Below, piece by piece: positions 1 through 64,000 of a stretch of DNA of 64,000 nucleotides (its first letter is position 1; the number at the start of each line of letters is the position of its first letter). The notes under the pieces were generated by a model. That model made no database searches. It had not been told where the DNA came from and saw nothing but the letters and a program-made list of their open reading frames with translations. Both the position numbers and the translations under genes were made by a program. The stretch covers positions 2,976,001 to 3,040,000 of the forward strand of contig NZ_CP048103.1 in the NCBI RefSeq assembly GCF_013282215.1. Direction: 5' to 3'. This DNA is from Kroppenstedtia eburnea. Lineage in GTDB: Bacteria > Bacillota > Bacilli > Thermoactinomycetales > DSM-45169.

Positions 1-1
1 C

Positions 2-175
2 CGGAAAGTGGGAAAGCCCCTCACCATGGATGAGATGGGAATTGCGATCCACAAGAACAATCCCGGCCTGGAAAAGGAGATCAACCAAGCGCTGAAAAAC
101 ATCATCGAAAACGGAACCTATGAAAAAATCAGCCAAGAGTGGTTCAATCGAAATATCCTTTCCGACCAACCGTAA
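2..175 (+). CDS. Polar amino-acid ABC transporter substrate-binding protein (C-terminal end only)
   Basis: This is the last 57 codons of a gene that begins before the window; the frame opens at base 2 and stops with TAA at 173-175. The tail reads MDEMGIAIHKNNPGLEKEIN and then ENGTYEKISQEWF, the usual ending of family 3 periplasmic-type binding proteins for glutamine, arginine or cystine (established family pattern). A matching permease and ATPase follow directly, so it is inferred to be the lipid-anchored receptor of that importer. The ligand cannot be told from this fragment. Confidence 0.85.
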   Translation, partial: RKVGKPLTMDEMGIAIHKNNPGLEKEINQALKNIIENGTYEKISQEWFNRNILSDQP

Positions 176-248
176 CCCCCGGATGCAGTGGATGCGCTTG
201 GCGCATCCCCTTTTTTTGGAGAGACCCCCGCAAAGGAGAGAAAAATCC

Positions 249-917
249 ATGGCCTTCCGGGAAATATTGGTCACCACAGCGGCCGGGTTTGGTCAGGCCG
301 CCTGGATCACGGTTCAGCTCACCTTTTTATCCCTGCTTCTGGGAAGTGTGCTGGGGCTGATCCTCGCTTTTTTCAAAATCTCCTCCATCCGGGTGCTGCA
401 ATGGATCGCCAATCTGTATATCGCTCTGATCCGGGGCACCCCTTTGATTGTGCAGATCATGTTTTTTTATTTTGGTTTGGCCCAAGGTCTGGGATGGAAC
501 ATCAACGAATTTCCCGCCGGGATTTTGGCTCTGGGAATTCATGCCGCGGCCTATATTGCGGAGATATTCCGGGGAGCAATCCAGTCCATTGACCGGGGCC
601 AGATGGAGGCAGCCCGTTCCCTGGGCATGTCCTATCCCCAGGCCATGCGCAGAATCGTCATGCCCCAGGCTTTCCGACGGTCGTTGCCCCCGTTGGGAAA
701 CCAGTTCATCATCGGCCTGAAAGACTCCTCCCTGGTGGCTTATATCGGTGTGAATGAGCTGTTCGGAATGGCATTGTCCGAGGCCTCCGCCAATTACCAA
801 CCCTTTCTCACCTATGCGGTCAACGGACTCTACTACCTGGCGTTGGTTCTGATCTTCACCTTCCTCCTCCACCGGATGGAAAAACATCTTCATAGGGACA
901 AGGGGGGGACAGCATGA
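249..917 (+). CDS. Polar amino-acid ABC transporter permease (GlnP/TcyB type)
   Basis: Membrane subunit of the importer whose receptor ends just upstream. The 222-residue protein has several hydrophobic spans and the permease EAA loop near residues 120-150 ([20 protein letters not shown] followed by MPQAF), which docks on the ATPase. I chose the ATG at 249, in frame with a longer open stretch, because it follows an AAAGGAGAG site and starts the normal GlnP-like N-terminus. The stop overlaps the ATPase start by four bases (ATGA), implying translational coupling. The substrate is a polar amino acid by family; the exact one is unknown. Confidence 0.9.
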
Positions 918-1636
918 TTCAGGTGAAAGGTTTAAACAAAAGTTTTGGAAAGAATCATGTATTGAAGGAGATCGACTTGGACGTCGGGGAAAGTGATGTG
1001 GTCGTTCTGATCGGAGCCAGCGGTTCCGGGAAAAGCACCCTCCTTCGCTGTCTCAACTTCCTCGAACTGGCTGACAGCGGGGAAATCCGGATCGACGGCA
1101 AGGAAGTGGACCCCCGCCGGGATGACTTAAACCGGATCAGACAGGATGTGGGCATGGTTTTTCAGCATTTCAATCTGTTTCCCCACATGAATGTCCTGGA
1201 GAATGTGATGGAAGCCCCTGTCCATGTTAAAAAGGCGGACCGGAAACAAGCAAAAACAGAGGCTGAAGACCTCCTCGACAAAGTGGGACTCTCCGACAAA
1301 GCCCGGGCTTATCCTTCCCAACTCTCCGGCGGGCAGCAACAGCGGGTGGCCATTGCCCGCTCATTGGCCATGAACCCCCGGGTGATGCTGTTCGATGAGC
1401 CAACCTCTGCACTGGATCCGGAATTGGTGGGAGAGGTGCTTCAAGTGATCAAATCCCTCGCCAAAGAAGGCATGACCATGGTGATTGTCACCCATGAGAT
1501 GGGGTTTGCCCGGGAAGTGGCCGACTGGGTCATCTATCTTGACGAAGGAAGATTGGTGGAAGAGGGCACACCGGCACAAATCTTTGACCATCCTTCACAA
1601 GGACGGACGAGAGAGTTTTTAAACCGGGTGCTTTGA
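914..1636 (+). CDS. Polar amino-acid ABC transporter ATP-binding protein (GlnQ type)
   Basis: Cytoplasmic ATPase (240 aa) that powers the amino-acid importer. Visible motifs are Walker [10 protein letters not shown], the Q-loop FQHFNLF, the signature LSGGQQQR, Walker [13 protein letters not shown] and the switch histidine in VTHEM. Length and motif spacing are normal for GlnQ/ArtP. The start overlaps the permease stop (ATGA), so receptor, permease and ATPase form one operon in the order receptor-permease-ATPase. No clear terminator was seen before the next gene, 54 bp downstream. Confidence 0.95.
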
Positions 1637-1690
1637 AGTTTTAATCAGGTCCCGATTCAAAAGGAATGTGCAAAAGGAGGGATCCTCTCT

Positions 1691-2206
1691 ATGGAAAACC
1701 TGCGCTATCCGATCGGCCGTTTCAATCCCGACCGGGAAAAGGAGTCCCATGATTGGCATATCTGGATGCTGGCGGAAACCCCCCACCGATTGAAGGACGC
1801 CGTCTCCGGTTTGGATCGGGAACAACTGGACACACCCTACCGCCCCGGGGGATGGACTCTGCGGCAAGTGGTCCACCATCTGCCGGACAGCCACCTTTAC
1901 GGATACCTGCGGTTCAAACGGGCCCTGACAGAAGAGCGGCCCACGGTCTCTCCCTTTGACCAAGACAAATGGAGCCACCTTCCCGATTCCCGGTTGAATA
2001 TCGATGTATCGATCGATTTCCTCGAAGCTCTCCATCAGCGGTGGGTGGGATTGCTCCATTCCATGCGGTCGGAACAGTTTCAGAAAGGGTACCGGCATCC
2101 GGAGTGGGGGTTTCTGACCCTGGAGAACTCCCTCCGCCTTTATTCCTGGCACTGTCGGCACCACCTCGCCCACATCTCTTCTCTACGGGAACGAATGAAT
2201 TGGTGA
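1691..2206 (+). CDS. bstA: DinB-like metal-dependent hydrolase / bacillithiol transferase (BstA/YfiT)
   Basis: A 171-residue protein that closely follows the Bacillus YfiT/BstA pattern: LRYPIGRF at the N-terminus, LDTPYRPGGWTLRQVVHHL in the middle, and SWHCRHHLAHI near the end. The histidines in VVHHL and HCRHHLAH are the metal ligands of this four-helix DinB fold (family knowledge). BstA enzymes conjugate bacillithiol to electrophiles; that this organism makes bacillithiol is inference. An AAAGGAGGGAT site precedes the ATG. It may be transcribed alone or read through from the importer operon. Confidence 0.9.
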   Translation: MENLRYPIGRFNPDREKESHDWHIWMLAETPHRLKDAVSGLDREQLDTPYRPGGWTLRQVVHHLPDSHLYGYLRFKRALTEERPTVSPFDQDKWSHLPDSRLNIDVSIDFLEALHQRWVGLLHSMRSEQFQKGYRHPEWGFLTLENSLRLYSWHCRHHLAHISSLRERMNW

Positions 2207-2337
2207 GAGAGCCGGTAACTTTTCCACATCGCTAAAATCATTTTTTGTAAATGAATTAAAAGCACCAACAGCAAGGGAGTAAAGCTATTCCAAGGAGAAA
2301 CATTTATAATAAATTAAAAATAATTACGCAAAAACAC

Positions 2338-2366
2338 TTGCCATCCTGTTCAGAAAACGGTAAACT
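2338..2366 (+). promoter_or_regulatory. Sigma-A-type promoter of a short promoter-terminator unit
   Basis: TTGCCA at 2338-2343, a 17-bp spacer, and TAAACT at 2361-2366. A transcript starting near 2373 would hit the perfect hairpin at 2417-2442 after about 65 nt. It could therefore be a short RNA or an attenuated leader for leuCD; a second promoter lies further downstream. Confidence 0.5.
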
Positions 2367-2416
2367 GGAGAAGAAGTCAGGACCTCAGGTACCCTGGACA
2401 TATTGACACCTCTTTG

Positions 2417-2442
2417 ATCCGCCACCCTGGCGGATTCTTTTA
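2417..2442 (+). terminator. Rho-independent terminator upstream of leuC
   Basis: Perfect 8-bp stem ATCCGCCA/TGGCGGAT with a CCC loop, followed by TCTTTTATTT. It ends transcripts from bstA or from the promoter at 2338-2366. It lies before the inferred leuC promoter. Confidence 0.75.
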
Positions 2443-2505
2443 TTTCCGGGGCGCTTCATCTCCTCCCGGCATCAACGCTTTAAATAAATAAATCCAAAAA
2501 GGGTG

Positions 2506-2533
2506 TTGCACCCATCATAAAGTTTGCTACAAT
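2506..2533 (+). promoter_or_regulatory. Probable leuCD promoter
   Basis: TTGCAC at 2506-2511 and TACAAT at 2528-2533 with a 16-bp spacer, about 60 bp before the leuC start. No T-box core or obvious CodY palindrome was recognised in the leader. Confidence 0.55.
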
Positions 2534-2594
2534 AGCAACAATATATTTTCCAACCCCATCTCTTCCGAAAATAAAGACAAATGAGGTGAGCCCA

Positions 2595-4007
2595 GTGAAA
2601 CCACGCACATTATTCGAAAAAGTGTGGGAACGTCATGTGATCGATCAGGAAAGAGGGAAGCCAGCGATCCTGTACATCGATCTCCACCTTATCCACGAAG
2701 TGACCTCACCTCAAGCATTTGAGGGTCTGCGGCTCAATGGACGCAAGGTGCGACGGCCGGATATGACCATAGCCACGATGGACCACAATGTCCCCACGAT
2801 CAACCGTCACCTGCCGGTCCAGGACAGTACTTCCGCCACGCAGATGGACACTCTGGTCAAAAATTGTGAGGAATTTGGAATTCGTCTGTATGATCTTCAC
2901 AGTCCCGGACAGGGAATCGTTCACGTGATCGGACCGGAATTGGGACTTACCCTTCCGGGAAAGACCATCGTCTGCGGGGACAGCCACACTTCCACCCACG
3001 GCGCTTTCGGCGCCTTGGCCTTTGGGATCGGGACCAGCGAAGTGGAACATGTGTTGGCCACCCAGTGTCTGCAACAGCTGAAACCGAAGACGATGGAGGT
3101 CCATGTGAAGGGGCGCTTGGCACCCGGTGTCACCGCCAAGGATGTCATCCTCTCCGTCATTGCAAAGATCGGAACCGATGGGGCCACCGGCACCGTCATC
3201 GAGTATACAGGGGAAGCGATTCGCCATATGTCCATGGAGGAGCGGATGACAGTCTGCAACATGTCCATCGAGGCCGGGGCCCGGGCGGGAATGGTGGCTC
3301 CCGATGACACCACCTTCCGCTACCTGGAGGGAAAACCCTTCGCACCCAAAGGGGAGGCCTTTGAACAGGCCAAGGAAGAGTGGCGCCAACTTCGTACCGA
3401 TGAAGGGGCCGTCTATGACAGACGGGTGGAGCTCAATGCCACCGAGATCGTGCCCCAGGTGACCTGGGGCACCAGCCCGGGGATGGGGACAGCGGTGACC
3501 GGAAGAGTGCCGGATCCTGCCTCATTTCCCACGGAAACGGACAGAAAATCTGTGCAAAACGCCCTGGAATACATGGATCTCACTCCCGGCCTGCCCATCA
3601 CCGACATCCGGTTGGACCGGGTGTTTATCGGATCCTGCACCAATGCCCGGATCGAAGATCTGCGCATCGCCGCCCGCGTGGTGAAGAACCGCAAAGTGGC
3701 GCCCGGTGTGCGGGCCATGGTCGTCCCCGGTTCGCAACAGGTGAAAATGCAGGCGGAAGCGGAAGGTTTGGACCGCATCTTCCTGGATGCCGGATTTGAA
3801 TGGAGGGAGTCGGGCTGCAGCATGTGCCTGGGTATGAACGATGATATCCTGCAGGCCGGGGAACGATGTGCCTCCACCTCCAACCGCAATTTCGAGGGGC
3901 GGCAGGGACGCGGAGGACGAACCCACCTGGTCAGTCCGATGATGGCGGCGGCGGCGGCCATTGAAGGTCATTTTGTCGATGTACGGAATTGGAAATTGGC
4001 AGACTGA
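2595..4007 (+). CDS. leuC: 3-isopropylmalate dehydratase large subunit
   Basis: Large subunit of isopropylmalate isomerase, which converts 2- to 3-isopropylmalate in leucine synthesis. Signature stretches include [40 protein letters not shown] and [15 protein letters not shown]. The three 4Fe-4S cysteine sites appear as GSCTN and SGCSMC. A GTG at 2586 is also in frame, but AGGTGAG at 2584-2590 is better spaced for the GTG at 2595, giving 470 aa with the usual MKPRTLFEK start. leuD follows after 12 bp. leuA and leuB are not in the window, so the pathway genes are split here. Confidence 0.96.
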
Positions 4008-4019
4008 GGAGGGATCGGC

Positions 4020-4640
4020 ATGCAAGCTTTCAGGAAACACACCGGAGGAGTTGTGCCCCTGGACCGGGCCAATGTGGACACGGATCAGATCATCCCCAAA
4101 CAGTTTCTGAAACGGGTGGAGCGGACCGGGTTTGGCCGGTACCTCTTTTATAATTGGCGTTTTGACGACCAGGGTGATCCCATCCCCGACTTCGTGCTGA
4201 ACCGGGAGGAGTACAGAGCGGGAAGCATCCTGCTCGCCCGCTCCAATTTTGGATGTGGTTCTTCCCGGGAACACGCCCCCTGGGCACTTCATGACTATGG
4301 TTTTCGGACCATCATCGCCCCTTCCTTCGCCGACATTTTTTACAATAATTGTTTCAAAAACGGCCTTCTGCCCATCCGTCTCCCGGAAGAGACCGTCGAC
4401 GTCCTGTTTGAAAGGGTGGCGGAAGGAACCACCCGCACCCTCACCGTCGATCTGGAAGCTGAGCGGGTGGACGACGGAAACGGATTCATCAGCGCTTTTG
4501 CAGTGGAACCCTACCGACGCCATTGCCTGCTGCAAGGGTTGGACGACATCGCCGTCACCCTGTTGAAGGAAGAACAGATCCAGGCTTATGAAAGGACTCT
4601 TCCCGATTATTATCGGATCGGGGCAAACCAAACCATATGA
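4020..4640 (+). CDS. leuD: 3-isopropylmalate dehydratase small subunit
   Basis: Small (swivel-domain) subunit, 206 aa, partner of leuC directly upstream in the same operon. Typical stretches are [20 protein letters not shown] near the start, [15 protein letters not shown], and [26 protein letters not shown] site lies just before the ATG. The gene ends 10 bp before a strong terminator, so leuC-leuD is a two-gene unit. Confidence 0.96.
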
Positions 4641-4649
4641 ATTGAAACC

Positions 4650-4676
4650 GGACCACCCGCAGGGGTGGTCTTCCTG
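4650..4676 (+). terminator. Terminator after leuCD
   Basis: GACCACCC and GGGTGGTC form an 8-bp stem around GCAG, followed by TTCCTGTTT. It ends the leuCD transcript. Confidence 0.7.
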
Positions 4677-4749
4677 TTTCCGGTACATGGATCGGCGTTG
4701 AAAGGAAAGGTTAACACCTGAACAGACCATTCTGAAAGGACGTTCGCCC

Positions 4750-5604
4750 ATGACCCAAACCACCGTACAAACTTTCCGGCCGGACTGCCGCAGCGAATAT
4801 GCTCCCTTAAAACAGGTGATCCTTTGCCCGCCCCGTTTTTTGGAGATCCGGGAAGTGATCAACCGCACCCAGCGCCATTTTGCTGATGAAAACATCGATC
4901 GGGAGAAAGCGCAACAGCAACATCAACACCTGGTCGACATCCTGGGGAAGCTGGGAGTGGAGGTGATCCAGCTCCATCCGGATCCCCGTTTTTCGGAACA
5001 GGTCTTCACCCGGGATATCGGCTTCACCGTCGGCCCCCGCCTGTATATCTCCCGTATGGAAAAACCGATTCGTCAAGGAGAAGAGAGCTTGTTGACCAGG
5101 TGGCTGCAGAAAGAACGTATCCCCTTCTCCCGGATCACCGAAGGAAGCATCGAAGGGGGGGATGTTTTGCTTGACGGGGATACCCTCTATATCGGGGACA
5201 GCGGCCGTACCTCACGCAAGGCGATCGCCGCTCTCCGGCGGGACCTCCCCCATCTGAATGTGGTCAGCCTCGGATTTCCGGAAAAGTATCTGCACCTGGA
5301 CTGCCTCTTCAATCCCCTCTCCTCCCGGGAAGCCTTGATCTATCCACACGCCTTTGCAGACAGCGACCTGCGCCGGCTGGCCTCCCGCTACAGTTTGATC
5401 GAAGTCAGCGAGGAGGAACAATTCCGGCTGGGAACCAACGTTCTATCCGTCGGGTACCGGACCGTCATCAGTCAACCCGTCAACCCGGAAGTCAATGAAA
5501 AACTGCGCCGGCGCGGATTCACCGTGATCGAAGTGGATCTGTCGGAGATCACGAAATCCGGCGGCGCCTTTCGTTGTTGCACCTTGCCCCTGCTTCGGGG
5601 TTGA
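4750..5604 (+). CDS. Dimethylarginine dimethylaminohydrolase-like / amidinotransferase-family protein
   Basis: A 284-residue guanidino-group-modifying enzyme of the pentein fold. Visible catalytic landmarks are FTRDIGF (substrate-binding Asp), IEGGDVLL (Glu-Gly-Gly-Asp), LHLDCLF (catalytic His) and the C-terminal GGAFRCCTLPL, where one cysteine should be the nucleophile. The family includes DDAH, arginine deiminase-like proteins and Bacillus YkgA, so the real substrate is not fixed by sequence. AAAGGACG lies upstream of the ATG. The gene stands alone between the leuD terminator and a long hairpin. Confidence 0.85.
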   Translation: MTQTTVQTFRPDCRSEYAPLKQVILCPPRFLEIREVINRTQRHFADENIDREKAQQQHQHLVDILGKLGVEVIQLHPDPRFSEQVFTRDIGFTVGPRLYISRMEKPIRQGEESLLTRWLQKERIPFSRITEGSIEGGDVLLDGDTLYIGDSGRTSRKAIAALRRDLPHLNVVSLGFPEKYLHLDCLFNPLSSREALIYPHAFADSDLRRLASRYSLIEVSEEEQFRLGTNVLSVGYRTVISQPVNPEVNEKLRRRGFTVIEVDLSEITKSGGAFRCCTLPLLRG

Positions 5605-5619
5605 GCACCGGGGAGGAAT

Positions 5620-5668
5620 GCACACCAAACCTGTCGGGAAATTTGCTTTCCTGACAGGGTTGGTGTGC
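5620..5668. repeat. Long near-perfect inverted repeat
   Basis: Two 22-base arms (5620-5641 and 5647-5668) match at 20 of 22 positions around a 5-base loop. One of the two differences is a G-U wobble in RNA. It follows the DDAH-like stop by 15 bp and is followed by AAAAATTT rather than a clean T run. It may act as a terminator or processing hairpin. Confidence 0.7.
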
Positions 5669-5886
5669 AAAAATTTGGATCGTGTCCACAAATTCAGACT
5701 CCCCCTCACCTGCATCTCTCCCGCTGCTTACAGCTCCTCGGGATCTCTTCCGTCCATTCTGCTGGACTGTTTCCTGCGACCGATCGGGTTCCCGGGATGG
5801 AACCGATCTTGCATCTGTAATAAACCGAATCTTCAATAATCCATTCGCAGGATCTCCAATCCTCAGAAAAGGAAGGTGAGGCTGTT

Positions 5887-6879
5887 TTGCAAATGAGCCG
5901 TCGCATTTTAAGTGTGTTGGCAGTTTTTGTCCTGATGTTGTTGAACACCGTTTTTTCGCCTTTGAATCCTTCGCCGGTTCATGCAGCGGGCAAGTTTGTG
6001 AACAAGGTGTCCACAGACGGTCGGGCTTATAAACTGTACATCCCCTCCCGCCACGACGGACAGACGCCCCTCCCCTTGGTCGTCATGCTTCACGGTTGCA
6101 CCCAGAACCCCGATGATTTTGCCGCAGGTACCGGAATGAACACCCTGGCGGAAAAAGAGGGGTTCCTTGTGGCCTATCCGGAACAACCCATATTCGCCAA
6201 CATGAATAAGTGCTGGAACTGGTTTGATCCGGCCCATCAATCCCGGAATATGGGGGAACCCGCCTCCATCGCCGGGGTTGTCCGCCAGATCCAAAGAGAA
6301 TACGCAGTGGATGATCATCAGGTCCACGTCGCCGGCCTTTCCGCCGGGGGCGCCATGAGTGTCATCATGGGAGCCACCTACCCCGATATGTTCGCCGCCA
6401 TCGGTGTCGGGGCGGGATTGGAGTACCAGGCGGCCACCACCATCTCGGGGGCCTACATGGCCATGCTTTACGGCGGACCGGATCCCTCCCGGCAGGGGGA
6501 GCTGGCCTTCCGGAGGATGGGCACACGAGCCCGATCCGTGCCGACGATCGTGTTTCATGGAACCGCCGATTACACAGTGAACCCGATCAACGCCGACCAG
6601 GTGATCTCCCAATGGGCCCGAACCAATGATCTGGCCGTCGGAGGAGGAGGGATTGACGACATTTCCGACGGTTCTGAGCAAAAAACAGCGCCCGGCGGCT
6701 ATGACTATACCCGCTTCTTATACAAGGATGGCAGCGGGAACATTCTGATGGAAAAATACATGATTCAAAAAATGGGGCATGCTTGGTCCGGTGGAAACAG
6801 CGCCGGCTCTTACACCGATCCCAAAGGACCCGATGCGAGCCGGATCATGTGGGAATTCTTCGCTTCCCACCCCCGATAA
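5887..6879 (+). CDS. Secreted PHB depolymerase-family esterase
   Basis: A 330-residue alpha/beta hydrolase with a clear signal peptide (residues 1-34, ending VHAA). The family landmarks are VVMLHGCTQNPDDFA (oxyanion region), AGLSAGGAMS (nucleophilic serine in GLSAG), FHGTADYTVNP (acid region) and MGHAWSGG (catalytic His). These define the PHB depolymerase/feruloyl esterase (LpqC-like) group, which cleaves polyhydroxybutyrate or aryl esters outside the cell. GGAAGGTGAGG ends 6 bases before a TTG at 5887; an ATG at 5893 is the alternative. A second secreted hydrolase follows 26 bp downstream, suggesting a two-step degradation unit. Confidence 0.85.
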   Translation: MQMSRRILSVLAVFVLMLLNTVFSPLNPSPVHAAGKFVNKVSTDGRAYKLYIPSRHDGQTPLPLVVMLHGCTQNPDDFAAGTGMNTLAEKEGFLVAYPEQPIFANMNKCWNWFDPAHQSRNMGEPASIAGVVRQIQREYAVDDHQVHVAGLSAGGAMSVIMGATYPDMFAAIGVGAGLEYQAATTISGAYMAMLYGGPDPSRQGELAFRRMGTRARSVPTIVFHGTADYTVNPINADQVISQWARTNDLAVGGGGIDDISDGSEQKTAPGGYDYTRFLYKDGSGNILMEKYMIQKMGHAWSGGNSAGSYTDPKGPDASRIMWEFFASHPR

Positions 6880-6905
6880 GCAAAAAAGAAAAAGGAGTGT
6901 ATTCC

Positions 6906-8288
6906 ATGTTCCCGCAGTTTCGATGCAAAACGCTGTTCATCTGTCTGATCATCCTGTGTCTGACCCTCCTGTCCCCAGCTCCGGACCTTTCGGTCACCGC
7001 CGCAGACCGTTCCTGTCCGCAACCCGCTTCCCTCCAGGTGCCGGGAGCGGAACATCAGAAACACGCCTGTCTGGATGACTTGACCACCCCGGGCCTGCTC
7101 CGAAGCGGTCACACGGTGCAAGCGGACTGGGCCGGACTCCATTCTGTGCAGACTCCCCCGCCGACCCGGCCCGTACCCGGAATCCAGATCGATGGATACT
7201 TTCCGGACACATCCCGTTTCAACACCAACCACGGGTGGAACCATGACGCCCAGTTTGTGATCCGGCTGCCGGAACAATGGAACGGCAAGCTGATCATCAC
7301 CGGCGCCCCGGGGAACCGTCGGCAATACGCCCTCGACTTCATCATCAGCGATTGGGCCGTCTCCCGCGGCTACGCCTTTGCCGCCACCGACAAGGGAAAC
7401 TCCGGCACCTCATTTTATCAAGACGGCAATGAACCGGGTGGTGCGGTGAGGGAATGGCATCAGCGTGTCACCGAGCTGACGAAGGCTGCCCAAGCGACTG
7501 TGGGCCGACACTATGGCGAGCAGGTGAAGTACACATATATCACGGGAATCTCCAATGGCGGTTATCTGACCCGGTATGCCCTGGAAAACCACCCCGAACT
7601 GTATGACGGCGGAGTCGACTGGGAAGGAACTCTGTTCACCCCCGAACACAACCTGCTCACTTATCTGCCGGCGGCTCTGAAACATTATCCCGCATACAAA
7701 CAGGGAGATGCCCGGGCTGCCGGCGCCATGATCCGGGCCGGTTTTCAACCGGGATCGCAATTCCTCTGGGACTACCACTATCTGGTTTACTGGGATCTGA
7801 CTCAACGGATTTACCGGGAAGCCTTTGATCCCGGCTACGACGGAGACCTGGAAGCGGGGATTCCCTTCTGTCCATCGGGCACACCGGGATGCGACACCGA
7901 TTATGATTATCACAGCCGCCCTCCGCAAGTGAAGGAAGCCATTCGCAAAGTCTCCCTGGACGGAAATATCGGAAAACCGATGATCACCCTGCACGGAACC
8001 ATGGACACTCTCCTGCCCATTCGGACAGATTCCGATCTCTACAGCCGGATGATCCGACAGGCCGGACGCGGAAAAAACCACCGATATTATGTAGTGGAAG
8101 GCGGTACCCACACCGATTCCCTCTATGATGCCCGCCCGATGCAGGTCGGTCAGTTCACTTTCCATCAAGTCGAGATCCCCCATCCGGTCTCCGGTATAGA
8201 TCACCTGGCCGTATTGGCGCAGCAAATTACGAAGATCGATCATATTTCGCAGTGGTACCTGCAACCTTCCGTCCTCCTTTTTATGTAA
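6906..8288 (+). CDS. Secreted hydrolase resembling 3-hydroxybutyrate oligomer hydrolase / tannase-like esterase
   Basis: A 460-residue secreted protein. The signal peptide runs to about residue 31 (LLSPAPDLSVTAA). Catalytic landmarks are the nucleophile in TGISNGGYLTR, an acid candidate in LHGTMDTLLPI, and a histidine in EGGTHTD. Cysteine-containing segments (FCPSGTPGCD) suggest a disulfide. I chose the ATG at 6906 because it starts the signal peptide after AAAAAGGAGTG; the frame is open further upstream. With the depolymerase-like gene before it, the inferred role is to split soluble ester oligomers. A tannase or feruloyl esterase role is possible. Confidence 0.7.
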   Translation: MFPQFRCKTLFICLIILCLTLLSPAPDLSVTAADRSCPQPASLQVPGAEHQKHACLDDLTTPGLLRSGHTVQADWAGLHSVQTPPPTRPVPGIQIDGYFPDTSRFNTNHGWNHDAQFVIRLPEQWNGKLIITGAPGNRRQYALDFIISDWAVSRGYAFAATDKGNSGTSFYQDGNEPGGAVREWHQRVTELTKAAQATVGRHYGEQVKYTYITGISNGGYLTRYALENHPELYDGGVDWEGTLFTPEHNLLTYLPAALKHYPAYKQGDARAAGAMIRAGFQPGSQFLWDYHYLVYWDLTQRIYREAFDPGYDGDLEAGIPFCPSGTPGCDTDYDYHSRPPQVKEAIRKVSLDGNIGKPMITLHGTMDTLLPIRTDSDLYSRMIRQAGRGKNHRYYVVEGGTHTDSLYDARPMQVGQFTFHQVEIPHPVSGIDHLAVLAQQITKIDHISQWYLQPSVLLFM

Positions 8289-8372
8289 ATTTTGTCACAG
8301 ACCTACTGCAATGTAAACCTCCCATTCATGATAGAATACTGTCAACACATGAAATAAAGGTGTGAATCCTGC

Positions 8373-8759
8373 ATGCCCTACTCTGATTTTATCCGAGTCA
8401 AGAGGATGGAAGGCGAGCTTTTGCTGTCCCAGAAGCGCAATCGGTTGGGATGTACGCTGACCACCAGGGAGCTGATTTTTCAAAAGCCCCACACATCTTA
8501 TCAGGTCATGTTGTCCGATACACTGGGAATCTTACCTTTCCAACTGAACCCGACCGGCTCGATGCAACGATGGGATGAGACCGGGATCACTTCCCCGTTC
8601 ACCCAAAATTACTACCGAATCTCAGCCAGCCGGATCTTTATCATCAACCGCAACGGCCGGTTTGAGCGGGAAGCGACAGATCTGTTGATTCCTCTTTCCG
8701 ATCGGTTTATCCACCATCTGCAACAACACACGGATCTGGTCTCGATCCCCACTTCATAA
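8373..8759 (+). CDS. Conserved-looking hypothetical protein
   Basis: A 128-residue soluble protein with no signal peptide or membrane span and no motif I recognise. Alternating short hydrophobic and polar stretches (GELLLSQKRNRLGCTLTTRE, YRISASRIFIINRNG) suggest a beta-rich fold, possibly like a PH or GRAM domain; this is only an impression. AAAGGTG precedes the ATG and a good terminator follows the stop, so it is probably a real single gene. Confidence 0.6.
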   Translation: MPYSDFIRVKRMEGELLLSQKRNRLGCTLTTRELIFQKPHTSYQVMLSDTLGILPFQLNPTGSMQRWDETGITSPFTQNYYRISASRIFIINRNGRFEREATDLLIPLSDRFIHHLQQHTDLVSIPTS

Positions 8760-8762
8760 CCA

Positions 8763-8786
8763 AACCCGCCATCAGGCGGGTTTTTC
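8763..8786 (+). terminator. Terminator between the hypothetical gene and bioY
   Basis: AACCCGCC/GGCGGGTT stem around ATCA, then TTTTT. The bioY stop codon, on the other strand, lies inside the loop, so the hairpin sits at the end of both convergent genes. The T run favours the plus strand. Confidence 0.8.
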
Positions 8787-9353
8787 AGCGGCTGTCTCCC
8801 GACGGGGCCGGATGATCGGCCAAGACCGGTTCAAGTGGAGAGCCGCAGTGGAAGCGACGGCAGCTTTAACCGCATCTCCCGGAATAAAGGGAAGCACCCC
8901 TCCCGCCAGCGCGGCTCTCACATCCAATCCCAGGCTGAACATCATCCACAGGACACCGCAGAGATCGATAAAGGCTATTCCCCAAACCACATGGTAAACC
9001 ATCAGTTTCCAAAAGCGGAGCCGGGGGGCGGACCCTTCCGTCAACCAGCCGATCAGAAAAGCCGCCACAGGCCAACTCCAGATATAACCGGCGGTGGGTC
9101 CGACCAAAACCGCCAACCCTCCCTGCCCCCCGGAAAATACCGGGACTCCGAAGGCGCCCAGCAGAATAAAAATTCCGACACTGGCGGCCCCCCATCGTGC
9201 TCCCAGAACCGAGCCTGCCAACATGACAACCAGGGTTTGCAACGTCACCGGAACCGGCGGCACCGGGATGGCGATCTGTCCCGATACAGCCAGCAACGCC
9301 GCAAACATGGCAGCCAAGACCATATTGCGAATCCGGGTGGTACTCTTTGTCAT
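8772..9353 (-). CDS. bioY: Biotin ECF transporter S component
   Basis: BioY is the membrane biotin-binding subunit of an energy-coupling-factor importer. The 193-residue protein has about six hydrophobic spans and the BioY hallmarks AIPVPPVPVTLQTLVVMLAG and LGAFGVPVF followed by GPTAGYI. The chosen start gives MTKSTTRIRNMVLAAMF; an earlier in-frame ATG at 9392 would overlap the Shine-Dalgarno and the promoter -10. The T and A subunits of the transporter are not nearby. A BirA-type operator overlaps its promoter, so biotin supply should repress it. Confidence 0.93.
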   Translation of the reverse strand: MTKSTTRIRNMVLAAMFAALLAVSGQIAIPVPPVPVTLQTLVVMLAGSVLGARWGAASVGIFILLGAFGVPVFSGGQGGLAVLVGPTAGYIWSWPVAAFLIGWLTEGSAPRLRFWKLMVYHVVWGIAFIDLCGVLWMMFSLGLDVRAALAGGVLPFIPGDAVKAAVASTAALHLNRSWPIIRPRRETAAEKPA

Positions 9354-9391
9354 CCATGACCACTCCCAAATCAGATCAGTTCTCCTTTCCA

Positions 9392-9420
9392 AGCATAAAA
9401 AAGAGGCTGACTATTGTCAA
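9392..9420 (-). promoter_or_regulatory. bioY promoter
   Basis: On the minus strand, TTGACA (9420-9415) and TATGCT (9397-9392) are separated by 17 bp, a near-consensus sigma-A promoter. The -35 lies inside the BirA operator. Confidence 0.8.
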
Positions 9421-9445
9421 CCTCAATTTAAACATGGTTAACAAT
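9413..9445 (-). promoter_or_regulatory. BirA (biotin repressor) operator
   Basis: Inverted half-sites ATTGTCAACC (9413-9422) and GGTTAACAAT (9436-9445) with a 13-bp AT-rich spacer match the known BirA box layout (TTGTnAACC - spacer - GGTTnACAA). It covers the bioY -35 and touches the stop codon of speE, so the operator is tucked into the gene boundary. Confidence 0.85.
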
Positions 9446-10326
9446 CAGCCGAGAAGTTTTTTTACATAGACCGGGAGCCGGAAACTGCCCTCCAGGACAT
9501 CTGCGTCGACATAGCGATTCCCCGTGGTTTGCAAACGGCCGCTCCCTTCGCGAAGGGGGTCATAGGTCTTGGATGCCAGGGTGAAACTCCACACCCCTCC
9601 GGGATAGGTGGGCACTGTTGCCAGATAGGTGCGAACCACCGGAAACAGTTGCCGGAGGGTCTGATGCACCCGGGATAAAACCTCGGGATGAAAGATCGGC
9701 GATTCGCTCTGACAAACCATGAGGCCATCGGTCTTCAGAGCCCGGTGCACATCCCGGTAAAAAGGCAGTTCAAACAGGACCGCCGCCGGCCCCACCGGAT
9801 CTGAAGAGTCCACCACCACGACATCATACAAAGATTCCCGCTCCCGGATAAAGGCGGTTCCATCCTCATAGTGAAGATGAATGCGCGGGTCCAGCTCCCC
9901 CACCCCCGCCACTTCCGGCAGGTATTTGCGGCTCACTTCCACCACTTTCCGATCGATCTCCACCAGATCCACCCGTTTCACCGAAGGGTACTTGACCGCT
10001 TCCCTGGCGGCCCCGCAGTCCCCTCCCCCGATGATGCAGACTTCGCGGGGGGAGGGATGGGTCACCAGCGGAATGTGGGTGATCATCTCGTTATATATAA
10101 AACCGTCCGTCTCCGTCGTTTGTACAATTTCATCCAAGACCAACGTTTTTCCAAACCCTTCTGTCTCCACCACGGCCACGTCCTGAAAGTCCGACCGCTC
10201 CCGGTGAAGAAACCGGTTGATCTTCCAGTTGGCCCGGAAACCGAAGCGCTCTTCAGGGTCGGACAACCACTGGGTACCATCCTCCGCCACGAAAAAACCT
10301 GATCCGGTCATTTTTTTATCGTCCAT
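9445..10326 (-). CDS. speE: Spermidine synthase (polyamine aminopropyltransferase)
   Basis: Transfers an aminopropyl group from decarboxylated SAM to putrescine. The 293-residue protein shows DEIVQTTETDGFIYNEMI (substrate loop), the SAM-binding GGGDCGAAREAVKY, the acidic VDLVEIDRKVVEVS, and the catalytic DSSDPVGPA. The C-terminal YPGGVWSFTLASK is also typical. AGGGGG precedes the ATG at 10326. No speD or agmatinase is adjacent. Its stop codon abuts the BirA operator of bioY. Confidence 0.94.
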   Translation of the reverse strand: MDDKKMTGSGFFVAEDGTQWLSDPEERFGFRANWKINRFLHRERSDFQDVAVVETEGFGKTLVLDEIVQTTETDGFIYNEMITHIPLVTHPSPREVCIIGGGDCGAAREAVKYPSVKRVDLVEIDRKVVEVSRKYLPEVAGVGELDPRIHLHYEDGTAFIRERESLYDVVVVDSSDPVGPAAVLFELPFYRDVHRALKTDGLMVCQSESPIFHPEVLSRVHQTLRQLFPVVRTYLATVPTYPGGVWSFTLASKTYDPLREGSGRLQTTGNRYVDADVLEGSFRLPVYVKKLLG

Positions 10327-10383
10327 AATGTCCCCCTGTTTTTGCCCCTATTGTATCAGACGTCAATATGAAGGAAAAGGAGT

Positions 10384-10410
10384 CCCCGCCCGAACTCCGG
10401 GGCGTTTTTC
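10384..10410 (+). terminator. Weak terminator-like hairpin upstream of the protease gene
   Basis: A short GC stem (CGCCC/GGGCG) followed by TTTTTC on the plus strand. No plus-strand gene ends here, so it may be a leader attenuator or chance. Confidence 0.35.
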
Positions 10411-10488
10411 CCAATAAGATGATGGAAGGGAACTACCGATCACCATCCAACCGGCCCCCCGGGGCCCGCGAGAGGAGGTAAGAGGTGC

Positions 10489-10536
10489 ATGGATCTTAAG
10501 ACAACCGGGGCCTTCCACCGGCACCGGCCGGTATGA
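10489..10536 (+). CDS. Possible 15-codon leader peptide coupled to the protease gene
   Basis: ATG at 10489 follows GAGGAGGTAAGAGG at near-ideal spacing and encodes MDLKTTGAFHRHRPV before a TGA that overlaps the protease ATG (GTATGA). The only strong Shine-Dalgarno in the region belongs to this mini-ORF, which suggests that protease translation depends on re-initiation. Short, so this is inference. Confidence 0.4.
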   Translation: MDLKTTGAFHRHRPV

Positions 10537-11249
10537 AGGCCTCCAACCGGCGAAAGGGGGAACTTTATTCCCTCTCCGCCAATCATCCAGCCAATTCATT
10601 TGTCCCTGTCATCCGGAGGGTCCGGAACAGTGTGGTTGCCATCTCTGCCGAAGAAGACAACCGGCCTGCCTCCCGATCCTTGTTCAATCGCTTATTCAAT
10701 GATTTTACTCCCTCCGACCAGGAAGAGCAGGATACCCGGCGACAGTACGGTTCCGGTTTTGTGATCTCCCCCAGGGGCTACATTTTGACCAATGAACACG
10801 TTGTTCGAAGGGCCAGTCGGCTTCTGGTCCATTTCTTTGGCAGAAAAGGGCCCCTGCCGGCCAGAGTGGTTTGGAGAGACACCCACCACGACCTCGCGGT
10901 GATCCAGGTCCGTTCCTCCACCCCGCTCAAACCCCTGGCCATGGGTTCCTCCCGTCATACAGAAGTCGGGGAATGGGCGATCGCCATCGGTAATCCCCTC
11001 GGTCTTCATCATTCCGTCACCCTGGGGGTGGTCAGCGGGAAGGATCGTCCACTCAACTTGCGGGAGCGACGGTTTGGCCATGTGATTCAGACCGATGCGG
11101 CCATCAATCCGGGAAACAGCGGCGGCCCCCTGCTCAACATCCTCGGCCAGGCCATCGGGGTCAACACCCTCGTCGTCTACCCCTCCCAGGCCATCAGCTT
11201 CGCCATCCCCATCGATGTGGTGAAGCCATTGGTAAGGGATTTTATGTAA
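10533..11249 (+). CDS. Trypsin-like serine protease, HtrA/DegP type without PDZ domain
   Basis: A 238-residue protease domain with the full triad: His in TNEHVV, Asp in THHDLAVI, Ser in NPGNSGGPL. The glycine-rich GSGFVISPRGYILTNEHV is typical of HtrA. Unlike full HtrA proteins there is no membrane anchor, signal peptide or C-terminal PDZ domain, and the N-terminus (MKASNRRKGELY) looks cytoplasmic. YyxA and spore-associated HtrA-like proteins are possible relatives, but membrane HtrA is not. The ATG lacks its own strong Shine-Dalgarno and overlaps a 15-codon ORF. Confidence 0.85.
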   Translation: MKASNRRKGELYSLSANHPANSFVPVIRRVRNSVVAISAEEDNRPASRSLFNRLFNDFTPSDQEEQDTRRQYGSGFVISPRGYILTNEHVVRRASRLLVHFFGRKGPLPARVVWRDTHHDLAVIQVRSSTPLKPLAMGSSRHTEVGEWAIAIGNPLGLHHSVTLGVVSGKDRPLNLRERRFGHVIQTDAAINPGNSGGPLLNILGQAIGVNTLVVYPSQAISFAIPIDVVKPLVRDFM

Positions 11250-11255
11250 CCAAAC

Positions 11256-11293
11256 ACCGGCTCCCTGTACCGCGGGGGAGCCGGTTCGTTTTT
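11256..11293 (+). terminator. Terminator after the protease gene
   Basis: ACCGGCTCCC/GGGAGCCGGT stem, 10 bp, then TCGTTTTT. A near-copy of this hairpin occurs at 18105-18141. Confidence 0.85.
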
Positions 11294-11413
11294 CCAGTGC
11301 CATCACCCCAAGCAAAACCGATTCAGCCGACATAGGATAAGAGGAACGTTACTGTAAAAGAGAATGATATTCCTGCATATCAAGAATCGTTTTGCGAAAG
11401 GTTGTGATAGTAC

Positions 11414-12190
11414 ATGGCGTGGGTCGGATACAAGTGGGGAATGTACAAAATCTTTAAAAGAGATCCAGTGCTGGCTTCCGCTCTGCCGGAGACCCGCCTC
11501 TGGAGTCAAACCAACCTGTGGAGCATGTTAGATCTGTATGGAACAGTGATCCTCAAGCCTTCCGCAGGATCAAGGGGATCTGGCATCATTCAAGTGACTC
11601 AAAAGGCAAAGGAACACTTTGAGATACACTGGTTATCTCAAAAGCGCCTCGTTACCGGAAAGAAGGCTGCTTATGCGATGCTCCAAAAACTTACTCACCC
11701 CTCCTACCTCATACAACAACGGATTCCCCTGGCAGAGATCGGTGAACGGCCTATGGATATACGGGTGATTGTACAGCGTCGTAACAAAAATGCTCCTTGG
11801 ACTGTTACCGGTTGCGTTGCTAAAGTAGCTGGTAAAGGATATATCGTTACCAATGTGACGCGAAGCCAAGGATCAGTCCTTCCTGTCCGACAGGCAATCG
11901 CCAAGTCCACGGCGAAACAGGTGCCAACGGAAAAGGTGATAAAACACCTCATGGACTGCAGTCTCCTGGCGACAAAGCGACTCAGCGTTTATTCGCCCCA
12001 GTGTACTGTTCTGGGATATGACATGGGAGTGGATCATCGAGGGAAGGTATGGATTATCGAGGTCAACGGTAAGCCTATATTGTCCCATTTCTTAAAACTG
12101 AAAGATAAGAGCATGTATCGGAAGATTATAAGCTACGGTTACAACCCCAATTCACCAAAAAGGTCAAGTGAATTAAGTCCTCTAATATAG
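11414..12190 (+). CDS. YheC/YheD-family ATP-grasp protein (short form)
   Basis: A 258-residue ATP-grasp protein. It starts MAWVGYKWGMYKIF and contains LKPSAGSRGSGI (ATP-binding loop), QQRIPLAEIGERPMDIRVIV and a C-terminal metal-site stretch YDMGVDHRGKVWIIEVNGKP. In Bacillus, YheC and YheD are coat-associated spore proteins of about 360-450 residues; here the usual N-terminal domain is missing, a form that also occurs in spore formers. The substrate is unknown. A GAAAGGTTG site precedes the ATG. The base composition is more AT-rich than the neighbours, which may indicate later arrival. Confidence 0.8.
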   Translation: MAWVGYKWGMYKIFKRDPVLASALPETRLWSQTNLWSMLDLYGTVILKPSAGSRGSGIIQVTQKAKEHFEIHWLSQKRLVTGKKAAYAMLQKLTHPSYLIQQRIPLAEIGERPMDIRVIVQRRNKNAPWTVTGCVAKVAGKGYIVTNVTRSQGSVLPVRQAIAKSTAKQVPTEKVIKHLMDCSLLATKRLSVYSPQCTVLGYDMGVDHRGKVWIIEVNGKPILSHFLKLKDKSMYRKIISYGYNPNSPKRSSELSPLI

Positions 12191-12202
12191 GGATCACCAT
12201 AT

Positions 12203-12256
12203 AAACAGAAAACGACTTGAGTTGCTACGCGTGCTATCTCAAGTCGTTTTCTGTTT
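12203..12256. terminator. Long bidirectional terminator
   Basis: AAACAGAAAACGACTTGAG and CTCAAGTCGTTTTCTGTTT form a 19-bp perfect stem with a 16-base loop. The A and T flanks make it usable from either strand. Confidence 0.85.
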
Positions 12257-12447
12257 ATTGGATCAAATGGATAATGACGTTCAAGATATGAAATACACAA
12301 TGGTCACTTAGGTTCAATGTATGGCCAAATTAGTGCCCGGGTTTTCAGTCATCTCATCTGCCAGCGGACCGATGGCCTTTACAATCCTTTGAACTCTTTG
12401 TTGTAGAATAAAGGAATCATAATCTCTATTCCTGCAGGTGATGGCTG

Positions 12448-13137
12448 ATGAAAAACATCCTGATTGTTGATGACGAAAAAAAAATTCGTGAAGTACTCTC
12501 CTCCTATCTTGTCCATGCAGGATACAACACCTTGGAAGCTGGAACAGGGAGAAAGGCCCTTGACATCCACCGTGAAACAACAGTGGACCTGATTATTTTA
12601 GACCTGATGCTTCCTGACCTTACCGGTGAAGAGGTCTGCCGGGAAATTCGCCGTCAATCCGCCGTGCCCATCCTGATGCTGACAGCGAAAGTGGAGGAAC
12701 GGCACCGCCTGGAGGGCCTGGCCATTGGAGCGGATGATTACGTGATCAAACCCTTCAGTCCCCGTGAAGTCGTTGCCCGGGTACAAGCCATCCTGCGCCG
12801 TTCCGCCGATGATTTGCTCGCCGAGCGGATCTCCTTTCACGATGGGGATCTGATCGTGGACACACGGACAAAAACCGTATGCAAAGCCGGGCAACCGGTT
12901 CACCTGACCCCCATCGAGTACCGGCTCATCCAGGCCCTCGCCCGCAATCCAGGGCGACCCTTCTCACGGGAAGAACTCGTGGAGAAGCTGTTTGGATTCG
13001 ACTATTCCGGGGGTGAACGTACGATCGACCAGCATGTGAAAAACTTGCGGAACAAAGTGGAATCCGATCCCAAAAACCCGACATATTTTAAAACCGTGTT
13101 CGGTCTCGGATACCGGTTCGAGGGTGGGGAATCATGA
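12448..13137 (+). CDS. OmpR-family response regulator
   Basis: A 229-residue two-component regulator. The receiver domain has DDE at residues 8-10, the phosphorylation site in LIILDLMLP (about Asp-52) and the conserved Lys in VIKPFSPRE. The C-terminal winged helix shows HLTPIEYRLIQALARNPG, SREELVEKLFG and ERTIDQHVKNLRNKVESDP with GLGYRFEGG at the end. GCAGGTGATGG precedes the ATG. The stop overlaps the kinase start (ATGA). The next gene, a CWB2 lipoprotein, is the likely regulated partner, so a cell-envelope signal is inferred. Confidence 0.95.
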   Translation: MKNILIVDDEKKIREVLSSYLVHAGYNTLEAGTGRKALDIHRETTVDLIILDLMLPDLTGEEVCREIRRQSAVPILMLTAKVEERHRLEGLAIGADDYVIKPFSPREVVARVQAILRRSADDLLAERISFHDGDLIVDTRTKTVCKAGQPVHLTPIEYRLIQALARNPGRPFSREELVEKLFGFDYSGGERTIDQHVKNLRNKVESDPKNPTYFKTVFGLGYRFEGGES

Positions 13138-14219
13138 GCCAAAAACTTCAGTTTCGGCTGACGGTGGCGTTCATCGGAGTGGCGGCGGGCGTCGTTCTGG
13201 TGGCAACCACCGCCTTCATCTTGGAGACCCACTACCACTTTTCCATCTATCAGCGTCAATTTCCGAACACGGATTCAGTTCAGGGCCTCACTTACCATTT
13301 TGAGCAAGCGCTGATCCAGGCCATATTATGGACAGCATTGGGGGCGGTGTTTTTGGCGATCGTCCTCAGCTGGCTGGTGGCCCGTCGGATCACCACACCA
13401 CTGGTCATCATGCGGAAAGGAGCCGAAGCGATCACCAAAGGCAACCTTCAAACCCGGGTTCCTGTACATGGAAAAGACGAATTGGCCGAATTGGGTCAAG
13501 CCCTGAATCATCTGACCGAGGAACTGGAACGCCAGGAACACCTTCGTCGGCAAATGACCTCTGATGTCGCTCATGAACTGAGGACACCCTTGACTACTCT
13601 GAAAAGCCACATGGAGGCATTCGAAGATGGAATCTGGCAACCGACTCCCGGGCGCCTCCGTGCGGTTACTGATGAAATTGACCGTCTTACCGGATTGGTG
13701 GGGGACATGGAACAGTTAACCCTGCTCGATTCACCCGAGTTTGAACTGGAACAAAAGAAGGAAGACCTCTCAGTAATCGTGGACCAAACGCTCACTAACA
13801 TGCGTGCGACCTTTGACCAAAAAGGCATCGCGTTGAAATCGGAGAGCGTCGGCCCGGTTCATGCATGGGTGGATCGCCGACGGATCGCCCAAGTGCTCGT
13901 CAACCTTCTCTCCAACTGCCTTAAGTTCACCTCAAAAGGCGGGGAGGTCACCGTGCGAACCGAACAAAAGGGAAAAGAGGCGATCCTGACCGTACGGGAC
14001 ACCGGGGAAGGCATCCCTCAGGAAGAGCTGCAACGGGTCTTTGAGCGTTTTTACCGGGTAGACCGTTCACGGAACCGCCAATCCGGTGGCAGCGGAATCG
14101 GACTGACCATCGTGAAAAAGCTGGTGGAATCCCACTCCGGCGCCATCCAGATCGAAAGCAAACCCGGAATGGGAACGTGTATCTATATTCACTTACCGAA
14201 CCAAAACAATTTGCAGTAA
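13134..14219 (+). CDS. Membrane sensor histidine kinase
   Basis: A 361-residue kinase paired with the regulator upstream. Two membrane spans (about residues 8-30 and 61-84) flank a short loop of about 30 residues outside the cell. A HAMP linker follows (about 85-135), then the H-box DVAHELRTPLTTL with His near 147, the N-box VNLLSNCLKF, and ATP-lid motifs DTGEGIP and GSGIGLTIVKKL. The tiny sensor loop suggests that it senses the membrane or a partner protein. The 3' end overlaps no other gene; the lipoprotein starts 77 bp later. Confidence 0.95.
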   Translation: MSQKLQFRLTVAFIGVAAGVVLVATTAFILETHYHFSIYQRQFPNTDSVQGLTYHFEQALIQAILWTALGAVFLAIVLSWLVARRITTPLVIMRKGAEAITKGNLQTRVPVHGKDELAELGQALNHLTEELERQEHLRRQMTSDVAHELRTPLTTLKSHMEAFEDGIWQPTPGRLRAVTDEIDRLTGLVGDMEQLTLLDSPEFELEQKKEDLSVIVDQTLTNMRATFDQKGIALKSESVGPVHAWVDRRRIAQVLVNLLSNCLKFTSKGGEVTVRTEQKGKEAILTVRDTGEGIPQEELQRVFERFYRVDRSRNRQSGGSGIGLTIVKKLVESHSGAIQIESKPGMGTCIYIHLPNQNNLQ

Positions 14220-14296
14220 CCGGCAGTTTCTTCATTATTTCCTCACAAGTGAAGGGTACCATAATCCTATCACCCGACACGAGCGAGGCGATTCTT

Positions 14297-15559
14297 ATGA
14301 GAAAGAGAACGATCATGGCCATCAGTTCCCTCCTGACCCTCATCCTGATCTTTACTGGATGTTCCATAGCCGGAAACAACGGAAACAAAGACCACGAAAA
14401 TATGAATCATGATGACATGAAAAAAGGCGGATCCCCGGATACGGGAGACATGTCGATCATGGATCAGAAAATAAACAAGAGCGGCAATCAAAAACGACTC
14501 TCCATGGACACGAAGAACATCACCCGGATCAGTCAGGACGACCCGGTAAATGTTGCCGTGGAAACCTCCCAGCTCATCTGGCCCGCTTCCCATGAGGGCA
14601 ATCGACCCGGCACCATCCTGCTCGGGATCGAGAATGATTGGCAGACAAACCTTCCCGCAGTAACCCTCGTCCACCACCCCAACGACGGACCGTTGCTCTA
14701 TGCGGAGAAAAACAGCATCCCCAAGGTAACCATGGACGAGCTGAAGCGGCTCAACCCCAAAGGGAGCGAGAAGAACCAAGGGATTCAGGTCTTGTTGACC
14801 GGCGACTTCTCTGATGACGTCCGCAAACAGTTGGTAGACGAAGGGATGAAAGTGGATACCGTTAAAGGAAAGAATCCCGCGGACACAGCCGCCAATGTGG
14901 ATGCCTACTATGCCAAGGCGAGCGGTGATCTGCCACAGAGCGTGATTGTCGGATCCATGGACGCGCCGGAGTATACTCTCCCCGCTGCCAACTGGATCGC
15001 CCATATGCCGGAACCGCTTCTGTATGTCAGAAAAGATGATGTTCCCAAGGAGACCATCGATGCGCTAAAAAAACGGAAGGACAAGGCCAACATCTACATC
15101 CTCGGCCCGGAGTCCGCTGTCTCCGCTTCCGTGGAAAAAAAACTGAAACAGTATGGAAAAGTAAAACGTATCAGTGGCAGAACTCCGGAGGAAAACACCA
15201 TCGCCTTTGCCAAATTCAAGGATAAATCCACGAAATTCGGCTGGGGGGTTACCAACCCAGGCCATGGCCTGACCTTTAACCGAACGGATCACGTGGAGTC
15301 GGCGATTGTTAGCGCACCCTTCTCCCATATGGGCAAACACGCTCCGATGCTTCTCCTGGATCAGGACAAGCTGTCTGAACCTATGCACCATTATCTGATG
15401 AGCCTGCAACCCAAATTCAAGGACGACCCCACCGTCGGACCATACAACCATGCATTCATGATCGGCTCGGAGAAAATGATTCCCTTTACCACACAAGGAA
15501 TGATCGATCAGATATTGGAGATTACCCCGGAAAGCGGCGATGGCCATGGCGGACATTGA
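14297..15559 (+). CDS. CWB2-repeat cell-wall-binding lipoprotein
   Basis: A 420-residue lipoprotein. The signal ends in the lipobox LIFTGC. After it comes a linker rich in His, Met and Asp (HENMNHDDMKKGG) and then tandem CWB2-like segments: VLLTGDFSDDVRKQLV, IVGSMDAPEYTLPAANWIAH and IYILGPESAVSASVEKKLK, the pattern of cell wall binding repeat 2. The C-terminus ends SGDGHGGH, again His-rich. The frame is open upstream inside the kinase gene, but the ATG at 14297 starts the signal peptide. It follows a two-component pair, so it may be its sensor accessory or target; metal binding is only suggested. Confidence 0.8.
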   Translation: MRKRTIMAISSLLTLILIFTGCSIAGNNGNKDHENMNHDDMKKGGSPDTGDMSIMDQKINKSGNQKRLSMDTKNITRISQDDPVNVAVETSQLIWPASHEGNRPGTILLGIENDWQTNLPAVTLVHHPNDGPLLYAEKNSIPKVTMDELKRLNPKGSEKNQGIQVLLTGDFSDDVRKQLVDEGMKVDTVKGKNPADTAANVDAYYAKASGDLPQSVIVGSMDAPEYTLPAANWIAHMPEPLLYVRKDDVPKETIDALKKRKDKANIYILGPESAVSASVEKKLKQYGKVKRISGRTPEENTIAFAKFKDKSTKFGWGVTNPGHGLTFNRTDHVESAIVSAPFSHMGKHAPMLLLDQDKLSEPMHHYLMSLQPKFKDDPTVGPYNHAFMIGSEKMIPFTTQGMIDQILEITPESGDGHGGH

Positions 15560-15569
15560 TTTATGAGCT

Positions 15570-15606
15570 GAAAAGACCCGTGAGACAATGTCCCACGGGT
15601 CTTTTC
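15570..15606 (+). terminator. Terminator after the lipoprotein gene
   Basis: GAAAAGACCCGTG/CACGGGTCTTTTC, a 13-bp perfect stem ending in a T run. Confidence 0.85.
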
Positions 15607-15659
15607 AGGAATTGTCCGTTTGCCAGTACTGCATGTCTGCTTTCCAAACGGATACCGAC

Positions 15660-15689
15660 TGGACGAATCAGGAATATCTGTGCTATCCT
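15660..15689 (+). promoter_or_regulatory. Candidate promoter of an RNA antisense to the toxin-like mini-gene
   Basis: TGGACG (15660-15665) and TATCCT (15684-15689) with an 18-bp spacer on the plus strand. A transcript from about 15696 would run across the whole mini-gene on the opposite strand and stop at the tandem terminators at 15973-16027. Weak boxes; inferred from layout. Confidence 0.35.
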
Positions 15690-15769
15690 GTGGATAGAAA
15701 TAGTAACGGCGGCAGGGTCATCCCCGCCGCCGGGTAGCTGCCGCAGACAGGCGGCCACAGTTATACGGG

Positions 15770-15811
15770 AGAAGTAACCCGCGAACCTTTGCCGAGGGGC
15801 GGGTTACTTCT
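15770..15811. terminator. Hairpin at the 3' end of the toxin-like mini-gene
   Basis: AGAAGTAACCCGC and GCGGGTTACTTCT form a 13-bp stem. The minus-strand stop codon TAA of the mini-gene lies inside the stem, a layout seen in type I toxin mRNAs. It could end either transcript. Confidence 0.6.
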
Positions 15812-15896
15812 TGTTAAGCGCCTGATACGCAACATACACAGCCAATGCTTGAACAACCACACCAGCCGTCTTGACGATCAGGCTAAGAAGCTCCAT
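15804..15896 (-). CDS. 30-residue hydrophobic peptide, candidate type I toxin (holin-like toxin class)
   Basis: The minus strand encodes a 30-residue peptide beginning MELLSLIVKTAG and ending AYQALNKK: one membrane-spanning segment with lysines at the C-terminus. GGGGGTGAGG lies just before the ATG. An extended -10 (TGGTAAAAT, minus strand, at 15967-15959) gives a 5' UTR of about 55 nt. The plus strand carries a possible antisense promoter and two terminators, and the stop codon lies in a hairpin. These are features of TxpA/BsrG-like type I toxin-antitoxin loci (family knowledge); the assignment here is inference. A mutated second copy lies at 19707-19820. Confidence 0.55.
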   Translation of the reverse strand: MELLSLIVKTAGVVVQALAVYVAYQALNKK

Positions 15897-15972
15897 GGCC
15901 TCACCCCCTCTCGATCGAGGGATGTGTGGCCGCCCGCCCTTGGCTACTACCATGGTCTATTTTACCATAAGG

Positions 15973-16027
15973 CCGCCCTGAACCGGGCGGTCTTTTCCTA
16001 TGAGCCGCCCTGAATCGGGCGTCTTTT
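15973..16027 (+). terminator. Two tandem terminators, plus strand
   Basis: Stem CCGCCC/GGGCGG then TCTTTT (15973-15996), followed by stem CGCCC/GGGCG then TCTTTT (16006-16027). No plus-strand protein gene ends here, so they most likely end a noncoding RNA antisense to the mini-gene. Confidence 0.6.
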
Positions 16028-16132
16028 CGCTTTTGGACCACAGGGATGAAAGAGATATCGGTTACTTGGAGGGAGGATTAAAAATATTAACATCGAATAT
16101 TACAAACAACCCAAAAAGATGGAGGAATTTTT

Positions 16133-16552
16133 ATGAAGACCAAACCATTTGCGCTGGGGTGTGTTTTTATGCTTGTGCTCTCCTTATTCAGTGCAAGTGT
16201 CAATGTCGCGACAGCCAGTGAAGTAAGTACCAGCGAGTATCTTCGTGAAACGGTAACGTTTAAAGAGACTGTCGATACACCTGCATTTACCCATGATGAA
16301 AAAAGAGGCAACTTGCAATTGGATACCTATGCAACATATTCAGCGGGGACAGCCGACTTTGATTATTTTGTGGTAACACTATATGAAGCCGGGTCAAATG
16401 TTGAGATGGGCAACAAAGTAGCGGTCAGAGCTGATGGGCTGGATATTGCAGCCTGGGATGTCCCCAGTGGAAAATACTATTTCCGTTTCGAAAAACCCCG
16501 TAATGGTTTGGATCTCAAAGTAAAGTACTCCGTCTACCCCTATAACGGATAA
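16133..16552 (+). CDS. Secreted hypothetical protein
   Basis: A 139-residue protein with a signal peptide (MKTKPFALGCVFMLVLSLF, cleaved near ATAS) and a mature part with many Tyr, Val and Thr residues that looks beta-rich (DYFVVTLYEAGSN, PSGKYYFRFEKP, LKVKYSVYPYNG). No catalytic motif was recognised. A strong GGAGG site lies 9 bases before the ATG. Codon use is more AT-rich than the core genes. It sits in the accessory region beside the mini-gene and a 41-codon ORF. Confidence 0.75.
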   Translation: MKTKPFALGCVFMLVLSLFSASVNVATASEVSTSEYLRETVTFKETVDTPAFTHDEKRGNLQLDTYATYSAGTADFDYFVVTLYEAGSNVEMGNKVAVRADGLDIAAWDVPSGKYYFRFEKPRNGLDLKVKYSVYPYNG

Positions 16553-16567
16553 TAGAGGACAACAACC

Positions 16568-16693
16568 ATGTCCGATGATATAACTGAACCAAAAACCGGA
16601 CGAGGATCACTCTTCGCCCGGTTTGGTCTTGATCGCCTTTTTGTAGGGGTAGAAGGAGATGTGTACTTCCTTAACAAAAGAAAAAATGGATGA
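16568..16693 (+). CDS. 41-residue small protein sharing its C-terminal tail with the 84-aa coiled-coil protein
   Basis: ATG at 16568 follows GAGGACAACAACC and encodes MSDDITEPKTGRGS then FARFGLDRLF and the tail GDVYFLNKRKNG. That tail is nearly identical to the end of the protein at 20151-20405 (GDVYFLKKRKNG), and the DNA just downstream of both stops is also alike. The unrelated N-terminus suggests a recombined or decayed copy. It may still be translated, since the Shine-Dalgarno and frame are intact. Confidence 0.45.
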   Translation: MSDDITEPKTGRGSLFARFGLDRLFVGVEGDVYFLNKRKNG

Positions 16694-16734
16694 GCGTAGA
16701 TGTCCTCGTTACCATCCATGCCCGATATCGTCTT

Positions 16735-16762
16735 CCCCCCCTTGCCAAGGGGGGTTGTATTG
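16735..16762 (+). terminator. Probable terminator after the small ORF
   Basis: CCCCCC and GGGGGG around TTGCCAA, followed by TTGTATTGTT. A related C-rich stretch with TTTGCCAAG follows the paralog at 20470-20487. Confidence 0.5.
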
Positions 16763-16907
16763 TTCACGCATGTTGATTAGCCAATGTTTAGGAAAAGTGG
16801 AACAACAGGAGTTAATATCGGAATACTATCAGCTACATTTAGTGAATCAAAAACTCATACCAATAGGTCGGGATTTGGTTGAATGGTTTTTACACATCCA
16901 CTTCATA

Positions 16908-17366
16908 TTACAAATCCAATTTTTTCACTACACTGTTAGGCCCATTCATAAAGGAACTTCCGGAAGCAACGGCTTCACGATATGCCTTCAGCACTTTTTC
17001 CTTGTCATACTGCATCGCTTTGAACCAGGCGTCCGGAGCTACGGGATGCAGGCTGTGCTTCGAACCCCAAAGAGCGATCTCGTACACAATCGGGATCACA
17101 TCAAGGCCTTTCTCGGTCAGTGAGTAAATAAACTTTCGCTTGTCGGTTTCACTGGGCTTTTTAGTAATAATCCCTTTTCTCTCCAGATAAGCAAGTCGAT
17201 CTGCCAATACACTCGGACCGATTCGCTCCTCCGATTCTAAAAATTCGCCAAACGTTTTTTTACCGAGCGCAATCATGTCGCGGATAATCAGCAATGACCA
17301 AGTATCCCCGAATATTTCAACTGTGAAATTGATAGGACAGTGTGATTTGTTTTCTTCTCTTTTCAT
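16908..17366 (-). CDS. HxlR-family transcriptional regulator
   Basis: A 152-residue winged-helix regulator. HxlR hallmarks are the N-terminal cysteine (HCPINFTVEIFGDTWSLLII), GKKTFGEFLESEERIGPSVLADRL, ERKGIITKKPSETDKRKFIYSLTEKG and PIVYEIALWG. Such proteins bind DNA as dimers and often respond to electrophiles through the cysteine. It is transcribed away from a DHFR-like gene and shares a compact promoter region with it. No Shine-Dalgarno precedes the ATG, and the predicted transcription start coincides with the ATG, so the mRNA appears leaderless. Confidence 0.9.
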   Translation of the reverse strand: MKREENKSHCPINFTVEIFGDTWSLLIIRDMIALGKKTFGEFLESEERIGPSVLADRLAYLERKGIITKKPSETDKRKFIYSLTEKGLDVIPIVYEIALWGSKHSLHPVAPDAWFKAMQYDKEKVLKAYREAVASGSSFMNGPNSVVKKLDL

Positions 17367-17372
17367 GGTTCA

Positions 17373-17418
17373 AGTATAACATTTTCAGTTTGATTATCAA
17401 AGTAAAATTCGTTATATT
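17373..17418. promoter_or_regulatory. Overlapping divergent promoters for hxlR and the DHFR-like gene
   Basis: Minus strand: TTTGAT (17401-17396), 17-bp spacer, TATACT (17378-17373); +1 would fall on 17366, the A of the hxlR ATG. Plus strand: TTGATT (17390-17395), 17-bp spacer, TATATT (17413-17418). The two -35 regions overlap, so one bound regulator could control both genes. Confidence 0.75.
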
Positions 17419-17439
17419 AATATCATTATCAAAGTAAAA
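17393..17439. promoter_or_regulatory. Direct-repeat operator candidate for the HxlR protein
   Basis: ATTATCAAAGTAAAA occurs twice exactly (17393-17407 and 17425-17439), 32 bp apart start to start, about three helical turns. The first copy covers both -35 regions and the second lies at the plus-strand start site. HxlR-type regulators commonly bind repeated sites next to their own gene. Confidence 0.6.
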
Positions 17440-17457
17440 ACCCGAGGAGGGCGACAC

Positions 17458-18015
17458 ATGGGCAAAATCATTTTGAGCATGCAAATATCCTTGGACGGCG
17501 TTGTTTCGAATGAAGAGCAATGGATGACGTTAAGTGAGGAGATTTTTCAAGATTACCTGGAGTACTACGATACGGTAGACATGATTGTCGTTGGTGGCAA
17601 TTCCTATACTTCATTAGCGCAGCACTGGCAAAACGCAGAGTACTCGAAAAACGATCTCGAGCGAGCAATAGCCAAGCGCATGAACGAAATCCCCAAAGTT
17701 GCGATTTCAAATTCAGATTTGGAGCTGATATGGAGGAATTCCCGGTAAATTCTTGTCGAAAACGATGATTCGTTCATTCGTGAAGTCGAAAATCTAAAAC
17801 ATCATGCGAGCAAAATTTCCGTCGAGAGTGGCATAAAAACGTGGCAGCGATTTATCCAGCATGATTTTTTTGATGATCTATGGCTGCTCGTTCATCCAGT
17901 CATTGTTTCACAAGGCGAGAGACTGTTTGCCGAAGCGGAAAAACAGACCCCAATGAAGTTAAACAGCAGTAAAACGTATCAAAATGGAGTCGTTGGATTA
18001 TGGTATCAGAAGTAA
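17458..18015 (+). pseudogene. Dihydrofolate reductase-like (RibD C-terminal domain) protein, interrupted by an in-frame stop
   Basis: The frame starts MGKIILSMQISLDGVVSNEE, stops at TAA (17746-17748) after 96 residues, and then continues in the same frame to TAA at 18013-18015 with good family sequence (LVENDDSFIREVENL, DDLWLLVHPVIVSQGERLF, GVVGLWYQK). The intact product would be about 185 residues, normal for the YyaP/YwjB-type DHFR-like family. A single base change (CAA or AAA to TAA) explains the break. GAGGAGGGCG precedes the ATG. The pairing with an hxlR gene is common in Firmicutes. Confidence 0.85.
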
Positions 18016-18047
18016 TCCCGTATTCAAACAAGATTTTACACCGTGTC

Positions 18048-18141
18048 GATTTGGTAAGGGATATTATGTGAACAAGGCCCATCGAAATAGCTCCACACAA
18101 AATCACCGGCTCCCTGTACCACAGGGGAGCCGGTTCGTTTT
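18048..18141 (+). repeat. Decayed duplicate of the protease gene 3' end with its terminator
   Basis: TTGGTAAGGGATATTATGT near 18051 repeats the last codons of the protease gene (TTGGTAAGGGATTTTATGT near 11229). The hairpin at 18105-18141 repeats the terminator at 11256-11293 with few changes, although the interval between is longer. The coding part is lost, so this is a leftover of a duplication or recombination. The hairpin should still terminate transcription. Confidence 0.65.
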
Positions 18142-18225
18142 ACATGTATATCGACCGAAAGTGGAAATACAAACAGAGATTCCCGGGAAGACTCTACATA
18201 AAATGATGGGAATGGTGGGATCGCG

Positions 18226-19713
18226 ATGAAAACGGCACCTTCCAAAAATGTTCTCTTCCTGGTCGTGGATTCCTTGATGTCCCATGCCATCGACCAAGGA
18301 ATCAAGGAAGGAAGATTGCCCGCTTTATCCTTTTTGATTCAGCATGGCCAATACCACAAAGAGCTGGTCAGTTCTTTTCCCACCATGTCGATTACCATCG
18401 ACAGCACCTTATTGACGGGGACCTATACTGACCGGCACCGGGTCCCCGGCTTGATCTGGTACGACCGGGATGAGGGACGTGTCATCAACTACGGGACCGG
18501 TTTTCGGGAAATCATTCGGGATGGAATCAACCGGACATTGCAGGATCTGGTCTCTCATCTCAACCAAAAACACCTGAATCCGGAGACCCCGACCTTGTAC
18601 GAAGAGCTGGCCCGTCTCGGGATCCGGTCGGGATCGATCAACGGCATGGTCTATCGGGGAAACACGGACCATGAGCTCAGATTTCCGATCTGGCTGGCCG
18701 GTCTCACTTCCCTGCCCCGGAAACTGAAAGTGAAAGGGCCTGATTTTTTGGCATACGGTGCGTTTTCCAGCCCCTTGAAAGGATTGCCCGACAGCATCAT
18801 TAATGATTTGGGATTCAGCGATAAATACCCTCTCGCGGTAACCCGTTTTCTGGTGAAAGAAAACCGACTGCCTGCCTTTCTCTACGTCTATTTTTCAGAT
18901 ATGGACAAACCTATCCACAAAAAAGGGCCCTCGTACATGGGCGGTCTTTATAAATTTGACCGCGAACTGCAGTCATTGCTGGATAGTTTCGGCTCCTGGG
19001 AGCAGGCCCTGGAGAAAGTGACGTGGATCATATGCGGCGACAGTGGACAAACGGCAACCCTCCCTCCGGAAAAGGATCCCGTCATCCCGCTGCACAAGCT
19101 CTTGAAGGGATATCAGCGACTGCAGCCGGGAAAAAAAACGACACCGGATACAGAACTGGTCCTCTGTGTCAACGCGAGAATGGCTTATATCTACGCACTG
19201 AAGCCAACAGTCAGGATCCCCGATCTGGTTACCGACTTAAAAGAAGAGCCGCGGATCGATCTGCTCTCATGGCGGGAAGAGGAGTGGATCCATGTGCTTC
19301 ATGTCGGTCGGAACAAGCAACTGAAGTACCGGCCGGGAAAAACCTGGACCGACCCCTACAACCAAAATTGGGAGATCCAAGGGGAGATGGAGGCGCTCGG
19401 GATCACGGCGGATCCCCGAGGGAAAAGGTTGGCCTTCGGCGAATATCCCGATCCGCTGAGCAGGCTGGCCGGCGCCCACTTCTCCCACTCCGGCCGGTTT
19501 CTGGTTGTCACCGCCGGTCCCGGTTACGAGCTGGTTGCAGACCATTCCCCCACCCATCAGGGAGGCGGAGGGCACGGCTCCCTCCACCAAACCGATTCCC
19601 TGGTCCCCTTGATCATCACCGGAACCAACTTGAGACCGAATCATTCCCGGATGGTGGATTTAAAAGCTTTCCTGATCAACCTGTTAACAGAACACACATC
19701 TCCAGGTCAATGA
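18226..19713 (+). CDS. Alkaline-phosphatase superfamily protein (type I phosphodiesterase / nucleotide pyrophosphatase)
   Basis: A 495-residue hydrolase. The N-terminal metal site is in LFLVVDSLM, the nucleophile candidate is the Thr/Ser in SSFPTMSITIDSTLLTG, and later metal ligands appear as YFSDMDKPIHKKG, ICGDSGQTAT and a His in GGGGHGSLHQTDSLVP. These follow the phosphodiesterase/NPP pattern. No signal peptide is visible, so a cytoplasmic or membrane-associated role is likely; the substrate is not predictable. GATGGGAATGGTGGGATCGCG precedes the ATG. Its stop codon overlaps the end of a decayed toxin-like ORF on the other strand. Confidence 0.85.
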   Translation: MKTAPSKNVLFLVVDSLMSHAIDQGIKEGRLPALSFLIQHGQYHKELVSSFPTMSITIDSTLLTGTYTDRHRVPGLIWYDRDEGRVINYGTGFREIIRDGINRTLQDLVSHLNQKHLNPETPTLYEELARLGIRSGSINGMVYRGNTDHELRFPIWLAGLTSLPRKLKVKGPDFLAYGAFSSPLKGLPDSIINDLGFSDKYPLAVTRFLVKENRLPAFLYVYFSDMDKPIHKKGPSYMGGLYKFDRELQSLLDSFGSWEQALEKVTWIICGDSGQTATLPPEKDPVIPLHKLLKGYQRLQPGKKTTPDTELVLCVNARMAYIYALKPTVRIPDLVTDLKEEPRIDLLSWREEEWIHVLHVGRNKQLKYRPGKTWTDPYNQNWEIQGEMEALGITADPRGKRLAFGEYPDPLSRLAGAHFSHSGRFLVVTAGPGYELVADHSPTHQGGGGHGSLHQTDSLVPLIITGTNLRPNHSRMVDLKAFLINLLTEHTSPGQ

Positions 19714-19820
19714 ATTGCTATACTGGAGAAATATCCTGCGGACCTTTGCCGAGGGGCGAACACAGCCAATGCTTGGACCACCACACCAGTCGTCTTGACG
19801 ACCAGGCGAAGAAGCTCCAT
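19707..19820 (-). pseudogene. Degenerate second copy of the toxin-like mini-gene
   Basis: The minus strand reads MELLRLVVKTTGVVVQALAV, as in the copy at 15804-15896, then runs into FAPRQRSAGYF and stops 17 residues later. The DNA around GCCGAGGGGC shows that the segment coding the end of the peptide and the start of the 3' hairpin was deleted. The minus-strand -10 lost its TG extension (TTTAAAAT instead of TGGTAAAAT). It is therefore probably inactive. Confidence 0.65.
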
Positions 19821-19932
19821 CGGCCTCACCCCCTCTCTGTCCAGGATCAGTGCCCCCGCCCGCCCTTGGCTACTACCATGGTCTATTTTAAAGGTAACAG
19901 GGTGGCATCTCTGTAATCAAAGATCCAAAATC

Positions 19933-19979
19933 TTGTCGTCGATCCCCGGTAGCGTAAAACCCCCGGGGATCGACGACAA
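19933..19979. terminator. Perfect 17-bp hairpin
   Basis: TTGTCGTCGATCCCCGG (19933-19949) and its exact complement (19963-19979) enclose a 13-base loop. It is followed by AACCAAAA and preceded by AAAATC, so it could serve either strand as a terminator or a processing site. The next gene starts at 20151. Confidence 0.65.
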
Positions 19980-20150
19980 AACCAAAATGGCTGAATCACT
20001 GGATCTGACAGGTTGAACAGCGATTCTCATTGTTGCCGTCAGGAGTTTTCTGTATGATTGAGGTAACGGGATTTTGCCTTTGTACTGGGCTTTTAATGGG
20101 TTTTTAACGTACCTATGAGGAATTGAACCAAATGGGAGGGAGGAGGAAGC

Positions 20151-20405
20151 ATGAGCGAAGAGTTGTTGAAGCAGATCGTGGACCGCTTGGACCGGATGGA
20201 AAAGCGTTTTGATTCTATGGAAGATCGTTTTGATTCTGTGGAAACCGGATTGAAGGAAGTGAAGGACAACATGGCCACCAAGGAGGACGTCGCTGATCTC
20301 CGGCAAGCTGTTCTGGAGACCCGGGAGGATGTGAAGGGGATTCAGGAAGGGAGGACCTTTTTGGCAGGAGATGTGTATTTCCTTAAGAAACGAAAAAATG
20401 GATGA
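20151..20405 (+). CDS. Small coiled-coil protein (84 aa)
   Basis: An 84-residue, strongly helical protein with heptads (LLKQIVDRLDRMEKRF, DSMEDRFDSVETGLKEV, ADLRQAVLETREDVKGI). This looks like a coiled coil of the DUF-type proteins found near phages and mobile DNA. It ends in GDVYFLKKRKNG. A GGGAGGGAGGAGG site precedes the ATG. No function is predicted. A tail-sharing ORF lies at 16568-16693, and both lie a few hundred bases past a copy of the toxin-like mini-gene. Confidence 0.65.
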   Translation: MSEELLKQIVDRLDRMEKRFDSMEDRFDSVETGLKEVKDNMATKEDVADLRQAVLETREDVKGIQEGRTFLAGDVYFLKKRKNG

Positions 20406-20425
20406 AGAAGGCGTCCGCTCCGATC

Positions 20426-20459
20426 CCATCCCTACCCCATCCCTACCCCATCCCTACCT
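20426..20459 (+). repeat. Short 12-bp tandem repeat
   Basis: CCATCCCTACCC is repeated almost three times just after the coiled-coil gene stop. Confidence 0.8.
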
Positions 20460-20483
20460 GCTTTGTCTTTACCCCCCCTTTGC

Positions 20484-20778
20484 CAAGAAGTATTGTGATT
20501 TACTGCGTTTGGACGGTCGGGATTGGGTTTCACATGTCGTTTTCGTTGTTCTTCCGAGCCAAAGTCATTCCATGTGAAACCCAACCCTCCCTGCATAGCG
20601 AGACCGGGAACGGAGTGACCTAGGCGAGACTTGTGCTGGTGAGTGCATAGCGAGACCAGGGGCGGAAGCCCCCTGGCGAGACTTGTACTGGTGAGTGCAT
20701 AGCGTGACCAGGGAGCGAAGCGACCCCAGGCACGACTTGTGCCCTGTGGGTATGACGGCTTTTTCACAATGCTTCAAG
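20484..20778 (+). repeat. Miniature mobile element, copy A (three internal modules)
   Basis: The element spans 20488-20774 and is flanked by exact 4-bp direct repeats CAAG (20484-20487 and 20775-20778). Its ends are AAGTATTGTGA and TCACAATGCTT. Inside are the 13-bp inverted pair TGGGTTTCACATG/CATGTGAAACCCA (20524-20536, 20571-20583) and then three modules of about 52 bp starting TGCATAGCG at 20592, 20644 and 20696. It has no ORF of note. Other copies lie at 28414, 28445, 33098, 51383, 54225 and 58196. Confidence 0.85.
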
Positions 20779-20847
20779 TTGGGTTTATATTTTTAAGGAG
20801 ATCCCGACCGGGCCTACGCTATAGATTTATCAGACACGCCCTGATAG

Positions 20848-20887
20848 CGAAACCACCCCAACCATGATCGTGGGGTGGTTTCGTTTT
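20848..20887 (+). terminator. Strong terminator upstream of the YraQ-like gene end
   Basis: CGAAACCACCCCA/TGGGGTGGTTTCG perfect 13-bp stem then TTTT. It lies between element A and the convergent permease gene. Confidence 0.8.
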
Positions 20888-20966
20888 GGCGGATACAGCT
20901 CTTTCAGTGACACCTGCGGGGCAGACCCCCATCCCATTCCGGGTTCACGCCGCAGCCGGTATCATC

Positions 20967-22028
20967 CTAAAACCAAGCCGTGGCCACAAATCCCCCGAGG
21001 ATTCCAAGCAACAGGATCATCCCCGCCAAGGCGGCGATGACCCGCCAGGGCAACGCCCGGCTGACCATGATCGCCGACGGCAGGCTGATCACCGGAAGGG
21101 TGAAAATGAGAGCGGCGGCGGGTCCGGCACCGAGTCCGGCGGCCATCAGTGTCTGTGCGATGGGAATCTCCCCCGCCGTCGGAATGACGAACAACATCCC
21201 CGCCAAGGCGAAGCCGATGATCGCCAGGGGACTGTTGCCCCAGTCCGGGTCGATCGCGGGAAACAACCAGGCCCGCACTCCCCCCAGGATGAAGACCGTG
21301 ATTATATAAGCCGGAACGATGGCTAAGGTTAAGCCCTTCAACTGCTTCCACCAACGATGAATAAATGGAGTTTGCGGCAGTGTCTGCTCCCGGGACGGAG
21401 GGATGATTTTCTCCATCTCCACTCCTTTTTCCGGAGCCAACCGGTTCAACAGATGACTCACTCCAAACACGAGTACCAATCCCAGCAACACACGGAGTAA
21501 CACGAACTTCCAGGAGAGGATAAAGGCCATGAAGACGAGGACAGCCGGATTGAGCGCCGTATTGCTCATCCAATAGGCGATGGCGGCGCCGATGGAGCTT
21601 TGGCTCTTCCGCATCCCGACCACGACCGGAGCCGCACAACAGGTGCACATCATGCTCGGCATCCCGCACAAACCGCCCACCATGGTACTTTTGAAGGTTC
21701 CCCTACCGAGCCAGCGGACCAGCCAATCCTTGGGGACCAGGACCTGGATCAGAGAACCGAGGACGATCCCGACAATCATCGCCTGCCAGATCGCCTGAAA
21801 GTAATCGATACTGTATGAGAGCGCGGCGTTCCAGGAAGGCGCCGGCACCGTGGCGGATTCCCCGGAGATGATGGAAGGTCCGATGGAATGTTCAGCCATC
21901 GCTTTGATCGCCTTCTCATAATAAGGAGCCCATTTAACAAGATACAGCCCCACAGCGGCGATCAGCAGAAACACTGCAAAACCGATCCATTTCTTCCGTT
22001 GCCACACCGGATGATGCAATGTAGTCAC
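20967..22028 (-). CDS. YraQ/UPF0718-family permease
   Basis: A 353-residue membrane protein with about eight hydrophobic spans. Two halves each carry the family permease region: LCGMPSMMCTCCAAPVVVGM with a CTCC cysteine cluster, and LAGMLFVIPTAGEIPIAQTL. A large cytoplasmic loop lies between them. Members are linked to metalloid or organoarsenical export, or have no known substrate. The start is a GTG after GGGGGAGGGAAATT. An extended -10 (TGGTATGAT, minus strand, near 22060) could be its promoter. No adjacent ars genes are present, so the substrate is open. Confidence 0.82.
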   Translation of the reverse strand: MTTLHHPVWQRKKWIGFAVFLLIAAVGLYLVKWAPYYEKAIKAMAEHSIGPSIISGESATVPAPSWNAALSYSIDYFQAIWQAMIVGIVLGSLIQVLVPKDWLVRWLGRGTFKSTMVGGLCGMPSMMCTCCAAPVVVGMRKSQSSIGAAIAYWMSNTALNPAVLVFMAFILSWKFVLLRVLLGLVLVFGVSHLLNRLAPEKGVEMEKIIPPSREQTLPQTPFIHRWWKQLKGLTLAIVPAYIITVFILGGVRAWLFPAIDPDWGNSPLAIIGFALAGMLFVIPTAGEIPIAQTLMAAGLGAGPAAALIFTLPVISLPSAIMVSRALPWRVIAALAGMILLLGILGGFVATAWF

Positions 22029-22222
22029 AATTTCCCTCCCCCTTTCAAATGGTTATATCATACCACAACATCTGTCTGCTCCATGTCTTTCAGGCTTGGT
22101 CACGCTCTTCCACATCACTTGCGGAAGGGCTGACTGATCTTTCAAAAACGGAGATCGCGACAAAAATGGTGGCCATTATTTCGGTGATTTTTCAACATAC
22201 TTATAGCCTGCTTCCCGCATCA

Positions 22223-22249
22223 CCGTCCCCAATCGGGCGGTTTTTTTTT
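22223..22249 (+). terminator. Orphan terminator in the gap between the permease and yclN
   Basis: Short stem CCGTCC/GGGCGG (one G-U) followed by nine T residues, plus strand. No convincing plus-strand gene ends here. The 22029-22489 gap otherwise holds only the permease promoter and open frames without good start sites. Confidence 0.5.
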
Positions 22250-22489
22250 GATTGTGAGAACAACAAAACGGCGGAACGCTTTGCCGCCCCTCTTGCCTCT
22301 GTTTTCCCGAACCAAACATGGACTCCTGAATGGAACCGGTATTTCCCAGATCCCACCGGGACCAAGTGGACTGTCGTGGGCACAAATCCGACCCCGGCAC
22401 AAAAACCGGATCCATCGCCGGACCCATACAGCACACCACAGGTGACACCGATCTTACCGTGGCCGCCATATTTTCATCCCAAAACCCTG

Positions 22490-22548
22490 TTGACGAATCT
22501 TTATAACATGCTAAAATGATATCTGAAAACAAATGAGAATGAATATCA
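22490..22548 (+). promoter_or_regulatory. yclNOPQ promoter with Fur box
   Basis: TTGACG (22490-22495), 16-bp spacer, TAAAAT (22512-22517). The stretch TGAGAATGAATATCA at 22534-22548 matches 12 of the 14 defined positions of the Bacillus Fur 7-1-7 box (TGATAATnATTATCA). It lies just after the start site, so iron-loaded Fur should block transcription. Confidence 0.8.
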
Positions 22549-22582
22549 ATTTTAACAGTAGGAATATGGAGAAGGATCCCTC

Positions 22583-23536
22583 GTGAAACTGAGATATTTA
22601 TTGATCGCCTTACTCGTCTTGTCCGTCATCTCCATCTTTGTGGGGGTTCAGGAGCTGACTCCCCTCGATCTTTTCCATCTGGGGGATCATCAAACGCTGA
22701 TTTTGCTGAGCAGCCGGCTCCCCCGCCTCATCAGCATCATTATCGCCGGCAGCAGCATCAGTATTTGCGGTTTGATCATGCAACAGCTCAGCCGCAACAA
22801 ATTTGTGTCTCCGACAACGGCGGGGACGATGGATGCAGCCCGACTGGGAGTCCTGGTCTCTCTGCTCGTCTTCACATCGGCGAGTCCCTTGACCAAAATG
22901 CTCGTCGCCTTCGCCTTTGCACTGGGCGGAACTCTGCTGTTTATGCAAATTTTGGACCGCATTAAAATGAAAGACACGATTTTCATTCCCCTCGTCGGTC
23001 TGATGTTCGGCAATATCATCAGTTCCATCGCCACCTTCATCGCCTATAAGTATGATCTGATTCAAAATATGTCTTCTTGGTTGCATGGGGATTTTTCCAT
23101 GATCGTGTCCGGACAGTTTGAACTGATCTACATAAGCATCCCGTTGCTGATCCTCGCCTATTTTTTTGCAGATAAGTTCACGATCGCGGGGATGGGCGAA
23201 GAGTTTGCGAAAAACCTCGGGTTGAATTATCAGCAGATTGTCCGGATCGGTCTGGCCATCGTCGCCATGGTGACCGCCTGCGTCGTTTTGACTGTGGGAA
23301 TGATCCCCTTTCTCGGCCTGATCATTCCCAATATCGTTTCCCTCTACCAGGGGGATCATCTGAAAAAGAGCCTTTCTCATACAGCGGCACTGGGAGCGGT
23401 CTTCGTCTTGTTCTGCGACATCCTTGGGCGTATCGTCATCTATCCCTACGAGATCTCGATCAGTTTGACAGTGGGGATCATCGGAAGCGGTATCTTCATC
23501 TATCTGCTGTTGAGGAGAAGGGCATATGACACCTAA
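22583..23536 (+). CDS. yclN: Iron-siderophore (petrobactin-type) ABC permease 1
   Basis: A 317-residue FecCD-family permease with about nine spans. The N-terminus MKLRYLLIALLVLSVISIFV and the LTPLDLFHL segment closely resemble Bacillus YclN. The conserved ATPase-coupling region is visible around GEEFAKNLGLNYQQIV, with AFLGL-type loop GMIPFLGLIIPNIV. It is the first gene of a Fur-controlled four-gene importer. Its last four codons overlap the second permease. The start is GTG after GGAGAAGGATCCCTC. Confidence 0.9.
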   Translation: MKLRYLLIALLVLSVISIFVGVQELTPLDLFHLGDHQTLILLSSRLPRLISIIIAGSSISICGLIMQQLSRNKFVSPTTAGTMDAARLGVLVSLLVFTSASPLTKMLVAFAFALGGTLLFMQILDRIKMKDTIFIPLVGLMFGNIISSIATFIAYKYDLIQNMSSWLHGDFSMIVSGQFELIYISIPLLILAYFFADKFTIAGMGEEFAKNLGLNYQQIVRIGLAIVAMVTACVVLTVGMIPFLGLIIPNIVSLYQGDHLKKSLSHTAALGAVFVLFCDILGRIVIYPYEISISLTVGIIGSGIFIYLLLRRRAYDT

Positions 23537-24470
23537 GGCCAAAATCATCCTGCTCGCGGCTGCTTCTGCTGTCGTTGTCACCATCTATTTGTTCCTCGAC
23601 CTCGGGGGAAGTTGGGATTATGCTTTTCCGCGACGGATCGCCAAAGTACTCGCCATTATACTGACCGGCGGTGCCATCGCTCTTTCCACCACCGTGTTTC
23701 AAACGATCACCAACAACCGGATCCTGACTCCCGGCATTATGGGTCTGGACTCCCTCTATCTGCTCATCCAGACCATCGTGATCTTTTTGGTGGGTTCCAC
23801 TACCCTCACCATGATGAACAACCATATCCACTTCCTGATGACGGTCGGAATCATGGTTTTATTTTCCGGTGTGCTGTACAAAGTGATGTTTCAGGGCGGA
23901 CGGAATGTCTATTTCCTGCTCCTGATCGGGATCATCTTCGGGACTCTGTTTCAAAGCTTGTCTTCCTTTATGCAGATCCTGATCGATCCCAATGAGTTTC
24001 AGATTGTACAGGACAAAATGTTTGCCAGCTTCAACAATATCAACACCGAATTGCTGTGGATCGCGGGAGCCTTGATTTTGGCGGTCACCCTGTATTTTCT
24101 TCGCTTTGCCAAATACCTGGACGTCCTGTCTCTGGGACGGGATCAGGCGGTCAATCTCGGGGTCGACTATGACTATGTGGTCAAACAGTTTCTGATCATC
24201 ATCGCCGTGCTGGTTTCCATCTCGACGGCATTGGTCGGACCCATCACCTTTCTTGGCCTGCTGGTTGTCAATGTCACTTACGAGTTTATGAAGACCTACC
24301 GCCATCGGTATTTGCTGACGGGATCCCTGTTGATCAGTATCATCACTCTGGTCGGTGGCCAACTGATCGTGGAGAAAGTGTTCACTTTTTCCACTACGTT
24401 GAGTGTCATCATCAACTTTGTCGGTGGAGTCTATTTTATCTATCTGCTGTTAAAGGAGAGTCGAACATGA
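23526..24470 (+). CDS. yclO: Iron-siderophore (petrobactin-type) ABC permease 2
   Basis: A 314-residue FecCD permease that pairs with YclN to form the channel. Landmarks are GGAIALSTTVFQTITNNRILTP, LGRDQAVNLGVDYDYVVK (coupling region) and GPITFLGLLVVNVTYEFM. It begins inside the end of yclN (11-bp overlap) with GAGGAGAAGG as its Shine-Dalgarno and ends overlapping yclP, so the three are translationally coupled. Confidence 0.9.
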   Translation: MTPKAKIILLAAASAVVVTIYLFLDLGGSWDYAFPRRIAKVLAIILTGGAIALSTTVFQTITNNRILTPGIMGLDSLYLLIQTIVIFLVGSTTLTMMNNHIHFLMTVGIMVLFSGVLYKVMFQGGRNVYFLLLIGIIFGTLFQSLSSFMQILIDPNEFQIVQDKMFASFNNINTELLWIAGALILAVTLYFLRFAKYLDVLSLGRDQAVNLGVDYDYVVKQFLIIIAVLVSISTALVGPITFLGLLVVNVTYEFMKTYRHRYLLTGSLLISIITLVGGQLIVEKVFTFSTTLSVIINFVGGVYFIYLLLKESRT

Positions 24471-25225
24471 TCCGGGTGAGCCATCTCTTTAAAAAGTACG
24501 GCCGCAAACATGTGATTGAGGATGTTTCCGTCCAGATTGAGAAAGGGAAGATCACCTCCTTCATCGGTCCCAACGGTGCCGGCAAAAGCACACTGTTATC
24601 GATGATCAGCCGGCTGATTGCAAAGGATGCCGGCGTGATCACCATCGATGATCAAGACCTCACCAAAAGTAAAAACAGGGATCTCGCCAAAAAAATATCG
24701 ATTCTGAAGCAGTCCAACTTCACCACTCTCCGCTTGACGGTCCGGGAACTCGTCTCTTTCGGACGCTTTCCCTACTCGCAAGGACACTTGACAGAGACGG
24801 ATTGGAAACATGTCGATGAAGCCATCCGATATTTGAATTTGGAGGATATCCAGCACCAATATCTGGATCAATTGAGCGGCGGTCAACAACAACGGGCATA
24901 TATCGCCATGGTGGTCGCCCAGGACACGGAATACATTTTGCTGGACGAACCGCTGAACAACCTGGATATGAAACATGCCGTTCAGATCATGAAGATCCTG
25001 AGGAGACTGGTGGATGAACTGGGCAAAACCGTGGTGATCGTCATCCATGACATCAACTTTGCATCCTGTTATTCCGATCATATCGTCGCACTCAAAGACG
25101 GAAAAGTGGTGCGGGAAGGAGCCCCCCACGAGATGATCCACTCTTCCGTCCTGAAAGAGATTTACAACATGGATTTCAACGTCGAGCATTTCAGCAACCA
25201 CCGGATTTGTCTGTATTACACATAA
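24467..25225 (+). CDS. yclP: Iron-siderophore (petrobactin-type) ABC ATPase
   Basis: A 252-residue ATPase with Walker A GPNGAGKSTLL, signature [12 protein letters not shown], Walker B YILLDEPLNNLDM and switch His in VIVIHDINFA. It starts four bases inside the yclO stop (ATGA). The ending FNVEHFSNHRICLYYT is typical of the YclP group. It energises the two permeases upstream. Confidence 0.92.
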   Translation: MIRVSHLFKKYGRKHVIEDVSVQIEKGKITSFIGPNGAGKSTLLSMISRLIAKDAGVITIDDQDLTKSKNRDLAKKISILKQSNFTTLRLTVRELVSFGRFPYSQGHLTETDWKHVDEAIRYLNLEDIQHQYLDQLSGGQQQRAYIAMVVAQDTEYILLDEPLNNLDMKHAVQIMKILRRLVDELGKTVVIVIHDINFASCYSDHIVALKDGKVVREGAPHEMIHSSVLKEIYNMDFNVEHFSNHRICLYYT

Positions 25226-25309
25226 GACTGCAATCCCGGGTCTTCCGTTGCTCCGATCAAAATCAGCTTGCAAGAGGAAAGTCCAAATCCATGCAAGAGG
25301 TGAACAGAC

Positions 25310-26242
25310 ATGAGAAAAATGATGTTTTTCATTCTTGCCGCCGCTTTCGCCCTGGTGGTTGCCGGCTGTGGCCAAGACAACGCCTCCCCTGCCGCCGGCA
25401 AGCAAGACACCCTCACCGTCAAACATGAACTGGGCGAAACCAAGGTGAAGAAAAAACCTGAAAAAGTTGTGGTCTTTGACTTTGGTGTCCTGGACACACT
25501 GGATCAATGGGGAGTGAAAGTCACCGGGCTCCCCCAAGACAATCTCCCGAAATACCTATCCAAATTTAAAGGTGACAAATATGAAAATGTAGGTAGCCTG
25601 AAAGAACCCGATTTTGAAAAGATCCATGCAGCTCAGCCGGATTTGATCATCATCTCCGGCAGACAGGCAGATATGTACGATCAGTTCAAGGAGATCGCTC
25701 CGACCATCTACATGGGGGTCGACACCAGCCGGTACATGGACTCTTTCCGGGAAAATGTGAACCAGCTGGCCAAGATCTTCGACAAAGAATCGGAAGCCAA
25801 AAAAGAACTGGAAGCGATCGATAAAGATATCGACAAACTGAAAGAGAAAGCAAATGACGCCGGCAAAAACGCCTTGATCATCCTGGCAAACGATGGGAAA
25901 GTGAGCGCCTACGGAACAGGCTCACGCTTCGGCCTGATCCATGATGTCTTCGGCATCAAGCCCGTGGACAAAAACATCAAAGCTTCCACTCACGGCCAAA
26001 GCGTTTCCTTTGAATACATCGTCAAAAAAGATCCAGATTACCTCTTTGTCGTTGACAGAGGTGCTGTAGTCGGCGGCCAGTCCTCCGCCAAACAAGTGGT
26101 GGAAAACGATCTGGTCAAAGGAACCAAGGCATATAAAGAGAAACATATCATCTATCTGGATCCCGACTATTGGTATCTCTCCGGAGGCGGGCTGGTTTCC
26201 CTCAATGAAATGGTGAAACAAGTGGATCAGGCCCTGAAATAA
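25310..26242 (+). CDS. yclQ: Iron-siderophore (petrobactin-type) substrate-binding lipoprotein
   Basis: A 310-residue lipoprotein with lipobox VVAGC. It follows Bacillus YclQ closely: KVVVFDFGVLDTLDQWGV, LPKYLSKFKGDKYENVGSLK, PDLIIISGRQADMY, IKASTHGQSVSFEYI and YLSGGGLVSLNEM. YclQ binds ferric petrobactin and its precursors (known for Bacillus); the same ligand here is inference. It lies 84 bp after yclP with AAGAGGTGAAC before its ATG. A strong terminator follows, closing the operon. Confidence 0.92.
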   Translation: MRKMMFFILAAAFALVVAGCGQDNASPAAGKQDTLTVKHELGETKVKKKPEKVVVFDFGVLDTLDQWGVKVTGLPQDNLPKYLSKFKGDKYENVGSLKEPDFEKIHAAQPDLIIISGRQADMYDQFKEIAPTIYMGVDTSRYMDSFRENVNQLAKIFDKESEAKKELEAIDKDIDKLKEKANDAGKNALIILANDGKVSAYGTGSRFGLIHDVFGIKPVDKNIKASTHGQSVSFEYIVKKDPDYLFVVDRGAVVGGQSSAKQVVENDLVKGTKAYKEKHIIYLDPDYWYLSGGGLVSLNEMVKQVDQALK

Positions 26243-26339
26243 AAGTCGCGGACGGCGGCGTCGGATCCCTCACACAGCCGGTCCCCTCCGGCATCTGTAG
26301 CCGACCCTCGCTGTCGGTCCCACAGCATCTCCGAAAATC

Positions 26340-26374
26340 AGATAAGCGCCCCGGACTGGGGCGCTTATCTTTTT
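26340..26374. terminator. Terminator between yclQ and the OpuABC-like gene
   Basis: AGATAAGCGCCCC/GGGGCGCTTATCT perfect 13-bp stem, then TTTTTG on the plus strand. It can also serve the convergent minus-strand gene. Confidence 0.85.
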
Positions 26375-26431
26375 GTTCTATTCTTATCCTCGATATAGAA
26401 GGATCACAGGTGTCTCAGTATCATCACCGAT

Positions 26432-28142
26432 CTATTGGGTCCATTTTTTCACTTTGTCCTTGTTCTTCTCCACCCATGCCGCAGCCGCCTGTTCCGGTTC
26501 TTTTCCTTCTTGAATCATCAGCATCACTTCTTCCATATCCCCCGGGGTCCAATGGAATCGGTCCATGATTTGATAAGCTTCGGGGTTTTTCTCTTTCAGA
26601 TCTTTGCTGACAATGGTGTGGATCTCCTCCGACTGCCCAAACTCTTTTTTGGGATCATCGAGGAATTTCAGTTGGAAGCGGGCGAATTTCCAATGAGGCT
26701 GCCAGCCGGTAACGACGATGGGTTTCTTTTCTTTAACCGCCTTGGCGAGGGTTGAGGCCATGGCCGCACTGGAACTCTTCCACCAGCTCCATATCCAGAT
26801 CGTAATCTTTGATCAGCTTTTCCGTCTGCTTATTCATGTTGGCCCCCGCCTCGATCCCGATGATCTGGTGATCGAATTGGGCTGCATCCTTTTTCAGATC
26901 ATACACGGAGTTGGCTTTCACATATCGGGGAACGACCAGACCGAGCCGGGTTCCCTTCAGGTTGGGCCCCAGATCTTCCACTTGCCCTTTGTACTTTTCC
27001 ATGTAGTTTCGATGCTGAACGGGAAGCCATGCGGCCACGGTTCCATCTGCATCCCCACTGGCCACCCCCGCAAACATCGGCCCCACATCCACTTCCTGCA
27101 ACTTCACTTGAAAGCCTAGATCCTCCAGCACTTTCTTCAACACGTGGGTGCTGGCCACCTCGGAATCCCAGTTCACATAGGTCAGCGTAACTCTTTCCTT
27201 CCCCGTATCCTGCGATGTGAACAGAGTGGTGACCCCCACAGACGCAATGAGCAGGATAGCCAGCAAAAGCCACCCGCGCCGACTTCCTTTACCTTTGTGA
27301 CTTTTCACCTTTTGTCGCCCCTGACCCAAGCTCTGCGTGACACGGTCCAGGACGATGGCGATAATCACGATACAGAGACCGCCTTCAAACCCTCTGCCCA
27401 CTTCCAACCGGGTGATGGCCTGCAGAACCACTGTGCCCAATCCACCCGCCCCGATCATCGAGGCGATCACCACCATGGATAGTGAAAGCATAATCGTCTG
27501 GTTGATCCCCGCCATGATCGTGGGTTTGGCCAGAGGGAGTTGAACCTTGAACAGTTTTTGGGTCGACGTGGAACCAAAAGCGTCCGCAGCTTCGATCAGA
27601 TCTGCCGACACCTGCCGGATTCCGAGGCTGGTCAGACGGATCGTCGGCGGCATGGAGAAAATAATCGAGGCAATGATACCGGGAACCGCCCCCAGGGCAA
27701 AAAAGAAGACTGCCGGAATCAGGTAGACGAAGGCCGGCATCGTCTGCATGAAGTCCAGCACCGGCGTGATCAGGCTTTGAGATGACCGGTTACGGGCGGT
27801 CAAGATGCCGAGGGGCAACCCGATGACAATGGACAGCAATGTGGCAGTCAACACCAGGGCGATAGTTTCAACACTTGCATCCCAGTATCCGAGATTGTCG
27901 ATCAATAAACATCCGAGGAAAGTGAGCAGTGCGATGGAGAACCGACTGGCCAGATAGACGAGAACCGCCAATACCAGGGCTGTGATCACCGGCGGTGCCG
28001 CCGTCAACACAGACTGGAAGAATCCCACCATCGGTTCAATCAACGCGGTAATGATGGCAAACAACGGGGCAAGGTTCACTTGGAGCCAATCCACCACTCT
28101 GTCGACCCACTGATCGAGGGGGATCTTGGGAAGGCTCATCAT
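26432..28142 (-). pseudogene. OpuABC-like glycine betaine/proline betaine ABC permease-receptor fusion, frameshifted
   Basis: The minus strand encodes a permease domain (residues about 1-290; EAADAFGSTSTQKLFKVQLP is the ATPase-coupling loop) joined through a membrane anchor (GWLLLAILLIASVGVTTLF) to a betaine-binding domain (TYVNWDSEVASTHVLKKVLE, GVASGDADGTVAAWLPVQHR). Near 26772 the frame runs into EEFQCGHG and stops at once. In the next frame the sequence resumes as MASTLAKAVKEKKP, VVTGWQPHWKFARF and so on to 26432. Removing one base from the GAGTTCC run (minus strand) restores EESSAAMAS across the junction. The whole fusion would be about 568 residues, as in lactococcal OpuABC. No OpuAA-type ATPase is adjacent. 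Confidence 0.85.
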
Positions 28143-28282
28143 CCTTCACCCCGCTTCCGGCGGGGGTGGAGATCATTCACCAAGGGTGCATCCGTCATGA
28201 TTCTCCCCGGAACCCACTTCATTTCCATGGCCGGGGAAGGGTACGAACATCTGATGAGATCTTTCACTGTTGTTTCCTTCAA
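28139..28282 (-). CDS. 47-residue small ORF coupled to the OpuABC-like gene
   Basis: TTG start (28282) after AAAGGGGATTG, reading MKETTVKDLIRCSYPS, then WVPGRIMTDAPLVND and HPRRKRGEG. The stop overlaps the OpuABC-like start (ATGATGA). It occupies the place where the ATPase gene opuAA normally lies. It could be a remnant joining the two ends of a deleted opuAA or a separate leader peptide; I cannot tell which. Confidence 0.4.
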   Translation of the reverse strand: MKETTVKDLIRCSYPSPAMEMKWVPGRIMTDAPLVNDLHPRRKRGEG

Positions 28283-28298
28283 AACAATCCCCTTTCAG

Positions 28299-28312
28299 GC
28301 ATAATTTTATGC
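28299..28312. promoter_or_regulatory. Palindrome upstream of the OpuABC-like operon
   Basis: GCATAA-TT-TTATGC lies directly before the Shine-Dalgarno of the 47-codon ORF, where an operator would be expected. The minus strand also has TTGATG further upstream with TAAAAT inside the palindrome, but the spacing of 19 bp is poor. Confidence 0.35.
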
Positions 28313-28413
28313 AATCAGATTTATGAAACATCAACCATGGATATTTTAACATACATATTGTCCGGGATTTTCAAACACCCCCACCCCGATGGCGGTGCAT
28401 CGGGAACATACAC

Positions 28414-28898
28414 CCAGAAGCATTGTGAAAAAGCCGTCATACCCATAGAAGCGTTGTGAAAAACGCCATTCATACCCATAGGGCACAAGTCTCGCCAGGG
28501 TGCTTTCGCACCCGGTCTCGCTATGCAGGGAGGGTTGGATTTCACATGGAGTGACTTTGGCTCGGAAGAACAACGGAACGAAATGTGAAACCCAATCCCG
28601 ACCGCCTTAAAAGGCAATAAATCACAACGCTTATAGGGCACAAGTCGTGCCTAGGGTCAACTTCGCTCCCTGGTCTCGCTATGCACTCACCAGTACAAGT
28701 CTCGCCAGGGGGCTTCCGCCCCCGGTCTCACTATGCACTCACCAGCACAAGTCTCGCCTAGGTCACTCCGTTCCCGGTCTCGCTATGCAGGGAGGGTTGG
28801 GTTTTACATGGAATGACTTTGGCTCGGAAGAACAACGGAATGGAATGTGAAACCCAATCCCGACCGTCTTCTAACGCAGTTAATCACAACTCTTCCAG
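28414..28898 (-). repeat. Miniature mobile element, copy C (outer copy, three modules, interrupted by a nested copy)
   Basis: In the minus orientation, AAGCATTGTGA (28418-28428) and TCACAACTCTT (28884-28894) are the ends, flanked by exact CCAG repeats (28414-28417, 28895-28898). The body carries the 13-bp hairpin pair and three modules. A second copy is inserted at 28449-28632 between ATAG and ATAG; removing it rejoins ACCCATAG with GGCACAAG as in other copies. It ends 15 bp before the MarR operon -35. Confidence 0.85.
28445..28636 (-). repeat. Miniature mobile element, nested copy C1 (one module)
   Basis: A 184-bp element (28449-28632) with perfect 11-bp ends AAGCGTTGTGA/TCACAACGCTT. It is flanked on both sides by ATAG (28445-28448 and 28633-28636), the duplicated target inside outer copy C. 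It carries the hairpin pair and one module with a perfect GGGTGC-GAAA-GCACCC stem-loop. Confidence 0.88.
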
Positions 28899-28912
28899 AA
28901 TCAAAATGGATA

Positions 28913-28955
28913 TTGACAGGGAATCACCTCCCGCCATAAGATTAGGTTGCCTAAT
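28913..28955 (+). promoter_or_regulatory. Promoter and MarR-type operator of the exporter operon
   Basis: TTGACA (28913-28918), 18-bp spacer, TAAGAT (28937-28942). The perfect palindrome ATTAGGTTGCCTAAT (28941-28955) overlaps the -10, the normal place for autorepression by the MarR protein encoded next. Confidence 0.85.
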
Positions 28956-28986
28956 TATTTATCTGTCTGAGTAAAGGGTGGACTAG

Positions 28987-29496
28987 ATGGAAACGAAACT
29001 GAGCCCCACGGCACGGATGCTTTTAAAGTCATGGATGCAACTCAAGAAAATGGATTTGCATCCCCAATCCATCGCCGGTTATAAACCCAGCGAAGGCCGG
29101 TTGCTGTTTTGCATCAAATACGGAAAAAAGCCGGACTCCCCCGGCCCGACAGTAACGGACCTCAGCAAACTCCTCCATGTCACCTCTCCCACTGTCACGC
29201 AATTGATCAATGAGCTGGCAGGAAAAGGGTTGGTTCAACGAAATGTCGATCCGAAGGACCGGCGGGTGGTTCGGATCACACTCACCGAAACAGGAGAGCA
29301 AATCATCCAAAAGTTGGGAGACTCCCTGGCCGCCTCACTCAAGGGATTGATTGAGTATCTCGGAGAGGGAGAGAGCCGTCAGCTGGCTGAGCTTCTATCC
29401 AAAGTGGCTGTCTATCTCCAAGAACGGAATACCAACCCAAATCAATCTCTGCTCAGAGGGGAGGATGAAGGATGCTCCGATTGTTCCGATTTCTGA
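28987..29496 (+). CDS. MarR-family transcriptional regulator
   Basis: A 169-residue winged-helix repressor. The DNA-binding part reads TVTDLSKLLHVTSPTVTQLINELAGKGLVQR with the wing DPKDRRVVRITLTETG. Helices for dimerisation flank it. It ends with CSDCSDF, an unusual Cys-rich tail. It is the first gene of an operon with two ABC exporter halves and likely represses it through the palindrome over its promoter. Its 3' end overlaps the first exporter gene by 25 bp. Confidence 0.9.
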   Translation: METKLSPTARMLLKSWMQLKKMDLHPQSIAGYKPSEGRLLFCIKYGKKPDSPGPTVTDLSKLLHVTSPTVTQLINELAGKGLVQRNVDPKDRRVVRITLTETGEQIIQKLGDSLAASLKGLIEYLGEGESRQLAELLSKVAVYLQERNTNPNQSLLRGEDEGCSDCSDF

Positions 29497-31199
29497 AGCC
29501 CTTCCGGATGACGGTTCTCCTGGTGTTGGTTTTAACATTTTTCCAGGTTTTGTCCGAATTGTACCTTCCCACATTGATGGCGGATATTGTGGATCTGGGA
29601 ATCGTCCAGGCGGATATCCCCTATATATTGAAAATCGGCGGTCTGATGCTGCTGGTGACCGCCGGGGGAGCACTCTGTTCCGTTATTGCCGGCTTTTTAT
29701 CATCCAAGGTGGCCTCGGGATTCGGCAAAGACCTGCGGAGCCGGATTTTCACCCATGTGGAAAGCTTCTCATTGCGGGAATTTGATCAGATCGGGACCGC
29801 CTCTCTCATCACCCGAACCACCAACGATATTACACAGATTCAACAAGTGTTGATGATGATGCTGCGCATGGCCGTCATGGCCCCGATGATGTGTATCGGC
29901 GGGGTGATCATGGCCCTGTCGAGGGATGCCCGATTGTCCTGGGTCATCGTGGCAATCATCCCCATACTGGCCGGTGCCATCTTCACCATCGCCCGCAAAG
30001 GGCTTCCTTTATTCAAAGCCATGCAGACCAAGCTGGATAAACTGAACCGGGTGACCCGTGAAAACCTGACCGGGATCCGGGTCATCCGCTCCTTCAACCG
30101 GGTGGGGCATGAAAAAAAACGCTTTGATTTCGCCAACCGGGATCTCATGGATACAGGAATCCGGGTAAACCGGCTCATGGCCGCCATGATGCCGACCATG
30201 ATGCTGGTCCTCAACTTTTCAACCATCGCCATCGTCTGGTTCGGGGGAATCCGCATCGATCATGGAAACATGCAGGTCGGAGATTTGATGGCATTTATTC
30301 AATATGCCATGCAGATCATGTTCTCACTGATCATGTTGTCCGTCATCTTCGTCATGATTCCCCGGGCGTCTGTTTCCGCCAACAGGGTCCGGGAAGTGCT
30401 TGACCTGGTTCCGGAGATCACCGATGCCCCACAGGTCCGGGAGGCAGATGGCATGAAAGGAACGGTGGAATTCCGGGATGTGACTTTCAGTTACCCCGGT
30501 GCGGAAAAACCGGCTCTCTCCCATATCTCTTTTCGGGCCAACCCCGGTGAGGTGACGGCGATCATCGGCGGTACCGGCTCGGGAAAATCGACACTGATCC
30601 ACCTGATCCCCCGATTCCATGATGTGGACAGCGGCAGTGTTCGGGTCGACGGAGTGGATGTGCGTGAAATGTCCCAGGAAACACTTCGGGCCAAGATCGG
30701 GTTGGTCCCGCAAAAAGCGGTTCTCTTCACAGGGACGGTGGCGGAAAATATACGGTACGGAAAGGAATCGGCTACGGATGAAGAGATCCGGCATGCGGCT
30801 GAAATCGCCCAGGCCGCCCCATTTATAGCCGAAATGAAAGATGGCTATCAGTCCTTGATCTCACAAGGGGGCACCAATGTTTCCGGCGGACAGAAGCAAC
30901 GCCTCTCCATCGCCCGTGCCTTGGTGAGACGGCCGGAAATCTATATTTTTGACGACAGCTTCTCGGCGCTTGATTTCAAAACCGATGCCAACCTGCGGAG
31001 GGCTTTGAAACAAGAAACAGCCGATTCCACTCTGTTGATCGTCGCGCAAAGAGTGAGCACAGTGATGGACGCAGACCGGATCATCGTGCTGGATGAGGGG
31101 AAGATCGCAGGGATCGGCACCCATCACGAATTGATGAAAACATGTGATGTCTATCGGGAAATCGTATCCTCACAGCTGTCAGAGGAGGAAATTGCATGA
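29472..31199 (+). CDS. ABC multidrug-type exporter half, degenerate-site subunit
   Basis: A 575-residue exporter with six membrane spans (about residues 15-310) followed by an ATPase. Motifs are Walker A GGTGSGKST, signature VSGGQKQRLSIARAL and Walker B EIYIFDDSFSALD. The residue after the Walker B Asp is Asp rather than the catalytic Glu, the mark of the non-catalytic half in heterodimeric exporters such as TM287/288 (family knowledge). It overlaps marR upstream and the partner downstream (ATGA). The substrates are unknown, probably drugs or lipids. Confidence 0.92.
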   Translation: MLRLFRFLKPFRMTVLLVLVLTFFQVLSELYLPTLMADIVDLGIVQADIPYILKIGGLMLLVTAGGALCSVIAGFLSSKVASGFGKDLRSRIFTHVESFSLREFDQIGTASLITRTTNDITQIQQVLMMMLRMAVMAPMMCIGGVIMALSRDARLSWVIVAIIPILAGAIFTIARKGLPLFKAMQTKLDKLNRVTRENLTGIRVIRSFNRVGHEKKRFDFANRDLMDTGIRVNRLMAAMMPTMMLVLNFSTIAIVWFGGIRIDHGNMQVGDLMAFIQYAMQIMFSLIMLSVIFVMIPRASVSANRVREVLDLVPEITDAPQVREADGMKGTVEFRDVTFSYPGAEKPALSHISFRANPGEVTAIIGGTGSGKSTLIHLIPRFHDVDSGSVRVDGVDVREMSQETLRAKIGLVPQKAVLFTGTVAENIRYGKESATDEEIRHAAEIAQAAPFIAEMKDGYQSLISQGGTNVSGGQKQRLSIARALVRRPEIYIFDDSFSALDFKTDANLRRALKQETADSTLLIVAQRVSTVMDADRIIVLDEGKIAGIGTHHELMKTCDVYREIVSSQLSEEEIA

Positions 31200-33079
31200 G
31201 TCGACAAGGGCACAGACCCGGAGGCGGCTTCGGCGGTCGCCACCGCCACCACGGTGGGCACGGATTTGGCAAGCCGGCGGAAAAAGCAAAGGATTTCAAA
31301 GGAACAATGAAGAGACTGATCGGTTACCTGAAGCCTTACCGGTTCCGATTGCTCGCTGTATTGGTCACCGCTGTGCTCAGCACCGTCTTTGCCATTGTCA
31401 GCCCGAAACTGCTGGGGAACGCCACCACCATCTTGTTTGAGGGCATGATGATGAAAATGAGAGGAGTCCCCCATGCCGCAGTGGACTTCGATGCCATCTT
31501 GCAAATCCTCCTCGCATTGGGCGGACTCTATGTGATGAGTGCAGCGTTCAGCTATATGCAACAATTTATTATGGCAGGGGTGGCCCAAAAAACCGTCTAT
31601 CATCTGCGGAAGGATTTGAATGAGAAGCTCTCCCGCCTGCCCCTTCGCTATTATGACTCCCATACCCATGGAGAGGTCCTCAGTCGTGTCGTGAACGATG
31701 TGGATAATATCAGCAACACCTTGCAGCAGAGTTTGACCCAGTTGATTACGGCGCTGGTCACACTGGTCGGTGTGGTGGTGATGATGCTGACGATCAGCCC
31801 GCTGATGACATTGATCGTCATCCTGACCTTGCCGCTGAGCTTCCTCGTCACCGCCATGATCGCCTCCCGCTCGCAAAGATATTTTATGGGACAGCAGAGG
31901 GCACTGGGAGAGTTGAACGGCCATGTAGAGGAGATGTATACCGGCCATCAGATTGTGAAAGCCTTCGGGCGGGAGGATCGTTCCATCTCCGATTTCAACA
32001 GGATCAACGGAAAGCTGTACGATTCAGGATGGAAGGCCCAATTCATCTCCGGGATCATCATGCCACTGATGACTCTGATCAATAATATCGGATATGTGCT
32101 GGTCTGTGTCGTCGGAGGTGTCCTGGTCACCCACCGGACGATTCAGATCGGTGATATCCAGGCTTTTATTCAGTATGCCAGACAGTTTTCGCAACCGATC
32201 ACACAGACGGCCAATATCGCCAACATCATCCAGTCGACCATCGCATCGGCTGAGCGTGTCTTTGAGATTCTCGATGAAGAGGAGGAAGTACCGGAGACGG
32301 CTCAGCCCCAGGTGATTTCCTCGCCGAAAGGCGAAGTTCAGTTCCACGATGTCAAGTTCAGCTACAAAAAGGACGTCCCCCTGATCGAGAATATGAATAT
32401 CGATGTCAAAAAGGGGCAAACCATCGCGATCGTGGGGCCCACCGGTGCAGGAAAAACCACACTGATCAACCTTTTGATGCGCTTCTATGAAATCGATGAC
32501 GGCAAAATCACGATAGACGGTGTCGATCTCCGAGACCTCCGACGGGGGGATCTGCGCAGTCTGTTCGGAATGGTGCTTCAGGATACATGGCTCTTTCACG
32601 GAACGATACGGGAAAACATCGCCTACGGTCGCAAAGATGCCACGGAAGACGAGATCATCCAAGCTGCAAAAGCTGCCCATGCCGACCATTTCATCCGTAC
32701 GCTTCCAGAGGGTTACGACACGATGTTAAATGAAGAGGCATCCAATATTTCTAAAGGCCAACAGCAGTTGTTGACGATTGCCCGTGCCATTCTGGCTGAC
32801 CCGGCCATTCTGATCCTCGATGAAGCGACCAGCAGTGTGGACACCCGCACGGAAGTCCATATACAGACAGCGATGCAGGAGTTGATGAAAGGGAGAACCA
32901 GCTTTGTGATCGCCCACAGACTTTCCACGATCCGGGGTGCCGACCGCATCCTGGTGATGAATGAAGGCCGCGTCATCGAGCAGGGAACCCATGAAGAGCT
33001 GCTGGCAGAGGGCGGATTTTATGCAGATCTGTATAACAGCCAGTTTTCGGACAGCCGACTTCACGACAAGATCGGTTAA
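31196..33079 (+). CDS. ABC multidrug-type exporter half, catalytic subunit
   Basis: A 627-residue partner of the gene upstream. A Gly/His-rich N-terminal tail (FGGRHRHHGGHGFG) precedes six spans and an ATPase with Walker A GPTGAGKTT and Walker B ILILDEATSSVD, with an intact catalytic Glu. Its signature is NISKGQQQLLTIARA rather than LSGGQ, as expected for this half. The pair should form one consensus and one degenerate ATP site. The N-terminal His cluster is unusual and might bind metal. A copy of the miniature element begins about 20 bp after the stop. Confidence 0.92.
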   Translation: MSRQGHRPGGGFGGRHRHHGGHGFGKPAEKAKDFKGTMKRLIGYLKPYRFRLLAVLVTAVLSTVFAIVSPKLLGNATTILFEGMMMKMRGVPHAAVDFDAILQILLALGGLYVMSAAFSYMQQFIMAGVAQKTVYHLRKDLNEKLSRLPLRYYDSHTHGEVLSRVVNDVDNISNTLQQSLTQLITALVTLVGVVVMMLTISPLMTLIVILTLPLSFLVTAMIASRSQRYFMGQQRALGELNGHVEEMYTGHQIVKAFGREDRSISDFNRINGKLYDSGWKAQFISGIIMPLMTLINNIGYVLVCVVGGVLVTHRTIQIGDIQAFIQYARQFSQPITQTANIANIIQSTIASAERVFEILDEEEEVPETAQPQVISSPKGEVQFHDVKFSYKKDVPLIENMNIDVKKGQTIAIVGPTGAGKTTLINLLMRFYEIDDGKITIDGVDLRDLRRGDLRSLFGMVLQDTWLFHGTIRENIAYGRKDATEDEIIQAAKAAHADHFIRTLPEGYDTMLNEEASNISKGQQQLLTIARAILADPAILILDEATSSVDTRTEVHIQTAMQELMKGRTSFVIAHRLSTIRGADRILVMNEGRVIEQGTHEELLAEGGFYADLYNSQFSDSRLHDKIG

Positions 33080-33097
33080 AAAATATCTGGGCCGAGC

Positions 33098-33194
33098 CGG
33101 TCGGGATGGGGTTTCACATGTCGTTTTCGTTGCTGACGAGCCAAAATCACTCCATGTGAAACCCGACCCTCCCTCTGTTACTCTCACAACGTCT
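33098..33194 (+). repeat. Miniature mobile element, copy D (hairpin only)
   Basis: Contains GGTCGGGATGGGGTTTCACATG-type start (33099 on), the paired CATGTGAAACCC stretch and the right end TCACAACGTCT. No modules are present and the left end is not recognisable. It lies directly after the exporter operon and may act as its 3' hairpin. Confidence 0.75.
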
Positions 33195-33279
33195 CACATT
33201 CCACGGAAACTTGAATGGACCTGCCACACCCTGGGATCGATGGATCCGACCACCACCTGATCACCACTCTCCCCCTTCG

Positions 33280-33306
33280 GACCCTCCGGCCGGAGGGGGT
33301 CTTTTT
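33280..33306 (+). terminator. Terminator before the HTH-TPR regulator gene
   Basis: ACCCTCCG and CGGAGGGGGT pair around GC, followed by CTTTTTAT. Confidence 0.7.
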
Positions 33307-33450
33307 ATCAGATCCTGTCCAAACATCCTGCTTTTTTCTATCGAAAATGGAATCAGCCAGCTTTCCTCTGGTAAAATGGATTTACGGAAGATTCCCATAA
33401 CCAAAGGCACGTCCATCCACTGTGAAATGTGTTAACGGAGGTGGAATCAT

Positions 33451-34767
33451 TTGAATTCCATACAGATCGATGAAATTGGGGAACTGATCCGCAAAGTGCG
33501 ACGGGAACAAGGATTGCGGTTGGAGGATTTGGCCGATGAGAACATCTCCCCTGCCACCATCAGCAATATCGAGCGGGGGGTCCCCTATGTCCACCAGGAG
33601 AAAATCCGTTATGTCCTCTCCAAACTCCGGTTAAACCCGGAAGACCTCCCGGAGTTGTTGCTTGGAGAACAGCAGTCCATGGAGCTCCTGAGATTCCGGC
33701 TGGATTCCATTGAAACTCTCCTGGAATTCGGGCAAAAGGAGAAGTCTCGACAAAAGCTTAAAGAGTTGAAAGTTCCCGATTCCCATCCCTTTGCTTCCCG
33801 GACCCGCTTCCTGCTGGGGAAAAGTTATGCCCTGACCGGGAATTTCAAGCGATCAGACCGGATGTTCTCCAATGCGATTCGACTGGAGCGCCAACATGAT
33901 CACCATCCCCGGTCCAATCTGGAAGCATGCAGTTATTATGAATTGTGTCGGTCGGCGATCCGGCAAAATCTCCCCGAACAGGCGTTGGAGTACACCCATC
34001 TCGGATTGAGAGCCTTCGATCCCGACGGAGAACGGCAACAAATCCAATACCTTCTGAAAACGGATCGGGCCGGGATTCTCCTTCAGCTCAGCCGTTTCGG
34101 AGAATCTTTGAAACTCGTCGATGAATTGTGGAAAGAACGTCCCCAAATTCAGCCGGTCCGGGTTCTCATACAACTTTATCTCCTGCGGGTGCGGTTGTTA
34201 CGAAAGACCGGAATGTTGCAGCAGGCGGTGGCTTGTGCACGGGAAGGACTGGAAATCGCCCGGATCAATCGAGACCATCTGGGCACCTTTGAATTGTGGT
34301 CTGCTTTGGGAGACGTCTATCAATCCGGACAAAACTGGATCGAAGCGGAAGCCTGCCTGGAATTGGCTCTTCAATTGGATCAACTCATGGAAAACCGGGA
34401 AGGTCTCATTCACTTATACAACCGATTGGGAGCCCTCTATCTTCGGCGAAAAAAATGGGAACAGGCGGAAGAGATGATGAATCGGGCCATCCGACTGGGG
34501 GAGGAGGGTCCGGGAACTCCATTGCTGATGGAGACACTCACCTTGGCCGGAGACCTTTATCGTCAAACCGGGGAGACGGAAAAAGCGATCCAACGTTTCG
34601 AACGGGCGTTGCAACTGTCTGAAAAGCACCGGTTTCGGGAAAAGGAGATCGAGATCCTGTTCAGGCTGGCCCAATGCCACGAAAAAAAGGACCACCGGTC
34701 CTTCCTTCGTTATATGGAAAATATGTACCGGGTGCAGAAAGAGACGGACCCGGAACCGGACAGCTGA
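33451..34767 (+). CDS. HTH (XRE-type) regulator with TPR repeats
   Basis: A 438-residue protein: an XRE-like helix-turn-helix at residues about 6-65 (LIRKVRREQGLRLEDLADEN, ISPATISNIERGVPYV), then about seven tetratricopeptide-like repeats to the end (for example GTFELWSALGDVYQSGQNW and GLIHLYNRLGALYLRRKKW). This is the layout of RRNPP-type regulators, which are often controlled by short peptides; no peptide gene is seen next to it. The start is TTG with a strong GGAGGTGG six bases upstream. A stand-alone gene. Confidence 0.88.
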   Translation: MNSIQIDEIGELIRKVRREQGLRLEDLADENISPATISNIERGVPYVHQEKIRYVLSKLRLNPEDLPELLLGEQQSMELLRFRLDSIETLLEFGQKEKSRQKLKELKVPDSHPFASRTRFLLGKSYALTGNFKRSDRMFSNAIRLERQHDHHPRSNLEACSYYELCRSAIRQNLPEQALEYTHLGLRAFDPDGERQQIQYLLKTDRAGILLQLSRFGESLKLVDELWKERPQIQPVRVLIQLYLLRVRLLRKTGMLQQAVACAREGLEIARINRDHLGTFELWSALGDVYQSGQNWIEAEACLELALQLDQLMENREGLIHLYNRLGALYLRRKKWEQAEEMMNRAIRLGEEGPGTPLLMETLTLAGDLYRQTGETEKAIQRFERALQLSEKHRFREKEIEILFRLAQCHEKKDHRSFLRYMENMYRVQKETDPEPDS

Positions 34768-34775
34768 CGGTCTCC

Positions 34776-35129
34776 TCAACCCTTCGGGGAACGGCGGAGC
34801 TCCGCCAACCTTTTGGGCAAGAACATCTGGACTCCCCAGCCCACACCTTCGATGGCGGAGAGAAACAGTTCTTTATCCCGATCATCGAGGCCGGATAAAT
34901 TTTCCGACTCCTCCACCATCCCCCGCAGTGAGTCAAAAGCTTCTTCCAACAACTGACGGGCCCGGATGAGCTCACCCCCGTTCACCTGATCCCGGATGGT
35001 GGCACGGACAAATTCATCCGTTTCCTGCTGTGCACGGCCAGCCGTCCGCTGAAGCGCCTCCCATTCTTCAGTGGTAAAGCGGATCTCCAGTGACTGTTCA
35101 GCATCCTTCTTCGTTTCAGATAAATTCAT
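34776..35129 (-). CDS. Conserved-looking hypothetical protein, mostly helical
   Basis: From the ATG at 35129 this encodes 117 residues: MNLSETKKDAEQSLEIRFTT, then EEWEALQRTAGRAQQE, RQLLEEAFDSLRGMVEESEN, and an end LPKRLAELRRSPKG. No motif is recognised. The frame stays open to 35396, but the upstream part is Arg/Gly-rich with no plausible start. The Shine-Dalgarno of the chosen ATG is weak. It lies tail to tail with the HTH-TPR gene, only 8 bp apart. Confidence 0.55.
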   Translation of the reverse strand: MNLSETKKDAEQSLEIRFTTEEWEALQRTAGRAQQETDEFVRATIRDQVNGGELIRARQLLEEAFDSLRGMVEESENLSGLDDRDKELFLSAIEGVGWGVQMFLPKRLAELRRSPKG

Positions 35130-35379
35130 ATTGATCCCGTGCAGGGTCCCCGTCTCATTTGCAAGGTGGGGAGGCAAGCCGGCGTCAGCCACAACGGCTT
35201 CCCTGCACTCCCTCCTTTTCTGACTGGATTTCCCGCGTGGAATCCCTGCATGGCCGTCTGTCCCCCCACTTCGGATTCCACCCGACTTTCGGTCGTGTTT
35301 ACGACCCCTTCGGCCAGATTCGACAAAAAACCCGAAATCCCTTCTTCCTTTCCGCAATATGTCGATCAAAAATCCCCCC

Positions 35380-35413
35380 AAAAAGTCGAAAGACACCGGA
35401 ATTCCCGGTGTCT
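35380..35413 (-). terminator. Terminator after cysH-sat
   Basis: Minus strand: GACACCGG/CCGGTGTC stem around GAATT, then TTTCGACTTTTT. The rest of the 35130-35448 gap holds no supported gene. Confidence 0.75.
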
Positions 35414-35448
35414 CAGTATATAACGGGTCCGTTATGGAATAAACCGTG

Positions 35449-36618
35449 TCATCGGCAGATGGTTTCTTGATCCTTCAGGCCACGGATCAGAACGCGGATC
35501 ACCTCCGGACGGGAGAATTCGGGGGGAGGTGTCACTCCTTTTTTCAACATTTCCCTCACCCGGGTCCCCGACAGAGTCACATGATCCTCAGGAGGATGGG
35601 GGCAGGTCTTCCGTGAAGCCATTCCCCTGCAACTCCGGCAGTAAAAGCTGTGTTCAAAAAAGAGCGGCGTGATTCCCAGCTCCTCATCCTTAAAGCGGGA
35701 AAAGATATGTTGCGCATCATAAGTTCCGTAGTAATCCCCCACTCCCGCATGGTCTCTGCCGACAATGAAATGAGTGCACCCGTAGTTCTTGCGGACCAGA
35801 GCATGAAAGACGGCTTCCCGTGGACCGGCATAACGCATCGCCGCAGGATAAACCCCGAACAGGACCCGCTCCCGGGGATAATAGTGATCGAGAATCGCCC
35901 GGTAACTCTCCAGTCGGATCCCCGCCGGGATATCATCACTCTTGGTCTCCCCCACCAACGGGTTGAAGAAGAGGCCATCCACGGTCTCCAGAGCGGCCTT
36001 CTGGATGTATTCGTGAGCCCGGTGAACCGGGTTGCGTGTCTGGAACCCCACCACCCGTTTCCAGCCTCTTTGCTCAAAGATCCGCCGGGTTTGCGACGGT
36101 TCCATCCAGTTCCCGGAGAAAGGACCATGGTCGGGAACCCGGAGCATCCGGATGGGCCCCCCCGCATAGAGCGGGGAAGCTTTGAACAAGCGGGCCACCC
36201 CCGGATGCTTCAGATCCTGTGTCCCGAAAACGACCTCCGCCTCCCGCACACGGTCCACCCGGTAAAGACTGCTCACTTCCATGACGGCATACACCCACCC
36301 ATCCGGTCCCCGCAATGCCACCTGATCCCCTTCCCGCACTCGGCGGGCGTCATTCTCTTCCACCGGCAGGGTGACAGGCAGGCTCCAGAGAGTTCCGTCA
36401 ACCAGACGCATCCGATCCCGTACTGACAGATAATCCTCTTCCCCCAAAAATCCCTGCAACGGAGAGTAAACCCCGGTGGCGATACATTCCACATCAGACA
36501 GAAGGCGCTTGGAAATCCGCCATGACGGAAGAGATTCCGCCTCTTTCAACCGCTCCTCCCCTTCCCGGCCCCGGCAGAGACGGTCGATCAACACGCCCCC
36601 GTGAGGAGATGCAACCAT
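35449..36618 (-). CDS. sat: Sulfate adenylyltransferase (ATP sulfurylase)
   Basis: A 389-residue enzyme that makes adenosine 5'-phosphosulfate from sulfate and ATP. Signature motifs are [15 protein letters not shown] and [13 protein letters not shown], with a C-terminal zinc-like cysteine pair region ([17 protein letters not shown]). An in-frame TTG at 36627 touches the Shine-Dalgarno, so the ATG at 36618, nine bases after AAGGAGG, is the better start. It is downstream of cysH in the same operon. Confidence 0.95.
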
Positions 36619-36642
36619 GTGATTCAACCTCCTTCCCTCGCT

Positions 36643-37392
36643 TTAGAACTCTCCCGACGGGTGGAGGCCGCATTCGGTCTTGGCCATGCCGGACCAGCGT
36701 CCCGCCCGCGCATCTTCACCGGGTCGCACCTGCCGGGTGCACGGAACGCACCCGATGCTGGGATAATGACGATCATGCATCGGATTGTAGGGAATGCCGT
36801 GTTCCCTGATGTAGGCCCGGACTTCCCCGGTGCTCCAATAAGCCAAAGGATTCAGTTTCAGCAGTCCAAACTGATGGTCCCACTCCACCACTTCGGTGTG
36901 GGCCCGTGTGGGGGACTGCTCCCGCCGGATCCCGGTGCACCAGGCCGAGTAATCCTTGAGAAAACGGCGGAGAGGGCTTACTTTTCGGATCCCGCAGCAG
37001 GCGTTGGGATCCCGTTTCCACAGTTCCCCGCCCCAGAGGCGGGCCTGTTCCTCCAGGCTGTATTCCGGGCGGACCCGGATGAAGGACTTATCCAATGCTT
37101 TGGCCAAACGATCCCGTGTCTCGTAGGTTTCCGGGAATAGAAGATCGGTGTCCAGATAAAAAATATCCGTCTCCGGTGCAACCCGGTGCAACATGTGAAC
37201 CAACGCCACATCCTCATAACCGAAACTGCAGGCCAACACCATCGACTTTCCGAATCGCTCCGCACCCCATTGCAAGACCTCCCATGGTTCTTTTCCCCGG
37301 AGTTCTTCGGATGCCAGTCGAATCTCCTCGGACGTCAGCGGTCGCTCCCCGGAATCCCGGGGGGAATGGTTGTCAACGGTTTGGTTGGACAT
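36643..37392 (-). CDS. cysH: Adenylyl-sulfate (APS/PAPS) reductase
   Basis: A 249-residue reductase converting activated sulfate to sulfite. It has the PP-loop-like SMVLACSFGYEDVALVHML, the cysteine pairs DPNACCGIRKV and GCVPCTRQV that bind 4Fe-4S, and the catalytic C-terminal KTECGLH. The CC...CxxC set points to use of APS rather than PAPS (family knowledge). GGGGAGGAGGG precedes the ATG. It is the first gene of cysH-sat; APS kinase and sulfite reductase genes are not in view. Confidence 0.95.
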   Translation of the reverse strand: MSNQTVDNHSPRDSGERPLTSEEIRLASEELRGKEPWEVLQWGAERFGKSMVLACSFGYEDVALVHMLHRVAPETDIFYLDTDLLFPETYETRDRLAKALDKSFIRVRPEYSLEEQARLWGGELWKRDPNACCGIRKVSPLRRFLKDYSAWCTGIRREQSPTRAHTEVVEWDHQFGLLKLNPLAYWSTGEVRAYIREHGIPYNPMHDRHYPSIGCVPCTRQVRPGEDARAGRWSGMAKTECGLHPSGEF

Positions 37393-37594
37393 CGCTTTCC
37401 CTCCTCCCCTTTTTCCATATTCGGATCGGCGTCATTTGGTCACATGTCCCGCACAAAAAAACCACCATCCCGAGCAGGAAAGTGATTGAAGGGGAACACC
37501 CAAACAGATGAGAAGAAGCCCTCCCTCCCCCTTCATCTGATACAATAGCAATGACCGATCTCACCCAAGCCCATGAGGAAGGAGACTGGTGGAT

Positions 37595-38035
37595 ATGGAA
37601 CTGGTGGTTTATCTGGCCGGACAGATCCATGACGACTGGCGCGGGGAACTCCGGAAAAAGGCGAGGGAGCGGGGTCTCCCCATCCTGTTCAAAGGACCCC
37701 AGGAAGATCATGACCGCTCAGACGACATCGGAGAGAAGATCAAAGGGGAGCAGCCCAATCCTGTCTATCGCGACCAGGTTGCCTCGGAATTCAACAACCT
37801 CCGCACCCGTGTCTGGATGGAAAAAGCAGATGTGGTGATCGCCCTCTTCGGGGAAAAGTATCGCCAATGGAACACGGCCATGGATGCCGCAATCGCCCTC
37901 CAATCGGGAAAACCTTTGATCCTGGTCCGCCCCGAAGGGTTGGTCCATCCTCTGAAAGAGCTGGCGCAACGGGCACAGGTGGTCGTTGAAACGCCGGATC
38001 AGGCTTTGGACGCCCTTGCCTACATTTTTGAATGA
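37595..38035 (+). CDS. ytoQ: YtoQ-family protein (nucleoside 2-deoxyribosyltransferase-like)
   Basis: A 146-residue protein starting MELVVYLAGQIHDDWRGELR, with MEKADVVIALFGEKYRQWN and MDAAIALQSGKPLILVRPEG. These are the signatures of the YtoQ family, a Rossmann-like fold related to nucleoside deoxyribosyltransferases. Its function is not established. GGAAGGAGA precedes it; a GTG six bases earlier (37589) is possible, but ATG 37595 matches the family start. A good terminator follows. Confidence 0.85.
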   Translation: MELVVYLAGQIHDDWRGELRKKARERGLPILFKGPQEDHDRSDDIGEKIKGEQPNPVYRDQVASEFNNLRTRVWMEKADVVIALFGEKYRQWNTAMDAAIALQSGKPLILVRPEGLVHPLKELAQRAQVVVETPDQALDALAYIFE

Positions 38036-38044
38036 ATCAAGGTT

Positions 38045-38075
38045 GACACCGGTTCCCGGGAGCCGGTGTCTTTTC
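38045..38075 (+). terminator. Terminator after ytoQ
   Basis: GACACCGG/CCGGTGTC stem with an inner TCCCGGGA palindrome, then TTTTC. Confidence 0.8.
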
Positions 38076-38089
38076 ATGGGGAGAGGGAC

Positions 38090-38398
38090 TCATCTCCGGG
38101 GCCGGGCAAGTTCGGCCGGACCGCTTTCAAAAATATAGTAGTCGATGTTGATATTCATAAAGATCATATCTTTCCCTGTCTTTTGGTCCCTGATCATAAC
38201 GAAGTCCCGTCCCACCTCCCGCAACACTCCTGTGACCACCATCGCATTCCACTGACTGTTGTTTTCATAGGTCAGGTACAGCGTGATCTCTTTACCGATG
38301 TTTCGATTCAAAACATCTTCCGTGTACACCCGATCTGTCCGCCGCTGAGAGACCCCGCCGGTGGACGAAGTGTAAAAGGGCGGCTGTTGCCAATACAT
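38090..38398 (-). CDS. gerQ: Spore coat protein GerQ
   Basis: A 102-residue coat protein required for CwlJ placement in the spore coat of Bacillus. The Tyr/Gln-rich start MYWQQPPFYTSSTGG and the conserved half VLNRNIGKEITLYLTYENNS, LREVGRDFVMIRDQKTGKDM and NINIDYYIF fit GerQ. GGGAGGGAAG precedes the ATG at 38398; a longer open frame upstream has no good start. It follows cwlJ by 13 bp in an operon, as in Bacillus. Confidence 0.92.
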   Translation of the reverse strand: MYWQQPPFYTSSTGGVSQRRTDRVYTEDVLNRNIGKEITLYLTYENNSQWNAMVVTGVLREVGRDFVMIRDQKTGKDMIFMNINIDYYIFESGPAELARPRR

Positions 38399-38411
38399 GT
38401 GCTTCCCTCCC

Positions 38412-38834
38412 TTAATAAACCTGGGGGCACTCCTGGGGACTCGGAACATAGAAACAGTGGGATTTGTATTGTCCGCTTAGGGTCTGGTTGAACCAGGTTG
38501 CAGGACAGGTTCCCGTCGGTTGGAAAAACCAGAGGGCATTGGTTGCCGGATCCCTTCGTTCGCCCCGAATGACCCGCTGGGCCAGGCGGATGTCCCGCTC
38601 CCGGGCCTTTTGATAGAAATAGGGTTTTTGCACGGCTTCAAATCCCCCCGGTGACTGGAAAATCATCTGTTGAAGTGTCTGAATGTCTTCAAAGTCAAGA
38701 CAATCGGCGACCACCCGGTTGACCCCGACAACGCCCACCAAGATCATCCCCACTTCCCCTTCCCCCTCCGCCTCTGCCCGCATCAGCCGTGCCAACAAGG
38801 CGGTCTGCCTGCTGTTCGTCCGGATTCTGGCCAT
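38412..38834 (-). CDS. cwlJ: Spore cortex-lytic hydrolase CwlJ
   Basis: A 140-residue hydrolase that breaks down cortex peptidoglycan during calcium dipicolinate germination (Bacillus knowledge). It shows LLARLMRAEAEGEGEVGM with the catalytic Glu, GFEAVQKPYFYQKARERDI, ALWFFQPTGTCPATWFNQ and SHCFY near the end. GAGGTGACAGCG precedes the ATG at 38834; the frame extends nine codons further without need. Upstream partner of gerQ. Confidence 0.94.
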   Translation of the reverse strand: MARIRTNSRQTALLARLMRAEAEGEGEVGMILVGVVGVNRVVADCLDFEDIQTLQQMIFQSPGGFEAVQKPYFYQKARERDIRLAQRVIRGERRDPATNALWFFQPTGTCPATWFNQTLSGQYKSHCFYVPSPQECPQVY

Positions 38835-38876
38835 CGCTGTCACCTCATTCTCCCTCCACATCTATTCGCTTTTTCG

Positions 38877-38903
38877 CAAAAAAAGAACCGGCAAAGCCGG
38901 TTT
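38877..38903 (-). terminator. Terminator after the amidohydrolase gene
   Basis: Minus strand: AACCGGC/GCCGGTT stem around TTT, then CTTTTTTT. Confidence 0.8.
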
Positions 38904-38935
38904 CGTGACAATAAGATCGGAATGATTTTTCGATT

Positions 38936-40531
38936 TCAGGCCCACCAGGCGATTTGCCCGTTCACCACTGTCATCAGCGCCTTTGCCTCCAACAAGGAAG
39001 CCGGCTCCGGATCGAGCAGATCCCGGTCAAAAATGGAAAGATCCGCAAATTTCCCGGGCAAGATCGTTCCCCGCTCCCTCGCTTCCCCTGCTGTTTGGGC
39101 GCCTCCCAGGGTAAACAGGCGCAAGGCGGTATACGGCGTCAGTCTCTGTTCCGGTGAGTAACCCGGGTGACCATTCATTTCCGGTGACCGTCGTGTGACA
39201 GCCGCGTGGATTCCCAGGAGCGGATCCAGCGGTTCAATCGGGGCGTCACTGCCCCCGCCGACAGGGACTCCACTTTCGATCAATGTCTTCCAGGCATAGG
39301 CGTACCGGTGCAGCTCCTCGGGCAACCTTTCCCTCACCCATGGAAAATCGGAGACCACGAACCGGGGTTGGATATCCACAGCCACCGGCAACCGGCACAG
39401 CTGTCTGATCTGATCTTCCCGCAACACTTGTCCATGGATCAGTCGATCAGGAATGGTGGAGCCGGGGGGACAAGCCTTCAGCACCTGGATCACGCGCTCC
39501 GCCGCTTCATCGCCGATGGCATGGATCGCCACAGCCATCCCGGCGGCCCGCGCCTGCCGTACCCGCTCCTCCAATTCCACCCGGGAATGGACAGCAAGCC
39601 CTCTGGTGGCGGGATCATCGGCGTAGGGACGGGAAAGAAGAGCCGTCCTTCCCCCCAGGGAGCCGTCGGCAAAAATTTTGACCGCACCAAATCGGATCCA
39701 GGGATCACCGTCTCCCCCTTTCCATCCGGCTTCCCGGAACTGATCGAGAAATGGGTGGTACACCAGGTGATGGGTGCGGAGGGCTGTTCCCTCCTCCACC
39801 CATCCCCGATAAATAGCGAGCAGCGTATCCACGCTTCCGGCGGAGCGAAGATCATCGGTATGTACACAGGTGAGACCCTTGGACAAGGCATCGGCCGCCC
39901 CCTTCCGGGCAAATCCCCTCAATTCATCCAATGTGCGGGCAGGCAGGGCATCCAAAAAGGGCCTGGATGCATTTTCAAAAATCAATCCATTCAGGTTGCC
40001 ATGCACGTCCCTCCCCAATTTTCCATCCTTCGGATCCGGTGTGTCCCGGGAGACGCCTGCCACTTGGCAAGCCTTGGAATTGACGGCTTGGACATGATGG
40101 CAAACTCTGGTCAACAGAACGGGCCGATCGGGAGAGACGGCATCCAATTCCGCCAGCGTCGGAGGTTCCGGCAGCGGAAATCGGTTTTCATTCCAATTGA
40201 GCCCCAATACCCACTTCCCCTCCGGGGTCATCCTTGCGCATTCTTCCACCTTGCGCAACAGGGACGCCTTGGATGTGGCACCTGACAGGTCCAGCATCGA
40301 CAACTTCATCCCGTGTCCCATCAGATGAAGATGATTATCGGTCAATCCCGGATAAACAAAAGCCCCCTCCAGATCGATCCGGGATACACCGGCCCGTCCT
40401 GTCTGAAGGAGGATCTCCTCCGTCGATCCGACGGCGACGATCCGGTGATCCTCCACACAGACCGCTTCGGCTTGTGGAGTCCTCCGATCCATGGTGGTGA
40501 TCCGGCCATTGTAAAAAATGCGCCTCTCCAT
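38936..40531 (-). CDS. Amidohydrolase family protein (YtcJ-like)
   Basis: A 531-residue metal-dependent hydrolase. It begins MERRIFYNGRITTMDRRTPQ, a beta-sandwich start, and shows the metal site PGLTDNHLHLMGHG, then HTDDLRS, IHAIGDEAAERVIQ and the late Asp region VPVGGGSDAPIEPLDPLLGI. This fits the YtcJ/AepA-like branch of the amidohydrolase superfamily, whose substrates are mostly unknown. The frame is open 81 codons further upstream, but GGAGGGGTG before 40531 fixes the start. A single gene with its own terminator. Confidence 0.88.
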   Translation of the reverse strand: MERRIFYNGRITTMDRRTPQAEAVCVEDHRIVAVGSTEEILLQTGRAGVSRIDLEGAFVYPGLTDNHLHLMGHGMKLSMLDLSGATSKASLLRKVEECARMTPEGKWVLGLNWNENRFPLPEPPTLAELDAVSPDRPVLLTRVCHHVQAVNSKACQVAGVSRDTPDPKDGKLGRDVHGNLNGLIFENASRPFLDALPARTLDELRGFARKGAADALSKGLTCVHTDDLRSAGSVDTLLAIYRGWVEEGTALRTHHLVYHPFLDQFREAGWKGGDGDPWIRFGAVKIFADGSLGGRTALLSRPYADDPATRGLAVHSRVELEERVRQARAAGMAVAIHAIGDEAAERVIQVLKACPPGSTIPDRLIHGQVLREDQIRQLCRLPVAVDIQPRFVVSDFPWVRERLPEELHRYAYAWKTLIESGVPVGGGSDAPIEPLDPLLGIHAAVTRRSPEMNGHPGYSPEQRLTPYTALRLFTLGGAQTAGEARERGTILPGKFADLSIFDRDLLDPEPASLLEAKALMTVVNGQIAWWA

Positions 40532-40687
40532 CTGAAACACCCCTCCATCCTTCCAGTCTCTCCTTCTTGCCGTAATCTTGCATTCTCCCACGGGGTCCCC
40601 AAACCCTTCCCTTCTTCCAATTGAAAAAATGAGGTGTGAATCATGGTCGGGGAGGGTAATCAAAGGATATACCACCCCCTTGAGTAT

Positions 40688-40721
40688 GTCCGACCCTTTT
40701 GCCCAGGGTCGGACTTCTTTT
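40688..40721 (+). terminator. Plus-strand terminator-like hairpin without an assigned gene
   Basis: GTCCGACCC/GGGTCGGAC perfect 9-bp stem then TTCTTTT. It lies in the gap between the minus-strand hom and amidohydrolase genes. A 28-codon plus-strand frame runs into it but is not convincing. Confidence 0.55.
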
Positions 40722-40726
40722 CCCTG

Positions 40727-40755
40727 TAAAAAAACTCCCCCGCTATCACGGGGGA
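40727..40755 (-). terminator. Terminator after hom
   Basis: Minus strand: CCCCCG/CGGGGG stem followed by AGTTTTTTT. Confidence 0.8.
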
Positions 40756-40763
40756 TCGACGAT

Positions 40764-42056
40764 TCAGACGACACCTTCCATTTCCGGTTGCCGCTCCTGA
40801 CTGAGGTTTACACCTTGGATGGGCCGGGAGGTGATCCGGGAAAGCTCCAGCCCCGGCTCCGTCACCACAATCGAGGTATGGGAAGGGTCCCAACGGCGCA
40901 GGATGAAAGCCACCCCGCCATGGGCAGAGACGGCATCCACCACCTCCAGTCCAATCCCTTCCAGGCTCCGGCACAACTGCTCCGGCTCCGGCACCTCCCG
41001 GTCCCGGAGCTTCATAAAGATAAAGCGGCTTCCTCCCGCTTCTCCCGCCGGGAGAAGCAGGGGCTCCCCTGACAGGGGCAACCTGGGAGACGGGAGGCGA
41101 TACAGGTTGCACAAGTCTTCCACCACTGCGCTGGCAGTGGGTTTCTCTCCGGCTCCCCGCCCCACCAGGGTGACATCACCGACAACATCTCCCTCCAGAT
41201 GGATCGCATTATACACGCCATCCACCCCGGCCAGGGGATGGGATAAGGGCAGCAGGGTGGGGCCCACCCCGAGACTGACCGGTCCCTTCTCACCATACTG
41301 TTCCCCCGTCGCCAACAGCTTTACGGCATAGCCCAGCTTCCGGGCCAGTTCCAACTCCTCCGGTGTAATATCGCGAATTCCCTCCCTGAGGATTTGCCCG
41401 ACCGGAACCTCCGTCTCAAAGGCGAGGCGGCAAAGAACGGCCAGTTTGTAAACAGCGTCAAAACCGTCCACATCCGCTGCCGGATCCGCCTCGGCATATC
41501 CCTTCTGTTGCGCTTCCGCCAGCACCTCCGCAAAGGAAACCCCTTCACGGGACATCCGGGTCAAAATATAATTGGTGGTTCCATTGAGAATCCCCGAGAT
41601 CCGGTGCACACGATTGGCCTTCAAAAAGTGGCCCATCGTGCCCAACACGGGGATGCCGCCACCCACGCTGGCTTCATACAAAATTTGAACCTTGCGGTCG
41701 CGGGCCAGGCGCTCCAATTGCACCCCATGTTTGGCCATCAATTCTTTGTTGGCGGTCACCACATGGCACCCCGCTTCCAGTGCCCGTTCCACATACATCC
41801 TGGCCGGCTCCGTTCCGCCGATCGCCTCCACGATCACCTCCACCCCCGCTTCCAAAACCCGGTCAAAATCCGTGGTGATCAAAGATTGCACTCCCTTCAC
41901 CGCACGCTCCTTCTCCTTTTCTTTCACCAGAATGGACCGGACCTCGAATAAAGTTTCCGTCCTTTTCAGAATCACATCCTCCTGGCTTTGCAGCGCGTTG
42001 TAAACCCCTCCACCGACTGTACCAAACCCCAACAACCCCACACCGATTCGCTTCAT
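40764..42056 (-). CDS. hom: Homoserine dehydrogenase with C-terminal ACT domain
   Basis: A 430-residue enzyme reducing aspartate semialdehyde to homoserine, on the way to threonine and methionine. The N-terminal MKRIGVGLLGFGTVGGGVYN is the NAD(P) fold; GTTNYILTRM, FAEVLAEAQQKGYAEADPAADV and the Lys/Asp residues around it form the catalytic part. A C-terminal ACT region (RFIFMKLRDREVPEPEQLCR) suggests amino-acid feedback. AAAAAGGAGGAATC precedes the ATG at 42056. thrC and thrB are not adjacent. A SAM-I riboswitch directly upstream indicates control by methionine/SAM status. Confidence 0.96.
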   Translation of the reverse strand: MKRIGVGLLGFGTVGGGVYNALQSQEDVILKRTETLFEVRSILVKEKEKERAVKGVQSLITTDFDRVLEAGVEVIVEAIGGTEPARMYVERALEAGCHVVTANKELMAKHGVQLERLARDRKVQILYEASVGGGIPVLGTMGHFLKANRVHRISGILNGTTNYILTRMSREGVSFAEVLAEAQQKGYAEADPAADVDGFDAVYKLAVLCRLAFETEVPVGQILREGIRDITPEELELARKLGYAVKLLATGEQYGEKGPVSLGVGPTLLPLSHPLAGVDGVYNAIHLEGDVVGDVTLVGRGAGEKPTASAVVEDLCNLYRLPSPRLPLSGEPLLLPAGEAGGSRFIFMKLRDREVPEPEQLCRSLEGIGLEVVDAVSAHGGVAFILRRWDPSHTSIVVTEPGLELSRITSRPIQGVNLSQERQPEMEGVV

Positions 42057-42080
42057 CACCGATTCCTCCTTTTTAAATGG

Positions 42081-42262
42081 AAAAACCCCCTCAGGATTGA
42101 GAGGGGGTGACCGCGACGGGGATAAACCGCCGGAATTCATCCCACTCCTTATCTCTCAACGCCTGGGCGTTGCAGGATTTGGCACCTTGCCTGCGAACAT
42201 GCGCAGGCGGGTTGCCGGGTTTCATCGGGCCAGTCCCTCCACCACTCTGGATAACGAGTAGA
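42081..42262 (-). ncRNA. SAM-I (S-box) riboswitch with terminator, upstream of hom
   Basis: The minus strand carries the S-box consensus in order: TTATCCAGAGTGGTGGAGGG, then CTGGCCCGATGAAACCCGGC, a variable hairpin (GCCTGCGCATGTTCGCAGGC), AGGTGCCAAATCC, and the closing GAGAGATAAGGAG that pairs back to the start. The aptamer spans about 42144-42262. It is followed by an expression-platform terminator, CCCCCTC/GAGGGGG with a T run, at 42081-42108. High SAM should favour termination before hom. Confidence 0.95.
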
Positions 42263-42290
42263 ATCCGTTCTTCAATTGTAATTAGCATCT

Positions 42291-42320
42291 ATTATGTAAC
42301 AGGGGTCATCATGGTGTCAA
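42291..42320 (-). promoter_or_regulatory. Promoter of the S-box-hom unit
   Basis: Minus strand TTGACA (42320-42315) with CATAAT (42296-42291) at 18-bp spacing; the RNA would start about 20-25 nt before the aptamer. Confidence 0.65.
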
Positions 42321-42350
42321 ACCTTTTTCCCAGGAATCCGAAAATATTCG

Positions 42351-43364
42351 CTATTCTCCGGCTGCGACGATCCGGTTGCGGAGGACACCCAGATGTTCAA
42401 TCTCCAACTCCACCTCATCACCGGGCTCCAACCAGGGTTGGATCTCTGTTCCCAACTCCAGAATGCACCCCGTCCCCACCGTCCCGGAACCGATCAGATC
42501 CCCCGGCCACAGTGTGCAGTTCTGGGAGGCCCGCTCCACCATCCGGGCCACGGTGTGGGTCAAATCCCGGACATTCCCCCGGGACAGCTCGCGTCCGTTG
42601 ACCCTGGCGACCATCGTCAGATCGAAATGATCCCCTTGCCTCCGGTCCTCCAATTCATCCATTGTAACCAACCAGGGACCGATCGACGTGGCAAAATCTT
42701 TCCCTTTTGCCGGTCCCAGTCCCACTTTCATCTCCTGTCGTTGCAAATCCCGGGCACTCCAATCATTGAGGATGCAGAACCCGGCGATGTGTTCCAAAGC
42801 CTTTTCCGCAGGGATATCCCGACCTTTTGCACCGATGACGAAAGCCACTTCCAGTTCATAATCCAGCTCCCGGGTGTTCCGGGGTTTTTCCACCGGCGCA
42901 CCGGGCCCGATGAGGGTATGGGGATTGGAGAAATAAAAAACCGGGATTTCATACCACTCCCGTACCATCTCCAACCCTCTGCTAGCACGGGCTGTTTTCA
43001 CATGTTGTTCAAAGGCGTAGAAATCCCGGAAACTGCGCGGGGTCGGCAAGGGCGGCAGCAGGTTCACCTCCGTCTCCCGCAAAGCCACCGGCTCCCCCTC
43101 CACTTGCAGAGTGGACGGATCTTCCCCTTCCATCTCCCCGGCCAACCGGATGAGGGTCTGCATCCCTTCCCTGCCTGTCTCCAAAAAAGGCAGCAATTCC
43201 GTGGGCAATACCCGGGTGACAGGCAACCCTCTGTGAAGAGTTGCCCATTCCTGAGCAAATCCGATATCGATGATCCAACCGTCACTCACCCAACCGATCC
43301 GTGCCTGGGGCGATCCATGAATCGTCAGCTCCCTCGCCTTCACCTCGTAAGTGACCAGCTTCAT
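42351..43364 (-). CDS. Fumarylacetoacetate hydrolase (FAH) family protein
   Basis: A 337-residue protein with the FAH-fold landmarks: FEQHVKTARASRG, YYFSN-like PVFYFSNPHTLIGPG, the metal-binding LDYELEVAFVIGAKG, ILNDWSARDLQRQEM and GSGTVGTGCILELG. Members cleave C-C bonds in fumarylacetoacetate or related diketo acids; with no aromatic pathway genes nearby the substrate stays open. AAAGGGGGGGATG lies before the ATG at 43364, and the open frame before it is not needed. Confidence 0.88.
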   Translation of the reverse strand: MKLVTYEVKARELTIHGSPQARIGWVSDGWIIDIGFAQEWATLHRGLPVTRVLPTELLPFLETGREGMQTLIRLAGEMEGEDPSTLQVEGEPVALRETEVNLLPPLPTPRSFRDFYAFEQHVKTARASRGLEMVREWYEIPVFYFSNPHTLIGPGAPVEKPRNTRELDYELEVAFVIGAKGRDIPAEKALEHIAGFCILNDWSARDLQRQEMKVGLGPAKGKDFATSIGPWLVTMDELEDRRQGDHFDLTMVARVNGRELSRGNVRDLTHTVARMVERASQNCTLWPGDLIGSGTVGTGCILELGTEIQPWLEPGDEVELEIEHLGVLRNRIVAAGE

Positions 43365-43467
43365 TCCATCCCCCCCTTTTGTTATCAGCATATTCATACA
43401 AGGAGAGGCCAGCAAGTCTTTTTTTGTATCACCGGGAGGGGCTCAAATTCAAATGATATCCCTGAAA

Positions 43468-43490
43468 ACGGCCCCCTGAAGGGAGCCGTC
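43468..43490 (-). terminator. Terminator after the SASP gene
   Basis: Minus strand: ACGGC-CCC and GGG-GCCGT around TTCA, then TTTTC. Confidence 0.65.
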
Positions 43491-43495
43491 GGCAT

Positions 43496-43780
43496 TCACT
43501 TTCGACGGGTAAGTTCTTCCTGGGCCATCTGGATCAGTTCTTTCACCATTTGCCCGCCCACCCGTCCGCCCATCTTGCCCGCCTCGGAGGTTTTCATATC
43601 CCCGTTGTATCCCTGGGGACGATAGGAAACCCCGGCTTGTCGGGCCATTTCCATTTTGGCTTCCACCGGGCCCCGGACCTGCTTCCCTGTCTGCTGTTTC
43701 AACACCCAGGCCTTCAAACGATCCATCTCTTCCCGTGCCTCCGGCACCAACAATTGGTTGTTACGTCGTCTCCGTGAAAT
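43496..43780 (-). CDS. Alpha/beta-type small acid-soluble spore protein (SASP)
   Basis: The DNA-protecting spore protein family: NNQLLVPEAREEMDRLKAWV, MEMARQAGVSY (protease GPR site region) and MGGRVGGQMVKELIQMAQEE. With the start proposed here it is 94 residues and begins SRRRRNN, as usual for the group. No ATG fits. The perfect AAGGAGG at 43795-43789 is eight bases from an ATT codon (43780-43778). A GTG at 43789 would sit on the Shine-Dalgarno itself, served only by a weaker AAGGG. So ATT initiation is the better reading, GTG the alternative. Confidence 0.88.
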   Translation of the reverse strand: MSRRRRNNQLLVPEAREEMDRLKAWVLKQQTGKQVRGPVEAKMEMARQAGVSYRPQGYNGDMKTSEAGKMGGRVGGQMVKELIQMAQEELTRRK

Positions 43781-43817
43781 GGACCCCACCTCCTTTCCCT
43801 TACTTAGTTTCCCCAAA

Positions 43818-43844
43818 AGAAAAAAGCTGTCCCCCAGGACAGCT
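43818..43844 (-). terminator. Terminator after the SleB-type gene
   Basis: Minus strand: AGCTGTCC/GGACAGCT stem then TTTTTTC. Confidence 0.85.
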
Positions 43845-43852
43845 GTCATCAT

Positions 43853-44557
43853 TTATTTGGTAAAAATGTGTTTTCCGATTTTGAGGAGTTGCGGACGGCT
43901 CCAGATCCATTTGGAGGTGGCGGTATCCGGATTGAAATAAAACAGGGCATTACTGGAAGGATCCCAACCTTTGGCGGCGTCTTCCACCGCTTTTTTAGCA
44001 TCACTGTCAGGGTTCATCCAGATCTGGCCATCGTCCACCGCCGTGAACGCTCCCTTCTGCATGATGACGCCCTTGGCGGTATTCGGGAATTTATCGGACT
44101 GCATCCGGTTGATGATCACTGCAGCCACTGCCACCTGTCCCTTGTAAGGTTCTCCACGGGCTTCACTGTATACCGCCCGTGCCATCCACTTTCGGTCTTC
44201 CTGGGTGAGGGAGACTTTGTCCGCAGATGCTTTGCCAGATACTTTGCCCCCATGGGACGGTGTCAACTTTTTCAACTCACCCCAGGTTTGCGCACCAGAG
44301 ATTCCATCAATCCTCAATTTGTGGTCTTTCTGGAATTGAATCACCTGGCGCTCGGTTTGGAGTCCGTATACACCGTCACGCTTGGTTTTGTACCCCAACT
44401 TGTTCAAGCGGGCCTGCAGATCCCAGACATCACCGTTTTTGCTGCCATAGTGTACCAGGGTCGGTGCCGCCGCCTCCGCCTTCTTCCCTCCGGGGAGGAC
44501 GGCGCCTGTCAGGCCGACCGTGGCAACCGTGAGAAAGATCATCAGTTTCTTTTTCAC
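43853..44557 (-). CDS. sleB: SleB-type cell-wall (spore cortex-lytic) hydrolase
   Basis: A 234-residue secreted hydrolase. Signal peptide residues 1-29 (ending AEAA), peptidoglycan-binding domain about 35-100 (GDVWDLQARLNKLGYKTKRD, TERQVIQFQKDHKL), and a C-terminal Hydrolase_2 domain with the catalytic Glu in ARAVYSEARGEPYKGQVAVA, plus MQKGAFTAVDDGQIW and NALFYFNPDTATSKWIW. Start is GTG after AAGGAGGAATATT. The family includes SleB (germination) and YkvT. A c-di-AMP riboswitch lies directly upstream, which points to control by cell-wall or osmotic state and would fit a vegetative role too. Confidence 0.85.
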   Translation of the reverse strand: MKKKLMIFLTVATVGLTGAVLPGGKKAEAAAPTLVHYGSKNGDVWDLQARLNKLGYKTKRDGVYGLQTERQVIQFQKDHKLRIDGISGAQTWGELKKLTPSHGGKVSGKASADKVSLTQEDRKWMARAVYSEARGEPYKGQVAVAAVIINRMQSDKFPNTAKGVIMQKGAFTAVDDGQIWMNPDSDAKKAVEDAAKGWDPSSNALFYFNPDTATSKWIWSRPQLLKIGKHIFTK

Positions 44558-44572
44558 AATATTCCTCCTTAT

Positions 44573-44678
44573 AGCCTCCGAGGTTAGTTGACGGGTTCAG
44601 GATAAGGAGTTCCCGGCCGCACAGCGGCTTCACCCCAAAACAAATATAGTCCCCCGTACCTGAAGTCAGGATTCGGCT
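44573..44678 (-). ncRNA. c-di-AMP (ydaO/yuaA) riboswitch upstream of the SleB-type gene
   Basis: The minus strand follows the ydaO consensus in order: CGAATCCTGACTTCAGGTAC, GGGGGACTATATTTGTTTTG, GGGTGAAGCCGC, GGGAACTCCTTATCCTGAAC, CCGTCAACTAACCTCGGAGG. The closing AGCC/GGCT helix ends only four bases before the Shine-Dalgarno of the downstream gene. No terminator lies between, so control by masking the ribosome site is possible. ydaO RNAs bind c-di-AMP and commonly control wall hydrolases and osmolyte or potassium transport (established). Confidence 0.95.
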
Positions 44679-44697
44679 TGATTTACATACATTAGGA

Positions 44698-44726
44698 ATT
44701 ATAGAGGCAGATTGGGAAGGTCTCAA
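44698..44726 (-). promoter_or_regulatory. Promoter of the c-di-AMP riboswitch transcript
   Basis: Minus strand TTGAGA (44726-44721), 17-bp spacer, TATAAT (44703-44698): a near-consensus sigma-A promoter, indicating vegetative expression. Confidence 0.8.
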
Positions 44727-44770
44727 CACACAATGATTGTTATGTAAAGAAAATAATGGATATATGGGAC

Positions 44771-44801
44771 GAAAAAAAGCGCAGCGATGAATCGCTGCGC
44801 C
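44771..44801 (-). terminator. Terminator after sodA
   Basis: Minus strand: GCGCAGCGAT/ATCGCTGCGC 10-bp stem then TTTTTTT. Confidence 0.9.
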
Positions 44802-44816
44802 GGGTGGCTGATCAGT

Positions 44817-45437
44817 TTACCGTTTGGCTTCTTCGTAGCGTTTGCCAACTTCGTCCCAGTTGACGACGTTCCAGAACGCCTTGATATAATCCGGACGCTT
44901 GTTTTGGTACTTGAGATAGTAAGCGTGTTCCCAGACATCCAGACCCAGGATCGGTTGGAGGCCTTCCATAAGCGGGCTGTCCTGGTTAGGTGTGCTGGTG
45001 ATGGCCAAAGAGCCGTCCTTGCCCAAAACCAACCATGCCCAGCCGCTTCCGAAACGGCCGACGGCGGCGTTGGTAAACTCCTCCTTAAACTTCTCAAAGC
45101 TGCCAAAGGCGCTGTCGATGGCTGTTGCCAGCTCACCCGTCGGCTGACCACCGCCGTTGGGGCTGAGGATTTTCCAGAAGAGGGAGTGGTTGGCATGGCC
45201 GCCCCCGTTGTTGCGGACCGCGGTGCGAATGCTTTCCGGCACCTGGTCGATGTTCTTCATCAGGTCTTCCACCGACATCTCCTGCAGGGCGGCGGCTTGA
45301 CCTTCCAGTGCCCCGTTCAATTTGTCCACATAGGTCTTGTGGTGACGTCCATGGTGGATTTCCATGGTTTCTTTGTCAAAGTGGGGCTCCAATGCGTCCG
45401 AGGCGTACGGCAGTGCCGGCAGTTCGTATTTTGCCAT
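44817..45437 (-). CDS. sodA: Manganese/iron superoxide dismutase
   Basis: A 206-residue superoxide dismutase. Metal ligands are visible as the His in [30 protein letters not shown], and [20 protein letters not shown] (Asp and His). The start [20 protein letters not shown] is typical. The GGQPTG segment is closer to Mn than Fe forms, but metal choice is not certain. GGGAGGG lies before the ATG. It is a single gene with its own promoter and a strong terminator. Confidence 0.96.
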
Positions 45438-45520
45438 CGATAAACCCTCCCGCTATGTAATTTGTTCACCAAGGGGGGCACCGTTTGGAACGATGCCTCC
45501 CTTTTCATATACCCACTTAT

Positions 45521-45549
45521 ATTATGCAAAAAACACTGGAAAATATCAA
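45521..45549 (-). promoter_or_regulatory. sodA promoter
   Basis: Minus strand TTGATA (45549-45544), 17-bp spacer, CATAAT (45526-45521). Confidence 0.7.
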
Positions 45550-45637
45550 CCAAATCCGTTCGTTAACTCTGGTTACGTCTATCCCTCCAAGAAACTCCCA
45601 AAACGACTAAATCACACTTTCCCAGGTCGCCACTTCC

Positions 45638-46786
45638 TTACTTCCTGAGACTCCGAATCAGCGGAAGCACTTCCGTCACATCCTGCAGGATATAATCCGC
45701 CCCCAGCTCTTCAAACTTGGCCCGCGCCTTCTCCCCTGATGGTCCGGTCAGGGTGGCGGCAAAATGGCAACCCATTTGGCGGGCGGCCAACAGATCGGCC
45801 ACGGAATCTCCAACGATCAAAACCCGTTCGCCATCGCTTATGGGGAGACGGATGGCCAAGGTGTCGGCATCGGAGAAAGTCCCTCCTCCAAAAGCTTTCA
45901 GATAAGTGAAAGGGTGGGGTTTGCCCAAAGGTCCCAGATCGGATCGGCCCTTCTCCGCCCGCCGGACATCACTCGCCGTCACAATCCGATCCGGATCAAA
46001 GGCGGGCAACCACCCCATCGCTTCCAGAGGCACCTGTGTTTCCAGTGACGGCCGGCCGGTTCCGATCCCGAGGGTCAATCCGGATTGTTTCAATTGATCC
46101 AGCATGTCACGGATTGCCGACGGTTCCACAATCGGGATCTCCTGTTTCATGAAACCGATCTTTTCAGGGTGAAGAGGTGCTTTTTTCTCCTGTTTTTCAT
46201 ACAGGTCCCCCCCCAGGTACCATTCCTGATAGACATCCAGACCCAATTTCCAAAGAGAACCTCCATGAGAGAAACAAGAAGGTTGAATCCCCGACCACGC
46301 CCGGGCCAATCTGTTGATTTGTCCCGGCAGATCCACCCGGTCCGGGGACATCCCCTCCAAACACTCTGTCACTTTTCCGTAACGGGGCAGAAACTCCATC
46401 CCTTCCCCGCGAAACCTTTCTCCGATCCGCACCAGGCTTTCCCTGTCCAGATCCTCTTTCAACAGGCGGGTCACAAACTCAGGCTGTCTTTCAAACAGTT
46501 GTTTCAACAATTCCTGAAGCTGAAACCCAAACAAGAGAGCCACCATATCCCAGTTGGAATTGACCCCATGAGCTTTCAGCCATTCCAGCACCTTCTCCCC
46601 GTCAAAGACATCCCGCCGCACCCCCCGGATGGTTTCTTCATCGGGGGAAGGGGTGAAATCCCCCCCGGGCAGACCCAGGGCCTGATCGCTGTACAACAGT
46701 TCCCATACCGCCAAACATGTGGTGTCAAAACAACGCTTCTCACTTAACAGCACCCCATCCACATCAAAGAGGATCATTTCATACAT
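45638..46786 (-). CDS. HAD-superfamily hydrolase with a large cap
   Basis: A 382-residue phosphatase-like protein. The HAD motifs are I MILFDVDGVLLSE, II GIGTGRPSLE, III the Lys in LGKPHPFTYLKAF, and IV VLIVGDSVADLLAARQMG. Between motifs I and II lies an insert of over 200 residues, much longer than the usual C1 cap, so substrate choice may be unusual. AGGAGGTG precedes the ATG at 46786; the frame is open 26 codons further. The substrate is unknown. Confidence 0.85.
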   Translation of the reverse strand: MYEMILFDVDGVLLSEKRCFDTTCLAVWELLYSDQALGLPGGDFTPSPDEETIRGVRRDVFDGEKVLEWLKAHGVNSNWDMVALLFGFQLQELLKQLFERQPEFVTRLLKEDLDRESLVRIGERFRGEGMEFLPRYGKVTECLEGMSPDRVDLPGQINRLARAWSGIQPSCFSHGGSLWKLGLDVYQEWYLGGDLYEKQEKKAPLHPEKIGFMKQEIPIVEPSAIRDMLDQLKQSGLTLGIGTGRPSLETQVPLEAMGWLPAFDPDRIVTASDVRRAEKGRSDLGPLGKPHPFTYLKAFGGGTFSDADTLAIRLPISDGERVLIVGDSVADLLAARQMGCHFAATLTGPSGEKARAKFEELGADYILQDVTEVLPLIRSLRK

Positions 46787-46902
46787 ATCGGAAGTGCACC
46801 TCCTCGTTCTCATCCCCACTCCGATCTTTGTACTCACTTTACCAGAGAAAGACAGGAACCCCAACCTGCAAGCGCCGGGGAATCACAGAGATCAGGAATA
46901 TG

Positions 46903-46928
46903 AAAAGAGCTCCGGCGATGCCGGAGCC
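46903..46928 (-). terminator. Terminator after the 40-aa membrane protein gene
   Basis: Minus strand: GCTCCGGC/GCCGGAGC stem with a 3-base loop, then TCTTTTC. Confidence 0.75.
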
Positions 46929-46975
46929 TGAAAACCCCGATACGGTACAGCCTCGACCGGGGCGGATTGGAAACC

Positions 46976-47098
46976 TTATTCTTCTCCCAGAGATCGGGTC
47001 ACCATCTCATCCTCTTTTTTGATCATCAGATGAAGGGAGACAGTGGAGATCAGGCAGATGGTTACCAGTGTCAATGAAATAGTTAACGCCAGTGTCAT
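46976..47098 (-). CDS. 40-residue small membrane protein
   Basis: Encodes MTLALTISLTLVTICLISTV then SLHLMIKKEDEMVTRSLGEE: one membrane span followed by a charged tail on the inside. GGAGAGGAGAACGGAT gives a near-ideal Shine-Dalgarno, and a terminator follows the stop, so it is probably real despite its size. No family is recognised. Confidence 0.65.
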   Translation of the reverse strand: MTLALTISLTLVTICLISTVSLHLMIKKEDEMVTRSLGEE

Positions 47099-47377
47099 AT
47101 CCGTTCTCCTCTCCGGCTGCCCCGTTGGCGGACGGGGAGTCAATGATTTCTCAGTTTGATCATAACCCGGATCCTCCCTGCCCCATCGGGCAATTTAGAC
47201 AAATCCGGTACAAATGTGAGGCGAATTTTTGACTTTTTTGGGCTGTCGGATGACATTCGGATCTTGTCGGGAAAAAGATCCTTTTGTCCAGTTTTGTCCG
47301 GCAGGCAGGGAATCCCCGCCTGGATGGCATAAATAGATAAACAAGCTCAATTCTGACAGAGAAAGGGGCGCGGAAGA

Positions 47378-48325
47378 ATGCCGTTTCCTCAACCGGATGA
47401 AATCCCGGGCCAAAAAGGACATCGTTGGTTTACCCTGGAAGAGGCCGCCGAACATCAGCATATTTCCGTGCACGAAATTCAGGATTTGGTGTTGATGGAG
47501 AAGATCAACAGCTCGGAACTGGACGGCACCTTTTGGATCCCTGAAGAGGAGCTGGAAAGGATCCGACACCGGCCGGAGATCGTGTCGGATCCGTACCATC
47601 TCCCGGAGGAAGAAGCGGATCGGCACAAGGGAACAGTTGTGGAGATGATCCGGGATTTGAAAGCGGAGACAGAGAAGGACGCCCTGCAGGCAGGAAATGG
47701 ACACTCTCCTTTTGAAACGGACACCTGTGACAGCCCGGCGGTGATCCCGGTCAATAAGGAAACCCATGATCATGGCGGCAACAGCCCTTGGCGGTCCGCC
47801 TTCAAAAAAGCAACAGAACAATTGCGCAAGATGAAACCTCTCTCTCAGCTGAAATTGAGAGAATGGACCAGTCAATTTTTTCAGATGATTGAGGAGAAAA
47901 AGAGGAAGGAGGTACAGGAGGAAGAGAAAAACCGTCAGGTAAGTGTGAAGCTGGGGTTTATGACAGGTAAAAATGAACTGTTCTGCGACTTCTGCGAGAT
48001 CAACGACCGCTTTTACCCCGGAGCCATTTTTGCCGATGTCTATGTGGACGGTGCCCTGAAATGGATGATGTGCCCCAATTGCCTCCATTACTGCCGCCAG
48101 CAAGCCAACGGTTCCATGGAGAAAAACATTCGGGCCCGGTTCAACCAGTTGGCTTTTCGACTGGAACAGGAGGCCCGGCGTGCCCGCAATCTCGCGGCAA
48201 CGGAGGATTTTCAGGTTCCCCGGATGCACGAGTGGGAAGCATGGGAGACGGCGTCCTTGGCGATGCAGGAGGTGGCCTCCTCCCAGGCCCCCGATCCCGA
48301 CGATTCTCCATCCTTTCACAGTTAA
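47378..48325 (+). CDS. Hypothetical protein with MerR/excisionase-like N-terminus and a zinc-finger-like CxxC pair
   Basis: A 315-residue soluble protein. The start (RWFTLEEAAEHQHISVHEIQ, then GTFWIPEEELERIR) resembles a small excisionase-type helix-turn-helix. The middle is charged and helical (MIEEKKRKEVQEEEKNRQ). Near the C-terminus FCDFCEINDRFYPG and MMCPNCLHYC form a likely four-cysteine zinc site. No function is assigned. AAAGGGGCGCGG precedes the ATG. It ends in a terminator shared with the convergent pseudokinase gene. Confidence 0.7.
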   Translation: MPFPQPDEIPGQKGHRWFTLEEAAEHQHISVHEIQDLVLMEKINSSELDGTFWIPEEELERIRHRPEIVSDPYHLPEEEADRHKGTVVEMIRDLKAETEKDALQAGNGHSPFETDTCDSPAVIPVNKETHDHGGNSPWRSAFKKATEQLRKMKPLSQLKLREWTSQFFQMIEEKKRKEVQEEEKNRQVSVKLGFMTGKNELFCDFCEINDRFYPGAIFADVYVDGALKWMMCPNCLHYCRQQANGSMEKNIRARFNQLAFRLEQEARRARNLAATEDFQVPRMHEWEAWETASLAMQEVASSQAPDPDDSPSFHS

Positions 48326-48350
48326 AAAAGCCGCTTCGGCGGCTTTTTCA
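48324..48350. terminator. Bidirectional terminator
   Basis: AAAAAGCCGC/GCGGCTTTTT around TTCG, between two convergent genes. Confidence 0.9.
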
Positions 48351-48354
48351 GTGG

Positions 48355-50322
48355 TCACTTGATCTGGTCCAATGCTTCTTTGTATCTGATATCACCCGGG
48401 TCCAACTCCTGGGCTTTCCGATAGCTTTTGGCCGCCTCTTCCCGTTTATTCAGCCGTTGCAGGACAACGCCGTGTTGAAAGTGATAAACCGCCGTTTTCG
48501 GACTGATCCGGACCGACTCCCGGGCACTTTTCAGCGAGGCTTCAAAGTCACCTGCGTAGTACCGGGCAATGGAGAGATAATAGTGGGTGGCTGCGTGCTC
48601 CGGTTTCAGTTTGATCACTTGATTGAATGCCTGAGTCGCCTCTTTGACGGTGTCCGCCATCAAGCTCTCCCGTTCCTTTTCCTTCAGCCCCGTTTTTTTT
48701 GCAATCCGTTCCCGCTCCGCCAGATGGGCCTGGCCCAGCTTGTACCAGACCGTGGCATTGTCGGGTTTCAGCTTGGCAGCCTCTTGCCCGTGTTTGACAG
48801 CGTCCTCTGTTTTCTTCAATTTCAACAGATAGGAAGCCAGAATATAATGGTAGGATCCCTCTTTCGGATTTAACCGGACAGCTGTCCGGAAGGAACGGAC
48901 CGCCGCTACATCGTCCCCTTTCGCACCGTGAATTTTGCCCTCGTGATAATGGAAGAGAGGATTCTCCCGATCGGAAGAAAGCGCCTTTTGAACGGCGGAC
49001 TCCGCCTGCTTCAGATCTCCGGAATCGAGGGCGTACATCGCCAAGGCATCATACACCCCGGGATCCGGAACGTTTTTGACCCCCTCGGCCAGGACTTGTG
49101 TCGCTTTTTTGTAATCCTTCTTCTCCGCGTGGAGGTTTGCCAGATGAAGCAGGTATTCCTTCTCCGCCGGATCCGCCTCCACCGCCAGTTGGGCACGGGT
49201 GATCGCTTCATCCATCTGTTTCTCCCGGAAGAGCCGCACCGACTCTCCGTAATAGCGGGCCGCATCCTCGGCATCGTCGCCCCACAGCCCTCCGCTGAAC
49301 AAAAGGTACACCCCCGCCACCAGCCCGATCACCACGGCGCCGATCCCCGTGAACAACAAGCTCTTCCGCTTCGGAATGGCCCGGGGGGAAGGTTCCACCT
49401 CGGTTTTCTGCAACGGCTGAGGCTGAATCCCCTTCGCGGCTTCTTCCCCTTCACTTCCTTCAGGCCGCACCTTCTCCTCTCTGTGGGGACCGGGCTGCTC
49501 CGCGGTCCGGAGCAACACCCCGGAAAAAAGGTCACTGGCAACTTCCCGGGCGGAGTTGTCTTTTACAGCGGGAGTTCCATGTTGGGTCAGGGCGGGAACC
49601 CTTTCCAGTCCCTCCCGAATCTCCGCCAGGCGGGGTCTCCAGGCGGGATCCGCCCGCAAACTGTTCAAAATCAATCGTTCCCATTCCACCGGCACCTCTT
49701 TCCTGTACCGGTGAAGAGGCTCCATCTCCCCGGGATTCGGCACCACACCGGTGAATAAGGTGTAAGCCAGAGCTCCCCACAGATAAACCTCCCGGGTTTC
49801 ATCCGGTTCATCAGTCCCATCCGGCCACAGCGAATATGCCGGTCCCGGAATCAAGCCCGACGGTCCTCCGTACAGGAAGCGAACTCCATCGGGAGTGAGC
49901 AAAATATTTTGCGGATGAACAATCGTGAACTCCCCGCTTTGCCGCAGGCGGAGTAACTGATCGGCAATCCGCTTCAACATCCCGGCCACTTCTCCCAACG
50001 GCAGAAGCTCTGACCCCAACATCTGATATGCCAACAGCGTTCCATCCAAGGGACTGAATACCTGATAGAAGATTCCCTCTTCCACAAAAGCATCCTTCAA
50101 TGGCGAAAATGCACGGGAATCCCGCTGCAACAACCTTTGAAAGGAAGGTTCTCTCTCCAGTCCCCTCTGCTCCATGGCATGGACAAAGGCTGTCTCCGGC
50201 AACAACTCCCCCCTCCCGCGGGAGGGGATCTCCACATAATAGAGAACACCTTGCACAAAGGGAAAAGATTGTAACACCTGATAGGTATCCCGGATCCACT
50301 CACCCTGTCGCTTCTTGTTCAT
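48355..50322 (-). CDS. Pseudokinase - membrane span - TPR protein
   Basis: A 655-residue protein in three parts. Residues about 1-240 follow a Ser/Thr kinase fold (LLAYQMLGSELLPLGEVAGM, VYLWGALAYTLFTGVVPNPG), but the catalytic loop reads FTIVHPQNILLT, lacking the HRD Asp, and the DFG site is FLYGG. It should be inactive. One membrane span lies near 327-350 (IGAVVIGLVAGVYLLFSGG). The C-terminal 300 residues are tetratricopeptide repeats outside the cell (DEAITRAQLAVEADPAEKEY, EESLKSAR-like units). EssB/YukC of type VII secretion also has a pseudokinase plus span, but no other ESX gene is here. Function unknown. Confidence 0.8.
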   Translation of the reverse strand: MNKKRQGEWIRDTYQVLQSFPFVQGVLYYVEIPSRGRGELLPETAFVHAMEQRGLEREPSFQRLLQRDSRAFSPLKDAFVEEGIFYQVFSPLDGTLLAYQMLGSELLPLGEVAGMLKRIADQLLRLRQSGEFTIVHPQNILLTPDGVRFLYGGPSGLIPGPAYSLWPDGTDEPDETREVYLWGALAYTLFTGVVPNPGEMEPLHRYRKEVPVEWERLILNSLRADPAWRPRLAEIREGLERVPALTQHGTPAVKDNSAREVASDLFSGVLLRTAEQPGPHREEKVRPEGSEGEEAAKGIQPQPLQKTEVEPSPRAIPKRKSLLFTGIGAVVIGLVAGVYLLFSGGLWGDDAEDAARYYGESVRLFREKQMDEAITRAQLAVEADPAEKEYLLHLANLHAEKKDYKKATQVLAEGVKNVPDPGVYDALAMYALDSGDLKQAESAVQKALSSDRENPLFHYHEGKIHGAKGDDVAAVRSFRTAVRLNPKEGSYHYILASYLLKLKKTEDAVKHGQEAAKLKPDNATVWYKLGQAHLAERERIAKKTGLKEKERESLMADTVKEATQAFNQVIKLKPEHAATHYYLSIARYYAGDFEASLKSARESVRISPKTAVYHFQHGVVLQRLNKREEAAKSYRKAQELDPGDIRYKEALDQIK

Positions 50323-50552
50323 CCATTATCCGGCTCCTTCGCTCCTGTTGCTCCCCATGAATATGTAAAGACCGAAAACCACTGATTCTAGTACACTATT
50401 TTACCATGAACCGGGAAGGATCGTGACGCAAAATCCTCTCATCATCCAGCCTCTGCGAATTTTCGTGCAAATTTAGACCTAAAGTAGGATTCCGCCCTTT
50501 TGTAATAAATGACATAATCGGGAGAGAACATTTACCAGAGGAGGAAAACGAT

Positions 50553-51275
50553 TTGGTAGTTCACAAGAAGAAACTGGCTGTGATCACCTCTTTCACTGTA
50601 GCGGGATTGTTGACCGCCAACCCGGTGTATGCCAACCCTGCCGAGGACCTTTCCGAAGAGGCCCAGGAGCAGACCTCCCAAGCTTCACTGGAAGTCAAGC
50701 TGGGATCGGAAAACAGCGGGCTCTCGGTGAAAACCCCCATCGTTTCAATTCAGACGGGAGAGGATGAGGATGAAGGACCTGAAGACCCCGGCGGTAATCC
50801 AGGTCCTGAGCCAAATCCCGAAGACCCCGGTGATAATCCCGGGCCTGATCCGGAACCCGGTGACCCCGGCGACAACGACGGTGGCGATAACCCCGGTGGA
50901 GGCAACCCTGGTGGCGATAACCCCGGCGGTGGCACTCCCGGCGGTGGCAACCCCGGTGGTGAAAACCCCGGCGGTGGCAACCCTGGTGATGACAACAAAG
51001 GTCCCGATGGCGACGACGGCGGCATCGTCCAACCGAAACCCACCAATCCCGTAACCGCACCCGACAGCCCGGAATCGGTTAACACCCTGCCCCATGCCAA
51101 GGATCAACAGAAGCTGGCCTCCAAGGAAGGTGCAAAGCAGAGCGATCAGGAAGAAGGCGGCAAGTTGCCCAAGACCTCTGTCTCCCACCCGACCCAGATG
51201 GCCGGCGGCCTGCTGATGTCTCTCCTCGGTGCGGCCCTGCTCTTCATCCGCCGCTTCCGTTCCAACGGAGCCTGA
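50553..51275 (+). CDS. LPxTG-type cell-wall-anchored Gly/Pro/Asp-rich surface protein
   Basis: A 240-residue secreted protein: signal peptide (residues 1-27, ending VYAN), a low-complexity region of Pro-Gly-Asp/Asn repeats (GGGNPGGDNPGGGTPGGG and like units, about residues 70-150), and the sorting signal LPKTS followed by a hydrophobic span (GGLLMSLLGAALLFI) and RRFRSNGA. It should be anchored by a sortase, none of which is in the window. TTG start after AGAGGAGG. A stalk-like or surface-shielding role is only a guess. Confidence 0.85.
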   Translation: MVVHKKKLAVITSFTVAGLLTANPVYANPAEDLSEEAQEQTSQASLEVKLGSENSGLSVKTPIVSIQTGEDEDEGPEDPGGNPGPEPNPEDPGDNPGPDPEPGDPGDNDGGDNPGGGNPGGDNPGGGTPGGGNPGGENPGGGNPGDDNKGPDGDDGGIVQPKPTNPVTAPDSPESVNTLPHAKDQQKLASKEGAKQSDQEEGGKLPKTSVSHPTQMAGGLLMSLLGAALLFIRRFRSNGA

Positions 51276-51292
51276 TCACCACAGTCAAACCA

Positions 51293-51325
51293 AACCACCT
51301 CCTCACGACGGGGAGGTGGTTTTTC
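51293..51325 (+). terminator. Terminator after the LPKTS gene
   Basis: AACCACCTCC/GGAGGTGGTT 10-bp stem then TTTTCC. Confidence 0.85.
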
Positions 51326-51382
51326 CATGCTCTCCCACCCCATCATCGCAGAAAAAATCCACTTCCGGAGAAGTGGGATATC

Positions 51383-51520
51383 CTGGAATCGTTGTGATTT
51401 ATGCGTTCAAGGCCGGTCGGGATTGGGTTTCACATGTCGTTTTCGTTGTTCTGACGATCCAAAATCACTCCATGTGAAACCCACCCCTCCCTTTCAGAGA
51501 CTGTTTCGCAACGCTTCCAG
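51383..51520 (+). repeat. Miniature mobile element, copy E (hairpin only)
   Basis: Ends AATCGTTGTGA (51387 on) and TCGCAACGCTT (to 51516), with the TGGGTTTCACATG/CATGTGAAACCCA pair inside and no modules. The flanks CTGG and CCAG are complementary rather than direct repeats. It ends 8 bp after the pilO stop (opposite strand) and could supply the 3' hairpin of the pilMNO transcript. Confidence 0.8.
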
Positions 51521-51527
51521 AATCCGC

Positions 51528-52370
51528 CTACTCAGCGGAAACAGCGGGAGTTTCCGGACCGGTTTTCTCTTTTGGTTTCGGTTTCTCACCCTGCTCCGAA
51601 TCCTCTTTTCCGTGAAGTGGATCTTCCGGGGAGGGGGCTTCCCCCTCCCCGGGATTCATCCCCTGTGGAAGTTGCAGTTCCGGTGGCGGAGGCAAACTTT
51701 TCAGGGCGGGATCCCGATACTCATACCAGGTGAGTCGAATCCGGATCCGGCCCGGCTTTTTTTCCTTGGCCTCGACATATTCCCAGCCCTGGACGGAGAC
51801 GAGTCGTTTCATCTGGTGCAAGTTACCGAACAGGGTGAGGAGTTGCTCCTCTGTTCCCCGGATGTGAAGATCGGCCCAACGGGGATGAAGTCGGGAGCCA
51901 TCGGCCAGTTCGGGAAGGGGGGCAGGTTCCTGTTTCCCTCTCCCATCCTCCCTCCCCCCTCCCTCCCCGTTTTTTCCCTCATCCATCTCCGCAAGCTCCA
52001 AAGCCTTCTCTGCGGTCCGGAGTTCCTCCCACCGGGCACCGGAATTCTCGACCGCCTGTTGCAGAGCTGTCAGGAGACGGGCCGGCTCTGCCGTGACCGG
52101 AACTTTTTCCTGCAGGGAAGCCAACTCTTCCGAGGTGGGCTCCGCCGGCGTCTGGAACCCGGGTTGGAGGATTTCCCGGTTCTGTTGTCGATGGGCCTGC
52201 GCTTGCGCTTCTTCCAGCCGGATCTCCCGGATCCGGTGTTGAATCGGATAGAGAGCCGCCAAAGAGGCGGACAAGATCAAAAAGGTGGCCCCCGCCCAGA
52301 CCAGAAAAAGGGTTTTACCGTTTTTCCAATGGCCGGTGGGACGAATCGGTTTCGGTTTTTTATTCCACAT
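51528..52370 (-). CDS. pilO: Type IV pilus assembly protein PilO-like
   Basis: A 280-residue bitopic protein: short cytoplasmic start MWNKKPKPIRPTGHWKNG, one span (TLFLVWAGATFLILSASLAAL), a coiled coil (REIRLEEAQAQAHRQQNREI), then the PilO-like domain with LLTALQQAVENSGARWEEL and LTLFGNLHQMKRLVSVQGWE. Its C-terminus is Pro/Glu/Lys-rich. It overlaps pilN by 11 bp. PilN and PilO form the inner-membrane alignment complex of type IV pili or competence pseudopili. Sequence similarity is loose, so context carries much of the call. Confidence 0.75.
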   Translation of the reverse strand: MWNKKPKPIRPTGHWKNGKTLFLVWAGATFLILSASLAALYPIQHRIREIRLEEAQAQAHRQQNREILQPGFQTPAEPTSEELASLQEKVPVTAEPARLLTALQQAVENSGARWEELRTAEKALELAEMDEGKNGEGGGREDGRGKQEPAPLPELADGSRLHPRWADLHIRGTEEQLLTLFGNLHQMKRLVSVQGWEYVEAKEKKPGRIRIRLTWYEYRDPALKSLPPPPELQLPQGMNPGEGEAPSPEDPLHGKEDSEQGEKPKPKEKTGPETPAVSAE

Positions 52371-53004
52371 CGCCGTCCACCTCCGGTTGCGGGGAGAGGC
52401 TGGCCGGATTCTCCGTCCCCATGGTCTCATTCTGCCCGGAATCCTCAATCCCCGGTTGCACTTTCAGGAAAAAATGAAAGTGCAGGATTTGCGCCCCTTG
52501 ATCCATTTTCTTCGGCGGAGTGCCGCCGGAGCAGTTCTTACCCAGACAGTCCAGGGAGACCACCTCCGCCCGGGTCTCTTTTTTCAAGGATTCCAGAAAG
52601 GCAGCCGCCTCTGACAGGGATGGAAACACCGCCCATCCGTCCATTCGCCCTCCGTCGGCTTCCGCGTGGAAAAGCTCCACGCCGGCGGGGAGATGATCGT
52701 TGACCAACCGCAATCCGTCCGCCCACAGAATCCGGTTTTTCTCCAATTCCTCCACCGCTTCCCGGTAGCCGACTTCCGGGCCGAAACGCTTCATAAATCC
52801 CCGGTGGGAATCCACCTTCTCCCGCTCTTCCCGAAACGTCTTCATCCGCTCCCGATGATTTTCTTCCATTTTGATGGCTTTCAGGTACTGTTCATTAAAG
52901 TACCAACCCATGAAAAAAGCAAAGTGAACCAGCCAGAGCAGGATGAGCGTCAATCCCAGACGGAAATAACGCCTTCCCGTCGGAACCGGCGGCATCAAGT
53001 TCAT
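52360..53004 (-). CDS. pilN: Type IV pilus assembly protein PilN-like
   Basis: A 214-residue bitopic protein starting MNLMPPVPTGRRYFRLGLTL, the common PilN beginning in which the first residues bind PilM. One span follows (LILLWLVHFAFFMGWYF), then a coiled coil (MEENHRERMKTFREEREK) and a periplasmic-type domain (ILWADGLRLVNDHLPAGVEL). A longer frame exists upstream inside pilM, but the ATG at 53004 overlaps the pilM stop (ATGA). Middle gene of pilMNO. Confidence 0.78.
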   Translation of the reverse strand: MNLMPPVPTGRRYFRLGLTLILLWLVHFAFFMGWYFNEQYLKAIKMEENHRERMKTFREEREKVDSHRGFMKRFGPEVGYREAVEELEKNRILWADGLRLVNDHLPAGVELFHAEADGGRMDGWAVFPSLSEAAAFLESLKKETRAEVVSLDCLGKNCSGGTPPKKMDQGAQILHFHFFLKVQPGIEDSGQNETMGTENPASLSPQPEVDGDVE

Positions 53005-54005
53005 TCGCCGTACACTCCGCTCAATGCCGCCCCCAAGGGGACGGGCAAGGCGGTCTCCAGCCAGGGGGAGGCTTGAAGGTTCATCTCCTCGTCCATGATC
53101 TCCCGGGGACCGATCCCCAGCCGTACCGGGGGAGTCTCCCTGCTCTTCATCCAGTTGAGCAGTTGGTTCAGATCGATCCCCGTCCCCGTCAGAACCCACA
53201 CCCGACCCGGCTTCCACAGTTCGCGTCTCAGCCAATCCGGACCCTCCTTTCCCAGTGCGTCGAGGAGCGCATGACCATAAGCGGCGACAGGATCCGGGTC
53301 TGATAATATCGGGGAAAGCGGATCCATGCCGGGATGGGCCCCTTCCCCCGCAAAGGAATCCATCTTCAGGGACAGGTAGATACCTCCCTGCAGCACTCCA
53401 TGGTGGAACAGATTGACCTCCACCCCTTCCCCGGACACATGGAGAGTGACCAAGCGGGGCAGGGAGCCATCATCGGAAAAATGGACCCACCGTTGCAAGC
53501 TGTGGGCCGCCAAGTCGATGGAGACCGGTTCCAAGCCGCAACAGCCGATCAGATTCACCATCTGCTCCACATGAGCACGGGAGGTGACCGCCACCACCAC
53601 TGCCTGGTGATCCCCTTCCTGCCAGACATGACCGATCGGCTGATAATCGAAATGAGGGTCGTCATAGGGGAGATCCCACTCCGGAAGCACTTTCTTTTCA
53701 ATCCACCGCCGCATCCGGGAAGGACGCATTTCAGGAATGTTCCACACCCCGGTGGTCACATGGCGGTTGCTGAGCGTGAGATGAACCTGACGGGTTCGGA
53801 GACGTCGACCCGACAGGGCATCCCGAACCGACTGAATCAGCTCTTCCCGGTCCACTGCCGTCCGCTCTTCCTGCCAGACCGGCAACAGAGGATGGACCAC
53901 ATATTGGGTCAGGCGCGTCCGCCGCAGGCCCTTCTTCATCTCCACCAATTTAAACAGGGAATCATTCATTTCCATCCCCAGAGAAAAACGTGGAAACAGG
54001 GGCAT
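53001..54005 (-). CDS. pilM: Type IV pilus assembly protein PilM-like (actin-like ATPase)
   Basis: A 334-residue cytoplasmic protein of the FtsA/actin fold: GMEMNDSLFKLVEMKKGLRR, LSGRRLRTRQVHLTLSNRHV, MRRWIEKKVLPEWDLPYDDP, and the C-terminal VPLGAALSGVYGE typical of PilM. The ATG at 54005 follows GGAGGAG at good spacing; an earlier in-frame ATG at 54062 has no site. PilM docks on the PilN tail. No motor ATPase, pilin or prepilin peptidase gene is next to these three genes, which is unusual. Confidence 0.78.
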   Translation of the reverse strand: MPLFPRFSLGMEMNDSLFKLVEMKKGLRRTRLTQYVVHPLLPVWQEERTAVDREELIQSVRDALSGRRLRTRQVHLTLSNRHVTTGVWNIPEMRPSRMRRWIEKKVLPEWDLPYDDPHFDYQPIGHVWQEGDHQAVVVAVTSRAHVEQMVNLIGCCGLEPVSIDLAAHSLQRWVHFSDDGSLPRLVTLHVSGEGVEVNLFHHGVLQGGIYLSLKMDSFAGEGAHPGMDPLSPILSDPDPVAAYGHALLDALGKEGPDWLRRELWKPGRVWVLTGTGIDLNQLLNWMKSRETPPVRLGIGPREIMDEEMNLQASPWLETALPVPLGAALSGVYGE

Positions 54006-54062
54006 GATCGCCAACTCCTCCACAATCTTCGAAGTCATCCAATCTGAGGGCGGGTTGCCCAT

Positions 54063-54766
54063 CTCTTAAGTCTTTGATACCCAAGGGAGAAATCCTTTTC
54101 TTCCATTCGTGTTTTTCATATAAAAGAGCAGATTAGTTCTTCCCGGCTAAGCCTTTCAATATATCCCGCCTCAGGCGTGTAGATTAGCCATATTTTGGGT
54201 GGGAGATCGTGTTCTACCACGCGACCGTTGCACCCATAGGGTACAAGTCGCGCCTGGGGTCGTTCCTCCCCGGTCGCGCTATGCCATTCCAGCAAGGAAG
54301 TAACGACTGGCCGCTCCGAATCTTCCGATCGGGCAGGGGCAAAGCCTTACGGAAGCAACACAGGGAAGATTGTTGCCCCTAAACGCCCTCCCTCCAGATT
54401 CTCCGCTGGGTAGGATGGCAACCTTCATCCCTGGGCTTCAGCCCATCTGGACTGTAGTGCCTGTGGTGCAAAGGTCGCTATGGCAGCACACGACTCCCTT
54501 CCACCGCCCACTTTCTGGTTTAATCAACAGCCCTGATCCCGCCTCCCTTTTTTCCATCAACTCCCTCAATCCGTGAACCCCGCGTCAATTCAGGGATTTC
54601 CTTTGTGAATATGTAAACAGAAGCCCCGATACGGGAGAAGGCGTGCGAAGGAAAAAGGCGGGGATTTACCCGGAAAAACAACCTTTTTCCACCCCTAATT
54701 CATCTACCCCGGTGATATCTTCCTAGATATGATGATGATAGGATAAACAACCAAATTCGGTGACGG
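54063..54766. other. 700-bp gap without a supported gene
   Basis: The stretch between pilM and the L,D-transpeptidase gene holds a diverged copy of the miniature-element module (54225-54290), a loose inverted repeat GGGGCAA...TTGCCCC (about 54335-54380), and some short open frames without start signals. It looks like decayed DNA. Confidence 0.5.
54225..54290 (-). repeat. Miniature mobile element, diverged single module (copy F)
   Basis: Minus strand: GCATAGCGCGACCGGGG, loop, CCCCAGGCGCGACTTGTACC, CTATGGGTGCAACG. This matches one internal module of the family, but the terminal repeats and the 13-bp hairpin are gone. The outer base pairs are changed in a compensated way (GCGCG with CGCGC). Confidence 0.65.
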
Positions 54767-55720
54767 ATGACGAAAACGAATCCGCCGCCTTCATGGAGAG
54801 GGAGGAGAACAAAAATAAATAAGTTGACATCATGGGGAACATGGGGGCTCTCTATATTACTGACGGCCGCCCTGTTTTTGGGTGCAGCTGTTCCCACTGC
54901 AAATGCTGCCACCTCCACCCGGCCCTGGATCGAGGTGAATAAAGCGACAAACCGACTCACCCTTCATCAAGCGGGAAGGGCCATCAAAAGCTATTCCGTG
55001 GCCACAGGCCGGTCCCAAAGCCTGACTCCCGAGGGCACTTTTAAAGTAGTGGTGAAATTCATCAAACCGGGTTGGAAGGGGATCGCCGGAGGATTGCCGG
55101 AAAATCCCCTCGGGGAACGATGGATCGGGATTCAGGTGAATGGAGACCGGGGCCGCACTTACGGAATTCACGGAACCAATCAACCTGATTCCATCGGCAC
55201 CCACGCCTCCAGCGGTTGTGTTCGGATGAGAAACCGGGATGTGATCGACCTGTACAACCGGGTTCCCGAGGGAACCTTGGTCAAAATTCATGACGGAAGA
55301 CAAAATCCCGCGGTAAAAACGGCTTCAGGCCAGGTGACCATCACAGCCACCCGGGCCAATCTTCGCTCCCAACCCTCCCTGACAGCCACTGTCGTCGAGC
55401 AATCGGGGAAAGGAAACCGACTCACCCTGACCGGAACCGTCGGGGAGTGGTACCGGGTGAAGCGGACCCATGGGAAAACCGCTTATGTCCACCAGTCTGT
55501 GTCCCGGAAAGGGGGTTCCTCTCTCCATCCTCCCAAGGGGAAAGTGACAGTGACCGCCCGTCTCGCCAACATCCGCAAAACTCCATCCATGTCGGGAAAG
55601 GTTCTGCAACGGGTGGTCCGTGGCAAGCAGCTCAAGGCCACCGGCAAAAAAGGCAACTGGATTCAAATTCGCCTGAGTAGCGGTCAAACCGCCTTTATCC
55701 ATCAAAACATCCTCCGCTGA
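54767..55720 (+). CDS. L,D-transpeptidase (YkuD) with two C-terminal SH3-like domains
   Basis: A 317-residue secreted enzyme that makes 3-3 peptidoglycan crosslinks or attaches proteins. Signal peptide to ANAA (about residue 48), YkuD domain about 53-175 with the catalytic HGTNQPDSIGTHASSGCVRM motif (His and Cys), then two bacterial SH3 units (VTITATRANLRSQPSL, VTVTARLANIRKTPSM). The ATG at 54767 has only a weak ribosome site. A strong GGAGGAG sits seven bases before an in-frame ATA at 54815, which would give the compact signal peptide NKLTSWGTWGLS. The true start is uncertain. Confidence 0.88.
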   Translation: MTKTNPPPSWRGRRTKINKLTSWGTWGLSILLTAALFLGAAVPTANAATSTRPWIEVNKATNRLTLHQAGRAIKSYSVATGRSQSLTPEGTFKVVVKFIKPGWKGIAGGLPENPLGERWIGIQVNGDRGRTYGIHGTNQPDSIGTHASSGCVRMRNRDVIDLYNRVPEGTLVKIHDGRQNPAVKTASGQVTITATRANLRSQPSLTATVVEQSGKGNRLTLTGTVGEWYRVKRTHGKTAYVHQSVSRKGGSSLHPPKGKVTVTARLANIRKTPSMSGKVLQRVVRGKQLKATGKKGNWIQIRLSSGQTAFIHQNILR

Positions 55721-55729
55721 GAGTACAAA

Positions 55730-55768
55730 CAGGTGAAGCGCCCCGAAGTGGGGCGCTTCACCTGTTTT
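55730..55768. terminator. Bidirectional terminator
   Basis: CAGGTGAAGCGCCCC and its complement form a 15-bp stem, then TTTTG. The convergent lipoprotein gene stops inside the right arm. Confidence 0.9.
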
Positions 55769-56096
55769 GAACAGAATTCACAGGGAGATTTCCCGTGCTT
55801 GATCCTTTTTCCTGAGGCACTTCGATCGTGCCGTCAAATTTAACGGTCATGGTGGTGGTGGACTGTTCCATTTTGATGACACCGGAGACTCCACCCTCTT
55901 GGATCGGAAGCTCCAGTTCCATGGACTGATCCACTTTCTTTTGCTCAAAGGTTTTCCGATCGATATGATAGACCTGCTCCAGTGAGTTCAGTTTGATGTC
56001 CGATTCTTTGATGCTCACACCCGCCTGTTTCAGGCAACCTGTGAACAGGAGGACCATCGTCATAGAGATGGCCAACAGACGGGATAAGCGCAACAT
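55758..56096 (-). CDS. Small lipoprotein of unknown function
   Basis: A 112-residue protein from the ATG at 56096: MLRLSRLLAISMTMVLLFTG then C (lipobox LFTGC). The mature part (LNSLEQVYHIDRKTFEQKKV, GVSGVIKMEQSTTTMTVKFD) looks beta-stranded. GTGAGGAGAGG precedes the ATG. No family is recognised. It converges on the L,D-transpeptidase gene. Confidence 0.75.
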   Translation of the reverse strand: MLRLSRLLAISMTMVLLFTGCLKQAGVSIKESDIKLNSLEQVYHIDRKTFEQKKVDQSMELELPIQEGGVSGVIKMEQSTTTMTVKFDGTIEVPQEKGSSTGNLPVNSVQNR

Positions 56097-56198
56097 GTGA
56101 TCAAACCTCTCCTCACTCTGAATCGTAATATTGCTGAATGAATCCATTGTTACACAAGAGGCCGCATATTTGTAGTATAAATTCCTTTTTCAATCGTT

Positions 56199-57299
56199 TC
56201 ACACAATCGACAGCATCCGATCCAAGGCCTGCTTGGCCCAGTAGGAGGTCTCCCGGTCCACACTCACCCGGTTGACCGGATCACCTGCCAGCAAGCTTTC
56301 CAAGGCCCACAGCAGATGAGGACGGTCGATCCGGTTCATCGTCAGACAAGGACACATCGTTCGGCTGAGAAGTTGGATCTGCTGTTCGGGATGGTTATGG
56401 GCGAGGCGCTGCACCAGGTTTACCTCGGTACCCACGGCCCATTTGCTTCCGGGAGAGGCCTGTTCAATCCGTTGGATGATGTAGCTGGTGGATCCATTCT
56501 CATCTGCGGCCTGAACCACATCAAAGGTACACTCGGGATGGACAATCACCCGGGTTTCCGGATCCCGCTCCCGCACCTGGCGAATCTGTTCCACGGTGAA
56601 TTTGGTATGGACGGAACAATATCCCTTCCACAGCAGGACGCGAAGCTCTTCCATCGGTCCCTTCACGTCCTTCCACTGCCCATGGACCGGATCCCAGACA
56701 GCCATCTGTTGCAAAGGTATTCCCATCCCATGGGAAGTGTTCCGTCCCAGGTGCTGGTCCGGAAGGAACAGGATTCTCTTCTTTTGGGAAAAGGCCCACT
56801 TCAACACGCCTGCCGCGTTGGAAGAGGTGCAGGTGGTGCCGCCGTGGCGTCCGACAAAAGCCTTGATGTCAGCGGAGGAGTTGACATAGGTCACAGGCAG
56901 GATCGTATCCCCCAGTTCTTGCTGCATCACTTCCCAGGCTTCTTCAAGCTCATCGATGGCAGCCATGTCCGCCATGGAACAGCCGGCTCTCCGGTCGGGG
57001 AGGATCACAGTCTGCCCCTCCCCGGTCAGGATATCTGCCGTTTCAGCCATGAAATGAACGCCGCAAAACACGATATAGCGCGCTCTGCTCTGCTTTTCGG
57101 CGATTCGGGCCAACTCCAGGGAATCCCCGGTGAAATCGGCAAAGCGAAACACCTCGTCCCGCTGATAATGGTGACCCATGATCACCAAATCTTGGCCAAG
57201 GGTGTCCCTGGCCCGCTGAATCCGCTCATCAACTTCCCCTTGGGACAAGTGGCGGTATCTCTCCGGCAGGGTGGAAGGGTTTGCCTTCAACAGTTCCAT
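56199..57299 (-). CDS. nadA: Quinolinate synthase
   Basis: A 366-residue 4Fe-4S enzyme that condenses iminoaspartate with dihydroxyacetone phosphate. Landmarks are VIMGHHYQRDEVFRFADFTG, DRRAGCSMADM, VNSSADIKAFV, TTCTSSNAAGVL, LFLPDQHLGRNT, VHPECTFDVV and the cluster cysteines including TMCPCLTMN. AAAGGAGAGG fits the ATG at 57299. It is the last gene after nadC, five bp apart. Confidence 0.96.
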   Translation of the reverse strand: MELLKANPSTLPERYRHLSQGEVDERIQRARDTLGQDLVIMGHHYQRDEVFRFADFTGDSLELARIAEKQSRARYIVFCGVHFMAETADILTGEGQTVILPDRRAGCSMADMAAIDELEEAWEVMQQELGDTILPVTYVNSSADIKAFVGRHGGTTCTSSNAAGVLKWAFSQKKRILFLPDQHLGRNTSHGMGIPLQQMAVWDPVHGQWKDVKGPMEELRVLLWKGYCSVHTKFTVEQIRQVRERDPETRVIVHPECTFDVVQAADENGSTSYIIQRIEQASPGSKWAVGTEVNLVQRLAHNHPEQQIQLLSRTMCPCLTMNRIDRPHLLWALESLLAGDPVNRVSVDRETSYWAKQALDRMLSIV

Positions 57300-57304
57300 A
57301 TCGA

Positions 57305-58147
57305 TCATCCTCTCCTTTTGAGAATCTCCAGACTGATATCCAGGGCTTGAACCGAATGGGTCAGCCATCCCAGGGAGATGGCATCCACTCCGGTCTCTGC
57401 CACTCTGCGCGCGGTTGCAGGAGTGATGCCCCCGGAGGCCTCCGTCCAGACCCGGCCGTCCACGATGGCCACAGCCTGCCGCAGATGGTCCGGATCCATG
57501 TTGTCCAACAGGATCCCATCCACATCGAGAGAGACCGCTTCCACCACCTGTTCCAGGGTGTCCGCCTCCACCTCCACCTGAACCATGTGACCCACCCGGG
57601 AGCGGACCCGCTCCACCGCTTTCCGCATACTGCCGGCCACGGCGATGTGGTTATCCTTGATCATCACTCCGTGGCTGAGCCCCAATCGGTGATTGGTCCC
57701 GCCACCGGTCCGGACCGCGTACTTCTCCAGCATCCTCAGCCCCGGTGTGGTTTTCCGGGTGTCCAGCACCCGGCAATCCAACCCTTCCAACGCGTCCACC
57801 ACCTGACGGGTGACGGTGGCGATCCCGGACAGGCGCTGCAGGAAATTGAGTGCCACCCGCTCCCCGGTGAGAAGAGCCCGGGTGGTTCCCTCCGCCCGGG
57901 CCAGGACGGTACCGGAAGAAACCCGCTCCCCCTCTGCCACCTCACAAGTCAACCGGATGTCCGGGTCCAATTGGCGAAATACCTCTTCCACCACCGGCAA
58001 TCCCGCCACCACCCCGTCTCCCTTGGCCAAAAAGATCCCTGTCGTTCTCTCCGTCTCCGTCACCAGGGATTCGGTGGTCCAATCCCCTGCACCAATATCC
58101 TCATTCAATACTTCACGTACCAACGGTCTCAGTTGCAACCGATTCAA
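57305..58147 (-). CDS. nadC: Nicotinate-nucleotide pyrophosphorylase (quinolinate phosphoribosyltransferase)
   Basis: A 280-residue enzyme converting quinolinate to nicotinate mononucleotide. Family stretches are NEDIGAGDWTTESLV, RVALNFLQRLSGIATVTRQV, DTRKTTPGLRMLEKYAVRTG, GGTNHRLGLSHGVMIKDNHI, VQVEVEADTLEQV and EASGGITPATARRVAETGVD. TTG start seven bases after GGAGGGGG. In Bacillus, nadB precedes nadC-nadA; here a miniature element and a broken flavoprotein ORF occupy that place. Confidence 0.96.
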   Translation of the reverse strand: MNRLQLRPLVREVLNEDIGAGDWTTESLVTETERTTGIFLAKGDGVVAGLPVVEEVFRQLDPDIRLTCEVAEGERVSSGTVLARAEGTTRALLTGERVALNFLQRLSGIATVTRQVVDALEGLDCRVLDTRKTTPGLRMLEKYAVRTGGGTNHRLGLSHGVMIKDNHIAVAGSMRKAVERVRSRVGHMVQVEVEADTLEQVVEAVSLDVDGILLDNMDPDHLRQAVAIVDGRVWTEASGGITPATARRVAETGVDAISLGWLTHSVQALDISLEILKRRG

Positions 58148-58195
58148 GTGGATTCCCCCTCCGATTCTGAATTCGTCTCCTCAGCTCATGTAGCA

Positions 58196-58387
58196 CTGGA
58201 AGTATTGTGATTTACTGCGTTCTTCGACGGTCGGGATTGGGTTTCACATGTCGTTTTCGTTGTTCTTACGATCCAAAATCACTCCATGTGAAACCCAACC
58301 CTCCCTGCATAGCGAGACCGGGAACGGAGTGACCCTGGGCACGACTTGTGCCCTGTGGGTATGACGACTTTTTCATAATGCTTCTGG
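58196..58387 (+). repeat. Miniature mobile element, copy B (one module)
   Basis: A 184-bp element (58200-58383) with ends AAGTATTGTGA and TCATAATGCTT, flanked by exact CTGG repeats (58196-58199, 58384-58387). It carries the hairpin pair and one module that joins the left half of module 1 of copy A to the right half of module 3. It sits 50 bp before the nadC start, between a broken flavoprotein ORF and nadC. Confidence 0.88.
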
Positions 58388-58413
58388 GTGCCGGAAAATC
58401 CCGACGGTGGTGC

Positions 58414-58698
58414 TCACCCCTCCATGATTTGTGAAGCAGTAATCATGCCGTGACCATCCACACCTCCCGGCACCAGCTCCCGGGCCGGTCTCGCCAGTAA
58501 ATCCAATCCACTGATCAACCCTTTTTCTTTTTGGAATTCTCCCCGCCGGGACAGGCTTTGGTAAAGGGTGAACCCGGTCGTGCCCACCGGATGCCAAGGG
58601 GTCAGCGATCCGGCGGGACCGCCTCCCACCACAGCGAAATCGGTTTCACTCGTCTTTATTTTGTGATTAACTTCACAATACAGGCGCCAAAAATTCAT
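58414..58698 (-). pseudogene. Remnant of an FAD-dependent oxidoreductase gene, possibly nadB
   Basis: The minus strand reads KTSETDFAVVGGGPAGS, a dinucleotide-binding beginning (GGGPAG), then 60 residues of loosely flavoprotein-like sequence ending GMITASQIMEG. An intact gene would be over 1.4 kb. Position upstream of nadC-nadA and opposite a cysteine desulfurase matches nadB in Bacillus, which suggests a deleted nadB. The residual sequence alone does not prove which flavoprotein it was. Confidence 0.45.
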
Positions 58699-58702
58699 CT
58701 CT

Positions 58703-58730
58703 ATTTTCTCAGGAAAGAGAGATTTGTCAA
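58703..58730 (-). promoter_or_regulatory. Possible promoter of the remnant-nadC-nadA unit
   Basis: Minus strand TTGACA (58730-58725), 16-bp spacer, GAAAAT (58708-58703). It would drive the remnant ORF and, through the miniature element, nadC-nadA. Confidence 0.45.
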
Positions 58731-58862
58731 CCTATTTTGAGCATTTTTTCACAATGATGAACCTCTCCCCTTTCGGATCTCGTTATATATAACCCGAAAC
58801 CACCATAAAAATCATAGTGAAAAATATCATCGGCATCGGCCAATAACAGGAGGCTGACGAAA

Positions 58863-60011
58863 ATGAAATCTTTGTATTTTGACCATGGAGCCACCACCCC
58901 CTTGCGAAGAGAAGTGCTGGAGTCCATGGTCCGTGCCATGAAGGAGACATTCGCCAATCCCGGCAGTCTTCACGATCCGGGACAACAAGCCTTTGAGTTG
59001 ACTGAGGAAGCCCGATTTGAGGTGGCCCAATCCATCGGCGGCTCTCCGCGGGAAATCCTGTTTACCGGCGGGGGAAGTGAAGCCAATAATATGGCCATCC
59101 TGGGGGCGGCCCGCAAACATCGTCAACAAGGAAATCATGTGATCACCACCCAGGTGGAACATCCCTCCGTGTTGGAAACCTGCCGTCAGCTGGAGCGGGA
59201 AGGTTTCTCCGTCACATATTTGCCGGTGGACGAGTGGGGCTGTATCCGGAAAAGGGACCTGGAAAGAGCAGTCACTCCCGCAACCATCCTCATCTCGATC
59301 ATGGCCGCCAACAATGAGGTGGGAACCTTGCAACCCCTCCGTGAAGCCGCTTCCCTCGCAAAGGAACGGGGAATCCTGTTTCACACCGACGCCGTACAGT
59401 TCTTCGGAAAAATTCCTCTCAATGTGCGGGAATGGGATGTCGATTTGCTCAGTCTCGGCGGTCATAAGGTGGGAGGACCCAAAGGGACGGGAGCACTGTT
59501 TTTACGCAAGGGGGTGAGGCTGGATCCGATCCTGTTCGGAGGCGGCCAAGAGCGGGGACTTCGCCCCGGCACCCTGAATGTACCCGGAATTGTCGGGCTG
59601 GGGTCCGCCTGTCGACTGGCCGCCGCCGAAGTGACCCGGACCCGGGAATCCATGACCCGATTGCAAAATCTGTTATGGGAGAGGATCCGGGATGAGATTG
59701 GCAGCGTGCGCTTAAACGGACACCCCGTCCATCGCCTCCCCAACAATTTGAATATCTCCTTTGACCGACTGGAGGGACAGGCCGTACTTTTGGAATTGAA
59801 CCGGCTGAATGTGGCAGTCTCCAGCGGCTCCGCCTGCAGTTCCGGAAAACAGGCGCCTTCCCACGTCCTGAAAGCGATGGGACAATCTGATGAGGCGGCT
59901 TACCAAAGCCTGCGGATCACATGGGGACATCAGACGACAGAGGAAGAGATTCACCTCTTGACAGAAAGATTGAAAAAGGCGATTTCAGACCTTCGTTCCC
60001 GTCTGCCCTGA
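58863..60011 (+). CDS. Cysteine desulfurase (NifS/IscS family)
   Basis: A 382-residue PLP enzyme that removes sulfur from cysteine for Fe-S clusters. It shows YFDHGATTPLRREV, TGGGSEANNMAIL, the PLP lysine in LSLGGHKVGGPKGTG and the active cysteine in SSGSACSSGKQAPSH. AACAGGAGG lies before the ATG. It is divergent from nadC-nadA; in Bacillus the NifS-like gene at this place matures the NadA cluster, so the same job is inferred. The NadR regulator that usually follows is absent here. Confidence 0.93.
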   Translation: MKSLYFDHGATTPLRREVLESMVRAMKETFANPGSLHDPGQQAFELTEEARFEVAQSIGGSPREILFTGGGSEANNMAILGAARKHRQQGNHVITTQVEHPSVLETCRQLEREGFSVTYLPVDEWGCIRKRDLERAVTPATILISIMAANNEVGTLQPLREAASLAKERGILFHTDAVQFFGKIPLNVREWDVDLLSLGGHKVGGPKGTGALFLRKGVRLDPILFGGGQERGLRPGTLNVPGIVGLGSACRLAAAEVTRTRESMTRLQNLLWERIRDEIGSVRLNGHPVHRLPNNLNISFDRLEGQAVLLELNRLNVAVSSGSACSSGKQAPSHVLKAMGQSDEAAYQSLRITWGHQTTEEEIHLLTERLKKAISDLRSRLP

Positions 60012-60150
60012 TCCTCCTCTTCAACTCCTTTATGATCTGAAATCGATGAAATTGCCCCACTTTCCACAAGACAACCCCTCCGGTTTTTGTTACACTTAGT
60101 TTGAATGCGGAAACCGGCGTGAGCTTTTGACGGAGGGAGGGGAAGCGAAA

Positions 60151-60801
60151 GTGCGCGCCAACTTTTACCGGACCCGTAAATTGCGTAAAGTAGCCTTGTT
60201 CAGCTTTGTCGGAACCCTGATGGTCTCCGGATTTGTCACCTTGCCGGTGGCCCAGGCTCCTCAGGGACATTCCTGGAGCCTCCGGGGAAAAGCCGCCGGA
60301 TCAACTGTATCCGATGACCGGATCACCAAGAAACGGATCCGGCTCTCCCAGAAGGAAGATCCGGCAGACTCCGATCACAAAAAAGAGGACACCCGGGAGC
60401 CCGACGACAAACCGGCCAAACTGGATTCACCGAAGAGAACCCATTCCGGAATTGTCCGGACTCACACGACAACACAGCCGCAGATGAGCCAGCCGGCGAA
60501 AAAGAAAAAACCGGACAAAACCGGGAAGGACCCGGTCCGGCCCGGCACCCCACCTGGAAGAAATGAGCCGGTTCCTGACGATTCAAAACCCGATGACGGA
60601 GCCCAACCGGAGGACCCACCCGGCAACGAGCCTCAACCCATCCCCCCCGGAGATGACACCCCCTCTGACCCGGAGAAGCCGGAGGCCCCGGAGAACCCGG
60701 ATCCGGAACCACCCGATGAAGATCCGGAACAGGGGGACGGAGATCATTCCCAACCTGAATGCCCCCTCAAAGTCCCGGGTGTTGGGATCACGGTGGAATA
60801 A
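60151..60801 (+). CDS. Secreted Pro/Asp/Glu-rich low-complexity protein
   Basis: A 216-residue protein starting at GTG 60151 after GGAGGGAGGGG; a TTG at 60127 is in frame but lies before that site. A basic start and a hydrophobic span (KVALFSFVGTLMVSGFVTLP, cleaved near AQA) suggest secretion. The rest is disordered: Lys/Asp-rich, then Pro/Glu/Asp-rich (PGNEPQPIPPGDDTPSDPEK). No sorting motif or domain is seen. It is of the same general type as the LPKTS protein but not anchored. Function unknown. Confidence 0.65.
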   Translation: MRANFYRTRKLRKVALFSFVGTLMVSGFVTLPVAQAPQGHSWSLRGKAAGSTVSDDRITKKRIRLSQKEDPADSDHKKEDTREPDDKPAKLDSPKRTHSGIVRTHTTTQPQMSQPAKKKKPDKTGKDPVRPGTPPGRNEPVPDDSKPDDGAQPEDPPGNEPQPIPPGDDTPSDPEKPEAPENPDPEPPDEDPEQGDGDHSQPECPLKVPGVGITVE

Positions 60802-60821
60802 CGCTCCGCCGGTACAAAAAA

Positions 60822-60856
60822 GCCTCGTAAGCCCGCCAGGTTTACGGGTTTTTTTG
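60822..60856 (+). terminator. Terminator after the Pro-rich protein gene
   Basis: CGTAA/TTACG-centred stem with GC loop followed by GGGTTTTTTTG. Confidence 0.65.
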
Positions 60857-60921
60857 TACAGTTTGTTCCTCCATTTGGATAAGATGGATATATTGATTTT
60901 TTGAAGGGAGGCGCCTGTTTC

Positions 60922-62028
60922 ATGCCGCAAACAAAGCCCTTTCGTATAGGATACGGGATCTTGTTGGCTTTCTTGATCATCTTCGTCGGAACGAAGATCA
61001 GTTTTATCTTCCGGCCATTGGTCGTACTGGTACAAACACTTTTTTTCCCCTTCCTTCTCGCCGGTGTGCTGTATTACCTGTTCCGACCGGTGGTCCGGTT
61101 CTTTGAAAAGCGGGGCGTGGCCCGGATTTATTCCATCCTCCTGATCTACCTGCTGTTCGTCGGGCTGATGATCCTGTCGGTGTTCCTGATCGGTTCCCCT
61201 CTGCAGGAGCAGGTCACCAGATTGGTGGAAAACTCCGATGATCTGATCGCCAAACTGGGGGACAGCTTGGTCAAATTGAAAAAGAACCCCTATGTGGGAA
61301 AATATTTTGAACAACAAAACCTGGAGAGCTTGACGCAGGATATAACGGATTACCTGAGCAGCAGCGCATCCATCATCTTCAGCAACATTGCCAATTTCAT
61401 CGGAGTCCTGACCAATATCATCATCGTTTTTGTGACGGTGCCCTTCATCCTCTTCTACATGCTGAAAGACGGGGAAACCGCTCCGAAACAAGTGCTTCGC
61501 TTCCTCCCCTCCACCCAACGGACGGAGGGAAAGCGGATCCTGGCGGATATGGATCAGGCGATCAGTTCCTTTATCCAGGGACAGGTGTTGGTCAGTCTCT
61601 GCGTCGGGGTTCTGACCTATATCGGCTATCTGATCATCAGACTGGACTATTCCCTGATCCTGGCTCTGGTCACGATGTTCACCAATGTGATCCCCTTCAT
61701 CGGACCACTGATGGGTGCCATCCCCGCCCTGATCGTGGGAATCATCGTCTCCCCCTGGATGGCATTGAAAGTGCTCATCGTGATCGTGGTGGTCCAGCAG
61801 CTGGACAGTAACTTCATCTCACCTCAGGTGATGGGAAGAACCCTGAAGATCCATCCCTTGACGATCATCCTGTTGTTGCTGGTGGCGGGCAGCTTGGGGG
61901 GATTCCTCGGCTTGCTGCTGGCGGTTCCCACCTATGCGGTTCTCAAGGTGGTGGTCAGCCACACCTATCGCCTGATCCTGCTCCGCACCCGCCGCAATGA
62001 AAAGAATACCGAATCCGATACGAAATGA
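60922..62028 (+). CDS. AI-2E/PerM-family transporter
   Basis: A 368-residue membrane protein with about eight spans. Family stretches are VLYYLFRPVVRFFEKRGVAR, FVTVPFILFYMLKDGE (FYMLKDG is diagnostic), FIQGQVLVSLCVGVLTYIGY and ISPQVMGRTLKIHPLTIILL. Members export AI-2 or act as Na+/H+-linked transporters, so the substrate is not fixed. GAAGGGAGG precedes the ATG at 60922. Its stop is followed directly by one arm of a terminator now split by an insertion sequence. Confidence 0.88.
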   Translation: MPQTKPFRIGYGILLAFLIIFVGTKISFIFRPLVVLVQTLFFPFLLAGVLYYLFRPVVRFFEKRGVARIYSILLIYLLFVGLMILSVFLIGSPLQEQVTRLVENSDDLIAKLGDSLVKLKKNPYVGKYFEQQNLESLTQDITDYLSSSASIIFSNIANFIGVLTNIIIVFVTVPFILFYMLKDGETAPKQVLRFLPSTQRTEGKRILADMDQAISSFIQGQVLVSLCVGVLTYIGYLIIRLDYSLILALVTMFTNVIPFIGPLMGAIPALIVGIIVSPWMALKVLIVIVVVQQLDSNFISPQVMGRTLKIHPLTIILLLLVAGSLGGFLGLLLAVPTYAVLKVVVSHTYRLILLRTRRNEKNTESDTK

Positions 62029-62119
62029 ACAAAGAAGGAAGCCGGGTGATCTGATATTATCCCCTCTGAGTAGACAGTAAAAAGCAAGCCCCTTACTGTA
62101 TACTTGGAGGGGATTTGTT

Positions 62120-62428
62120 ATGGGGAATACTCGGAGAACATATACAAAAGAGCTAAAGATGCAAGCGGTTCAGTTGTATCTCGAAGGAGAGCTCAGTTAT
62201 CAGGCGGTCGCTAAAGAGTTAGGAATCGCCGATGATCGGAGTGTGCGCCGATGGGTCCGGCATTATGAAAACGAAGGGATGAAAGGATTGGAGGAAAAGC
62301 GGGGAAAATCGACGCACTTACGGAAAGGGAGGCCCCGAAAACATCCTGCCAGCCTAGAAGAGGAAGTGCGCCGGCTCCGAGCGGAGAATGAATTTCTAAA
62401 AAAGTGGCTGGGTCTGGAGGGGAGGTGA
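62120..62428 (+). CDS. IS3-family transposase OrfA
   Basis: A 102-residue helix-turn-helix protein: MGNTRRTYTKELKMQAVQLY, SYQAVAKELGIADDRSVRRW, and a leucine zipper-like end LEEEVRRLRAENEFLKKWLG. It contains the slip site A AAA AAG at 62398-62404, where a -1 shift would join it to OrfB. TTGGAGGGGATTTGTT precedes the ATG. Confidence 0.92.
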   Translation: MGNTRRTYTKELKMQAVQLYLEGELSYQAVAKELGIADDRSVRRWVRHYENEGMKGLEEKRGKSTHLRKGRPRKHPASLEEEVRRLRAENEFLKKWLGLEGR

Positions 62429-63297
62429 GACGTCAGGGGAAGGTCTATACGGTGATTCAGGAAATGGCTACACGGTTCCCGATTTCCCTACTGTGTGCAG
62501 TGGCTCGTGTTTCACGAAGCGGGTTCTATAAGTGGGTACGAAGGCAGCAGCACCCGTCTTTAAAAAGCGTGGAAGATGAAAAACTGAAGTCCAGGATCCT
62601 TGAATGTCACCAAGAAGTAAGCGGGATCTACGGATATCCGAGGGTTACTGTATGGCTTCGTCGCCAGTATGGGATCCATGTCAACCGAAAAAGGGTGTAC
62701 CGGCTGATGAAGGAATTAGGAATCCAGGCAGTGATCCGAAAGAAGCGGAGATATTTCGGTGCCAAGGAAGCGTTGGTGATCTCGGAAAACCGGTTAAATC
62801 GGGAGTTTTCCGCATCCCGTCCCAACGAAAAATGGGTAACGGATATCACCTATCTCCCCATTCAGGGAAGGTTTTATTACCTATCCGCCATCATCGATTT
62901 ATTTAACAACGAAGTCATCGCCTACCGGATCAGTAAACGGAACAATGTCCGCTTGGTTCTCGACACTGTAAAAGCAGCCATAAAAAAACGAGAAGTGAAT
63001 GGAGTCCTCTTACACAGCGATCGAGGATTCCAGTACACCTCTCGACAATACAATCACCTACTTCAACGATACAATATCACGCCAAGTATGTCCAGGAAAG
63101 GGAACTGTTTGGACAATGCTTGCATCGAAAGTTTTTTTGGCCATTTCAAGAGTGAATGTCTGTATTTGCATTCATTCACCACCATCGATGAAGCACGCCT
63201 TGTTTTTCGTGACTACATACGATTTTACAATCATGAACGTTTTCAGTCTCGTTTACATAACTTGAGCCCGGTCGAATACCGGGCCCAAGTTGCGTGA
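62404..63297 (+). CDS. IS3-family transposase OrfB (integrase core), produced by -1 frameshift
   Basis: Catalytic part of the transposase with the DDE residues in KWVTDITYLPIQGRFYYLSA, GVLLHSDRGFQYTSRQY and LDNACIESFFGHFKSE, and an N-terminal HTH_21-like part (GIYGYPRVTVWLRRQYGIHV). The frame joins orfA at the A AAA AAG heptamer; in the shifted frame AAA AAA is followed by GTG at 62404. The fused product would be about 390 residues, normal for the family (IS150-like). No inactivating change is seen. Confidence 0.93.
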   Translation: MAGSGGEVRRQGKVYTVIQEMATRFPISLLCAVARVSRSGFYKWVRRQQHPSLKSVEDEKLKSRILECHQEVSGIYGYPRVTVWLRRQYGIHVNRKRVYRLMKELGIQAVIRKKRRYFGAKEALVISENRLNREFSASRPNEKWVTDITYLPIQGRFYYLSAIIDLFNNEVIAYRISKRNNVRLVLDTVKAAIKKREVNGVLLHSDRGFQYTSRQYNHLLQRYNITPSMSRKGNCLDNACIESFFGHFKSECLYLHSFTTIDEARLVFRDYIRFYNHERFQSRLHNLSPVEYRAQVA

Positions 63298-63378
63298 TTC
63301 TCATTTAATACAACCGGCTTGTTTTAACATGTCTACTTGACAGGGATAATATCAGATCACCCGGCTTCCTTCTTTGTT

Positions 63379-64000
63379 TCACTCCTGGTTCCCTTGGGCT
63401 TCCAATGCCTGGAACACCGTCCGATAGTACTCTTTGGAGTGGGGAACCAACTCATCCCAGGTCACTCGCCGCTCCTCATGCCTGCCGGTGGAAGCCTCCG
63501 TCCCGGTAAACCCCTGGAAACGGGCTGTGCCCCTTTTTCCTTCCATCAGTTGGACCACCTCCGACAGCTCCGCCTCAAACAGACCGGAGACCTCAGACGG
63601 TTGAAGTCGGAAGTCTTCCCATCCCCCCCTGAATTGATGGAGATGGACATGACGATGCTCCCGGTCGATCCATCCCTCTCCCCGCATCTCTTCCCGATGA
63701 ACACCGAGGTAGACCAGCTCCTCCGGATGCAACGAAAGTCCCAACTCCTCCTCCAACTCCCGCACCCCGTCTTTCCGGCCTTCCCCGCTCAGGAGATGAC
63801 CGGCGGCGGTGATATCCAGTTGATGGGGATGAGCCTTCTTGTCGGGATGGCGCAGTTGAAACAAAGGATAGATCTTTCCTTCCACACGTCGATACAACCA
63901 ACAGTCAAAGGTATGATGCCACAGCCCTTCCCGGTGCACCCGTTCCCGGTCGGCCACCCCGATCACCTGCAGATCCGGCCCCATGATATCCAGCATTTCC
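63379..64000 (-). CDS. Nudix hydrolase (isopentenyl-diphosphate isomerase-like branch), probably cut by the window edge
   Basis: At least 205 residues. The start region DRERVHREGLWHHTFDCWLY and the Nudix box AGHLLSGEGRKDGVRELEEE then LGL belong to the branch that resembles IPP isomerase. The box is one residue shorter than the standard GX5EX7REUXEEXGU spacing, as is common in this branch. An ATG at 63996 is possible, but the frame is open to the window end and relatives usually begin a few residues earlier. The substrate is unknown. It converges on the AI-2E-type gene across the split terminator. Confidence 0.88.
   Translation of the reverse strand, partial: EMLDIMGPDLQVIGVADRERVHREGLWHHTFDCWLYRRVEGKIYPLFQLRHPDKKAHPHQLDITAAGHLLSGEGRKDGVRELEEELGLSLHPEELVYLGVHREEMRGEGWIDREHRHVHLHQFRGGWEDFRLQPSEVSGLFEAELSEVVQLMEGKRGTARFQGFTGTEASTGRHEERRVTWDELVPHSKEYYRTVFQALEAQGNQE

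Follow-up and report, generated by a model that had tools for sequence, protein, structure and literature searches.

The stretch of DNA analysed here, referred to as the window, comprises 64,000 nucleotides of Kroppenstedtia eburnea (positions 2976001-3040000 of a genome made up of one contig of 3,564,999 bp) and carries seven short repeats, which a first-pass annotation had described as a family of miniature mobile elements (MITEs) with AAGYRTTGTGA-type ends. The seven sites are related to one another, but only five bear such ends, those at 33098 and 54225 lying in other carriers. The features that concern the family are:

20484-20778 (+): MITE copy 20488-20774, with three 52-bp units and CAAG duplications at 20484-20487 and 20775-20778
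20525-20582 (+): hairpin core of the 20488 copy, arms GGGTTTCACATG ... CATGTGAAACCC
20593-20742 (+): three tandem 52-bp modules of the 20488 copy, at 20593-20636, 20645-20688 and 20697-20742
28414-28898 (-): MITE copy 28418-28894, with three modules and CCAG duplications; a nested copy interrupts it
28445-28636 (-): nested MITE copy 28449-28632, with one module and ATAG duplications, sitting in the end of the 28418-28894 copy
33104-33231 (+): the same hairpin core within another carrier, truncated on its left side (the 33098 site), right end ...TTGAATGGACCTGCCACACCC, no AAGYRTTGTGA ends
51383-51520 (+): minimal MITE copy 51387-51516, with zero modules; flanks CTGG/CCAG, no direct duplication
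54163-54544 (-): class B element 54172-54535, a second type of MITE with ends CAGGCGTGTAGATTA/TAATCAACAGCCCTG (CAGG..GATTA), 9-bp duplication ATCCCGCCT, domain D at 54287-54416
54241-54284 (-): single 52-bp module in the class B element (the site listed at 54225)
58196-58387 (+): MITE copy 58200-58383, with one module, flanked by CTGG duplications; the site is precisely empty in K. guangzhouensis

Exact 4-bp repeats flank all four copies for which they had been reported, at 20488 (CAAG), 28418 (CCAG), 28449 (ATAG) and 58200 (CTGG). None of the window copies encodes a transposase, as had been noted, and the description of the interior as a hairpin pair plus zero to three copies of a 52-bp module holds in the window; the fitted size classes reach four. 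The 11-bp end motif AAGYRTTGTGA is matched 11 times in the window with at most one mismatch, against 3.0 expected, and none of 100 shuffled sequences reached this number; the hairpin motif is matched 12 times against 0.6 expected, and the 52-bp module motif likewise exceeds its shuffled expectation. The nested copy 28449-28632 splits GTCATACCCATAG from GGCACAAG, with ATAG on both sides, at a position that is unbroken in other copies of the family.

Several further features were recorded in the window. An 11-bp unit (CCTACCCCATC-like) is repeated in tandem over 20420-20458, just upstream of the 20488 copy; a truncated piece of another carrier (ATCCCGACC...TTTATCAGACACGCCCT) adjoins the same copy at about 20800-20833; and a borderline Rfam match to CRISPR-DR2 (36.5 bits against a cut-off of 37) lies near it, at about 20100-20129 on the minus strand. 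A SAM riboswitch (42146-42257) and a c-di-AMP (ydaO) riboswitch (44558-44688), both on the minus strand, score far over the Rfam gathering score.

Genome-wide copies, insertion sites and proposed transposase partner

Searches of the complete genome return many further copies. BLAST yields 65 matches with the 294-bp copy and 48 with the minimal copy, and the end motif is matched 569 times, against 66 for a reversed control, a surplus that corresponds to about 250 elements. Element sizes of 130, 184, 234 and 287 bp form a 130+52n ladder. The end and hairpin motifs were used to locate 51 copies, of which 30 are flanked by exact 4-bp duplications. The set comes from a 464-kb sample plus 30 loci and is not fully random, the last stretches having been chosen near known copies and the 30 loci being the best BLAST matches. 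The 30 exact duplications read CTAG in 17 cases, CTAA in four, CTAT and TTAG in three each, and CAAG, CTGG and TTAA once each; the dominant target of the family is CTAG/YTAR. An exact duplication is absent from the other 21 copies, which fits old age but would also follow from mis-called ends. Searches of plasmids and viral contigs gave no match.

The copies are also unevenly oriented. By GC skew, the origin lies near position 0 and the terminus at 1.82-1.98 Mb, and 55 of 75 copies are oriented against the replication fork (p 6e-5), with a second, overlapping tally giving 39 of 51 (p 2e-4). When each copy is counted for both of its neighbouring genes, called by a simple longest-ORF rule, the copies are antisense in 57 cases and sense in 12 beside leading-strand genes, and the corresponding counts beside lagging-strand genes are 12 and 20 (Fisher p 1.7e-5), so that orientation tracks replication more than transcription.

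The sister species K. guangzhouensis provides sites for comparison. The flanks of 13 K. eburnea copies were joined and then searched in its genome, where those of about seven of the 13 loci align straight through, with one copy of the target at the junction (CACTATGCT for copy 880361, GCACTGG for the window copy at 58200). The simplest reading of these empty sites is that the copies concerned inserted after the two Kroppenstedtia species split. The first-pass annotation had proposed to look for further copies in the genome, for empty sites in sister strains and for a transposase gene with matching ends and 4-bp duplications; the roughly 250 elements, the duplications and the clean empty sites support its MITE reading, and a transposase of this description, of the IS1182 family, exists in relatives.

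A search for DDE transposases led to this IS1182-type partner in K. guangzhouensis. In that genome, C32 carries a 1.46-kb element with CTAG immediately before AAGCGTTGTGAAATACGG at one end and immediately after TCACAATT at the other. Its transposase is in pieces (DUF772, E 7.5e-19; DDE_Tnp_1_6, E 6.5e-11), the N-terminal piece matching the IS1182 model of NCBIfam with E 2.4e-33. In Paludifilum (L119), a transposase 71% identical to that of K. guangzhouensis starts at CTAG-AAGCGTTGTGAAAAAG, shortly after CTAG-AAGCGTTGTGAAAAAGTCC, and a MITE with matching ends and the class B domain D directly adjoins it. In both IS copies, the end beside the transposase start matches the right end of the MITE at 19 of 26 positions; ends and target are common to the MITE and the IS1182 elements (L100, L119). 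The reading frames of both IS copies are broken. The K. eburnea genome contains no close homologue of this transposase (best match, 24% identity), and an intact enzyme acting in trans, which would be expected of an active family and is not required of a relic, was not found there. The IS701 (PF13546) and general DDE_Tnp_1 (PF01609) genes of the same genome were considered as partners and rejected, since neither has matching ends. Judged by its sequence, the element qualifies as an IS1182-derived MITE: it has inverted ends, is short, encodes no transposase, and occurs with target duplications in many dispersed copies.

Interior modules in other carriers and in 5S rRNA

The hairpin and the 52-bp module (M) are not specific to the MITE, a point that was invisible to the first-pass annotation. 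The module of the class B element at 54172-54535 is absent from four other class B copies of the genome aligned with it; in the class B copy of L074 the duplication reads AAAAGCCAT. The hairpin core is also found inside a carrier that runs from GGGCGTGTCTGATAAAT to TTGAATTGACCTGCCACACCC with TA on either side, to which the 33098 site was assigned by its right end. Copies of domain D (~130 nt) from different genera share about 80% identity, and the domain is highly repeated in M. profundicolus; it resides in 9-bp-duplication carriers in K. eburnea, whereas in Paludifilum and Melghirimyces it is bounded by AAGCGTTGTGA IS1182-type ends. This domain folds plausibly, but its sequence varies too little to show covariation (3 of 30 pairs). 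The relatives compared by name were Kroppenstedtia guangzhouensis, Melghirimyces profundicolus, M. thermohalophilus, Paludifilum halophilum, Shimazuella alba and Brevibacillus centrosporus; in other genera the BLAST match spans only the module part of the query, and the surroundings differ. Carriers of at least three types have interior pieces in common; their duplications are 4 bp, 9 bp and apparently TA.

Module M is older and wider-spread than the MITE. A covariance model detects it in 33 of 399 genomes and 20 of 146 genera of the class, Brevibacillus among them, many with 15 or more copies; a sample of 398 genomes of the phylum adds just one more. An alignment of 32 sequences shows double-sided changes in 11 of the 13 pairs of M and a covariation score of 0.308, compared with 0.123 +/- 0.013 for shuffled alignments and at most 0.064 for slid controls, the latter being partly biased because the alignment was hand-chosen and the structure drawn from the same sequences. 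The central CGAG/CGAG (tandem G.A) is swapped in other copies for CGTG/CACG, CACG/CGTG, CGCG/CGCG or GGAG/CGAC, and these replacements support a real single-strand fold. Pairing of the outermost module bases (GCATAG with TTGTGC) is unsupported, as the 5' side varies and the 3' side is fixed.

Two other Thermoactinomycetales genomes carry module M within 5S rRNA genes, with an Rfam 5S_rRNA match around the inserts in both:

L288:1457-1600: 5S rRNA gene interrupted by one module
L290:1439-1660: 5S rRNA gene interrupted by two modules

One insertion site is the loop that follows the CCCTCCAG strand, the other the loop between GTTCC and CATCCCG; both loops are single-stranded in the established 5S structure. 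Because the host gene is known, these insertions are unambiguous gains of M. Whether it sits in a 5S gene, a class B element or the MITE, M has the same boundaries, CATAG...GRGTG, and short repeats of 2-3 bp (GC, GCA, CAT) are present at the junctions.

It is conceivable, as a tentative alternative, that M is an independently mobile minimal unit defined by these ends and moved by some enzyme, and that the MITE merely acquired this unit; such a unit would invade MITEs of several transposon classes as well as 5S rRNA loops, its structure keeping it harmless. The recurrence of the same boundaries at four kinds of site (5S, between CCCTCCAG and CGCC; 5S, between GTTCC and CATCCCG; class B, between GGATGG and CAACCGG; MITE, between CCTCCCTG and TGAATGG) points in this direction, as do the differing surroundings of M across the 20 genera. 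However, the short junction repeats also allow gain or loss by slippage or microhomology, seven module-bearing genomes, that of K. eburnea included, lack Y1 (REP-type) transposases, and the module is present in only two of 30 Y1 gene neighbourhoods.

The strong covariation of M, with its double changes, and the tandem G.A pairs, possible only on the strand with CGAG/CGAG, would also suit RNA elements that the host selects for regulation or processing (akin to riboswitches, terminators or RNase sites), as opposed to selfish DNA. We consider this unlikely: the copies have no fixed relation to genes, their sites in the sister species are empty, their orientation follows the replication fork and not the gene strand, a module lies antisense between two tRNA genes in L287 (G053:C4), and no Rfam covariance model matches the element, even at lenient thresholds. 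Spread as REP/BIME-type repeats by a RAYT transposase, suggested by the short imperfect palindromes, the hundreds of copies and the tandem arrangement, is rejected as highly improbable, since inverted ends with 4-bp duplications indicate a DDE transposase, the K. eburnea genome has no Y1 transposase, and the GTAG or CGTC tag that marks REP families (PMC3733652) is not seen in the element alignments.

Proposed mobilisation and known systems

The reading that we favour, and regard as very probable, is that of a large MITE family that owes its mobility to a DDE transposase of the IS1182 type acting in trans, with an interior made of exchanged cargo. The enzyme would recognise the asymmetric AAGCGTTGTGA-TTTA / AAGCGTTGTGA-AAAAG ends and insert copies into CTAG-like (YTAR) targets, duplicating 4 bp; a transposase of this type presumably moved the copies in the K. 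eburnea genome, although it can no longer be detected there. As cargo and not the remnant of an IS, the interior would consist of the hairpin core (H) with zero to four 52-bp hairpin modules (M) or, in other genera, of the ~130-nt domain (D). Exchange with carriers of other duplication lengths probably proceeded by recombination, nested insertion or array slippage, and M would be a structured single-strand motif of old origin, which RNA loops tolerate.

Such a family would offer a concrete example of a MITE whose interior is a set of structured modules and not IS debris. Carriers with duplications of 4 bp, 9 bp and TA would trade these modules, one of which is an old covarying hairpin able to sit inside 5S rRNA. 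It opens to testing the acquisition of cargo by non-autonomous elements, the solo mobility of a hairpin of about 50 nt, and the source of some rRNA expansion segments.

Among the closest known systems are the IS1182-family MITEs, for example the ISMac2-derived MITE of Methanosarcina acetivorans, which is 160 bp long and present in 14 copies with a 4-bp repeat (PMC3852290). Like it, the Kroppenstedtia element is short, free of ORFs, shares its inverted ends with an IS1182 element and has a 4-bp duplication; unlike it, the family numbers about 250 copies and contains a hairpin core, zero to four tandem 52-bp modules and cargo common to other carriers. An internal tandem repeat array is also found in the BrickBuilt MITE of Porphyromonas gingivalis (PMC4596501), but its units are 23 bp long and it has 19 copies in one strain, whereas those of Kroppenstedtia are covarying hairpins of 52 bp that also occur far outside the MITE. 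TIMEs (PMC4133298) resemble the present family in being small elements that build mosaic non-autonomous transposons; they are derived from Tn3 and have Tn3 ends, whereas the Kroppenstedtia MITE has IS1182-type ends. Expanded 5S rRNAs were described by Stepanov and Fox (2021) in Clostridiales, Halanaerobiales, Thermoanaerobacterales, Alteromonadales and Halobacteriales (PMC7812874); the inserts found here are likewise hairpin-forming, but consist of a dispersed repeat and occur in Thermoactinomycetales. The unusual part of the Kroppenstedtia MITE is its modular structured cargo.

What the first reader, a model, noticed from the sequence alone, without database searches (positions are those of the whole stretch)
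28414..28898. One element nested inside another with its own ATAG duplication
The 184-bp copy at 28449-28632 has perfect 11-bp ends and sits between ATAG and ATAG. Deleting it and one ATAG rejoins ACCCATAG to GGCACAAG exactly as in uninterrupted copies. The outer copy is itself bounded by CCAG repeats. This gives direct evidence that the element moves and an order of insertion.
Basis: seen in the sequence. Interest (0 to 1): 0.75.

Follow-up and report, generated by a model that had tools for sequence, protein, structure and literature searches.

The report
Jumping DNA repeat nested inside another
A short piece of parasitic DNA with no genes of its own, present in roughly 220 copies in this bacterium, has inserted into an older copy of itself; this is a clear but ordinary trace of past transposition.

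Summary
A 184-bp element (28449-28632) with perfect 11-bp inverted ends sits between ATAG copies inside an older copy (28418-28894) bounded by CCAG. Without the insert and one ATAG, the outer copy is 289 bp, the length of intact three-B copies elsewhere in the genome. The genome is a Kroppenstedtia relative (congener: K. guangzhouensis). The element is a non-autonomous MITE of roughly 220 copies with modular build A-B(0-7)-C, resembling pneumococcal BOX. Insertion duplicates 4 bp, most often CTAG, a word about 35-fold depleted in this DNA. Degenerate IS1182-family transposons in two relatives carry the same ends and CTAG flanks, so an IS1182-type transposase is the likely mover; none was found in this genome. 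Two other sites compared with the congener show filled and empty states. The nested locus itself could not be compared, because a 3.2-kb block containing it is absent there. Several copies abut and share one CTAG, which the target preference can explain. The C hairpin shows compensatory changes and also occurs in repeats with other ends. The nested insertion is ordinary; the family is a new member of a known kind.

The parts
28414..28417 (.). CCAG, left target duplication of the outer copy
   Evidence: read directly
28418..28448 (+). outer copy, left part: end AAGCATTGTGA (28418-28428), A module up to and including ATAG
28445..28448 (.). ATAG, left copy of the inner duplication (native sequence of the A/B junction)
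28449..28632 (+). inner copy, 184 bp, architecture A-B-C, ends AAGCGTTGTGA / TCACAACGCTT
28478..28528 (+). B module of the inner copy (boundaries approximate)
28529..28632 (+). C module of the inner copy: conserved hairpin and right end
28633..28636 (.). ATAG, right copy of the inner duplication
28633..28790 (+). outer copy resumes: three B modules (boundaries approximate)
28791..28894 (+). C module of the outer copy, ending TCACAACTCTT (28884-28894)
28895..28898 (.). CCAG, right target duplication of the outer copy
20488..20774 (-). another copy, A-BBB-C, 287 bp, CTTG on both sides
51387..51516 (-). another copy, A-C without B, absent at the orthologous place in G001
58200..58383 (-). another copy, A-B-C, 184 bp, CCAG on both sides

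Best explanation
A miniature inverted-repeat transposable element (MITE) without genes inserted at ATAG inside an older copy of itself. Shown: inverted ends, 4-bp duplication, exact rejoining, a family of roughly 220 copies, target preference for CTAG-like words, and filled/empty sites against a congener. Inferred: an IS1182-family DDE transposase bound the AAGCGTTGTGA ends, cut the element out and joined it to a staggered 4-bp cut; the gap was filled, giving the duplication. The cognate transposase is known here only as broken copies in two relatives, so the family is probably no longer moving in this genome. Since CTAG is very rare and each copy brings its own CTAG flanks and an internal ATAG, copies tend to land beside or, here, inside each other.
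For: Junctions and consensus; lengths of uninterrupted copies; end counts against control. TSDs: 19 of 30 identical, 38 of 71, 21 of those 38 being CTAG although CTAG occurs 56 times in 515,970 four-base positions outside elements, 0.03 of expectation. Empty/filled: a single TTAG in G000 against TTGG-element-TTAG in G001 beside window 42281; window 51387-51516 absent in G001. Mobiliser: of 32 transposase loci examined 2 carry the ends with at most 1 mismatch, L101 in G001 and L112 in G007. The L101 element spans 1462 bases including the CTAG on each side, and its 5' end resembles the A module over about 25 bp. Its broken frames match the IS1182 model NF033551. At least 6 abutting pairs share one CTAG.
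Against: No intact cognate transposase was found: none in G000 with an N-terminal query (only a 23%-identity hit) or a longer C-terminal query (none), and 2 of 398 class genomes at E 1e-42. The IS fragments scored below NF033551's full-length cut-off of 270 bits, as fragments must. The inner copy's nearest relative among 30 copies is 91.8% identical, so the event is not recent. The nested locus has no empty counterpart in G001. The outer CCAG duplication is not CTAG.
Confidence: 0.88

Rival explanations
1. The compound arose by unequal recombination or gene conversion between neighbouring copies rather than by insertion.
For: B units vary from 0 to 7, so recombination within the family does occur, and copies often abut.
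Against: Recombination would join homologous positions. Here a complete inner element, with both ends, interrupts an otherwise continuous outer element at one point and is flanked by two ATAG; the outer copy without it is 289 bp, like intact three-B copies.
Confidence: 0.04
2. The elements replace inverted-repeat targets, as proposed for IS1272 of the IS1182 family (PMC5678879), and the ATAG/CTAG flanks are part of the element.
For: The mobiliser relics belong to the IS1182 family; the preferred target CTAG is palindromic and the nested target lies in CCCATAGGG.
Against: Flanks vary between copies (CTAG, TTAG, CAAG, ATAG, CTAT, CTTG, TTAA, CCAG, ACAG) yet match left to right in 38 of 71. In the clean G000/G001 comparison one TTAG becomes two with the flanking sequence kept.
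Confidence: 0.03
3. The mover is not IS1182 but another transposase that shares 11-bp ends by chance.
For: No intact cognate IS1182 was found anywhere searched.
Against: Both ends of the G001 relic and fragments in G007 have these or closely similar ends with CTAG next to them, and similarity to the A module extends beyond the 11 bp. The two PF01609 transposases of G000 lack the ends at up to 1 mismatch.
Confidence: 0.08

Closest known systems
IS1182-family MITEs, e.g. the ISMac2-related MITE of Methanosarcina acetivorans (PMC3852290, passages seen)
   Same: short non-autonomous element attributed to an IS1182 partner; 160 bp, 14 copies; the table row ends 26 and 4, which I read as inverted-repeat length 26 and direct repeat 4
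   Different: here 11-bp ends, far more copies, variable internal modules, CTAG preference; sequence relationship not tested
BOX elements of Streptococcus pneumoniae (PMC3049150, abstract and sections 3 and 5 seen)
   Same: composite A-B(n)-C repeat with inverted ends and target duplication; B variable in number; predicted stem-loops; over 100 copies
   Different: different host group; BOX ends were likened to ISSpn2 in that paper, these to IS1182; no sequence comparison was made here, so only the architecture is alike
IS1182-family insertion sequences, e.g. ISPse1 of Paracoccus (PMC3281130, passages seen)
   Same: 4-bp direct repeats recorded for ISPse1; IS1182 transposase
   Different: autonomous, 1653 bp; the present element encodes no transposase
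IS1272 of Staphylococcus (PMC5678879, passages seen)
   Same: placed in the IS1182 family in that paper; palindromic targets
   Different: the authors report no TSD for their newly inserted copies and replacement of the target inverted repeat; here 4-bp duplication

Membership tests
MITE | short, with terminal inverted repeats | tested here: met
   184 bp, perfect 11-bp ends in the inner copy
MITE | target site duplication | tested here: met
   4 bp; 19 of 30 and 38 of 71 identical; single TTAG in the empty site
MITE | no transposase gene, ends shared with an autonomous partner | tested here: met
   too short to encode one; ends shared with IS1182-family relics in G001 and G007; partner not intact
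MITE | multiple dispersed copies | tested here: met
   about 220 estimated from end counts minus control
IS1182-mobilised element | transposase of the family acts on the ends | not testable with these tools
   needs a transposition or binding assay
IS1182-mobilised element | partner is an IS1182 transposase | tested here: inconclusive
   NF033551 is the best model for all 5 fragments, but fragments cannot reach the full-length cut-off
BOX-like composite repeat | A and C modules with a variable number of tandem B modules | tested here: met
   0 to 7 B units among the groups of the sample
BOX (pneumococcal family itself) | sequence homology to BOX modules | not tested
   no BOX sequence was fetched; Rfam gave no match at E up to 1 in 28380-28940
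IS1272-type IR-replacing element | target inverted repeat lost, no TSD | tested here: not met
   TSDs present; flanking sequence kept at the clean empty site

The most novel reading that the evidence does not exclude
The B and C hairpin cores are structured cassettes shared between small mobile elements with unrelated ends: C occurs in A-C, A-B-C and GGGCGTGTCTG-ended elements, B also in other repeats and in arrays of other genera. Selection keeps the C stem, perhaps as RNA or single-stranded DNA, so successive transposases carry the same cores. Scarcity of CTAG then drives the copies into and beside each other.
Probability: 0.2. Interest if true: 0.55.

Novelty: new member of a known kind. 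Interest (0 to 1): 0.33.

Why it matters
It gives a relative order for two insertions, identifies a likely mover (IS1182-type) for an abundant repeat family of Kroppenstedtia and relatives, and shows how a target word that the genome nearly lacks can produce abutting and nested copies. BOX-like architecture outside streptococci would allow comparison of why variable tandem hairpin modules arise in small repeats.

Tried and rejected
Orthologous comparison of the nested locus: the MarR neighbour has no match in G001 at E 1e-10; of 9 genomes only G002 (54% identity) and G007 (36%) match. The block 26232-29428 is missing in G001, so the locus says nothing there. The 184-bp remainder in G001 looks to me like an IS200/IS605-type remnant; that label is recalled, not tested.

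Own-genome transposases: 2 PF01609 loci in G000, neither with the ends at up to 1 mismatch. PF01609 in nine relatives: 30 loci fetched of 41 listed matches; 2 of the 32 loci examined (30 plus the 2 of G000) have the ends. Of 13 further loci of the IS1182-like search, the ends with no mismatch appear in 2, which are the same two elements again.

A second nested insertion at the internal ATAG: pattern search of 10 genomes gave 9 matches in G000 and 4 in G009; only the present locus is exact. I inspected three others: L138 is an abutting pair sharing CTAG, L140 a truncated copy, L137 another repeat; the remaining matches were not inspected.

RNA structure on 30 near-identical copies: almost no covariation, uninformative; the diverse C set of 25 representatives, drawn at under 92% similarity from 150 kept hits, gave a signal. 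Rfam: no hit in the region. Empty-site comparisons 3 and 4 were too diverged to call. Shared C core in GGGCGTGTCTG-ended elements: 8 of 43 A-less groups show both motifs, of which one (572267, 45 bp) is not credible; either motif also lies near 16 of 72 A-containing groups, so the count is soft.

Papers: searches. Kroppenstedtia with transposable: 0 papers. Thermoactinomycetaceae with MITE: 4 papers, by title and abstract start unrelated. MITE with nested insertion, bacterial genome and target site duplication: 0. IS1182 with CTAG: 2 papers, not opened. None of these listings showed this family described; the library is open-access only.

Full report
WHAT IS THERE. The inner copy 28449-28632 has perfect 11-bp inverted ends and lies between ATAG 28445-28448 and ATAG 28633-28636; the outer copy 28418-28894 lies between CCAG 28414-28417 and CCAG 28895-28898. 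The outer copy without insert and one ATAG is 289 bp. Other three-B copies of the genome are 289, 289 and 287 bp (929883, 3340854, 2996488). The A/B junction of 30 full-length copies reads CCCATAGGGCAC in the consensus without interruption, as does the rejoined outer copy.

WHERE. The window is G000:C1:2976001-3040000 of a 3.56-Mb genome. The same-genus genome G001 is, by inference, Kroppenstedtia guangzhouensis CGMCC 1.12404: its contig C29 has the length, 17,919, of NZ_BMEX01000029.1, and one of two 60-base probes from it lies in the held part of that record (the other probe starts one base outside that part). The species of the window itself is not named by any search. The nested element lies between a gene for a glycine-betaine-type transporter read leftwards (26733-28142) and a MarR-type regulator read rightwards (28987-29496), so in the divergent spacer. 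A promoter-like match at 28913-28942 begins 15 bases after the outer right duplication; such matches are expected by chance too (2 found, mean 0.9 in shuffles).

THE FAMILY. A search with the inner copy gave 49 places in G000, though only 40 of 401 first-look candidates were scored, so this is a lower bound. The 11-bp end with up to 1 mismatch occurs 515 times against 69 for the reversed pattern, which I read as about 220 two-ended elements. In 548,826 bases of G000, a sample biased towards elements, module profiles gave 118 groups with architectures from A-C through A-B-C to A with seven B and C. Among 61 genomes, 10 had a match to the query at E 1e-5: full-length or C-type in G000, G001, G007, mainly the B unit in G003, G004, G006, G008, G009 and one in G054, and a weak C-like match in G002.

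TARGETS. Of 71 groups with both ends, 38 have identical 4-bp flanks: CTAG 21, TTAG 3, CAAG 3, ATAG 2, CTAT 2, CTTG 2, TTAA 2, CCAG 2, ACAG 1 (best-flank choice disclosed above). The other 33 differ at 1 (15), 2 (12), 3 (5) or 4 (1) positions. CTAG occurs 56 times in 515,970 positions outside elements, expectation 1987. Thus insertion strongly favours a word that the genome nearly lacks. In the biased sample 99 of 155 CTAG lie in or within 60 bases of elements. Six abutting pairs share one CTAG (493738, 1135308, 1686125, 1732684, 3470422, 1749956; the first and third judged from ends only) and one more pair at 1693418 has an extra base. This can account for compounding without a special mechanism. 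I did not compute the number of abutting pairs expected.

MOBILITY. G001 aligns to the window at roughly 80-93% over most of the compared region, with one piece at 72%. Beside window 42281, G000 has one TTAG where G001 has TTGG, an A-C-type element, and TTAG: a clean empty and filled pair. Window 51387-51516 is filled in G000 and absent in G001, but the flanks are diverged, so the exact duplication there (CTGG left, CCAG right) cannot be traced. The nested locus has no counterpart in G001.

MOVER. Among 32 transposase loci, two have the ends with at most 1 mismatch. L101 (G001) is a broken element with CTAG on both sides; one end reads CTAGAAGCGTTGTGA and the other CTAGAATTGTGAAAAAGTCATTCAT, the latter close to the A module's AAGCRTTGTGAAAAAGCCATTCAT. 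L112 (G007) begins CTAGAAGCGTTGTGAAAAAGTC and is also broken; an inverted fragment of what looks by eye like the other end lies downstream. All five translated pieces have NF033551, IS1182 family transposase, as best NCBIfam model. G000 has no close homologue by either query. Hence the step from IS1182 to the MITE is inferred from ends, target and family.

STRUCTURE OF THE CORE. In 25 diverse C cores, 93.3% of cells of an 18-pair stem are paired; 7 pairs have changes on both sides, against 2.8 in shuffles (2 of 500 as high) and 2 to 4 in slid controls. Shuffles ignore relatedness and the stem was drawn from the family, so this is moderate support for a maintained hairpin. One of the 25 (L079) lacks part of the arm and was kept. 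Within 30 close copies there is almost no covariation.

KNOWN OR NEW. IS1182-type MITEs with 4-bp repeats and the handling of nested elements (PMC3852290, passages seen), 4-bp repeats in an IS1182 element (PMC3281130) and composite BOX repeats (PMC3049150) are all described. The Kroppenstedtia family was not found in print in the searches listed under Tried and rejected. I file it as a new member of a known kind. The open and more interesting question is the sharing of B and C cores among repeats with different ends, for which the evidence is suggestive only.

Noticed in passing
window 33095-33194 and G000 places such as 485743, 943306, 2950818, 3339494: The C hairpin core also lies in repeats of about 156-172 bp with ends GGGCGTGTCTG / CAGACACGCCC, often next to TA, i.e. 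ends unrelated to AAGCGTTGTGA.
   Followed up: partly
window 54232-54284; G000 368697, 3030236, 1704296; L050-L055: The B unit occurs alone in other small repeats and in tandem arrays in other genera of the family, and once in what looks like a spacer between tRNA genes in G054 (tRNA reading is mine, not run).
   Followed up: partly
G000 sample, 515,970 positions outside elements: CTAG is about 35-fold under-represented; imperfect duplications show CTGG on the left with CCAG on the right in 5 of 71 groups and never the reverse, which hints at directional decay of CTAG next to the element ends.
   Followed up: partly
G001:C23, place corresponding to window 33095-33194: Both species carry a small repeat in the same spacer, but of different type: an AAGCGTTATGA-ended A-C element in G001, the GGGCGTGTCTG-like type in G000.
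   Followed up: no
window 42146-42257 and 44558-44688: SAM and c-di-AMP riboswitches on the minus strand; in G001 a MITE copy sits about 25 bp upstream of the 5' end of the SAM riboswitch.
   Followed up: no
window 26232-29428 against G001:C23: A 3.2-kb block with the transporter gene, nested element and most of the MarR gene is present here and replaced by about 184 bp in G001.
   Followed up: partly
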